Positions 1 to 26,307 of a stretch of DNA of 26,307 bases are shown piece by piece. Position numbers and translations under genes: made by a program. The DNA lies in IMG/VR virus record IMGVR_UViG_3300047366_000011, positions 1-26,307 of that record, one strand, 5' to 3'. Below the pieces are notes generated by a model that saw only the letters and a list, made by a program, of their open reading frames with translations, searched no databases and had not been told where the DNA came from. Within the stretch, counting starts at the first letter, position 1; each line of letters begins with the position of its first letter. The stretch is from a virus.

Positions 1-241
1 TCAGCTTCAAGCCCATCTTAGCTTCCTGACGCATACGCATCAAGTTGCCCAGACCAATGTAACGCACAACGTCAGCCGGGAATACAAACTCTCCTTCACT
101 AAGCTGTGCAGGAATGTCATCACGCACTTCTTCTTGTGTGGAGCCGGGTGGCACATCGTTGCCAGACACAGGGTCTACAGTGCCGCCTTCATCCATAAGA
201 CCACCGTCTTCAAACATTTCCATCTGTTCATTGAGAGCCAT
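1..241 (-). CDS. Phage structural-type protein, N-terminal part only
   Basis: The reading frame starts at ATG 241 and runs off the left edge, so about 80 residues are visible. The visible part is acidic and Gly/Asp-rich at first, then carries the segment LSEGEFVFPADVVRYIGLGN, which I recognise from a common marine-phage protein encoded next to the portal. Its function is not established; a virion or assembly role is inferred only from its place after the portal. The start overlaps the end of the upstream 80-residue gene by 14 bases, as in the rest of this tightly coupled operon. Confidence 0.75.
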   Translation of the reverse strand, partial: MALNEQMEMFEDGGLMDEGGTVDPVSGNDVPPGSTQEEVRDDIPAQLSEGEFVFPADVVRYIGLGNLMRMRQEAKMGLKL

Positions 242-470
242 TAACTTCATCCCTTAGTGTTTTAAGTTTACGTAATGCTGCAATCGCACCCTGCGACCTG
301 TACATCATTATATTGTCGTCTGCTTGCTCAAGTGCCTTCTGCTGCATTTCTATTACAGCATCAATGTAACTACTGAACGCTTCCCATTGGCGGTTGTTGC
401 CCACCCACGGCTTGAGTCGGCTGAGTAGTTGGTCCTTGTTGTTGTGCATTTCCACTAAATCCTTGTTCAC
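228..470 (-). CDS. Small helical protein after the portal
   Basis: This 80-residue protein is predicted largely helical, with a central WEAFSSYIDAVIEMQQKALE segment and a charged C-terminus. I recognise the pattern from marine podoviruses, where it follows the portal, but no function is known to me. Its first 101 bases overlap the 3' end of the portal gene in another frame. A second in-frame Met at residue 8 would shorten the overlap by 21 bases. The downstream part beyond the portal stop keeps a consistent protein-like composition, which argues that the frame is real. It could be an assembly or scaffold-like factor, but that is a guess. Confidence 0.75.
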   Translation of the reverse strand: MNKDLVEMHNNKDQLLSRLKPWVGNNRQWEAFSSYIDAVIEMQQKALEQADDNIMMYRSQGAIAALRKLKTLRDEVNGSQ

Positions 471-2520
471 CCGGCACAGGAGCCTGTCCTACACCTATGT
501 TACCGCCACCTGCACCAGAGGTATCCATAGCATTAGCCCCCGGAGGAGGAGGTGTACCCTCTTGTCCTTCAGGTATCGGTGCTTGGAAGCCTTTCATAAT
601 CTCTGCTTGCAGAGCAGCTTCATCCATGTTGTTGGTTACTTTGTCGGGGTCTAAGTCCATTGACTTCGCAATTTCACGAATGATATATTGGAACTTAGCA
701 AAGGGTGCCAATGCTGGGTTGCTTGCAACTTGCAAGAACTGCATAAGACGTTGACTGCGTACTTCGTTAGCCATAAGGCTTTCTGTACCACGTGCTTTGA
801 CTTCCAGATCGCCTTTAATATTAGGATCAAAGTCAAACTGCATATTGAACCGGAAGAAACCTTCACCAAGTGGTCGCAGTAAATAGTCATCTACATTTTT
901 AATTACTGTTTTGGTGCCGCCAGCAGCAGCACCCATAAGCATAGAGATACCAGAAGCAGTACGGCCCACACCTTGTACGCCTGTCTGCCCATGCGCAAAT
1001 GATGGGAAGCCTGTGCTTTCATCTGCCAATACACGAGCCTTATCAAACAGCATCATGTTTTCAGATGACACATTTGGAAACTTTGTGCCAAAGATAGCCT
1101 GACCCGGTGCGCCGCCCTGACGACGGAATACTTTGCCCGGATACAGTGACAGGTCTTGTCCCGGCACCAGATTGGTTTCATCTACTTCTACAATCAAGTT
1201 ACCTGACAGGACGGCGTTGTCCACAGCCATACGCATAAAGCCATTCATCAGCGTCTGCGTATCGTCCATGTTCTCTGCAATACCTACACCGAAGAAACTG
1301 TATGGATTGAGTTCGTAAGGTGCAGCATGATATGGTATTTTAGCTGGCTTAAATGGGTTAAGCACCATGCGTATTAGTTCGTTATTACAGACCCACACAT
1401 TTGCTTGCAGTTCATCGAAATCTTGCAGTTCTTTTGGTATGTCTACGCCCTGCTCTTCCAGCATGTCAGTATCAACCATACCCCAGTATTCAAGCACCTC
1501 AAAGCGTTCAATACCGTGTTCTGGAGCATAATCAGAGAGGTCGTCTTCCCAATACTTCTTATTGTAGTTTTCGCCCATGCGAATTGCTTCATCAATAACT
1601 TTACTACGGAAGTACGGACGCTTCTTTAGATTGCGCAACTGTGAACGCGACATCTTATGGCGTTCAATAACATACTGCGACTCATCCATATTGTTAGCAT
1701 CGGGATCAGGATAAAAGTTCCACACGGACACATGCTCAACTTGTGGAACCGTTTTGAACATAGGATCATAGTCACCGTCTTCGTTCCAATTAGGATACTC
1801 TTTATCCGAAGCAAATGGACCTTTCATCACGCCTGTACCAAACAGTGCCATTTCAAATGCAGAATTACGCAGATGCTTAGTAGCACCTGACTCCTCAAGC
1901 TGGTCATGTATTTTCTTCTGCATCTTTTTAGCTGCAACCATAGCTGGGCTAAATGTAATTGCAGACGGAGTTTTACCCGGACCTTCTTTTAGTTTGTCTT
2001 CTACAGGCTCTAGTTTGTTTGACAAGCCACCTAGCTTATCCAACAAAGATTGGGCAGTAGAACCCGGAGGAAGATCGTTGCCGTCTCCCGCAAAGCCATA
2101 GGGGCTAGACAGCGCAGTTTCTCCGCGAAGCTGTTCAGGCTCCTGCGGATCAAAGTGTACGTCGGCAACTACACCTTCAGGCAACTCTGTAGGCTCAATA
2201 GAAAGGGGAAATCTGTGATTAGCAAACAGCACATCAACAATCTGCCCGTATGCTGCTAGTGTCTTAGTCTTTGTTACCTTAATAAAGACACGGGACTTTT
2301 CTGCTTCAGTGAATTGCACATCAGGACCGTACAGTCCACGGTAGTTACGATATGCACGAAGCCAGCGTTCTTCATCTTGGTATCGGTAATCTTCTGACCG
2401 TTGAAAGCGTTCCATAATAAATGGAATAATCTTAGATACGTCAGCGTCTTCTACAGCAGTATCATCTGTATCTTCTAACGCAATAGCGTCGTCTTCGATC
2501 ATAATTTCATCGTCTGCCAT
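370..2520 (-). CDS. Portal (head-tail connector) protein
   Basis: This 716-residue protein fits podoviral portals, which form the dodecameric ring at the capsid vertex for DNA entry and tail attachment. It starts with an acidic tail (residues 1-30), has the portal-like core with many aromatic and basic residues, and ends in a Gly/Pro/Gln-rich low-complexity tail. The ATG at 2520 has a good AAGGA-type ribosome site. It lies 11 bases after the large terminase gene, the standard terminase-portal order. The 3' end overlaps the next gene by 101 bases out of frame. The call rests on length, overall pattern and position rather than a short diagnostic motif. Confidence 0.85.
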   Translation of the reverse strand: MADDEIMIEDDAIALEDTDDTAVEDADVSKIIPFIMERFQRSEDYRYQDEERWLRAYRNYRGLYGPDVQFTEAEKSRVFIKVTKTKTLAAYGQIVDVLFANHRFPLSIEPTELPEGVVADVHFDPQEPEQLRGETALSSPYGFAGDGNDLPPGSTAQSLLDKLGGLSNKLEPVEDKLKEGPGKTPSAITFSPAMVAAKKMQKKIHDQLEESGATKHLRNSAFEMALFGTGVMKGPFASDKEYPNWNEDGDYDPMFKTVPQVEHVSVWNFYPDPDANNMDESQYVIERHKMSRSQLRNLKKRPYFRSKVIDEAIRMGENYNKKYWEDDLSDYAPEHGIERFEVLEYWGMVDTDMLEEQGVDIPKELQDFDELQANVWVCNNELIRMVLNPFKPAKIPYHAAPYELNPYSFFGVGIAENMDDTQTLMNGFMRMAVDNAVLSGNLIVEVDETNLVPGQDLSLYPGKVFRRQGGAPGQAIFGTKFPNVSSENMMLFDKARVLADESTGFPSFAHGQTGVQGVGRTASGISMLMGAAAGGTKTVIKNVDDYLLRPLGEGFFRFNMQFDFDPNIKGDLEVKARGTESLMANEVRSQRLMQFLQVASNPALAPFAKFQYIIREIAKSMDLDPDKVTNNMDEAALQAEIMKGFQAPIPEGQEGTPPPPGANAMDTSGAGGGNIGVGQAPVPGEQGFSGNAQQQGPTTQPTQAVGGQQPPMGSVQ

Positions 2521-2531
2521 GTGTTTTTCCT

Positions 2532-4091
2532 TTAGTATCCAAACGTGGAGTCAGCTACCGGCATACCTGTTGATGGTCGCCCGTGCGGGTCGTAGTCAAA
2601 AATAGAGAACCGGGGTCGGGACATAATACCGTACCGGAGTGCGTCATACAAATGGTCCTCAGACTTTGTATCAACGTCTTCTGGATTTTTCTTGTCCAAG
2701 GGGATGGACGGTATTTGTGATATGACATTTGTACAGCTATTAAAGAATACAAGTCTTGGTTCCTCTGTAAATTCATCTATCTGTAGGCGGCGGTGTATTT
2801 CGTTCTTACCTGCTACACGACTACCACGACTTCTGTCAGACGGTCTCCAACGACAGCCTTTACTAATCATTTGCTCCGCAAGAGAAGGACCAGTATCGCC
2901 ACGCTTGTGCCAAAGACTGCTATCCAAAACACCATACTTAATGTTGCCATCTTCAGCTTCCAAATCCAATATCATATCGGCCAAGTCTGTGGCCAAAACC
3001 TTACTGACGTATAGTTCTCTATACACAACCAGTTGCTCATCAGGCGCAACGGCAAACCAAATAACACCAGAATAACTGCCGTAACCATAGTCACATGCAC
3101 GAAACTTGACCCAGTTGTTAGGGATACGAAAAGGCTCCACAACGTGAACATCCCGATTAAACTCAGTAAACGCTGCACCTTCTTTGATATCCCAATCGCC
3201 TTCAAGAAGCTGCCTACGCTGCTGCTCTGGAAGGGAGAGAAGCATGGCTTCATAGTCTCCTGCCGCAGATAGGTACGGGTTATCAGAAAGTCTTGCTGGG
3301 ATGAACCGTCTTTTGAATAGAGACTTTCCAGCCTTGCTATGTCCTGCTGGGTACTTGAGTACCTCTCCTGTTTCAATATCGGTTGCATCAAATGCCTTAT
3401 TATATGCAGCAGGGTCAATAAACATTTTCTTGACCCATTGGTGTCCTCGTCCACCGGGGTTAGTAGTGCCTCTCATAAAGATAGGCAGGTCTGGTGCAGT
3501 GGACCGTAGACGTGACCGCATGTAATTCCATGCGTATGGTGTGGCCCACTGGGTCAATTCGTCAAACCCTATCCAGCTAAATGCTAGACCCTGATAACGC
3601 AAGACATCATCATCTCTATCCAGATAAGACATCCACAACCTTGCGCCAGATGGTGCAGTCCACTGCATCTTACGTTCTGACCACTTAATACCCGGCCAGA
3701 TTTTTGGGTACAACTCCTGCGACTTAAATATCAGTTCTCGCAGTTCTTCTGTTGTGTGTCGCAGCAGCAGTCCACTGAACTGTGAATGACCCATATATCG
3801 CAAGGGGTCTGCCAACATGGCGTAGCTTTTGCCGCCACCGGCACTACCTCCATATAAAACTTCACGTTCACTAGCAGCCAAAAACTCTGTCTGTGGACCG
3901 GGATTGGGCTTGAACAACACATTAGCATGTTCTTCAATGCTGCTAGTTTCATGTGAAACTTCTTCAATCTCAACCGTTGGCTTTTGCGCCTGTTCTTGCT
4001 TCTTCGATTGCCTTCGCTTTGGCGATTGCCGTTTCCGCATATTCTGCCCACTTGCGGAGGCTTTTAGCTTTGTCCTTACGCTGTCGTTCAT
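2532..4091 (-). CDS. terL: Terminase large subunit
   Basis: This 519-residue protein is the DNA-packaging motor: an ATPase that pumps DNA into the procapsid and a nuclease that cuts concatemers. Walker A is GGSAGGGKS at residues 81-89, Walker B ends in FDE at 176-178, and a TTNPGG coupling motif lies near 209-214. The RNase H-like nuclease domain shows acidic candidates D334 (ACDYG), D390 (VLDSS) and D479/D483. The first roughly 40 residues are basic and low-complexity and overlap the upstream gene by 122 bases, so translation may start later, for example at the ATG at 4040. Neither candidate start has a strong ribosome site. Confidence 0.95.
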   Translation of the reverse strand: MNDSVRTKLKASASGQNMRKRQSPKRRQSKKQEQAQKPTVEIEEVSHETSSIEEHANVLFKPNPGPQTEFLAASEREVLYGGSAGGGKSYAMLADPLRYMGHSQFSGLLLRHTTEELRELIFKSQELYPKIWPGIKWSERKMQWTAPSGARLWMSYLDRDDDVLRYQGLAFSWIGFDELTQWATPYAWNYMRSRLRSTAPDLPIFMRGTTNPGGRGHQWVKKMFIDPAAYNKAFDATDIETGEVLKYPAGHSKAGKSLFKRRFIPARLSDNPYLSAAGDYEAMLLSLPEQQRRQLLEGDWDIKEGAAFTEFNRDVHVVEPFRIPNNWVKFRACDYGYGSYSGVIWFAVAPDEQLVVYRELYVSKVLATDLADMILDLEAEDGNIKYGVLDSSLWHKRGDTGPSLAEQMISKGCRWRPSDRSRGSRVAGKNEIHRRLQIDEFTEEPRLVFFNSCTNVISQIPSIPLDKKNPEDVDTKSEDHLYDALRYGIMSRPRFSIFDYDPHGRPSTGMPVADSTFGY

Positions 4092-4371
4092 TCGCTAACC
4101 GTTTCCTCAATCCTACGTGTGAGATATATCTGCCGCTATTTGTTGTCAGCCAATTTGCTACCTCACGGTAAGAATATTGATTGACGTACTTACGTGCTTT
4201 CTCTAACAGGTCCAGTTCAACTGGAATAGGGTCAAGAATGTCAGGGTCTTCTTCACTCTGTTTGTAACCAAAAGGTACAGTCCTTGCAATGCGAGGTATC
4301 TGCACCCATACGTTTTCTTCTTTGATGTCTGTTGGCTGTGGTAGCTTCCACTTGCCTACGCTTCTAGTCAT
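3970..4371 (-). CDS. Terminase-associated DNA-binding-like protein
   Basis: This 133-residue protein sits between the two terminase subunits. Residues 65-95 (YSYREVANWLTTNSGRYISH and the following basic stretch) read like a helix-turn-helix with R/K-rich follow-on helices. The C-terminal 40 residues look coiled-coil and basic. It may be a DNA-recognition accessory factor for packaging, but that is inferred from position. The ATG at 4371 overlaps the end of the preceding gene by 8 bases, and the 3' end overlaps terL by 122 bases. Confidence 0.8.
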   Translation of the reverse strand: MTRSVGKWKLPQPTDIKEENVWVQIPRIARTVPFGYKQSEEDPDILDPIPVELDLLEKARKYVNQYSYREVANWLTTNSGRYISHVGLRKRLANERQRKDKAKSLRKWAEYAETAIAKAKAIEEARTGAKANG

Positions 4372-4738
4372 CGTCTTCCACAGCAGCTTTAGGCGGCATA
4401 AGCATAACGCCGCCGCTTGCTTCTACCTGCATCTTCTCTGTCTTTACCAGACCTACACGGTCAAGCAGTTCTTTGGCAGCGGACATCTTATCACGAATGC
4501 CTAGTTCAGTTGGGTCGTACAAAGCGTGTGTCATTGCTATCGCCGCCTTCGGCGCATTACGTGCCATGTACATTTGAGTCGCCTCAAGTATTTCTTCTTT
4601 GAGACCCTTAACAATCTCAGCAGTACCAGAAGTGTCAGCATATCCTGCCATCTTTTTAGCCGCAACCATATCGCCACCAGCTTCATCAAAAAGCACGGCA
4701 AGAAACTTCTGTTGTTTGTCCGTTAACTGTCTAGCCAT
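4364..4738 (-). CDS. terS: Terminase small subunit-like protein
   Basis: This 124-residue protein starts LTDKQQKFLAVLFDEAGGDM and continues with a helical AAKKMAGYAD segment, the pattern of small terminase N-terminal DNA-binding domains. It then has the NAPKAAIAMTHALYDP and GIRDKMSAAKELLDRVGL helices that I recognise from marine-phage proteins annotated as small terminase. Its role would be to recognise phage DNA and load the large subunit. Its ATG at 4738 overlaps the lysozyme stop (TAATG), so translation is probably coupled. The acidic tail (EDDD) overlaps the next start. Confidence 0.8.
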   Translation of the reverse strand: MARQLTDKQQKFLAVLFDEAGGDMVAAKKMAGYADTSGTAEIVKGLKEEILEATQMYMARNAPKAAIAMTHALYDPTELGIRDKMSAAKELLDRVGLVKTEKMQVEASGGVMLMPPKAAVEDDD

Positions 4739-5223
4739 TAAAACTCACCATGATGCATTGCGTGGGCTAATTTTGTACTACGTGATTTTACCTGAACTGC
4801 CCACCTGCTGTCAAGCATTTCTTTTGCCGCTATGTCAAACTTTCCTTCGTGAATAGCATTCCACATTTTTTGAAATTTTCGCAAGCGAGGTACGCCCATA
4901 TTAAATGCCATATCCATCAGTACAAGTTGACGTACAGCGTCTAACTCCTCCACGCAAGGGTGCGCACGAACAAGTTCCTCTTCGACTATCTGTACGTCAT
5001 TCTTTGCGAGGTACATAGCATCAGCTTCAGTAATACCGTACTCGTAGACGGCATCCATAGTAGGAATGTCCATCCAGTCCAGTTCTTCTTTTGTGATACC
5101 ACGGTCCTCTAGGTTGCGTCCGATACCAATCGTATCAATACCAAGCGTATCTTTGTACACTTGAAGGCGCAAACCTTCGTGTGCTATAAGTTTGTTTACA
5201 AAGTTCTCAGAATTATATTTCAT
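4738..5223 (-). CDS. GH24 (T4-type) lysozyme, endolysin
   Basis: This 161-residue protein cleaves the glycan strands of peptidoglycan at the end of infection. The T4 lysozyme active-site geometry is intact: E16, then D25 (8 residues between), then T31 (5 residues between), within the HEGLRLQVYKD and DTIGIG motifs. The conserved C-terminal FNMG and aromatic/Arg helices are also present. There is no signal peptide, so export needs a holin, and two likely holins lie immediately upstream. The start ATGA overlaps the stop of the 67-residue membrane protein. A second muralytic enzyme (SleB type) is encoded on the other strand at 17101. Confidence 0.93.
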   Translation of the reverse strand: MKYNSENFVNKLIAHEGLRLQVYKDTLGIDTIGIGRNLEDRGITKEELDWMDIPTMDAVYEYGITEADAMYLAKNDVQIVEEELVRAHPCVEELDAVRQLVLMDMAFNMGVPRLRKFQKMWNAIHEGKFDIAAKEMLDSRWAVQVKSRSTKLAHAMHHGEF

Positions 5224-5423
5224 TTCTCATGCCCCATCCACACCGCAAATGCACCTGTCATGGCCCCCGTGACTACACTCACTAGACCCGCCTGTGCGTT
5301 GGTAGGGTCTGGCAATGTCATAAACCACTCCACTACCCGCCAAGCGGATATTGACATCATAATCATCATCAAGCGGGGCAGTATCTTCCACTTGAGTAGT
5401 CTTTCCATTGTTACTTCTGCCAC
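5220..5423 (-). CDS. Small two-helix membrane protein, likely holin
   Basis: This 67-residue protein has two hydrophobic segments, about residues 15-36 and 44-63, joined by a short MTLPDPTNAQ loop. It has a basic N-terminus and a charged end. I recognise the WRVVEWFM...DPT...TGAMTG pattern from marine podoviruses. The GTG start at 5423 is chosen because a GAGGA ribosome site lies 6 bases upstream; an ATG at 5408 is the alternative. It overlaps the lysozyme start by four bases, which fits a holin or lysis-timing role. That role is inferred from topology and context. Confidence 0.75.
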   Translation of the reverse strand: MAEVTMERLLKWKILPRLMMIMMSISAWRVVEWFMTLPDPTNAQAGLVSVVTGAMTGAFAVWMGHEK

Positions 5424-5483
5424 GATTAATCCTCGCCTGTTTTTCTGTTGTTCTGTCGTGCATACTCCACATCTGCAATAGGA

Positions 5484-5867
5484 CTACCCTTTTCCAAATA
5501 ACCTAGTAGCACTGCGAACACCAAAGCTGGCAGCAACGATAACACCAAGGCTATACTGATACCATGAAGGCATTGCTTGGAGTTGGGCAAATCCATTTGC
5601 CACTACTTCTTCCATACCCGGAATGAACGCAAGAATGAGAGGTATACTGAACAGAATAGTAAGCCACTCATCTTTCCACGAAGACTTACTTCCTTTAGCC
5701 ATTTCCAAATCCCAGTCAAGTTCGCCAGTAGCTTTCTTTTCCATGATTGTAGCTTCAGCTTTAGCCCGTGCAACTTTTGCACCAGTTTCTGCTTTAGTCT
5801 TTTCAACTTTTCCATTTAACCACGTCCCTGCCAGTTCAGCAACTGGCCCTATCAATAAGTTTAACAT
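5484..5867 (-). CDS. 3TM-type holin
   Basis: This 127-residue protein has a first amphipathic or hydrophobic helix (1-17), a charged Ala/Lys/Glu helix, then two clear membrane segments near residues 69-85 and 104-122. This matches the family I know as the 3TM holin of gene-transfer agents and phages (GTA_holin_3TM). Such holins permeabilise the inner membrane so the lysozyme can reach the wall. It lies 60 bases upstream of the second small membrane protein and just before lysozyme in the same operon. An AGGA ribosome site sits about 7 bases before the ATG. Confidence 0.82.
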   Translation of the reverse strand: MLNLLIGPVAELAGTWLNGKVEKTKAETGAKVARAKAEATIMEKKATGELDWDLEMAKGSKSSWKDEWLTILFSIPLILAFIPGMEEVVANGFAQLQAMPSWYQYSLGVIVAASFGVRSATRLFGKG

Positions 5868-6015
5868 CCTTTAGTTCCTGTAGCTTTTTCTTGATTAAGA
5901 ATACACGGGTCTCTACATCTGGCTCCATATCAGCCAAACGAAACGTGCGTGGGTCTTTACCCGCCTCTGCGAAATCTTGCAGTCTTTTTTGCAATAGATT
6001 TAGGCTGGCGTACAA
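5836..6015 (-). CDS. Small hypothetical protein, start uncertain
   Basis: The frame is open from 6075 to 5836. The protein-like part is residues after about 20 (LLQKRLQDF, GKDPRTFRLADMEPDVETRV), which looks conserved and soluble. I chose a TTG at 6015 because a GGGG ribosome site lies 6 bases upstream and the first 20 residues of the longer version look like a shadow of the overlapping basic gene. An ATG at 6075 would give 79 residues. It overlaps the holin start by 32 bases. Function unknown. Confidence 0.55.
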   Translation of the reverse strand: MYASLNLLQKRLQDFAEAGKDPRTFRLADMEPDVETRVFLIKKKLQELKDVKLIDRASC

Positions 6016-6205
6016 ATTGTTTCCCCTTACGTGATCCTTCTCTCTTAGCCTTAGTTGTAGCAGCATACTCTGCACTTGTCAAGGACTTTATTGCTTTATC
6101 AGGTAAATACCTTTCACCTGTCTTGGCAGATGGCTTACCTGACTTGGTGCGCCACTTCTGTTTTGTCCAGTTTTTCAGGCTCTGTTGTGACTTTGCAATT
6201 GCCAT
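5957..6205 (-). CDS. Small basic protein (DUF5872-like)
   Basis: This 82-residue, Lys/Arg-rich protein has the pattern LKNWTKQKWRTKSGKPSAKT, then GERYLPDKAIKSL and a basic tail ending in KKTARFRRGG. I recall similar marine phage proteins under the label DUF5872, but that is from memory. High positive charge suggests nucleic-acid binding or packaging with the genome. The ATG at 6205 touches the stop of the upstream 232-residue gene. Confidence 0.75.
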   Translation of the reverse strand: MAIAKSQQSLKNWTKQKWRTKSGKPSAKTGERYLPDKAIKSLTSAEYAATTKAKREGSRKGKQFVRQPKSIAKKTARFRRGG

Positions 6206-6903
6206 TAGTTTTTCTGTGACTTTCTAATCTGTTTAAAAGTTTCTTGGATGCTTGGTGGCTTGGTTTCGTTAGGGTCATACTTACACTGAAATTCACGGGG
6301 GAACCATTCGTCCATACGAAAAAACAATGTGTCCACCGTATTGTTTACACCGTGATAGACGCACACACGCTGTTTGTCTACCGTAGTACAACCCTTCAAC
6401 CTGCACGTTACATACTCTGGGTCTGCTGCTTTAGCGACTGTACCCTTCATAAAGACTACAAAAGCATACAAGGCTGCTGCACCTGCAGTGACCACCAGTA
6501 TCCATGCTACAATCTCTACGAACTTCTGCCTACGTTCACGCTGCTTGTAAAGTGTTTCTTTACGCTGCTTACGTATCTGGCCTTCCATTGCCACCAGTGA
6601 ATCCCACTTAGACTTACCCATAGTCAGGCTTATCCACTGCTGCAGTTCGTATCTCTGTTGCTTCGCCTTTTCTTTGTTGGCAAATGCGGTTATTGCTTCC
6701 TGCTCTACGGATTGTCCAGCAAACAGCTTCTTAAATATAGGCGGGTTCTTTGCCTCTTTCTCAGCCTGTTCCAAGTCAGACATGGCACCCATCCATCTGG
6801 ATAAGTCTCCTGCCATCTGTTCTATGTCACGGCCTACTGCAAAACCTTTTTTGATTGCACCAAACGCTGCCGAAGCAGTCGCCATTGCGCTGATGGGGTC
6901 CAT
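6205..6903 (-). CDS. Membrane-anchored helical phage protein
   Basis: This 232-residue protein begins with an Ala-rich helix (MDPISAMATASAAFGAIKKG), continues as a charged helical domain to about residue 128, and has one membrane segment at about 129-151. The last 80 residues contain four cysteines (in CRLKGC, CVYHG, FQCKY) that could form disulfides outside the cytoplasm. The N-terminal domain resembles proteins common in marine podo- and cyanophages with no assigned function. It stands in the lysis and small-protein part of the late operon, so an envelope or virion role is plausible. An AAGGA ribosome site precedes the ATG. Confidence 0.8.
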   Translation of the reverse strand: MDPISAMATASAAFGAIKKGFAVGRDIEQMAGDLSRWMGAMSDLEQAEKEAKNPPIFKKLFAGQSVEQEAITAFANKEKAKQQRYELQQWISLTMGKSKWDSLVAMEGQIRKQRKETLYKQRERRQKFVEIVAWILVVTAGAAALYAFVVFMKGTVAKAADPEYVTCRLKGCTTVDKQRVCVYHGVNNTVDTLFFRMDEWFPREFQCKYDPNETKPPSIQETFKQIRKSQKN

Positions 6904-6904
6904 C

Positions 6905-7132
6905 TTAATATATCCTTACGTTGTCGGGGTTAACGTATTTAGGTACACAATAAGCTGTTACTCTGTCTTTTGGGTCTAAGTATGCGCTATACTGATAATT
7001 ACCATACCTCTTTGCTGACTTTTCTGCAAAATAATTGCACTCGTTAATACTACGAAAGTACATGTCGCCACTGACTAAGTTGCGAAACTCTCCTGTGCCT
7101 AAATAGACAAGAAGCAGAAATACGTGTTCCAT
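6905..7132 (-). CDS. Small hypothetical protein (75 residues)
   Basis: The frame is open further upstream, but the natural start is ATG 7132, one base after the stop of the preceding gene. The product begins with a hydrophobic stretch (MEHVFLLLVYLGTGEF), followed by a soluble aromatic-rich body with two cysteines (INECNYF, TAYCVPKYVNP). I recognise this as a widespread marine-phage protein of unknown function. The hydrophobic N-terminus may be a short anchor. Confidence 0.78.
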   Translation of the reverse strand: MEHVFLLLVYLGTGEFRNLVSGDMYFRSINECNYFAEKSAKRYGNYQYSAYLDPKDRVTAYCVPKYVNPDNVRIY

Positions 7133-7133
7133 G

Positions 7134-7415
7134 TCATTTGTAACCGCCTCCTGCTTTTTTATAGGCTGACGCAAGCATCTGCGCCTTACGTGCTGACCAC
7201 TGACCGGGTGCGCCACCTTTGCCCCCAGCCTTGATACGATTAAACTGTTGCTTTCTCATTCCGGGCTTAGTATAGTTGCCAGCTTCATTAACTCTTGATT
7301 TGCTCTTAGGCGCACCGCCTTGCGAAAGGCTAACCGTTCTAGTCGGTTTCTTTTTCGCTGCAGTTTGTGTGGCTTTGGTTTTTTTAGCGGCTGGCTTTTT
7401 AGTGACACGGGGCAT
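7134..7415 (-). CDS. Small basic protein, KSRVNEAGNYTKP family
   Basis: The product is 93 residues from ATG 7415, which has AGGAGACAGGAG just upstream; an upstream in-frame Met at 7469 would overlap the neighbouring gene. The first 40 residues are Lys/Ala/Thr-rich. The conserved part is KSKSRVNEAGNYTKPGMRKQ followed by FNRIKAGGKGGAPGQWSARK and AYKKAGGGYK. This recurs in marine phages without known function. Strong positive charge suggests DNA or RNA contact. Confidence 0.78.
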   Translation of the reverse strand: MPRVTKKPAAKKTKATQTAAKKKPTRTVSLSQGGAPKSKSRVNEAGNYTKPGMRKQQFNRIKAGGKGGAPGQWSARKAQMLASAYKKAGGGYK

Positions 7416-7425
7416 CTCCTGTCTC

Positions 7426-7785
7426 CTATCTCGCTGGGTCAAAAAATTCTTCACAGGCAGTAGTAACAACTAGCTTACTAGCTGTACCTGCTGTGCATTT
7501 GATAATATCACCTGCATGAAGATACAGGGGTCTGTCTACAGTAAATATAGACTCGTATGACCCACCCGCAATATTGTGAGCAGTCAACAAGTCATACTCT
7601 GTATTATCATCTGCATGAAAAAAGTGTAGGCTCAAAGTCACGTTACCTGTGTGATTATTACTTACAAACAAATTCTCCAAGTGTGAAGAGAAGTTTGCAG
7701 GTACGGTGTACACATTAGTCTTGTTAGTATTACCTAACGCAACTACCTCTGTACGAAACTTTGAGCCTGATTGTAGTACGGGCAT
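7426..7785 (-). CDS. Beta-rich virion-type protein
   Basis: This 119-residue protein has the alternating pattern of a beta sandwich: VYTVPANFSSHLENLFVSNN, a middle LSLHFFHADDNTEYDLL segment and a C-terminal LHAGDIIKCTAG. Similar small proteins in marine phage virion modules have this VxTxPAN...DNTxYxLL...LxxGD layout, often taken as decoration or neck proteins. The ATG at 7785 overlaps the stop of the 43-residue gene (TAATG). A structural role is inferred, not shown. Confidence 0.75.
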   Translation of the reverse strand: MPVLQSGSKFRTEVVALGNTNKTNVYTVPANFSSHLENLFVSNNHTGNVTLSLHFFHADDNTEYDLLTAHNIAGGSYESIFTVDRPLYLHAGDIIKCTAGTASKLVVTTACEEFFDPAR

Positions 7786-7916
7786 TACTTCTTCTTCTTA
7801 GCCGCCATGCCGCCACGCATCATCTTCTTCTTGGCTACGGCACCGCCGCGCATCATTTTCTTTTTAGCTGCTGTCTTCATCATGCCGCCGCCCCGCATCT
7901 TTTTCTTCATTACCAT
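7785..7916 (-). CDS. 43-residue Lys/Met/Gly repeat microprotein
   Basis: The translation from ATG 7916 is 43 residues built almost entirely from K, M, R, G and A, with three imperfect repeats of the unit KKKMMRGG(G/A/M)xxAK. A GGAG ribosome site lies 9 bases before the ATG, and its stop overlaps the next ATG (TAATG). The same KK..MMRGGMA unit recurs in the gene at 8695-9039. The 5' end overlaps the upstream 201-residue gene by 53 bases in another frame. A DNA-condensing or virion peptide is possible; function unknown. Confidence 0.65.
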   Translation of the reverse strand: MVMKKKMRGGGMMKTAAKKKMMRGGAVAKKKMMRGGMAAKKKK

Positions 7917-8469
7917 TTCGTAATCTCCGTCTGTCAATAACAAGAGAGTGGAATGTCTCTACCGGAAACTTCAAGTAGTATCCACTCTTTTCTAAACTCA
8001 ATGCGGCATCGTCCAACACTGAGAGCCTCTGCACAAATACCATGCAGTATTCTAAGTCAGGGTCACTGACCCCCTCTTGTAGTAAAAAGTCTAGCCCAGC
8101 TTCTTCTGCACTGTACTCTGGATGAAACTGCATCAGGTGCATGTCTTTACCCAATACAGATAACATCTCGTTCATACCGTCACAGAAACCGTCTAGGTAT
8201 TCCATGTCCGGTAACATTTCGCTGGCCCACACTACAATGTCATAGTCGTGTGTGTCAAAGTCACGTACAGACTCTACCAGCCCGTCTAGTCCTGTGTTGA
8301 TACTAAATGTTACCTTGTTATCTGCCCACGCTTGTTTTGCATAAGGGCAGGGAGGTAGGCCATTTAGTTTCTCATTAGGTACTTCAAGAAAGTTGTTTGA
8401 CCAGTTACGAATGTCCTGTTCAATCTTATGCACGGGGGTTTCGTTTACCTGCTGTTCGTGTACGAGCAT
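7864..8469 (-). CDS. Hypothetical protein with NGLPPCPYAKQA motif
   Basis: This 201-residue acidic protein has the N-terminal pattern IRNWSNNFLEVP...NGLPPCPYAKQAW and a body with VVWASEMLPDMEYLDGF, LMQFHPEY and the C-terminal LVIDRRRLRNG. The CPYAK-type motif resembles the start of DUF1415-like proteins, a loose resemblance from memory. A single invariant-looking Cys suggests a thiol or metal role, but nothing can be assigned. The last 18 residues overlap the 43-residue gene and look low-complexity. The first 44 bases overlap the HNH-like gene. Confidence 0.78.
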   Translation of the reverse strand: MLVHEQQVNETPVHKIEQDIRNWSNNFLEVPNEKLNGLPPCPYAKQAWADNKVTFSINTGLDGLVESVRDFDTHDYDIVVWASEMLPDMEYLDGFCDGMNEMLSVLGKDMHLMQFHPEYSAEEAGLDFLLQEGVSDPDLEYCMVFVQRLSVLDDAALSLEKSGYYLKFPVETFHSLVIDRRRLRNGNEEKDAGRRHDEDSS

Positions 8470-8695
8470 AAGACCTATTCTTAGATGCTGGCTTCACCGT
8501 AAGGTTAGCCCGGCGATTGTCACGGGGATTGCCGTTACGATGCGCTACATCTTTACCCGCCACAGACACGCCAGCCTTCTTCAGCTTGTTACGTGCAGCA
8601 TTACGTGCATTACGCCGTTTCACCTGCGTAGGCTTACCATGGTAGTTTGCGTACTCTTTTTTATAGTTACGCTTGTAGCCGGGACTGTTAGGCAT
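8426..8695 (-). CDS. Small HNH-nuclease-like basic protein
   Basis: This 89-residue protein starts MPNSPGYKRNYKKEYANYHG, has a Lys/Arg/Asn-rich helix and then GKDVAHRNGNPRDNRRANLT, which matches the C-terminal half of a small HNH motif (D-x-x-H...N-x-x-N-L). It lacks the two zinc-binding CxxC pairs of larger HNH enzymes, like other short phage versions. If active it would nick DNA, for example in packaging or homing. Degenerate spacing around the first His leaves activity uncertain. Start and stop are coupled to neighbours (TAATG at 8695). Confidence 0.72.
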   Translation of the reverse strand: MPNSPGYKRNYKKEYANYHGKPTQVKRRNARNAARNKLKKAGVSVAGKDVAHRNGNPRDNRRANLTVKPASKNRSYARTRTAGKRNPRA

Positions 8696-9039
8696 TACTT
8701 GCCCATGATCTTGTTGTAGGCTTTCATACCCTTTGGCCCACTAGCTTTCAATGCTTTGAGGCCGGGGTTCTCCGTTACACTGCCACCAGCAGCATACATA
8801 TGTTGCTTACCGTTAGCCATACCGCCACGCATCATCTGTGCTTTCTTTGCCATGCCACCACGAGCTTTCTTCTGTGTATTTTCAGGCGTAGAAATTTTAT
8901 TTTTTCTAAGGATACGTTTTAACGTAATCGCAGTCTGCTCATCAGTCAAATCGTTCTCACGCCCAATACGCATTGCTTCTTCTTGGGCCTGTTTAAACGT
9001 GGTAATTTTTTTACCTGTTATAAAATCAAGAAATCCCAT
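8695..9039 (-). CDS. Phage protein with MMRGGMA repeat linker
   Basis: This 114-residue protein has an N-terminal helical domain (MGFLDFITGKKITTFKQAQE, then NDLTDEQTAITLKRILRKN), a basic Met/Gly linker (KKARGGMAKKAQMMRGGMA) and a C-terminal GGSVTENPGLKALKASGPKG motif familiar from marine phages. The linker shares its unit with the microprotein at 7785-7916. Start and stop are both TAATG overlaps. Function unknown; a virion-associated role is plausible. Confidence 0.78.
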   Translation of the reverse strand: MGFLDFITGKKITTFKQAQEEAMRIGRENDLTDEQTAITLKRILRKNKISTPENTQKKARGGMAKKAQMMRGGMANGKQHMYAAGGSVTENPGLKALKASGPKGMKAYNKIMGK

Positions 9040-9836
9040 TAGTTGTTTCCTTTTTTCTTTAGAGAGGCTTTAGCAGCAGAAGTGAGAGTATCCCGCGCCT
9101 TCTTTCTAGCCTTATATGTATCTTCTTGTTTCAGCCGCTGTGCTGCAGTTACCTTCGGTGCGTCAAAGTCTGGCTTACCTGTGCTGGTGTTAATAGCGGT
9201 GTACATCTTAGGCTTTGGCGTAGGCTTTGTCGTTTTGTTATTCTTCTTAGGACGTGCAGGAGGAGGTGTGGGACGAGCCGGTTTATTTGGCATACGTTTT
9301 GCAGAAGCACCTTCGGCTGTAGGCTTACTGGTTGTCGTCTTCTTTTTCTTATTGGACAGTACAGACCCACCACCCTGTGCTGCTGACTTAGCTGCCAATC
9401 TACGTTGCCTTGCAGATACCCGTGCTTCATCACGGGCTTGGTCAGACGTCTTAGAGGGCTTGCTCTTCTTCGGCTTGTCTGCATCTTTGCCTGTGGCAGT
9501 AGAGCCAGCAGCTACACCTGCTCCCGCTGCTGCGGCACCTGCAGCCTTACCACCACCGCTGCTCTTAGGCGGCTTTGGCAGAGTACTCGTATTTGGATTA
9601 CGTGGGCTTACTCTAGGCTGTGTTACCGGCTTAGTCAAATCTTGTACAATAGACCTACCCTTTGAGGAACCCATAGTTGTTACGGTTGCATTCTTAGGCG
9701 GGGTACGGGTAGTAACATTACCTGCCTTGGCAAATCGTCCTTTGAATGCCTGTGCCGCCTTTTTGGTGGCAAACTTGAAAAATACTTTACCACCTGCAAT
9801 CGCTAGGGGTACAAAAAATACTGCTGGGCCAGCCAT
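9039..9836 (-). CDS. Low-complexity Lys/Pro/Ala/Thr-rich protein
   Basis: This 265-residue protein starts with a hydrophobic segment (MAGPAVFFVPLAIAGGKVFF) and then becomes almost wholly disordered, rich in K, P, T, A and G, including a Gly/Ala run at about residues 93-112 and Pro/Lys runs near 185-210. The end (SAAKASLKKKGNN) is helical and basic. An AAGGA ribosome site precedes ATG 9836. The composition resembles internal virion or DNA-binding tail proteins, but nothing specific is recognisable. A long frame on the opposite strand is its shadow. Confidence 0.75.
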   Translation of the reverse strand: MAGPAVFFVPLAIAGGKVFFKFATKKAAQAFKGRFAKAGNVTTRTPPKNATVTTMGSSKGRSIVQDLTKPVTQPRVSPRNPNTSTLPKPPKSSGGGKAAGAAAAGAGVAAGSTATGKDADKPKKSKPSKTSDQARDEARVSARQRRLAAKSAAQGGGSVLSNKKKKTTTSKPTAEGASAKRMPNKPARPTPPPARPKKNNKTTKPTPKPKMYTAINTSTGKPDFDAPKVTAAQRLKQEDTYKARKKARDTLTSAAKASLKKKGNN

Positions 9837-9848
9837 GTGTTTATTCCT

Positions 9849-10142
9849 TTACCATTTAACTTTATGTGACCAGTATTTTGCAGACAGCTTCGTGGTCGGT
9901 TTGCCTTGCGCATCATGCCTTGCATAATACGACTTCTTACGTGCTTTGTCCTTGGCAGTCTTAGGAGACTTACCAGCACCTGATACACCTTGCTGTCCAA
10001 AGCGTATAAACTTGTATTTACCACCTTCCGATGCCATCACACAGTGAGACTTCGTTGGATGCTTGGGTGTCCTCTTAGGCTTGTTCACGCCCTTGAGACC
10101 CTCTTCCTTCATCTTGTTCTTGACTCTCTCTGGAATACTCAC
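9849..10142 (-). CDS. Small basic protein with IRFGQQGVSGAG motif, GTG start
   Basis: The product from GTG 10142 is 97 residues: SIPERVKNKMKEEGLKGVNK, then TKSHCVMASEGGKYKFIRFG, GQQGVSGAGKSPKTAKDKAR, and an end in AKYWSHKVKW. The family is common in marine phages and begins at this SIPE motif. The GTG overlaps the upstream stop as GTGA, which supports this start over an ATG at 10181. It is highly basic with a conserved C-terminal Trp pair. Function unknown; nucleic-acid or virion contact is likely from charge. Confidence 0.78.
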   Translation of the reverse strand: MSIPERVKNKMKEEGLKGVNKPKRTPKHPTKSHCVMASEGGKYKFIRFGQQGVSGAGKSPKTAKDKARKKSYYARHDAQGKPTTKLSAKYWSHKVKW

Positions 10143-10351
10143 AGGGAAATACCTTTTTGTTTGATAGACTGCTCTACGCACTTATACTGATACGTATGCG
10201 GCACAGGGAATGCCATACGCATCTGTGCTACCATCTCATGTACCCGCATAACGCACTGACCTTCAGTCTCATAGGGGCCAAGAGTATCCTCTGCCTCAAT
10301 GCATCTATCCGGCGCAGCCATGACACAAGCCAATACCAATGCTGTAAACAT
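10139..10351 (-). CDS. Small cysteine-containing hypothetical protein
   Basis: This 70-residue protein starts with a short hydrophobic stretch (MFTALVLACVMAA), then DRCIEAEDTLGPYETEGQCV and a C-terminal YKCVEQSIKQ. The three cysteines after the hydrophobic start resemble an exported, disulfide-bonded protein, although the N-terminus lacks basic residues. I recognise the EDTLGPY..TE..C pattern from marine phages. A strong GGAGGAC ribosome site precedes the ATG. Function unknown. Confidence 0.72.
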   Translation of the reverse strand: MFTALVLACVMAAPDRCIEAEDTLGPYETEGQCVMRVHEMVAQMRMAFPVPHTYQYKCVEQSIKQKGISL

Positions 10352-10352
10352 T

Positions 10353-10562
10353 TCATTTGTCCTCCGACCATCCTTCAGCCCTCATTGCTTCTTCTACATG
10401 TTTCAATGTAAATGAACGCCCATAGTGTGCCTCAACGGCAGTACGCACGTAGAAGACATCGCTATGGGGTATGTGGAGACGGTCTAATGTGTTAGTACGG
10501 ATGGCATTGTAGAATGCATCTAGTACATTGTCTGTGTATAGTTTTACGGATTTCTTTGCCAT
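10353..10562 (-). CDS. Small helical protein, first gene of the leftward operon
   Basis: The product from ATG 10562 is 69 residues (MAKKSVKLYTDNVLDAFYNA ... SFTLKHVEEAMRAEGW). An in-frame ATG at 10628 exists, but the segment between them lies inside the repeat-rich leader and lacks a ribosome site. The C-terminal half looks like a helix-turn-helix or small helical bundle and could bind DNA. It is the gene closest to the palindromic array at 10626-10739, so it is a reasonable candidate for a regulator acting on that array, which is inference only. Confidence 0.68.
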   Translation of the reverse strand: MAKKSVKLYTDNVLDAFYNAIRTNTLDRLHIPHSDVFYVRTAVEAHYGRSFTLKHVEEAMRAEGWSEDK

Positions 10563-10625
10563 TGTCAAGCACTTTCTGTGAAAAACACAGATATCGGGGC
10601 TATACAGGTTTTTATTAGGGTATGT

Positions 10626-10739
10626 CACTTAGGTGTACACTTAGGTGTATTTAACATCTAAATTCTAATGTCACTTAGGTGTACATTTAAGTGTATTTAT
10701 AATTTTACTAATAGACACTTTAGTGTATCACTGTTAGTG
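10626..10739. repeat. Array of six palindromic CACTTARGTG sites
   Basis: Six imperfect palindromes of about 10 bases lie at 10626, 10638, 10672, 10684, 10716 and 10729: CACTTAGGTG (three copies), CATTTAAGTG, CACTTTAGTG and CACTGTTAGTG. They come in three pairs with starts 12-13 bases apart, just over one helical turn. The array lies immediately downstream of a strong leftward promoter and upstream of the first leftward gene, so a multimeric repressor or activator array is likely. An iteron-type origin is the alternative. Confidence 0.8.
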
Positions 10740-10756
10740 TGCTTTAGTTATACATA

Positions 10757-10785
10757 ATTATACCAGAATGAGGCAATGCCGTCAA
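10757..10785 (-). promoter_or_regulatory. Consensus sigma70 promoter firing left (late operon)
   Basis: On the minus strand, TTGACG (10785-10780) is followed after exactly 17 bases by a perfect TATAAT (10762-10757). Transcription would start near 10750 and run through the palindromic array into the leftward structural and lysis operon. It is the best promoter match in the window and points to host RNA polymerase use. The close array suggests it is tightly controlled. Confidence 0.88.
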
Positions 10786-10843
10786 GCACTTTTTTTGTCT
10801 GGCACCATAGTTTTTCATTTTATAGTACCAGATACATCTAATG

Positions 10844-10860
10844 TGCCTAAAAAATAGGCA
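10844..10860. other. Short A-loop hairpin (TGCCTA/TAGGCA)
   Basis: A 6-bp inverted repeat with an AAAAA loop. It is not followed by a T run on either strand long enough for a confident terminator. It sits between the leftward promoter and a TATAAT hexamer, and may be structural or a weak operator. Confidence 0.4.
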
Positions 10861-10863
10861 GAT

Positions 10864-10886
10864 TGCACATTCCTTGTGCATATAAT
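10864..10886 (+). promoter_or_regulatory. TATAAT with adjoining inverted repeat
   Basis: TATAAT at 10881-10886 is immediately preceded by the inverted repeat TGCACA-TTCCT-TGTGCA (10864-10880). No good -35 hexamer exists 16-18 bases upstream, so this would need an activator, possibly bound at the inverted repeat. Rightward transcription from here would enter the control region. Weak candidate. Confidence 0.35.
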
Positions 10887-10988
10887 TACAACAGTTACCC
10901 TTGTGGTTAACACTCAATTTTACTGATCTGTGTATTTCTACATATACGTATACTACGTACGGGGGTGTGGCCCATGCCCGACCCCTTG

Positions 10989-11008
10989 TGTATCAACGTG
11001 TTAGCACA
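10989..11008. repeat. Second palindrome family, copy 1
   Basis: TGTATCAACGTGTTAGCACA, a 20-base imperfect palindrome (TGTRTYA...TARNACA). It matches the copies at 12227 and 14015, each outside coding sequence. Likely protein-binding site or transcript hairpin. Confidence 0.6.
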
Positions 11009-11105
11009 CTGACACAAAAAATGACTACTATCCGTCGTCGCTGGAACAATTGCGGTATCATATGCCCTGTCAAACCGTTGTTTTTATTAGATTATATGCA
11101 TATTC

Positions 11106-11132
11106 CGGTAACTGTTTTCCTATCAGTTACCG
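11106..11132. other. 9-bp inverted repeat
   Basis: CGGTAACTG at 11106-11114 and CAGTTACCG at 11124-11132 form a perfect 9-bp stem with a 9-base loop. No T run follows, so it is not a standard terminator. Operator or transcript structure are both possible. Confidence 0.5.
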
Positions 11133-11225
11133 CCAGCCATGCCGCGCATGATTGCACGATGCAGAAAACACGCGCGAAACACTAACGGCGGTGCATGAAT
11201 TGCAGCACTATACCCTATCCCTAAT

Positions 11226-11240
11226 GTTCCGCTTTTGTTC
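11226..11240. promoter_or_regulatory. Putative LexA (SOS) box, GTTC-N7-GTTC
   Basis: GTTC at 11226-11229 and GTTC at 11237-11240 are separated by exactly 7 bases, the direct-repeat box bound by alphaproteobacterial LexA. A matching box in the opposite orientation lies 20 bases away. LexA would keep nearby transcription off until DNA damage. Host LexA binding is inferred from sequence alone. Confidence 0.6.
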
Positions 11241-11259
11241 TTGTTCACATACACAATGA

Positions 11260-11274
11260 GAACAAAACGTGAAC
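11260..11274. promoter_or_regulatory. Putative LexA (SOS) box, GAAC-N7-GAAC
   Basis: GAAC at 11260-11263 and GAAC at 11271-11274 with exactly 7 bases between, the complement of the box at 11226. It would cover the start point of the leftward promoter candidate at 11281-11309. The two boxes are also arranged so that TTTTGTTCT (11233-11241) and AGAACAAAA (11259-11267) form an inverted repeat. Confidence 0.62.
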
Positions 11275-11280
11275 AACTAC

Positions 11281-11309
11281 TATCTAAAAATGCGTTGGTG
11301 TGGTGTCAA
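11281..11309 (-). promoter_or_regulatory. Candidate LexA-controlled leftward promoter
   Basis: On the minus strand, TTGACA (11309-11304, perfect) is followed after 17 bases by TAGATA (11286-11281), or after 16 by TTAGAT. The -10 is weak. The LexA-type box at 11260-11274 would span the start site. A transcript would run left through 500 bases of non-coding sequence towards the late operon. Confidence 0.45.
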
Positions 11310-11336
11310 CACAAATACACAAATAATCTGCCAAAA

Positions 11337-11351
11337 TGTCACGCGGTGACA
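11337..11351. repeat. 15-bp palindrome TGTCACSCGGTGACA, copy 1
   Basis: TGTCACGCGGTGACA flanked by AAAA on both sides, GCG centre. It lies 28 bases upstream of the -35 of the promoter for the gene at 11445. It is one of six copies between 11.3 and 14.5 kb. Confidence 0.85.
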
Positions 11352-11378
11352 AAATACAACATAAAGGCATTTTAGGCA

Positions 11379-11406
11379 TTGACGCCATATACCAGTCTGC
11401 TAATCT
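11379..11406 (+). promoter_or_regulatory. Promoter for the 11445 gene
   Basis: TTGACG at 11379-11384 and TAATCT at 11401-11406, spaced 16 bases. The start would fall near 11413, giving a short leader of about 30 bases to the ATG at 11445. Moderate match to host sigma70. Confidence 0.5.
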
Positions 11407-11444
11407 GTCTATATCAACAAACGTACATTGAAAGGTACAAACAA

Positions 11445-12164
11445 ATGACAAACGAAAACACAAATACAAACGCTGAAATTTACACCGCGCATTTTGCCGC
11501 GCCAATGATTGCCAAGGTAAAAGCACACGACAATGCCGATAAAAAATACGGCAAGCAATTTGCGCTTGCTATGAAACGCGACGACGCGCCAGACGTTATG
11601 TTGTATTGCTTGCAATCTGTTGAACGCGCCGATCAAAAGGCAGACGCGGTGGAAAAAGAAAAGAACGCGGCGCGTTTATCCAGTCTCACAAAGGATGGGC
11701 TGGCATGTCTGGCAACCCGTGAATTGCGTAATGAATACGGCGCTTTGCGTAAAATGATAAAAGACGGCGCAATGTCTGAAATGTCACGCGACGATATCAA
11801 GGCAATGCTGGCGACCATTGAAAAGGATATCACGTCATTCCGGTTTGCTTGTGGCCAAATATTCAAAGCACCAAAAACAAAAACACCGCCGCCAGCCAAT
11901 GCCGCAACAGATGAAACAGAAACAGACGCAACGCCAGCACAAAACGACGCGCCAGCCAATGCCGCGCCGATTGAACGCGCCGAATTGTTCGCGCAATTTA
12001 TGGATGCATGGAAAAATGCCGGTTTTGGTAATACCGCCGATTTTTGGGACTGGACAGCCAGTCAGGAAGCAGACAATGCTGGCACCGAAAAACAAGCGCA
12101 ACAAATAAAGGCAGACAAGGCAAACGCGCCAGCCTTGCCAGTGTTGCAATCAATGGCTGGATAA
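11445..12164 (+). CDS. Ala/Lys-rich protein of unknown function, moron-like
   Basis: The product from ATG 11445 is 239 residues; GAAAGG lies 10 bases upstream. An in-frame Met at 11379 would start inside the promoter. Residues 1-150 are mostly helical and charged, with no family I recognise. A Pro/Ala/Thr/Asp-rich linker spans about 150-185, and the last 55 residues include aromatic helices (LFAQFMDAWKNAGFGNTADF). Codon use favours GCG, GCC and CGC much more than neighbouring genes, suggesting a different origin. It stands alone with its own promoter and an intrinsic terminator and is bracketed by two 15-bp palindromes, as expected for a moron or an autonomously expressed regulator. The helical domain might bind DNA; that is speculation. 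Confidence 0.8.
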   Translation: MTNENTNTNAEIYTAHFAAPMIAKVKAHDNADKKYGKQFALAMKRDDAPDVMLYCLQSVERADQKADAVEKEKNAARLSSLTKDGLACLATRELRNEYGALRKMIKDGAMSEMSRDDIKAMLATIEKDITSFRFACGQIFKAPKTKTPPPANAATDETETDATPAQNDAPANAAPIERAELFAQFMDAWKNAGFGNTADFWDWTASQEADNAGTEKQAQQIKADKANAPALPVLQSMAG

Positions 12165-12179
12165 TGTCACCGCGTGACA
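12165..12179. repeat. 15-bp palindrome, copy 2
   Basis: TGTCACCGCGTGACA, CGC centre, directly after the stop codon of the 11445 gene and before its terminator. It is in opposite orientation to copy 1, so the gene is flanked by an inverted pair. Confidence 0.85.
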
Positions 12180-12188
12180 AAATATACA

Positions 12189-12216
12189 GGCCGGGCATTT
12201 TGCCCGGTCTTTTTTT
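12189..12216 (+). terminator. Intrinsic terminator
   Basis: The stem CCGGGC/GCCCGG with an ATTTT loop is followed by TCTTTTTTT. It closes the unit of the 11445 gene and isolates it from the early operon, which has its own promoter at 12317. Confidence 0.9.
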
Positions 12217-12226
12217 ATGCGCAACA

Positions 12227-12246
12227 TGTATTAGCGTGTTAATACA
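12227..12246. repeat. Second palindrome family, copy 2
   Basis: TGTATTAGCGTGTTAATACA, the most symmetric of the three copies. It is followed directly by GGAG but no plausible gene starts at a proper distance. Confidence 0.65.
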
Positions 12247-12280
12247 GGAGATGGTCGGATTGATCGGCCACCTTCTATCA

Positions 12281-12315
12281 TGGTGGTGGTGCGGTGGTGG
12301 TGGTGCGGTGGTGCG
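12281..12315 (+). repeat. GGT/GGTGC low-complexity tract
   Basis: Thirty-five bases made of repeated TGGTGG and TGCGG units end two bases before the -35 of the next promoter. Many GG doublets could form a two-layer G-quadruplex on this strand. Alternatively it is a slipped-strand expansion. Confidence 0.6.
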
Positions 12316-12316
12316 C

Positions 12317-12345
12317 TTGACACAGGCATGATTGCGTGGTAGGAT
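12317..12345 (+). promoter_or_regulatory. Sigma70 promoter of the early operon
   Basis: TTGACA (12317-12322), 17-base spacer, TAGGAT (12340-12345). Transcription would start near 12352 and the 15-bp palindrome begins 40 bases after the -10, i.e. in the leader. The same spacing recurs at 12840-12909. Confidence 0.75.
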
Positions 12346-12384
12346 TAAGGACAGTCGAAATTTGGCTGATTTTCAACAATAAAA

Positions 12385-12399
12385 TGTCACCGCGTGACA
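12385..12399. repeat. 15-bp palindrome, copy 3
   Basis: TGTCACCGCGTGACA, CGC centre, in the leader of the 12430 gene. It is followed by further AAAATGACA repeats and an AGAGGAC ribosome site. Confidence 0.85.
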
Positions 12400-12429
12400 A
12401 AATGACAAAATGACAAGAGGACAAGAGAC

Positions 12430-12606
12430 ATGAAAAATTACGTTCACATCAAAGACCCGAAGCGTCGGCAGATTGCAATGCTGTTGGATCATCTCGCGCA
12501 CCTTGAAGCGTTGGGTGACTATGCTGATGTGCAAGCGCACATTGCACAGACTAAGCGCGAACTGGCTTCGGTCACAGGTGTATCACTTATTGCGGAGTGG
12601 GAATAA
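12430..12606 (+). CDS. Small hypothetical protein (58 residues)
   Basis: The product starts MKNYVHIKDPKRRQIAMLLD and continues as charged helices to LASVTGVSLIAEWE. It has an AGAGGAC ribosome site and a TAATG overlap with the next gene. It is the first gene after the promoter at 12317. Not recognised; the size and helical make-up fit small early phage proteins that modify host functions. Confidence 0.65.
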   Translation: MKNYVHIKDPKRRQIAMLLDHLAHLEALGDYADVQAHIAQTKRELASVTGVSLIAEWE

Positions 12607-12854
12607 TGAAAAACAAAGGTTTTGAAAATGGCAGGGCAGTGCCTATTGTATGTGGCAATGTGCAGTCTTACTGGACGCCTATGCCCAACGAAGAACGCCG
12701 ACGTGATTTGCGTGTGAATCATATATACACGACAGGCATGGCTGACAGTGCCATGAAAACCCATCTTGAAGCGGTACAGCGTGATGTACACCGTAAACGT
12801 GCCGCCATTGCCAAGCGACATGCGGAACGCCTACGTGCCTTGACAGTGCAATGA
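12606..12854 (+). CDS. Small basic hypothetical protein (82 residues)
   Basis: The ATG at 12606 shares its A with the previous stop (TAATG); an in-frame GTG at 12597 is the alternative. The N-terminal part (VPIVCGNVQSYWTP) is followed by a strongly basic helix (VQRDVHRKRAAIAKRHAERL). Not recognised. The next promoter starts inside its last codons (TTGACA at 12840). Confidence 0.68.
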   Translation: MKNKGFENGRAVPIVCGNVQSYWTPMPNEERRRDLRVNHIYTTGMADSAMKTHLEAVQRDVHRKRAAIAKRHAERLRALTVQ

Positions 12855-12868
12855 TTATCTGCTAGTAT
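12840..12868 (+). promoter_or_regulatory. Sigma70 promoter
   Basis: TTGACA (12840-12845), 17-base spacer, TAGTAT (12863-12868). The -35 overlaps the end of the preceding gene. The 15-bp palindrome starts 41 bases after the -10, the same layout as at 12317. Confidence 0.72.
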
Positions 12869-12908
12869 AACTAAATGCTGAGAGTTCAGCTTTCTTCTTC
12901 AACCAAAA

Positions 12909-12923
12909 TGTCACGCGGTGACA
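12909..12923. repeat. 15-bp palindrome, copy 4
   Basis: TGTCACGCGGTGACA, GCG centre, in the leader of the 12941 gene, just before its AAGG ribosome site. Confidence 0.85.
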
Positions 12924-12940
12924 AAATGAAAGGCAAGACA

Positions 12941-13156
12941 ATGACTTACAAAGTGACCTACGCGATTGACTCTCTCGACCCGAACCCTACCGTCGATATT
13001 TTCGACACCTTTGATGAAGCGCAAGACTGGATCAGTGATGAGGTGGAACGTCGCGTTGACCATATCGTGCAGCATTCAGCGTTGCCGATTCGTGAGGATG
13101 AACTGGATGAAATCCGCGAGATTGAATTGTCACTTGTTAGCATTGAAGAGGTGTAA
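12941..13156 (+). CDS. Small acidic hypothetical protein (71 residues)
   Basis: The product is MTYKVTYAIDSLDPNPTVDI followed by FDTFDEAQDWISDEVERRVD and an acidic end. It looks like a compact alpha/beta protein with a conserved DTFDEAQ helix. The frame is open upstream to an ATG inside the palindrome (MSRGDKM...), but the ribosome site AAGG fits ATG 12941. Highly acidic small proteins are often DNA mimics or inhibitors; nothing specific supports that here. Confidence 0.72.
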   Translation: MTYKVTYAIDSLDPNPTVDIFDTFDEAQDWISDEVERRVDHIVQHSALPIREDELDEIREIELSLVSIEEV

Positions 13157-13158
13157 TA

Positions 13159-13389
13159 ATGGTTATCCATCAATTCACAACGTCTGAACCCAACCCGCCA
13201 TTTGCTGAAATGCGGATGTCATCATACAACGACTATTGCTCCGACTGTGCGGATGAGGGCATTGAGCCTATCATTTGGGGCGACTTCAAAAGGCTGGTCG
13301 GTGAATTGATTGCTGTTCGCAAATACAGCCCAGCGGCAGCGTGTATGTATGCACAAAAGGTGGCATTTGACCGCTTTCACTCAAACTAA
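13159..13389 (+). CDS. Small hypothetical protein (76 residues)
   Basis: It starts at ATG 13159, two bases after the previous stop, with GAAGAGG upstream. It contains a Cys pair (YCSDCADEG) and the helix KRLVGELIAVRKYSPAAACM. A small metal site is possible, but only three cysteines are spaced usefully. Not recognised. Confidence 0.68.
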   Translation: MVIHQFTTSEPNPPFAEMRMSSYNDYCSDCADEGIEPIIWGDFKRLVGELIAVRKYSPAAACMYAQKVAFDRFHSN

Positions 13390-13391
13390 AA

Positions 13392-13406
13392 TGTCACCGC
13401 GTGACA
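13392..13406. repeat. 15-bp palindrome, copy 5
   Basis: TGTCACCGCGTGACA, CGC centre, three bases after the previous stop and just before the GGAG of the 13421 gene. No promoter is seen immediately upstream. Confidence 0.85.
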
Positions 13407-13420
13407 AAATGGAGACTGAC

Positions 13421-14014
13421 ATGTACAATCGTGACTGTAAAAAAATCGCCAAGTTCGCCCTCAAGAACCCTGACAACTTCGCACGTGTGACCACCTTCGT
13501 GCTGACCACCATTCAGGCGGGGCTATCTACCACACCAATGCAGATGGATGACATCGACATCAATGGGGCTGACAGCAAGTATTTGTGGGGCAACAAACGT
13601 GATGGCTACCTGTACATGCAGGAACACAAACGTGTCATCTATGCGGCCATCAAGGAAGCTGTCAAAACGGGTGATGCTGTGGCGGCTATTGACGTGCTGA
13701 CCAATGTGCCGAATCTGGGCGTGGTCAAAGCTGCCTTTGTGGCGCAGATGTGTGGTCTGGACGTTGCCTGTATTGACAGCCACAATTGTGACAGGCTAGG
13801 TTTGTCACGGTCAGCACTCAAATTCCCCAAGGGTGTGAAGCCAGAGACCAAGCGCAAAAAGATTGCAGACTATGTGCAATTCACACGCGACACTGGCGGT
13901 GCCGAATACTGGTGGAATAGCTGGTGTGACTATGTGGCTGGCAATCGTGCCAACAAAAAGCTGACCACAGGTGACGAGGTATCTATGTTCCACGTCGTCG
14001 CGGTCATGGGCTAG
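13421..14014 (+). CDS. Possible HhH-GPD (DNA glycosylase-like) protein
   Basis: The product from ATG 13421 is 197 residues, with GGAG 7 bases upstream. The centre carries VPNLGVVKAAFVAQMCG (96-112), which looks like the helix-hairpin-helix of base-excision glycosylases, followed by CIDSHNCDRLG with D119 where the catalytic Asp of the family lies. K103 could match the catalytic Lys of endonuclease III-like enzymes. No Fe-S cysteine cluster follows, and the N-terminus (1-60) is not familiar. A role in excising damaged or modified bases is plausible but unproven; a DNA-binding protein without enzyme activity is the alternative. Confidence 0.78.
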   Translation: MYNRDCKKIAKFALKNPDNFARVTTFVLTTIQAGLSTTPMQMDDIDINGADSKYLWGNKRDGYLYMQEHKRVIYAAIKEAVKTGDAVAAIDVLTNVPNLGVVKAAFVAQMCGLDVACIDSHNCDRLGLSRSALKFPKGVKPETKRKKIADYVQFTRDTGGAEYWWNSWCDYVAGNRANKKLTTGDEVSMFHVVAVMG

Positions 14015-14034
14015 TGTATTAACACGCTAAAACA
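14015..14034. repeat. Second palindrome family, copy 3
   Basis: TGTATTAACACGCTAAAACA, in reverse orientation to the copy at 12227 (18 or more of 20 bases match). It begins at the stop of the previous gene and is followed directly by GGAG, the ribosome site of the 14047 gene. Confidence 0.65.
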
Positions 14035-14046
14035 GGAGAAAACACA

Positions 14047-14214
14047 ATGAACATCGAAAAATTCTTACAGCTTATCTGTACCGTGGCTGGTGCTGTAGCT
14101 ATCACAATATCCCTGCCAGAACTGTTGTACTACGCACCACCTATCGACGTGATTGCCTATACAAGTGGTATCATCGTTGGCGGTGCTGGTATCCGTTCAA
14201 TCCTGCGAGGTTGA
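14047..14214 (+). CDS. Small membrane protein (55 residues)
   Basis: The translation is MNIEKFLQLICTVAGAVAIT followed by SLPELLYYAPPIDV and a Gly-rich hydrophobic IIVGGAGIRSILRG. There are two hydrophobic stretches, about residues 7-23 and 37-50, so one or two membrane passes. GGAG precedes the ATG. It could be an early membrane effector; not recognised. Confidence 0.65.
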   Translation: MNIEKFLQLICTVAGAVAITISLPELLYYAPPIDVIAYTSGIIVGGAGIRSILRG

Positions 14215-14216
14215 CA

Positions 14217-14396
14217 ATGGTCAAGCGTAGTGGTACTGTAAATCCTGTAGCCAAGGCATTGCTTCAGACAAACAGACGTAGGTCGCAGGTAGTGCCAGAC
14301 AAAACCAAGTACAACAGAAAGAAGGACAAAGACAATGCAAATCAAAGTCGAAGCAATGAAGAACCAAAAGACCCCAAAGGCCGATGGGAAGCGTGA
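14217..14396 (+). CDS. ArfA-like ribosome-rescue protein
   Basis: This 59-residue basic protein contains NPVAKALLQTNRRRSQVVPD followed by KTKYNRKKDK. This aligns by eye with the core of alternative ribosome-rescue factor A (N-x-x-A-x-x-LL...R-x-x-V...K...Y-x-RK). ArfA enters the empty mRNA channel of stalled ribosomes and recruits release factor 2. A phage copy could support translation when mRNAs are degraded. The C-terminus (NEEPKDPKGRWEA) also ends in a GRWEA-type tail that recalls GNWEA of ArfA. It starts 2 bases after the previous stop. The alignment is short, so it could be another basic protein. Confidence 0.68.
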   Translation: MVKRSGTVNPVAKALLQTNRRRSQVVPDKTKYNRKKDKDNANQSRSNEEPKDPKGRWEA

Positions 14397-14478
14397 CCGT
14401 ATGCGTCATGTAAACAAGGCCAAAACCCTGAAGCGCAAAGCACAACGCCAGAACAAATCTCTGGCACGTGCAGCGTAA
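14335..14478 (+). CDS. Small very basic protein (47 residues)
   Basis: The translation from ATG 14335 is 47 residues and strongly basic: MQIKVEAMKNQKTPKADGKR, then KAKTLKRKAQRQNKSLARAA. It overlaps the ArfA-like gene by 62 bases in another frame. A GAAGGA ribosome site 8 bases upstream and extension 82 bases past the other gene's stop support it. Charge suggests nucleic-acid binding. It may be spurious if the ribosome site is chance. Confidence 0.5.
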   Translation: MQIKVEAMKNQKTPKADGKRDRMRHVNKAKTLKRKAQRQNKSLARAA

Positions 14479-14484
14479 ACAAAA

Positions 14485-14499
14485 TGTCACGCGGTGACA
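14485..14499. repeat. 15-bp palindrome, copy 6
   Basis: TGTCACGCGGTGACA, GCG centre, seven bases after a stop and 13 bases before the AAAGGAG of the 14526 gene. It is the last copy in the window. Confidence 0.85.
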
Positions 14500-14525
14500 A
14501 AAACCAAACCAAAGGAGACTAAATC

Positions 14526-14993
14526 ATGTCAATCAAAAACGTAAAAGTGGACGTAACTTACTGGGAAGCATCATCAGGCATTACAGAGCAGTGCCTGTCC
14601 AACCAAGGGCAAAGCCTTTTCGATAGGGCGTCTGCACTGTATCTTCGCAAGACGGGTATGCGTCTTTCCAAGATGCGGGTTTACGAATGGTCACACGAGC
14701 AAGCACTTGATCTGAAGAAGAGTGACAAGATATTCATCAAGTATGTTGCCAAGGCAGCGTTTGAGGTGCGTCTCGTACAACTGATGCAGACACTGCGTCA
14801 GATGCGTGACCACAAGCCTGTGAAAAAGCAACAGCGTGGTGGTATCACCCCGATGTTCAAGGGCAAGATTGCCAACAAAACCACTGACGCAATGACGCTG
14901 GAAGAAGTGTTGAAGCTGGCCAAGCGTCCTGCGGGTTTCCCTGCTGGCAAGTACACACGGGATGAATTGGTAGGCAAGAAGAACGTCGCCTAA
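14526..14993 (+). CDS. Hypothetical protein (155 residues)
   Basis: It has a strong AAAGGAG ribosome site. The N-terminal half (MSIKNVKVDVTYWEASSGIT) looks alpha/beta. The second half is basic and helical with QRGGITPMFKGKIANKTTDA and ends in a LEEVLKLAKRPAGFPAGKYT segment. Not recognised. It closes a unit, since a terminator follows. Confidence 0.75.
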   Translation: MSIKNVKVDVTYWEASSGITEQCLSNQGQSLFDRASALYLRKTGMRLSKMRVYEWSHEQALDLKKSDKIFIKYVAKAAFEVRLVQLMQTLRQMRDHKPVKKQQRGGITPMFKGKIANKTTDAMTLEEVLKLAKRPAGFPAGKYTRDELVGKKNVA

Positions 14994-15002
14994 TACAACA
15001 CA

Positions 15003-15030
15003 GGGGTGGCTTTCGGGTCACCCCATTTTA
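15003..15030 (+). terminator. Probable intrinsic terminator
   Basis: GGGGTGGC (15003-15010) pairs with GTCACCCC (15017-15024) around a TTTCGG loop, with one G-U pair, and is followed by ATTTTATT. The T run is interrupted, so it may be leaky and let transcription reach the HNH gene downstream. Confidence 0.65.
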
Positions 15031-15045
15031 TTGGAGATCATTCTA

Positions 15046-15504
15046 ATGAATGAGTACACACCAGCAGACTACAACGTAACAATCTTTCGTGGCCATGTCC
15101 GTGAAGATGGCTATAAACTTTGGGGCATACGTAGGTGGAATGGGGAGAAGATACTTGACTATCGTCACCCCAAGACCTATGCCAAACAGGAAAAGGCAAA
15201 AGATAAGGCACGTACTAATAGGCATAATCTGAACCGCAAACGTATTACTCAAATTAAAGTAGATCGCGGCTGTGAGGTGTGTGGTATGCAAAAAAGAAAT
15301 ATACACAAAAAGTTTCAGGTGGCGTTTGCTTATCTGCTACAATTTGACCACATTGATCCGGCCAAGAAAAAATACAACGTGTGTGATATGGTGGGACGTT
15401 CATGGGAGACTATACAGGCAGAGATTGACAAGTGCCGTGTGGTATGTTTTCCTTGTCACACTAAACACACAGCAACGCAACGCAAGCAAGGGGAGTTATC
15501 CTAA
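15046..15504 (+). CDS. HNH endonuclease
   Basis: The product from ATG 15046 is 152 residues; TTGGAG lies upstream. It has zinc-binding CEVC (C76, C79), the catalytic FDHID (D101-H102), a conserved Asn at about 111, and CFPCH (C134, C137, H138), a complete HNH fold. Such phage enzymes cut double-stranded DNA in homing, packaging or host-DNA attack. It stands free between a terminator and a small gene, typical of a mobile free-standing nuclease, though no intron is seen. Its stop overlaps the next start (TAATG). Confidence 0.88.
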   Translation: MNEYTPADYNVTIFRGHVREDGYKLWGIRRWNGEKILDYRHPKTYAKQEKAKDKARTNRHNLNRKRITQIKVDRGCEVCGMQKRNIHKKFQVAFAYLLQFDHIDPAKKKYNVCDMVGRSWETIQAEIDKCRVVCFPCHTKHTATQRKQGELS

Positions 15505-15734
15505 TGACTGAATGTCTTACCAAAGAAGAACGCATGCAACTTCAAGGCATACGCGAGGATTACTTGGAAATCTTCTACACCAAGCCTGAGTTGCGAGAGG
15601 ATGACCCAGAGTTCTGGCACACTGTCGTTGACCAGTTTGAGTTGGTTAAGGCTAAACTTGACGAAGATGAATGGGATAAAATAAGAAGTACATGCCACAC
15701 AGTAATCGGTGAGGAGGACTACGACAATGCGTAA
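15504..15734 (+). CDS. Small acidic hypothetical protein (76 residues)
   Basis: The product is MTECLTKEERMQLQGIREDY and then Asp/Glu-rich helices through KLDEDEWDKIRSTC. It overlaps its neighbours by 1 base upstream and 8 bases downstream. It has no recognised domain. The acid-rich composition recalls small anti-host proteins, but there is no evidence for that. Confidence 0.7.
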   Translation: MTECLTKEERMQLQGIREDYLEIFYTKPELREDDPEFWHTVVDQFELVKAKLDEDEWDKIRSTCHTVIGEEDYDNA

Positions 15735-16008
15735 CACATGGAAACTAATCATGGACTGGCGGTACAATCCGCTGGCCCATATCCCTGACAACAACACACG
15801 GCACATGGTGATGCAGGTGCTGGCATGGATGTGGTGCATTATCTTTGCCATGTCTGTTGGCTCTGTCACTGTCTTTGGTATCAGTGCCATAGCCCATGCC
15901 CTGTTGATTGCTGGCGTGTTCATCACGGCAGGTGTGTTTGAAACAGCCAAGCGTAAGCCTAGTTACTTTGGTGGCTTAGGCAGAGGCAATGGAGGTGAGC
16001 ATGAGTAA
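15727..16008 (+). CDS. Two-helix membrane protein (93 residues)
   Basis: Starting at ATG 15727 with GAGGAGG upstream, the product opens MRNTWKLIMDWRYNPLAHIP and has two membrane segments, about residues 31-53 and 56-75. I recognise the DWRYNPLxHIPD..TRHM pattern from marine phages, function unknown. It overlaps the next small membrane gene by 8 bases. Location near other small membrane genes suggests action at the inner membrane. Confidence 0.75.
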   Translation: MRNTWKLIMDWRYNPLAHIPDNNTRHMVMQVLAWMWCIIFAMSVGSVTVFGISAIAHALLIAGVFITAGVFETAKRKPSYFGGLGRGNGGEHE

Positions 16009-16144
16009 GCTATGGCACAAGGTGTCGCACTACTACCTCACACATGATGGCATAGAGATGCTTTTGTTTGCCTGTGTGTTCGGCTCTTTTGGCTGGATGG
16101 CCTATCATGTTATCATTGGAATTGTAGGGAGGATTATGGGATGA
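16001..16144 (+). CDS. Small membrane protein (47 residues)
   Basis: The translation begins MSKLWHKVSHYYLTHDGIEM and ends in a hydrophobic segment LLFACVFGSFGWMAYHVIIG of about 20-24 residues. One membrane pass is expected. Start and stop overlap the neighbours (GGAGG upstream; ATGA with the 16141 gene). Unknown role. Confidence 0.68.
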   Translation: MSKLWHKVSHYYLTHDGIEMLLFACVFGSFGWMAYHVIIGIVGRIMG

Positions 16145-16680
16145 ATAGATTTCTTATTGACCGCTACCCAGATGCTATCGCCAAGGCCATGTGTGACAAG
16201 CACATTGTCAAGATGCCGACTGAGGAAGCACAGATGTTGTCACACGTGTTGCATCATTACATGGGTGAAGAAGGTGAGACTATGGCAGAGTTCACGGCTG
16301 AGTTGGGTCTGGTAAATTCACCACCCGCACATGCCAAGCATCCCTGCACAGAGTGGGCGGCAGAGACACGGGCCAATTATCTGTTCAGTGTGGAGATGCT
16401 ACGTGCTATGTCAGAGGAATATACACACCGCTATGGCAAGACACACAAGTGTTCTTTGCTGTTGCCATTCTTCCGTGACTGTGCTAAACATATCCCACAT
16501 GGTTATCTCAGCAAACACCCGCAGTGTTTTGGCAAGGGCAATGACCATTTCAAGACAAGTGAGATATGGCCTATACAAGCATACCGCAACTACTACCGTT
16601 GGAAGTATCAGACAACAGAATGGTGCGGCAAGTACAAGCTGAGAGAGATACCACGTTGGTTGAAAGAGAGCATGACATGA
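16141..16680 (+). CDS. Conserved phage protein of the CDKHIVKMPTEEAQML type
   Basis: This 179-residue protein has MCDKHIVKMPTEEAQMLSHV near the start, then HAKHPCTEWAAETRANYLFS, SEEYTHRYGKTHKC and a C-terminal IQAYRNYYRWKY. I know this arrangement from T4-like cyanophages and marine podoviruses. It is usually left as hypothetical. The conserved His, Cys, Asp and Glu residues could form an active site. It may act on nucleotides or DNA, but I cannot assign it. It is translationally coupled on both sides by ATGA. Confidence 0.8.
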   Translation: MNRFLIDRYPDAIAKAMCDKHIVKMPTEEAQMLSHVLHHYMGEEGETMAEFTAELGLVNSPPAHAKHPCTEWAAETRANYLFSVEMLRAMSEEYTHRYGKTHKCSLLLPFFRDCAKHIPHGYLSKHPQCFGKGNDHFKTSEIWPIQAYRNYYRWKYQTTEWCGKYKLREIPRWLKESMT

Positions 16681-16859
16681 AGACCGTGACAGTTGAATTG
16701 AAGCATCAAGAACATGACATCCTTGCACAGAAGGTGGAGGATTACTTCGGTGGCTGGCATCCGTTTGCATATGGCACTAGACTTGTGCGGCCAGCGTACT
16801 ATGATGAAGACCAGCAGTGTTGGGTGGCTGTGATTACCCGACAAACCTCTTGTGATTAA
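16677..16859 (+). CDS. Small hypothetical protein (60 residues)
   Basis: It starts at ATG 16677, overlapping the previous stop as ATGA. It contains HDILAQKVEDYFGGWHPFAY and an acidic, aromatic end. It may be a small alpha/beta protein. Not recognised. Confidence 0.65.
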   Translation: MKTVTVELKHQEHDILAQKVEDYFGGWHPFAYGTRLVRPAYYDEDQQCWVAVITRQTSCD

Positions 16860-16870
16860 GGAGAATTACA

Positions 16871-17101
16871 ATGAACATAACACATGAACAACGCCTAGAC
16901 TTGCTCAAGGCATACAACCATTTGAGAAACATGATGCAAACAATATATGACTGTAATGATTTGTGGATGTCTGATGTAGGCAAGCTGGAAAGATTGCAGT
17001 GCGACTTGCACCGCATTTTCAAGTTTGTTCCCAAAGAAGATGACGAGGGTTGTCGTATGCCCTATGCCGACTGGGTTCTGGCAGAGGAGGATGATGACTA
17101 A
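16871..17101 (+). CDS. Small hypothetical protein (76 residues)
   Basis: AAGGAG lies upstream of ATG 16871. The product is helical (MNITHEQRLDLLKAYNHLRN) and ends acidic (EEDDD). The stop overlaps the start of the SleB gene (TAATG), so the two are co-translated. Not recognised; a regulator or chaperone of the hydrolase is conceivable. Confidence 0.68.
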   Translation: MNITHEQRLDLLKAYNHLRNMMQTIYDCNDLWMSDVGKLERLQCDLHRIFKFVPKEDDEGCRMPYADWVLAEEDDD

Positions 17102-17520
17102 TGTTTGCTGAAGCACTTGTATGCTTGGCACTCAACGTGTACCATGAGGCCCGTGACCAGCCCTTCATTGGGCAGGTTGCGGTAGCCCAAGTGGTAATGA
17201 ACAGAGTGCGTGATGACAGATACCCTGACACTGTATGTGATGTGGTCAAGCAAGGCCCGACATATTCATGGAAGCAGGACTTCCCTGTACGCCATCGCTG
17301 TCAGTTTAGCTGGTACTGCGACGGCAAGTCAGACAAGACACCTGACCAGACGGCATGGCAGCAAGCTATGTTGATTGCACAGGGTGTACACACAGGCAAC
17401 CTTGATGACTTCGTTGAGGGTGCCACACACTACCACGCAACTTATGTTCTGCCTGAGTGGGCAGAGACTAAGACACCTGTTGTACAAATAGGTGAACACA
17501 TATTTTATCGGTGGGAATGA
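17101..17520 (+). CDS. SleB-type cell wall hydrolase
   Basis: This 139-residue protein matches the SleB/Hydrolase_2 domain over almost its full length: LALNVYHEARDQPFIGQVAV with probable catalytic E16, AQVVMNRVRDDRYPDTVCDV, CQFSWYCDG, GATHYHATYV and a final IGEHIFYRW. Family members are lytic transglycosylase-like enzymes that cleave the peptidoglycan glycan strand. No signal peptide is evident. Its place in the rightward early/middle unit, away from the late lysis genes, is unusual. It may remodel the wall in entry or help lysis. Confidence 0.92.
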   Translation: MFAEALVCLALNVYHEARDQPFIGQVAVAQVVMNRVRDDRYPDTVCDVVKQGPTYSWKQDFPVRHRCQFSWYCDGKSDKTPDQTAWQQAMLIAQGVHTGNLDDFVEGATHYHATYVLPEWAETKTPVVQIGEHIFYRWE

Positions 17521-17529
17521 GGAGAACAT

Positions 17530-17586
17530 ATGGACATTATGATAGGACTATTTATCTTTTTTATCCTAGCTGCCTTGACTTTATGA
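17530..17586 (+). CDS. Tiny membrane peptide (18 residues)
   Basis: GGAG at 17521-17524 stands 5 bases before ATG 17530, which opens MDIMIGLFIFFILAALTL and stops at 17586. It is nearly all hydrophobic, one membrane pass. It follows the SleB gene by 9 bases. Its end overlaps the -35 of the next promoter. Real expression is uncertain because of the short length. Confidence 0.4.
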   Translation: MDIMIGLFIFFILAALTL

Positions 17587-17603
17587 TTTGCTAGTGATAT
17601 AAC
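17575..17603 (+). promoter_or_regulatory. Sigma70 promoter for the DUF932 gene
   Basis: TTGACT (17575-17580), 17-base spacer, TATAAC (17598-17603). It shares the GTGATATAAC ending with the promoter at 23972. Start near 17610, leader of about 30 bases. Confidence 0.78.
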
Positions 17604-17638
17604 ACACCATCAGTTAACGAACACAAAGGAGAACTACC

Positions 17639-18472
17639 ATGCCACTAGAATATATCCCTGAAAATCTCGACTTCGATGTACGCTTTGAACCCACCAAGGT
17701 GGAGGACAAGAAGTATGTCATAAACGCCAGCACCGACGAATACATTGGTATTGTTGGCAAAGGCTTCACTTGTGCGTCACACGGCGACTTCTTTCGTGAT
17801 GTCATCGACACCACCACTGAAAAGCTGTCTGCACATGATATGCAGGGTGCAGAGATTAGCTGGCGGGATGCACACCAGAATGGCTGGGCCATGATGGACA
17901 TGCGTCTGCCCAACGTAAATGCCAAGATCGTCACCGACAAGCATGAGACTACAGTAGCCCAGCGTATCATCGCCCTGCACGGCGTGAATGGCACTTGCTC
18001 CAACGTCACCATCTTTGGGGCAATCGACTTCTTCTGTCTCAATGGGCAGATACGTGGAAGGCATGACAAGGTGATGCGTAAGAACACCAGCAACTTCAGC
18101 CTCGACACGTTCATCACTGAACTGGAGAAGTCACAGCAAGACTTCACTGCACAGACAGAACAGATGCAGCGGTGGGCTAACACCAGCCTCGTCACTGTCG
18201 ATGTCAAGGCTATGCTTGAGAAGATCATGCAGTCTGACCGCAAGGCAGAGAAGATGTTCAGCTTGTACAACCAAGAAGTCAGCACACGTGGTCGCAACCT
18301 GTGGTCGCTGTACTCTGCGTTCACTAATTATGCAACTTATGCAGATGAACGTAATGGCTTCAAGCAGCGCAACACTGGCAACGACACACAAGACAAGTCG
18401 ATGTTCATGCGGGAACTTGAAGTCGCACAGTGGGTCGATACGCCGCAGTTCAAGCAACTGGTGGCCGTATGA
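17639..18472 (+). CDS. DUF932 family protein
   Basis: This 277-residue protein has the family's YIGIVGKGFTCASHGDFFRD and, after a beta-rich middle, RIIALHGVNGTCSNVTIFGA and FFCLNGQIRG. The C-terminal third is helical. DUF932 proteins occur in phages, plasmids and mobile elements; their role is not settled, though links with replication and recombination modules are common. AAAGGAG precedes the ATG and a dedicated promoter lies at 17575, so it is probably made in quantity before the replication block. Confidence 0.88.
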   Translation: MPLEYIPENLDFDVRFEPTKVEDKKYVINASTDEYIGIVGKGFTCASHGDFFRDVIDTTTEKLSAHDMQGAEISWRDAHQNGWAMMDMRLPNVNAKIVTDKHETTVAQRIIALHGVNGTCSNVTIFGAIDFFCLNGQIRGRHDKVMRKNTSNFSLDTFITELEKSQQDFTAQTEQMQRWANTSLVTVDVKAMLEKIMQSDRKAEKMFSLYNQEVSTRGRNLWSLYSAFTNYATYADERNGFKQRNTGNDTQDKSMFMRELEVAQWVDTPQFKQLVAV

Positions 18473-18492
18473 AAACGGAGGAAGGTATAGGT

Positions 18493-19050
18493 ATGTGGTG
18501 CTACAAAACGAACAAGTGGTTCTCTGGAAGAGAAATGAAAAATCACCCTGAGTATGAGGAGTGGCTGGAACAGGAGATGCAACACTACAAGTTGCATCAC
18601 ATATTCTGGTGTCGCTGGGATGAAAATAATCGCTGGTACTCACCGGCACAATGGATTCCAAATTTTTGGATGTGGTTTGCTGAAACAGCAGAGTACCGAT
18701 ATGATTGTGAGGGTTTCCGCTGGAAGATTGTACAGTTTGTGTGGGGAATACAGCACTTTATAGACGACTGCTTGACCATCCTTGAATGGGACAGACCACC
18801 CCACGCAGAACATCGTGGCCTATTCAAAGGTGATTGGGAAACCAAGTGGGGCTTTTGGGAGTACGTCTATTGTCGCACATTCCGAAGACCTTTGGACAGC
18901 CTACGTTTCTGGTTTCAAGAACGGGTATTGGGACAAGAGCCTATTGATGACCATCTAGGTTGTTACAGTTGGCCTAACTGCGACATAGACCCCAATGGAT
19001 GTCGCCATGCTATGGGAGATGATGTAGAATGTTACGGACACAGAGACTAA
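18493..19050 (+). CDS. Tryptophan-rich hypothetical protein
   Basis: The product from ATG 18493 is 185 residues. This start is chosen for its GGAGGAAGG 7 bases upstream; an ATG at 18469 would overlap the DUF932 stop as ATGA and add 8 residues. It holds about 17 Trp (9 percent) and many His, Cys and Arg, e.g. HHIFWCRWDENNRWYSPAQW. A cysteine-rich C-terminus (GCYSWPNCDIDPNGC) may bind metal. Not recognised. The end overlaps the integrase start by 22 bases. Confidence 0.72.
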   Translation: MWCYKTNKWFSGREMKNHPEYEEWLEQEMQHYKLHHIFWCRWDENNRWYSPAQWIPNFWMWFAETAEYRYDCEGFRWKIVQFVWGIQHFIDDCLTILEWDRPPHAEHRGLFKGDWETKWGFWEYVYCRTFRRPLDSLRFWFQERVLGQEPIDDHLGCYSWPNCDIDPNGCRHAMGDDVECYGHRD

Positions 19051-19958
19051 CAGACTTGGTAGACGACTACTACAAGTCCTATGATTACAGGAACTTACGT
19101 GATGAAACTAAGAAGCAGTATGAATACTTCATCAACGTAATGCTCAACACTGAGGTGGACGGACAGGCTCTGTCCACTCTCGACTACACGACAATGAAGA
19201 CACGTGTCGCAAAGGTTGCGTACAACGAATGGTGCGAGAAAGGTATTCACATGGCTAATCACATCATGTCGTCTGCCAGCATCGTATTTAATCACGGGCT
19301 GCGTATGGAACTGTGTACACTCAATCCTTTCGCTAACGTGCGTAGGAGGACCGCTGAGAGGCGTAAGACTGTTTGGGGTAGGGAGGATGTACAAAAGTTC
19401 TTAGACACTGCCTACGGCGATTTTAGCACCCGTAACATCGGTTTGATTGCACAGATGGCATACGAGTGGTGCCAGCGGCTAGGTGACATGCGTCTACTCA
19501 CATGGGATGCAATTGACTTCGATGCCAAGACGCTGACACTGGAGCAATCTAAGCGTAAAGCAGACGTACACCTGCCCATTTCAGATGATCTATGTGACAT
19601 GTTGACGCAACAACACGAAGACTTTGGCTTTCAGAAGTACGTGGCACCCCGTCCATACCCCATCAAGGGTGAGTACAGACCCTATTCACTGCAAAAACTA
19701 CCGTTACATGCACGTAAAGTCATGGAGGATGCGGGTATGTCAAGTGAATTGCGACTGTCTGACCTGCGGCGTACTGGTACAACTGAAATGGTCGAGGCCG
19801 GTGTCGGTATGGCACAAATAATGTCGGTTACAGGACATGCTAACCCAGCATCAGTGAAGCCATACATGAAAAATACTTTGAAAAGTGCAAATCATGCCTT
19901 GACGGAGAGAAAAATGCATGTTACAAGCAGTACAAGTGCCGCAAAGGAAGGTGTATAA
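19029..19958 (+). CDS. int: Tyrosine recombinase (integrase)
   Basis: This 309-residue enzyme has an N-terminal SAM-like DNA-binding domain (about 1-110) and a catalytic domain with R150 (WCQRLGDMRLLTW), a Lys in SKRK (K175 or K177), R247 (LSDLRRTGTTEM), H270 (GHANPASVKPY) and nucleophile Y279. The first His of the HxxR motif is replaced by Ser (S244), a change tolerated in several recombinases. It would integrate the phage into the host chromosome, so the phage is probably temperate. No attP or tRNA fragment was recognised beside it. It overlaps the upstream gene by 22 bases. Confidence 0.92.
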   Translation: MLRTQRLTDLVDDYYKSYDYRNLRDETKKQYEYFINVMLNTEVDGQALSTLDYTTMKTRVAKVAYNEWCEKGIHMANHIMSSASIVFNHGLRMELCTLNPFANVRRRTAERRKTVWGREDVQKFLDTAYGDFSTRNIGLIAQMAYEWCQRLGDMRLLTWDAIDFDAKTLTLEQSKRKADVHLPISDDLCDMLTQQHEDFGFQKYVAPRPYPIKGEYRPYSLQKLPLHARKVMEDAGMSSELRLSDLRRTGTTEMVEAGVGMAQIMSVTGHANPASVKPYMKNTLKSANHALTERKMHVTSSTSAAKEGV

Positions 19959-19959
19959 C

Positions 19960-20748
19960 ATGTATAAATATAATAACACTAATATGTTTAAATACGTTAG
20001 TGATCTAAACATACCCAATGGAGTTACAAAGAGACTGGAGTGTCCTAACTGTGGGGAACGTACCTTTACCGTGACCAACAACATGGGTTCCCTGCTGTGG
20101 AATTGCTTTCGGCTTAACTGTGGCGTTAAGGGTAGTGAGAGGGTGCATCTGACTGCGGATGACATACGTGCTGGCTTCCTCAGTGTTCCTAAGGCTGTGG
20201 AAGATACGTTTGAGATGCCCAGACACGTGATACCCCGCACTGACAACCTGTATCTTCGTCGTTGGTGTGCTAGATGGGGCATTGACCCTGACGAACTAGG
20301 ATTATACTACGATGTCAAGGACGACAGAGTGGTGTTTCCTGTACGACACGGCGGTGCTATCGTTGATGCCACCGGCAGGTCACTGACAAAAAGATTGCCC
20401 AAATGGACAAAATATGGAAAAAGTGGCTTGCCATACGTTATTGGTTCTGGTAGTGTAGCAATCGTTGTTGAGGACTGTGTGAGTGCTGCCGTTATTGGTT
20501 TCGGTTCTACATCCTTTGTCGGGGTTGCGCTTCTTGGAACGTCTTTGCAAGAATCGCATAAAGGATTTCTCACACAGTTCTCGACGGCAGTTGTAGCGTT
20601 AGACCCCGATGCGCTAAAGAAAAGTTTTATCATGGCCAAGGAACTACGTGGCTATGTTGACAACGTAAAGATACTCAAATTAAATGAAGACTTGAAGTAT
20701 CGTAACCCCGAAGATATGGAGAAGCTATATGGAATTATCACTGATTAG
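19960..20748 (+). CDS. DNA primase (zinc finger plus Toprim)
   Basis: This 262-residue protein has a zinc-ribbon with C28, C31, C49 and C54 (CPNCGERTF ... WNCFRLNCG) and a Toprim fold with E171 (VVEDCVSAAV) and D215/D217 (ALDPDA). It makes RNA primers for lagging-strand synthesis. In T7 primase and helicase are one chain; here they are separate genes with a 20-base overlap, so they probably work as a pair. An in-frame upstream Met at 19918 lies inside the integrase gene; ATG 19960, one base after the integrase stop, is preferred. Confidence 0.88.
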   Translation: MYKYNNTNMFKYVSDLNIPNGVTKRLECPNCGERTFTVTNNMGSLLWNCFRLNCGVKGSERVHLTADDIRAGFLSVPKAVEDTFEMPRHVIPRTDNLYLRRWCARWGIDPDELGLYYDVKDDRVVFPVRHGGAIVDATGRSLTKRLPKWTKYGKSGLPYVIGSGSVAIVVEDCVSAAVIGFGSTSFVGVALLGTSLQESHKGFLTQFSTAVVALDPDALKKSFIMAKELRGYVDNVKILKLNEDLKYRNPEDMEKLYGIITD

Positions 20749-21952
20749 AAGCCTAATGAATAAGGAGTTCTACGATGACCATCGTGGGGCTAAATGTCCT
20801 AATCGCCTGTTCAGCAAGGACGTGCGGGAGATCAAGCAGACTATTGATACAGCTATGGATCGGTATGAACGCACTCTGACACCCGATGAGGTGGAGGCGT
20901 TGTTCACATCAGACAATCCTACAATGACACCCGCTAGGAAAGAGGCTTTCTCTTCCCTGTTCTACAAGATCAAGAAAGAAATACCGATGGGCGGTGACGT
21001 AGCACAGGAAGTGCTGTCGAAGCTGTTTCAGCAGGTTGTGGGTGAGGACATTGCCAATCTTGGTGTAGACTATGTGACAGGTGACCAGTCCACTCTTGAG
21101 CCTTTGCGTAAGCTGCTTGAGCAGTATGGAGATGACTTCACACCCAATCTCAGTGTGGAGTGGGATGACATCGACATTGAGACATTGCTTGCCCGTAACG
21201 ATCTTGAGGCACGGTGGACGTTCAACATCCCTAGCCTCACACGTAAGGTTGAGGGCGTGAATGCGGGGCATCTGATTGAGATTGGCGCACGGCCCAACAC
21301 CGGCAAGACATCGTTCCACGCCAGCTTGATTGCCAGCCCCGGCGGCTTTGCCCATCAGGGTGCCAACTGCATTATCTTGTGTAACGAGGAAGGCTATCAC
21401 CGTGTGGGTGCAAGATACCTGACAGCCGCCACTGGCATGACTATGAAGCAGATCAAGGAGAACCCAGCCAAGGCACGTGACCTGTACGCACCAGTGAAGG
21501 AACGCATCAAGATCAAGGATGCCACTGGTCGTGATATGGCGTGGGTGGAGAGTATCTGCAAATCATACAAGCCAGATATCGTCCTGCTCGATATGGGTGA
21601 CAAGTTCGCCAAGACCGGCGGCTTTGCTCGTACCGACGAGGCGTTGAAGGCCAACGCAGTTCATGCACGTATGATTGCCAAGCAGCATGAGTGTGCCGTG
21701 TTCTACATGTCCCAGCTTTCCGCTGATGCAGAGGGCAAGGTCTTGCTGAACCAAAGCATGATGGAGGGTAGTCGTACCGGTAAGGCAGCGGAAGCTGACC
21801 TCATGGTGCTGATTGCCAAGAACCCTGTTGCGGAGGGTCAGGACGAAGAGGACACACAGCGTCATCTGAATGTGGTAAAAAATAAGTTGTCAGGCTGGCA
21901 CGGTGTGGTACACTGCGAACTAGAATATCAGACAGCGAGGTACACGGTATGA
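20729..21952 (+). CDS. DnaB-like replicative helicase
   Basis: This 407-residue RecA-fold ATPase has an N-terminal helical domain (1-130), Walker A GARPNTGKTS (G186-K193), Walker B DIVLLD (283-288), and later FYMSQLSADAEG and a Ser/Arg-rich GSRTGKAAEADLMV sensor region. It unwinds DNA as a hexamer at the phage fork, with the primase encoded just upstream. GGAG precedes ATG 20729. The stop overlaps the polymerase start (ATGA), so the three replication genes are translationally linked. Confidence 0.92.
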   Translation: MELSLIRSLMNKEFYDDHRGAKCPNRLFSKDVREIKQTIDTAMDRYERTLTPDEVEALFTSDNPTMTPARKEAFSSLFYKIKKEIPMGGDVAQEVLSKLFQQVVGEDIANLGVDYVTGDQSTLEPLRKLLEQYGDDFTPNLSVEWDDIDIETLLARNDLEARWTFNIPSLTRKVEGVNAGHLIEIGARPNTGKTSFHASLIASPGGFAHQGANCIILCNEEGYHRVGARYLTAATGMTMKQIKENPAKARDLYAPVKERIKIKDATGRDMAWVESICKSYKPDIVLLDMGDKFAKTGGFARTDEALKANAVHARMIAKQHECAVFYMSQLSADAEGKVLLNQSMMEGSRTGKAAEADLMVLIAKNPVAEGQDEEDTQRHLNVVKNKLSGWHGVVHCELEYQTARYTV

Positions 21953-23994
21953 AACTAACACTTGACGTAGAAAACACAGTCACCAAGCGTGACGGCAAGA
22001 TGCACCTTGACCCATTTGAGCCGGAGAACTCACTGGTCATGGTGGGTATGCTCACCGATCAGGGTGACGAAACAATTGTATCTTTCGATCATGTAGAGTG
22101 TTCGTCTCCCGATCAGGAGTCCTTTGACTTGGTGCAAGGCTATCTGGATCAGACTACTATCCTGATCGCACACAACGCAGCATACGACTTGCTGTGGCTT
22201 TGGGAGTCAGGCTTCAAGTATGACGGTCCTGTCTTTGACACTATGCTGGCAGAGTATGTCTTGCAGCGTGGCCAGAAAGAACCGCTATCACTTGAGGCAT
22301 GTGCCAACAGATATTTGCTTGACACACGTAAGCAAGACACACTCAAGGAATACTTTGCCAAAGGCTACAGCACACGTGACATACCATATGACCTGCTTAC
22401 GTCCTATCTGTCTGCTGACCTACACGCCACTCAGCAGCTTTCTGATAAGCTGATGTATAGACTGAATACAGAGGAAGACGCAGGGCTGCGTAGCACAGTT
22501 GACCTGAGTAATCAGGTAGCAGTACGCCTTGCCCGTATCTACCAGCGGGGCTTTGCAGTTGACATTACCAAGCTGGATGAGGTGCAAGCAGAGTTTGAGC
22601 AGGAGAAGAAAGACTTGATCGTTGCTTTGGAGAGCCACGTCCGTAAAGTTATGGGTGACACTCCTATCAATCTCAATAGCCCAGAGCAGCTATCGTGGGT
22701 CATCTATGGCCGAAAGGTCATGGACAAACAGGAATGGGCCAGCGTTGTTGACCCTTATATGTCAGATACAGACTTCCGCTATGCTATCAATTCACGCACA
22801 GAGAAGCTGTATCGCACGAAAGCATCACAGTGTAAGGACTGCGGTGGCACGGGCTACATACGCAAGGTCAAGAAGAATGGTGAGCCTTTTGCCAAGCCAA
22901 ATAAATGTGGCACATGCAATGGTGAAGGCTTTCTGTTTATACCAACAGACACAGCCGCTGGCTTCAAGTTCAAGCCACCGTCACCAAAGTGGGCTAGTGC
23001 CAATGGCTTTAGCACCAGCAAGCTAAACCTTGAGACTTTGGAAAAAGCAGCACGTGTCAAAGAAATGACAGAGGCTGCTGACTTCCTGTCAAAAGTACGA
23101 CGACTGTCTGCTGTGGATACGTATCTGTCATCATTCGTTGATGGCATTCGCACCCACGTTAAGACAGACGGAAAGCTGCATGTGCGTCTGCTACAGCATC
23201 GCACTTCTACGGGTCGTCTCTCAGGAGCAGACCCCAACATGCAGAACATGCCACGTGGTGGCACCTTCCCCGTGAAGAAGGTATTTGTGTCACGGTTTAA
23301 CGGCGGTAAGATTATGGAAGCTGACTTTGCACAGCTTGAGTTTCGTGCTGCTGCATATTTATCACAGGATGGAGTTGCAATTGAAGAAGTATCTACTGGG
23401 TTTGATGTACACGCATACACCGCTGAAGTTATTACCAATGCTGGTCAGCCTACGAGCCGACAGGATGCGAAGGCGCATACATTCGCGCCGCTATATGGAG
23501 CAACGGGCTTTGGCAGAACAAAAGCGGAAGCAGCGTACTACGAACACTTTAACAACAAGTATCAGGGAGTGGCCGATTGGCATTCTACCTTGGCGAAGGA
23601 AGCGTTGACTACAGGAAAGATAACCACACCTTCTGGCCGTGAGTTCTCATTCCCTGACGTTGTACGAAAGGCAAGCGGCAGAGTGTCACACTTTACGCAA
23701 ATCAAAAATTATCCGGTGCAGTCATTCGCTACTGCGGATATAGTTCCGATTGCATTAATTCATGTTGATGACTTGCTATCGGGTATGCAGTCGTGTATAG
23801 TGAATAGCGTACATGACAGCATCATCATAGACATACACCCAGACGAAGAGGAGAAAGTAATCAGTATCATAAACCAGACAAATGAAGTTCTCAGTGAACT
23901 CATCACGCTACGGTGGGGTATCAAGTTCAATGTGCCGCTGCTTTTAGAATCAAAAATCGGTCCTAATTGGCTTGACACTAAAGATGTAGCGTGA
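21949..23994 (+). CDS. Family-A DNA polymerase with DnaJ-type zinc finger
   Basis: This 681-residue replicase has a 3'-5' exonuclease (D6/E8 in LDVEN, D80 in HNAAYD, D157 in LSADL) and a polymerase domain with motif A D459/E464 (EADFAQLEFRA), motif B R504-K508-F512 (RQDAKAHTFAPLYG) and motif C H622-D623 (VHDSI). Residue F512 matches E. coli Phe762. Between the two domains lies a DnaJ-like zinc finger, C295-x2-C298-GGTG and C320-x2-C323-NGEG, the known hallmark of HMO-2011-type phages. The finger may fix processivity or partner contacts, which is not established. Confidence 0.95.
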   Translation: MKLTLDVENTVTKRDGKMHLDPFEPENSLVMVGMLTDQGDETIVSFDHVECSSPDQESFDLVQGYLDQTTILIAHNAAYDLLWLWESGFKYDGPVFDTMLAEYVLQRGQKEPLSLEACANRYLLDTRKQDTLKEYFAKGYSTRDIPYDLLTSYLSADLHATQQLSDKLMYRLNTEEDAGLRSTVDLSNQVAVRLARIYQRGFAVDITKLDEVQAEFEQEKKDLIVALESHVRKVMGDTPINLNSPEQLSWVIYGRKVMDKQEWASVVDPYMSDTDFRYAINSRTEKLYRTKASQCKDCGGTGYIRKVKKNGEPFAKPNKCGTCNGEGFLFIPTDTAAGFKFKPPSPKWASANGFSTSKLNLETLEKAARVKEMTEAADFLSKVRRLSAVDTYLSSFVDGIRTHVKTDGKLHVRLLQHRTSTGRLSGADPNMQNMPRGGTFPVKKVFVSRFNGGKIMEADFAQLEFRAAAYLSQDGVAIEEVSTGFDVHAYTAEVITNAGQPTSRQDAKAHTFAPLYGATGFGRTKAEAAYYEHFNNKYQGVADWHSTLAKEALTTGKITTPSGREFSFPDVVRKASGRVSHFTQIKNYPVQSFATADIVPIALIHVDDLLSGMQSCIVNSVHDSIIIDIHPDEEEKVISIINQTNEVLSELITLRWGIKFNVPLLLESKIGPNWLDTKDVA

Positions 23995-24000
23995 TATAAC
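23972..24000 (+). promoter_or_regulatory. Sigma70 promoter inside the polymerase 3' end
   Basis: TTGACA (23972-23977), 17-base spacer, TATAAC (23995-24000). The -35 and most of the spacer are coding sequence of the polymerase. It drives the ssDNA-binding-like gene and the nucleases. Confidence 0.82.
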
Positions 24001-24035
24001 TATGCACTATTCGCTAAACAAAAGGAGCAAAATGT

Positions 24036-24932
24036 ATGACACAACTTACAACCATTGACACTAACAACTATGCCGCTATGGCCAAGGCTATGGGTATTGC
24101 AAACGAAGGTAAGACATCTGCTAAGTCCAGTTCTCTTGCTCGTATGCGCATACACCACAGCCCAATCATGGGTACGGCAGAAGTGAAGGGTAAGAACGTA
24201 AACGTGGAAGTCGTTGAGGGTGGAACCTACAAGCTGGAAATACCAGACGGTCCAACCCACTACGCCTCAAGCGTTAAGTTTCGCCCATTTATGCAACGCT
24301 TCATGTACAAGCGTTACATGCAAGGCGGCGGCAATACGCCTAACCGCTTCATTAAGAGTATCATGGCTGACACGCTTAACATTGACCTGAAGGACAATGA
24401 TGGTGGGTTCAACTGTGGTAAACCTGCTGGCTACATCAAAGACTTCAAGGCACTGCCGCAGAACCTGCAAGACCTGATTAAGCAGATCAAGCGTGTTCGT
24501 GTGGTGCTTGGTACAGTCGAGATGCTCAATCCGACAGACGACAAGGGTAATCCTGTTGAGGTAGAAGTTACGCCTTTCATCTGGGAGATTGACAACCGTG
24601 ATGCATTCAAAGAAATTGGCGGTAGCTTTGAGAAGCTGGCCAAGATGCAGCGGTTGCCTGTCCAGCACACCATTACTGCTAACACAGAAGAACGTAAGAT
24701 TCCTACGGGTGCTTCGTTCTATGTGCCAATAGCCTCATTGGATGTGTCAAACACGATTGAATTGACCCAAGAAGATCAAGTTCTGTTTGGTGATTTCATG
24801 TCGTGGATCGACAACTACAATAACTACATCGTCAACGCTTGGGCAGAGAAAGCAAACTCCAAGATGGAAGAGGATGATGTTGCTGTGTTGGATGATCTTG
24901 TTGACATTGAAGTAGAAGACGAGGTAGCATAA
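24036..24932 (+). CDS. Possible single-stranded DNA-binding protein
   Basis: This 298-residue protein has a basic, beta-rich body (VKGKNVNVEVVEGGTYKLEI, FRPFMQRFMYKRYMQGGG) and a strongly acidic tail (KMEEDDVAVLDDLVDIEVED), the usual make-up of phage SSB proteins such as T7 gp2.5 and T4 gp32. It stands right after DNA polymerase and has its own promoter, fitting high expression. No OB-fold is provable by eye. Similar marine-phage proteins are left as hypothetical. Confidence 0.85.
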   Translation: MTQLTTIDTNNYAAMAKAMGIANEGKTSAKSSSLARMRIHHSPIMGTAEVKGKNVNVEVVEGGTYKLEIPDGPTHYASSVKFRPFMQRFMYKRYMQGGGNTPNRFIKSIMADTLNIDLKDNDGGFNCGKPAGYIKDFKALPQNLQDLIKQIKRVRVVLGTVEMLNPTDDKGNPVEVEVTPFIWEIDNRDAFKEIGGSFEKLAKMQRLPVQHTITANTEERKIPTGASFYVPIASLDVSNTIELTQEDQVLFGDFMSWIDNYNNYIVNAWAEKANSKMEEDDVAVLDDLVDIEVEDEVA

Positions 24933-25822
24933 TGAAGCATCCTGCTGAACTGGCGTTGCACCAATACATGGAGAATGCTGCTAACGGTAAGTCCACAATG
25001 TCTGAGGATACCGTTAAGCAGGTAGGTCAAGATGTAATGAATGCAATTCAACGCCAGTTTGGTGGGGGCAACAAGCGTGACAAGTTTGGTCTGCGTATGT
25101 CAAACGTAGGTAGACCAACTTGCCAGCTTTGGTTTGAGAAGAACGAACCAGAGAAAGCACTGCCCCTGCCTACCACATTCGTAATGAACATGATGCTTGG
25201 GGATATTGTTGAAGCTGTCTTCAAAGGTCTTCTCAAGGAAGCAGGAGTGAAGTATGAAGATGATGAGAAGGTTACGCTTGATCTTGACGACGATACATCC
25301 ATCACTGGCACCTACGATATTGTTATTGATGGTGCTGTTGATGATATTAAGTCAGCATCTAATTGGTCGTATACTAACAAGTTTGAGTCTTTCGACACAC
25401 TGAAGAAGGGTGATGCTTTTGGTTACGTCTCACAGCTTGCTGGCTATGCAAAGGCATCAGGCAAACAGGCTGGTGGATGGTGGGTAGTGAACAAGGCTAA
25501 CGGCCAGTTCAAGTACGTACCGGCTACAGGTATTGACGTAGAGCAAGAAGTTGGTAAGATCAAAGAGACAGCAGACGCTGTTGAGGCTAATAAGTTTGAA
25601 CGCTGCTTTGATGCAGTGCCTGAGACATTCCGTGGTAAGCCTACTGGTAACACAATGCTTGGCACAGAGTGTGGTTTCTGCCGCTATCGTTTCTCGTGTT
25701 GGCCAGAGATACAAGAACTACCCGCTGTTATGTCACAGGCCAAGCAGCCTAAGACTGTATCGTACGTGACACTTGCAGATGAATACAAAAACAAAGACTT
25801 CTTCAAGGGAAGGGCAATGTAA
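24932..25822 (+). CDS. Cas4/RecB-like PD-(D/E)XK nuclease with Fe-S cysteines
   Basis: This 296-residue protein has the nuclease core D129 (GTYDIVIDG) and D138-I-K140 (VDDIKSAS). It has four cysteines in the Cas4/AddB pattern: C64 (RPTCQLW), then C247, C250 and C256 (TECGFCRYRFSCW), expected to hold a 4Fe-4S cluster. It probably works as a DNA exonuclease in host DNA breakdown or recombination, like T7 gp6 by position. ATG overlaps the previous stop (TAATG), and its own stop overlaps the resolvase start. Confidence 0.9.
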   Translation: MKHPAELALHQYMENAANGKSTMSEDTVKQVGQDVMNAIQRQFGGGNKRDKFGLRMSNVGRPTCQLWFEKNEPEKALPLPTTFVMNMMLGDIVEAVFKGLLKEAGVKYEDDEKVTLDLDDDTSITGTYDIVIDGAVDDIKSASNWSYTNKFESFDTLKKGDAFGYVSQLAGYAKASGKQAGGWWVVNKANGQFKYVPATGIDVEQEVGKIKETADAVEANKFERCFDAVPETFRGKPTGNTMLGTECGFCRYRFSCWPEIQELPAVMSQAKQPKTVSYVTLADEYKNKDFFKGRAM

Positions 25823-26277
25823 TGCCCAACGCAAAGCAGTTTCGTGCAGCGAGAAAGTATGGGTATAGGAGTGGATTAGAGCATAAGCTGTCCCTTTATT
25901 TAGATGAACTCAAAGTTAAGTATGACTACGAGAACATGAAAATTGAATGGGAAGACTTGGCCTACCGCACCTATACTCCTGACTTCATACTGGACAACGG
26001 TATCATCATTGAGACGAAGGGCATGTTTACAGCAGCAGACAGACGCAAGCATCTTGCAATCAAGAAGCAGCATCCCAAGCTAGACCTTCGTTTTGTGTTT
26101 GAAAACAGTAGACGTAAGCTACGTAAAGGTGCTAAGTCTACATACGCAGAGTGGTGTATTAAATACGGGTTCAGATATTATGACCGCATCATTCCCGAAG
26201 ATTGGCTAAAAGAGAAGGGTAAAAACAATCACCCTAAGTTTATCAAGTTCAGTGGAACAAAAGTGAAGAGGAGATGA
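25822..26277 (+). CDS. T7 endonuclease I-like junction resolvase
   Basis: This 151-residue enzyme has the catalytic set of T7 gp3 at near-identical positions: E20 (YRSGLEHKL), D54 (YTPDFIL), E64 and K66 (IIETKG). T7 endonuclease I uses E20, D55, E65 and K67 to cut four-way junctions and branched DNA as a domain-swapped dimer. Here it would resolve replication intermediates and help degrade host DNA. The length matches T7 gp3 (149 residues). It is coupled to the Fe-S nuclease upstream. Confidence 0.94.
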   Translation: MPNAKQFRAARKYGYRSGLEHKLSLYLDELKVKYDYENMKIEWEDLAYRTYTPDFILDNGIIIETKGMFTAADRRKHLAIKKQHPKLDLRFVFENSRRKLRKGAKSTYAEWCIKYGFRYYDRIIPEDWLKEKGKNNHPKFIKFSGTKVKRR

Positions 26278-26279
26278 GC

Positions 26280-26307
26280 ATGACAGATTATATGACATTT
26301 GAAGAAG
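26280..26307 (+). CDS. Start of a further gene, cut by the window edge
   Basis: ATG 26280 follows GAAGAGGAG with good spacing and opens MTDYMTFEE. A same-frame ATG at 26274 overlaps the resolvase stop but is too close to the ribosome site. Nine residues are too few to name it. Confidence 0.6.

Follow-up and report, generated by a model that had tools for sequence, protein, structure and literature searches.

The window, by which we mean the whole 26,307-nt stretch analysed here, comes from a marine podophage of the HMO-2011 type. By gene content and order its source genome is close to HMO-2011-type isolates, the gene for a 69-amino acid (69-aa) protein and its neighbour match HMO-2011 and the CRP phages (tblastn), and an integrase, primase, helicase, DNA polymerase, exonuclease and endonuclease I are common to its early arm and HMO-2011. 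The phage encodes its own replication proteins, and an integrase gene is present in it and in many of its relatives. Phages of this type are dominant and broadly distributed in the ocean; integrase is present in some of their subgroups, and CRP-3, a member of the HMO-2011 group, has been shown to integrate (PMC9038755). The leftward operon of the window is assigned as the late operon because it contains the genes for the large terminase subunit and the portal (Table 1). No RNA polymerase gene is reported for the HMO-2011-type group in PMC9038755 and PMC8528129, so the late genes are probably served by host promoters. In the leader of this operon, between a promoter (P1) and the 69-aa gene, lies an array of six short palindromes. 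A keyword check of the genome papers PMC9038755, PMC8528129 and PMC6918029 found no description of it: the term "promoter" is absent from the first two, which use "repeat" in unrelated senses only, and "promoter", "repeat" and "palindrom" are all absent from the third.

Table 1. Promoter-like elements, dyad sites and genes of the late region, in window positions
Feature	Sequence	Position	Strand	Remark
P1, sigma70-type promoter	TTGACG-17-TATAAT	10757..10785	-	TG before the -10 box; fires leftward into the array
-10-like block	TATAACTA	10745..10752	-	at the expected transcription start, just behind the P1 -10 box
S1, pair 1	11-mer CACTAACAGTG read leftward (CACTGTTAGTG on + strand)	10729..10739	-	
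S2, pair 1	CACTAAAGTG (CACTTTAGTG on + strand)	10716..10725	-	
S3, pair 2	CACTTAAATG (CATTTAAGTG on + strand)	10684..10693	-	
S4, pair 2	CACCTAAGTG (CACTTAGGTG on + strand)	10672..10681	-	
S5, pair 3	CACCTAAGTG (CACTTAGGTG on + strand)	10638..10647	-	
S6, pair 3	CACCTAAGTG (CACTTAGGTG on + strand)	10626..10635	-	
P2, promoter-like element	TTGACA-N16-TAAAAC(TATA)	10541..10568	-	overlaps the start of the 69-aa gene
69-aa protein gene		10353..10562	-	heads the late operon; product modelled as three helices, candidate binder of the array
Rest of the leftward late operon		1..10351	-	terminase large subunit, portal, small genes
Terminase large subunit gene		2532-4091	-	part of the late operon
Portal gene		370-2520	-	part of the late operon
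Candidate small terminase gene, 124 aa		4364-4738		upstream of the large subunit gene

P1 agrees with the consensus at 11 of 12 positions and has a 17-bp spacer with a TG ahead of the -10 box. An earlier note on this DNA had called it the strongest promoter, which is true by a small margin: a second promoter-like site at 4814-4785 ties with it at 11/12, with a poorer spacer of 18 bp and without the TG. The six sites are CACT-N2/3-AGTG dyads with small deviations, 17-131 nt behind P1. Within the three pairs the site starts are 12, 12 and 13 bp apart, and the pairs start at intervals of 46 and 44 bp. All six fall within 114 bp, whereas shuffling the local 300 bp 2000 times never gave more than two, and no second array was seen elsewhere in the window. 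The six palindromes that the same note had described, in three pairs behind a near-perfect sigma70 promoter, are all where it had put them, and its placement of the array in the leader of the late operon is upheld by the large terminase and portal genes behind P1. The -10-like block close to P1 (TATAACTA) recurs in most leaders of the CACT lineage (lineages are named here after the word of their sites); it may mark a second start, or act as a -10-like element that induces pausing.

Most relatives were gathered through the 69-aa gene, giving 249 loci that hold it, so that the universality of this gene among them is partly by design. In 43 non-redundant leaders of the CACT lineage there are 216 CACT-type sites, as against 23 in shuffles, and 87 site pairs with 2-4 bp in between (2-3 bp in 82 of them). 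Measured from the -10 box, a position-weight scan puts the site starts at about 16, 29, 62, 75, 107 and 119 nt downstream, in narrow slots of 15-17, 26-34, 60-67, 73-78, 105-112 and 115-124 nt. The length of the leader behind P1 varies widely but these offsets do not, and the slots and the pair spacing are kept while the surrounding leader sequence diverges. A promoter-like element precedes the 69-aa gene in nearly all related leaders; array and promoter are conserved together, which passes the main test that the earlier note had set for its own reading, since a conserved promoter without a conserved array would have counted against it. Searching 2.9 million viral contigs independently of the gene, with the paired motif CACTTAARTG-N2/3-CACTTAARTG alone, gave 59 hits. 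The 69-aa gene lies at most 450 bp downstream and on the same strand in 52 of these, and elsewhere in the locus in four (L286, L295, L335, L341). The three hits without the gene are L333 and L337, in which the array is near an end of the fetched locus, and L290, in which it lies in unrelated sequence. The reading of the array as a protein-binding regulatory element is well supported by these sequence comparisons.

In a group of distant relatives whose 69-aa protein is about 50% identical, CACT-type pairs are found in both orientations, approximately 355 bp apart, upstream of the gene (L287, 8355-8742; L295, 357-735). Two-site clusters at 8-10 kb in the inspected CACT genomes were rejected, being inside coding sequence.

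The array sits between two promoter-like elements, P1 and P2, of which the earlier note had missed the second. The -35 box of P2 touches the ATG of the 69-aa gene, its TAAAAC -10 box falls in codons 6-8, and the whole TAAAAC(TATA) stretch runs inside codons 6-9. Counted over related sequences, which are not independent of one another, the P2 codons of the CACT lineage are GTA for Val in 89 of 89 and CTA for Leu in 89 of 89 distinct sequences, compared with 46% GTA and 9% CTA elsewhere in the 69-aa gene. Counted in the same way in the AGTT lineage, they are GTA in 65/65 and CTA in 60/65, though the residue between them changes from Lys to Gln. A few loci (L072, L078, L084) are without the ATG and have kept TTGACA together with the 16-nt distance. 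P2 is kept at the nucleotide level in the CACT and AGTT lineages, and we regard it as a putative promoter. In the TACT lineage a similar element is located upstream of the ATG, so the proposed logic from P1 to P2 cannot be the same in all lineages, a point against it.

Relatives outside the CACT lineage have other words in the same geometry. The word of the CRP-9 lineage is TACT-N3-AGTA, with 198 sites in 32 loci (11 expected), and that of the CRP-2 lineage is AGTT-N1/2-AACT, with 97 sites in 20 loci (13 expected). Neighbouring dyads 11.5-14 bp apart, centre to centre, number 45, 64 and 19 for CACT, TACT and AGTT, respectively, and 0, 0 and 0.2 in shuffles. The spacing of slightly more than one helical turn within pairs, in which the earlier note saw a sign of cooperative dimers, is therefore kept in three lineages with different words, as paired dimers would lead one to expect. 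In some leaders of the AGTT lineage (e.g. L192 and L211) the spacer and -10 box of P1 are themselves overlapped by dyads, at a place classically occupied by repressors, which favours repression rather than late activation. The word tracks phage lineage in helicase and DNA polymerase trees without informative discordance; since words follow whole lineages, the trees do not assign the array to any one gene. Ten leaders of freshwater relatives (loci L464-L513) contain 12 dyads of the form ATAG-N4-CTAT where 0.4 are expected, and the array theme may accordingly extend beyond the marine lineages. One contig (G029) with gene and array in two copies and two different words looked like proof of a match between array and gene; it was set aside because homologous late-operon starts lie at both ends and the assembly is probably chimeric. 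The 58.6-kb contig of L246 has CACT-type and AGTT-type late-operon starts at opposite ends (L278/L279), and is probably a chimeric assembly.

A second array of three or four dyads, likewise missed by the earlier note, is present 5-7 kb away in six of six TACT-lineage genomes. It has the geometry of a 12-bp pair, a gap and another pair, with 40-45 bp between pairs, and shuffles of the same sequences produced no such clusters. It is intergenic, standing ahead of an integrase-like gene in L271 and L272 and of short reading frames in others, near the head of an early/middle gene set. We take these intergenic arrays to speak for a regulon and against both an origin and a packaging site, and the presence of arrays at more than one promoter in this lineage points to such a regulon. 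A further TACT cluster at 5.4 kb in L271 (5408) and L272 was discarded as coding sequence. In HMO-2011 (GU557055) unit-like sites, TACTTTAGTG and CACTTAACTA, are listed at positions 55270, 19, 51 and 1219; three unit-like sites are near the start of the early arm, and two are inside longer ATATACT...AGTATAT palindromes.

The window also has six exact palindromes TGTCAC-(CGC/GCG)-GTGACA (at 11337, 12165, 12385, 12909, 13392 and 14485), mostly inside AAAATGTCAC...GTGACAAAAT and intergenic among the rightward early genes. They are absent from HMO-2011, and either a further family of operators or a repeated element is the probable explanation. Palindromes GTGACA-N3-TGTCAC in the TACT lineage precede a weak -35 box of the late promoter (L098, L105, L117), and are also present at the second array (L271, about 6836-6850; L273, about 6370-6395); they are a possible activator site.

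The 69-aa protein has relatives in marine and freshwater phages, with the conserved core HIPHSDVFYVRxA...L..VE.AM..EGW. Its structure, predicted with 85 relatives at a mean pLDDT of 83, consists of three helices, in keeping with the small, helical product that had been claimed for this gene. No relatives were found in Pfam, PHROG or the PDB. Fold searches matched it reliably to no solved fold and gave very weak matches to TEA and Pax5 domains; VIA-align found no known HTH domain with a Z of 2 or more, and a viral structure library returned only two family-like uncharacterised proteins. A ribbon-helix-helix (RHH) identity, suggested by eye at the N-terminus, was tried and rejected: the profile PF01402 has no match in the window, and there is no RHH family among 56 members of the 69-aa family. 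Since the profile is absent and the freshwater relatives have the N-terminal stretch replaced, the protein is not filed as RHH. The predicted monomer has no N-terminal strand and an N-terminus of low confidence; the strand of RHH proteins forms only in the dimer. By its linkage to the array, the 69-aa protein is the leading candidate for the binder.

On balance we favour, as rather probable, the view that the array is a cooperative operator of a phage regulator which would repress or block P1, the 69-aa protein being the likeliest binder. From sequence comparison we infer protein binding, cooperativity, repression, a function for P2 and the identity of the binder, which would fit together as follows. 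One protein dimer would read each dyad of 9-11 bp, two dimers side by side and 12-13.5 bp apart would cooperate, and three such dimer pairs would succeed one another at about 46 bp. Pair 1 would span about +11 to +34 relative to the P1 start, and a protein bound there would clash with the polymerase at P1, so that P1 would be repressed or the polymerase halted just after the start; the further pairs would strengthen binding and block elongation. Transcripts started at P2, on the far side of the array, could cover the remainder of the late operon without passing through the sites, and binding would move late transcription from P1 to P2. The 69-aa protein would bind the array and so regulate itself. 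In the course of the phage cycle the block of P1 would either be lifted or stay in place, and P2 would serve the remaining genes of the operon. The direction of this control, a presumed repression or roadblock of P1, is moderately supported. We also suggest, tentatively and with some doubt, that the 69-aa family may comprise new small phage transcription factors which regulate their own promoter and, in some lineages, the early/middle set; their word would have shifted (CACT, TACT, AGTT) with the paired-dimer geometry fixed, and they would switch between tandem late promoters.

The binder of this operator array might instead come from the host or from a phage gene located elsewhere, with the 69-aa protein an unrelated early-late or structural accessory. 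CATT-drifted arrays adjoin 69-aa proteins barely different from those beside CACT arrays, and no co-variation of the protein with the CATT variant was seen; this is a misfit with a simple link of one protein to one word and speaks for another binder, as do the want of a recognised DNA-binding fold in the 69-aa protein and the failure of the trees to assign the array to one gene. The misfit is eased in that the base concerned is commonly either C or T in many of the sites. Against these points stands the gene-independent scan, in which the pair is found almost only beside the 69-aa gene; moreover, few early gene families are common to all three lineages, and no early protein scanned matches a known regulator family. 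We therefore consider another binder unlikely, though it is the most serious of the alternatives.

That the array is the platform of an activator of late transcription, from P2 or P1, and not of a repressor, seems improbable. The near-consensus P1 should not require an activator, the slots are fixed relative to P1 and not to P2 in leaders of varying length, and the AGTT-lineage dyads overlap P1. What such a reading would explain is the position of the array upstream of P2 in the CACT and TACT lineages, and the need of a late operon without a phage RNA polymerase for control of a positive or timed kind.

We think it very improbable that the array is an iteron-like origin of replication that fires from an AT-rich leader under transcription, much as the T7 primary origin has tandem promoters and an AT-rich stretch. 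As in T7, promoters surround such a stretch and the phage encodes replication proteins of its own, and the cumulative GC skew has its minimum near 11-12 kb; this switch coincides with divergent transcription, however, and is hence confounded. Unlike T7, the promoters here are of host type, the iterated dyads keep fixed distances to the P1 -10 box, and in the TACT lineage a similar array recurs near a promoter elsewhere in the genome.

We give hardly any credence to an array that acts as RNA, its half-sites pairing into leader hairpins for antitermination or translational control. Folding of the leaders is slightly stronger than that of shuffled sequences (mean z -2.1), and neighbouring sites are self-complementary by construction, but the predicted folds and pairing partners differ from phage to phage, the covariation term in the RNAalifold consensus fold of 40 leaders is unfavourable, no Rfam family reaches the gathering score, and dyads of the AGTT lineage are found in promoter sequence that is not transcribed. 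Permutation tests run slot by slot yielded weak signals for intra-site dyads and for inter-pair inversion, both explicable by relatedness. Finally, a packaging site (pac or cosB-like) for the small terminase subunit is extremely unlikely since, in spite of the small-terminase-bound repeat arrays known in lambda-type phages and of a candidate small terminase gene ahead of the large subunit gene (Table 1), neither the fixed spacing to P1 nor the further arrays that the TACT lineage has beside a different gene set would be expected of it.

The layout is kept by hundreds of related phages, often with a different word, and we take it to be most likely the platform of a phage regulator that would time the virion genes. 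Should the array prove to be a late-switch operator, it would provide a first handle on the timing of virion production with host RNA polymerase, and the lineage words, with their constant geometry, would form a natural series for the joint change of an operator and its protein.

Read as the operator of a phage regulator, the array can be compared with several known systems. With the operators of temperate-phage lysogeny repressors it has in common an integrase in the same genome and, in the TACT lineage, sites at more than one promoter; it differs in that no cI-like gene is recognised, and subgroups IV to X are reported to be without lysogeny genes (PMC9038755). The operators of the RHH proteins Arc, CopG, MetJ and ParR are likewise compact tandem dyads of 9-11 bp at about one helical turn, with a small protein encoded beside the sites; unlike those systems, the 69-aa family has no RHH match and no predicted N-terminal strand. 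Operators of AbiEi-type antitoxins are cooperatively bound, multi-operator autoregulatory promoters (PMC7319586). Compared with these and with the operators of lambda Cro and CI, the phage array has up to six sites downstream of the start site in the CACT lineage, its pairs recur every 46 bp or so and are followed by a second promoter-like element, its words change between lineages while the geometry stays, and its candidate binder is not of a recognised family. What it shares with both is the plan of several inverted repeats at the promoter of an operon in which the first gene encodes a small candidate DNA-binding protein, together with a pairing of sites which suggests that cooperative dimers would bind them.

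Follow-up and report, generated by a model that had tools for sequence, protein, structure and literature searches.

Predicted inverted LexA boxes in the divergent control region of an HMO-2011-type marine podovirus

Among the closest described systems is that of the Bacillus phage GIL01, where the LexA protein of the host acts as the lysogeny repressor (PMC4551915, PMC6182141). GIL01 is comparable to the locus described here in being a temperate phage with host LexA boxes in its early promoter region and a lysogeny that depends on host LexA, although it is unrelated, does not integrate, carries boxes of the Gram-positive type and employs a helper, gp7. The boxes in our locus, in contrast, are of the alphaproteobacterial type, form an inverted pair and lie upstream of a predicted promoter rather than inside it, with no helper known. 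LexA-controlled phage genes were also described for coliphage 186 (tum), the CTX prophage and SPC32H, as cited in PMC9437464. The common element is that LexA sites in a phage tie phage genes to DNA damage in the host. In these three phages, LexA acts by way of an antirepressor or jointly with a repressor of the phage, whereas no gene for either was found in our locus. CtrA sites in alphaproteobacterial phages, linked to lytic deferment (PMC9437464), are a further case of alphaproteobacterial phages that co-opt a host regulator through operators in their control regions, but the regulator is a different one and the proposed trigger is the cell cycle instead of DNA damage. Dinoroseobacter shibae, a roseobacter, was furthermore reported to have putative LexA sites in its gene-transfer-agent cluster (PMC6473078). 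A literature search that combined SAR116, phage and LexA gave no relevant paper in the collection searched. HMO-2011-type phages are among the dominant phages of the sea, and the locus bears on the question of whether lysogeny is kept up in them with no recognisable repressor, and by what means.

The control region and its box pair

The window, by which we mean the whole stretch of DNA analyzed, is the 26,307-base virus record IMGVR_UViG_3300047366_000011. Its DNA polymerase shares 74% identity with that of the Puniceispirillum (SAR116) phage HMO-2011 and 67-68% with those of the roseophages CRP-345 and CRP-1. A partial DnaJ domain (CXXCXGXG), typical for the HMO-2011 group, is present in this polymerase A and the gene order is HMO-2011-like, the two features by which we assign the window to the HMO-2011-type podoviruses. 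These features and an integrase are shared with the described members (PMC9038755, PMC6918029); unlike the window, the isolates HMO-2011, CRP-1, CRP-2, CRP-3 and CRP-345 have no boxes in the control-region stretches that were read. The structural genes are transcribed leftward and the early and replication genes rightward, and both boxes sit between the two divergent gene sets in about 880 non-coding bases (10563-11444). No relatives of the first rightward early gene were found in a search for them. The annotated features are listed in Table 1.

Table 1. Features annotated in the window (strand "." where none applies)
Feature	Position	Strand	Remarks
First leftward gene (69 aa)	10353..10562	-	anchor for collecting control regions
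P_L, predicted leftward structural-gene promoter	10757..10785	-	TTGACG-17-TATAAT with TG extension
Family-conserved element CGGCGGTGCAT...TATACCC	11186..11220	.	directly left of the boxes
17-bp inverted repeat, 17-nt loop	11225..11275	.	hairpin -17.6 kcal/mol, z -5
LexA box 1 (predicted), GTTCCGCTTTTGTTC	11226..11240	+	pattern GTTC-N7-GTTC
LexA box 2 (predicted), GAACAAAACGTGAAC	11260..11274	-	minus-strand reading GTTCACGTTTTGTTC
Leftward promoter of the first-pass annotation	11281..11309	-	TTGACA at 11309-11304; unsupported
Palindrome TGTCACGCGGTGACA	11337..11351	.	copy 1 of 6, early region
P_R, predicted early rightward promoter	11379..11406	+	TTGACG-16-TAATCT; start site about 11413
First rightward early gene	11445..12164	+	without family match
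Tyrosine integrase	19029..19958	+	PHROG 1, E 1.7e-36; PF00589, E 2.3e-17

The two GTTC-N7-GTTC sites reported by the first-pass annotation were recovered at exactly the positions that it gave, and the window contains no other. Box 2 is inverted relative to box 1 with a start-to-start offset of 34 bp. The count of two sites is by itself unremarkable because two or more were reached in 21 of 100 shuffles (expectation 0.81 per 26 kb). Among 1500 simulated windows, 0.3% had two sites within 50 bp, and not one had an inverted pair at a distance of 15-50 bp. The inverted repeat that spans the pair is accounted for by two inverted copies of one site. A hairpin-forming word, AACTGTT...ATCAGTTACC, occurs further left (11104-11131) and is kept in most relatives, including HMO-2011 and CRP-1.

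With the first leftward gene as the anchor, 80 viral contigs were gathered, giving 49 control regions after dereplication. Twenty matches to GTTC-N7-GTTC were found in 14 of these regions against 0.57 expected, while each of the other spacers from 0 to 15 gave 0-4 matches and the 124 kb of flanking DNA gave none for GTTC-N7-GTTC. All except one of the twenty sit 573-718 bp from the anchor gene. The enrichment of spacer 7 corresponds to a Poisson P of about 3e-24, a guide figure in which relatedness among the genomes is ignored. A search by DNA similarity for isolate phages that bear the boxes gave no match above chance.

Both boxes are unchanged in the three closest genomes (the window, L088 and L137), and the sequence soon diverges completely to the right of box 2. 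A recombination boundary is observed just right of box 2, from window position 11274 onwards in comparison with L088 and L137; the early cassette is swapped at this boundary, with the boxes and the leader on their left staying in place. Eight relatives form a second set, which retains the left box as GTTCNNGTTYTGTTCT; on the right they have a series of half-site near-repeats of 11 bp, which in L115 and L131 are in tandem and have an iteron-like look. L110 and L112 have their two sites in direct instead of inverted orientation. The spacing of the sites is not constant (34, 46 or 58 bp), nor is their number, with a single site or more than two in several genomes. The direct orientation in L110 and L112, together with the change of the right flank, argues that the sites and not the hairpin are what is kept.

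Likeness to host SOS operators and recurrence in a second phage group

The first-pass annotation had recognised the sites as LexA boxes of the alphaproteobacterial kind, an identity borne out by their spacing, half-site and spacer sequence. Each box has two GTTC half-sites in direct repeat with seven bases between them. In the upstream DNA of 30 lexA genes from alphaproteobacteria, 16 matches have spacer 7, against 0-1 for the other spacers. Scored with a matrix made from alphaproteobacterial lexA-promoter sites, most phage boxes rank within the top 1-16% of AT-rich GTTCN7GTTC sequences; the weakest, at 25%, is box 2 as flanked in L088. A pattern covering the phage variants, GTTCNNSTTTTGTTCT, was found 73 times in 172 alphaproteobacterial genomes compared with five times for the reversed control. 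At least ten of 30 examined loci of this pattern adjoin imuA (L203, L223, L224 and L231), umuD (L211 and L212, with L225 and L226 judged by the same N-terminal motif), lexA (L213) or a Y-family polymerase gene (L204). The pattern that covers both boxes hence occurs upstream of alphaproteobacterial SOS genes. The sole exact copy of GTTCTCGTTTTGTTC in 385 genomes lies at imuA-imuB, genes that were named by reading their translations. The two exact 16-mers of the window itself occur in three genomes at no recognised SOS gene, and GTTCCGCTTTTGTTCT (box 1) was found in two alphaproteobacterial genomes. Since the boxes are non-chance and resemble chromosomal SOS operators, binding by the LexA of the host is very likely.

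When the inverted pair was used as a search pattern, 28 viral stretches matched. In the twelve that are of the HMO-2011 type, the pair sits 586-674 bp away from the anchor gene; a further fifteen come from a different group (L315-L318, L320-L322, L325, L326, L328, L331, L334, L335, L338 and L339), and L324 apparently represents a third context. The terminase of this second group is 26-30% identical to that of the window and about 55% to those of Vibrio podoviruses such as KIT05 and VPp1, and its adenosylcobalamin-type ribonucleotide reductase is close to that of CRP-3. The group is hence referred to as cobavirus-like, a label coined here.

Members of the cobavirus-like group carry arrays of three to seven boxes in a divergent region, with 69 spacer-7 matches within 300 bp compared with 0-11 for the other spacers. 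The arrays mostly keep the 34-bp inverted offset of the window, and the sequence between their boxes is unrelated to that of the window. A strong promoter, TTGACA-17-TATAAT, points toward the terminase genes. Seven members were scanned, and in five of them it starts at a distance of 156-164 bp from box 1; the other two are drawn in the opposite orientation and their promoter faces the other way. The boxes lie about 105-115 bp from this terminase-facing promoter. No integrase was found in the group on contigs of up to 36.7 kb, where one may be missed because these contigs are fragments. That two marine phage groups with no relation to each other have predicted inverted pairs and arrays of alphaproteobacterial LexA boxes in their control regions is, at the sequence level, a new observation. 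It is also conceivable, though rather less likely than not, that such pairs and arrays arose independently among marine podoviruses, in two or more unrelated groups of which one has no integrase found, as a sensor of the host SOS response that times phage genes in prophages and non-prophages alike.

Promoters, lysogeny genes and competing readings

The -35 element of P_R is located about 104 bp to the right of box 2, and a comparable promoter occurs 161-194 bp from box 1 in five relatives (L097, L101, L115, L131 and L137). In all box-bearing relatives scanned, P_L comes close to the consensus, and its TATAATTATACCAG block was also read in HMO-2011. It had been proposed that box 2 would cover the start of a leftward promoter with its TTGACA at 11309-11304. 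This candidate was rejected: its score of 10.0 (TTGACA-19-GATAGT) is at shuffle level (mean of maxima 11.1), and the TTGACA motif is deleted in L088 though both boxes are kept there. The well-supported leftward promoter is the predicted P_L and not the one at 11309. No well-scoring sigma-70 promoter overlaps the boxes when judged by the E. coli-type consensus, which promoters of other consensus may escape. LexA usually, though not universally, represses by overlapping its promoter.

A tyrosine integrase gene is present in the window as the first-pass annotation had said, and the absence of a phage CI repressor was likewise upheld, with no CI, S24 or HTH_3 protein detected. No repressor family is among the matches listed for 46 window proteins, and seven relatives with boxes likewise gave none of the three types, as did a 53-kb relative that carries boxes and an integrase. 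All scorable HMO-2011-type relatives have an integrase, eleven with boxes (the window included) and 25 without. The first-pass annotation had itself named loss of the boxes from relatives with integrase as a result that would speak against its proposal, and such relatives often lack them. Integration at tRNA-Met was shown for CRP-3 (PMC6918029), the only proven integrator, which has no boxes in the stretches read. Taken with the boxes of the cobavirus-like group, where no integrase was found, the box-free integrase-positive relatives indicate that boxes and integrase are not coupled across phages, and SOS control consequently need not mean prophage induction. Of the earlier proposal of a prophage induced by DNA damage through host LexA, the SOS-type sites are retained; the prophage part is weakened, as CRP-3 and most integrase-positive relatives are box-free.

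A scan with two peptide patterns found the HMO-2011-type polymerase in one GTDB species genome only. It is on a Rhodobiaceae MAG contig (L171, PAHC01000002.1; 64% polymerase identity) that represents either a host link or mis-binning, and no prophage was seen apart from it. Candidate attP sites sought by a tRNA T-arm signature were discarded, as the matches fall in coding regions only.

We propose that the boxes would be operators for the host SOS repressor LexA within the divergent early/late control region of the phage. As long as the cell is undamaged, the inverted pair about 100 bp upstream of P_R would be occupied by two LexA dimers and phage expression would be held back; after DNA damage, RecA would trigger the self-cleavage of LexA and the phage would be released. 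Looping, a road-block or a promoter of non-consensus type are possible ways of acting from such a distance. The boxes stay invariant while their right flank is replaced, which is in favour of this switch. The enrichment of spacer 7, the likeness to chromosomal SOS operators, the direct-orientation variant of L110 and L112, the recurrence in the cobavirus-like group and an integrase with no CI, S24 or HTH_3 protein found speak for it too. Against it are the positions of the boxes outside the core of every well-supported promoter (P_L being about 440 bp to their left), the box-free state of most integrase-positive relatives and, in the stretches read, of the five isolates, and the single GTDB genome with the polymerase. 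As a whole explanation, a host-LexA operator switch is moderately probable, and control of phage transcription by LexA is probable to a similar degree; that a resident prophage enters lytic growth once LexA is released is a more tentative proposition, which we would not quite expect to hold. SOS control of the phage is graded as likely and prophage induction specifically as plausible, and the findings suggest that the host's own damage alarm helps to decide when the genes of these ocean phages switch on. If true, host LexA operators would be a concrete switch that responds to DNA damage, which matters in sunlit water, and would explain how some members do without a CI-type repressor. The finding also predicts which metagenomic phages would be expected to respond to mitomycin C or UV.

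LexA might also bind the boxes and gate lytic infection instead of a prophage, so that early or late genes are delayed until damage caused by the phage triggers the SOS response, or so that cells already damaged are infected faster. The larger arrays of the cobavirus-like group near a terminase-facing promoter, with no integrase found, are consistent with such gating, as are the mostly box-free integrase-bearing relatives and the rarity of the polymerase in GTDB. All eleven scorable box-bearing HMO-2011-type genomes do have an integrase, however, and the fragmentary contigs of the other group may hide one, and we consider lytic gating rather unlikely. A phage-encoded regulator that shares the LexA half-site and spacing by coincidence is much less probable. 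The iteron-like tandem near-repeats in L115 and L131 would suit it, and other repeated palindromes in the phage imply a phage DNA- or RNA-binding protein, but similar 15-16-mers are found at SOS genes of host chromosomes, unrelated phages have the sites too and neither an HTH_3 nor an S24 protein was found among the proteins searched.

The strong fold of the inverted repeat, with its 17-nt arms, could point to an RNA or DNA hairpin (an attenuator, processing site or origin element) of which the box pattern is a by-product. This reading is very improbable, as it leaves the strict spacer of seven unaccounted for and does not fit the variable number, distance and orientation of the sites; an RNA hairpin as the primary function was rejected on the direct-orientation pairs of L110 and L112 and the lack of an Rfam match. 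A chance match, for which one could cite that two sites in 26 kb fall within the shuffle range, is practically negligible, being already refuted by the comparative enrichment, even before its P value allows for relatedness, and by the recurrence in the second group. The preferred reading remains the host-LexA operator switch.

Other repeats in the control and early regions

Five copies of a 14-bp repeat, ACACTTAGGTGTAT, are found at 10625-10728 between P_L and the first leftward gene, and similar words, CACTTAAGTG, were observed in HMO-2011, CRP-1 and CRP-345. Their arrangement resembles an array of operators serving the late promoter.

Exact copies of the palindrome TGTCACGCGGTGACA, on either strand, continue from the one in Table 1 to 12165-12179, 12385-12399, 12909-12923, 13392-13406 and 14485-14499. 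The relatives have their own words in this role, namely GTCCGACAGCGGAC in HMO-2011, GTCCAACGTTGGAC in CRP-345 and TGTCAA-TTGACA in L127. A phage regulator may use these copies as operators of the stoperator kind or as leader hairpins. GTCCN6GGAC palindromes in HMO-2011, CRP-1 and CRP-345 were considered as substitutes for the boxes and dropped because they are dispersed intergenic repeats of which the window has its own version.

Finally, a match to Pyr_excise (Pfam, pyrimidine dimer DNA glycosylase) was observed among the window proteins, most likely from the gene at 16141-16677 (PHROG 624), which would place a UV-repair gene in a phage that bears SOS boxes.
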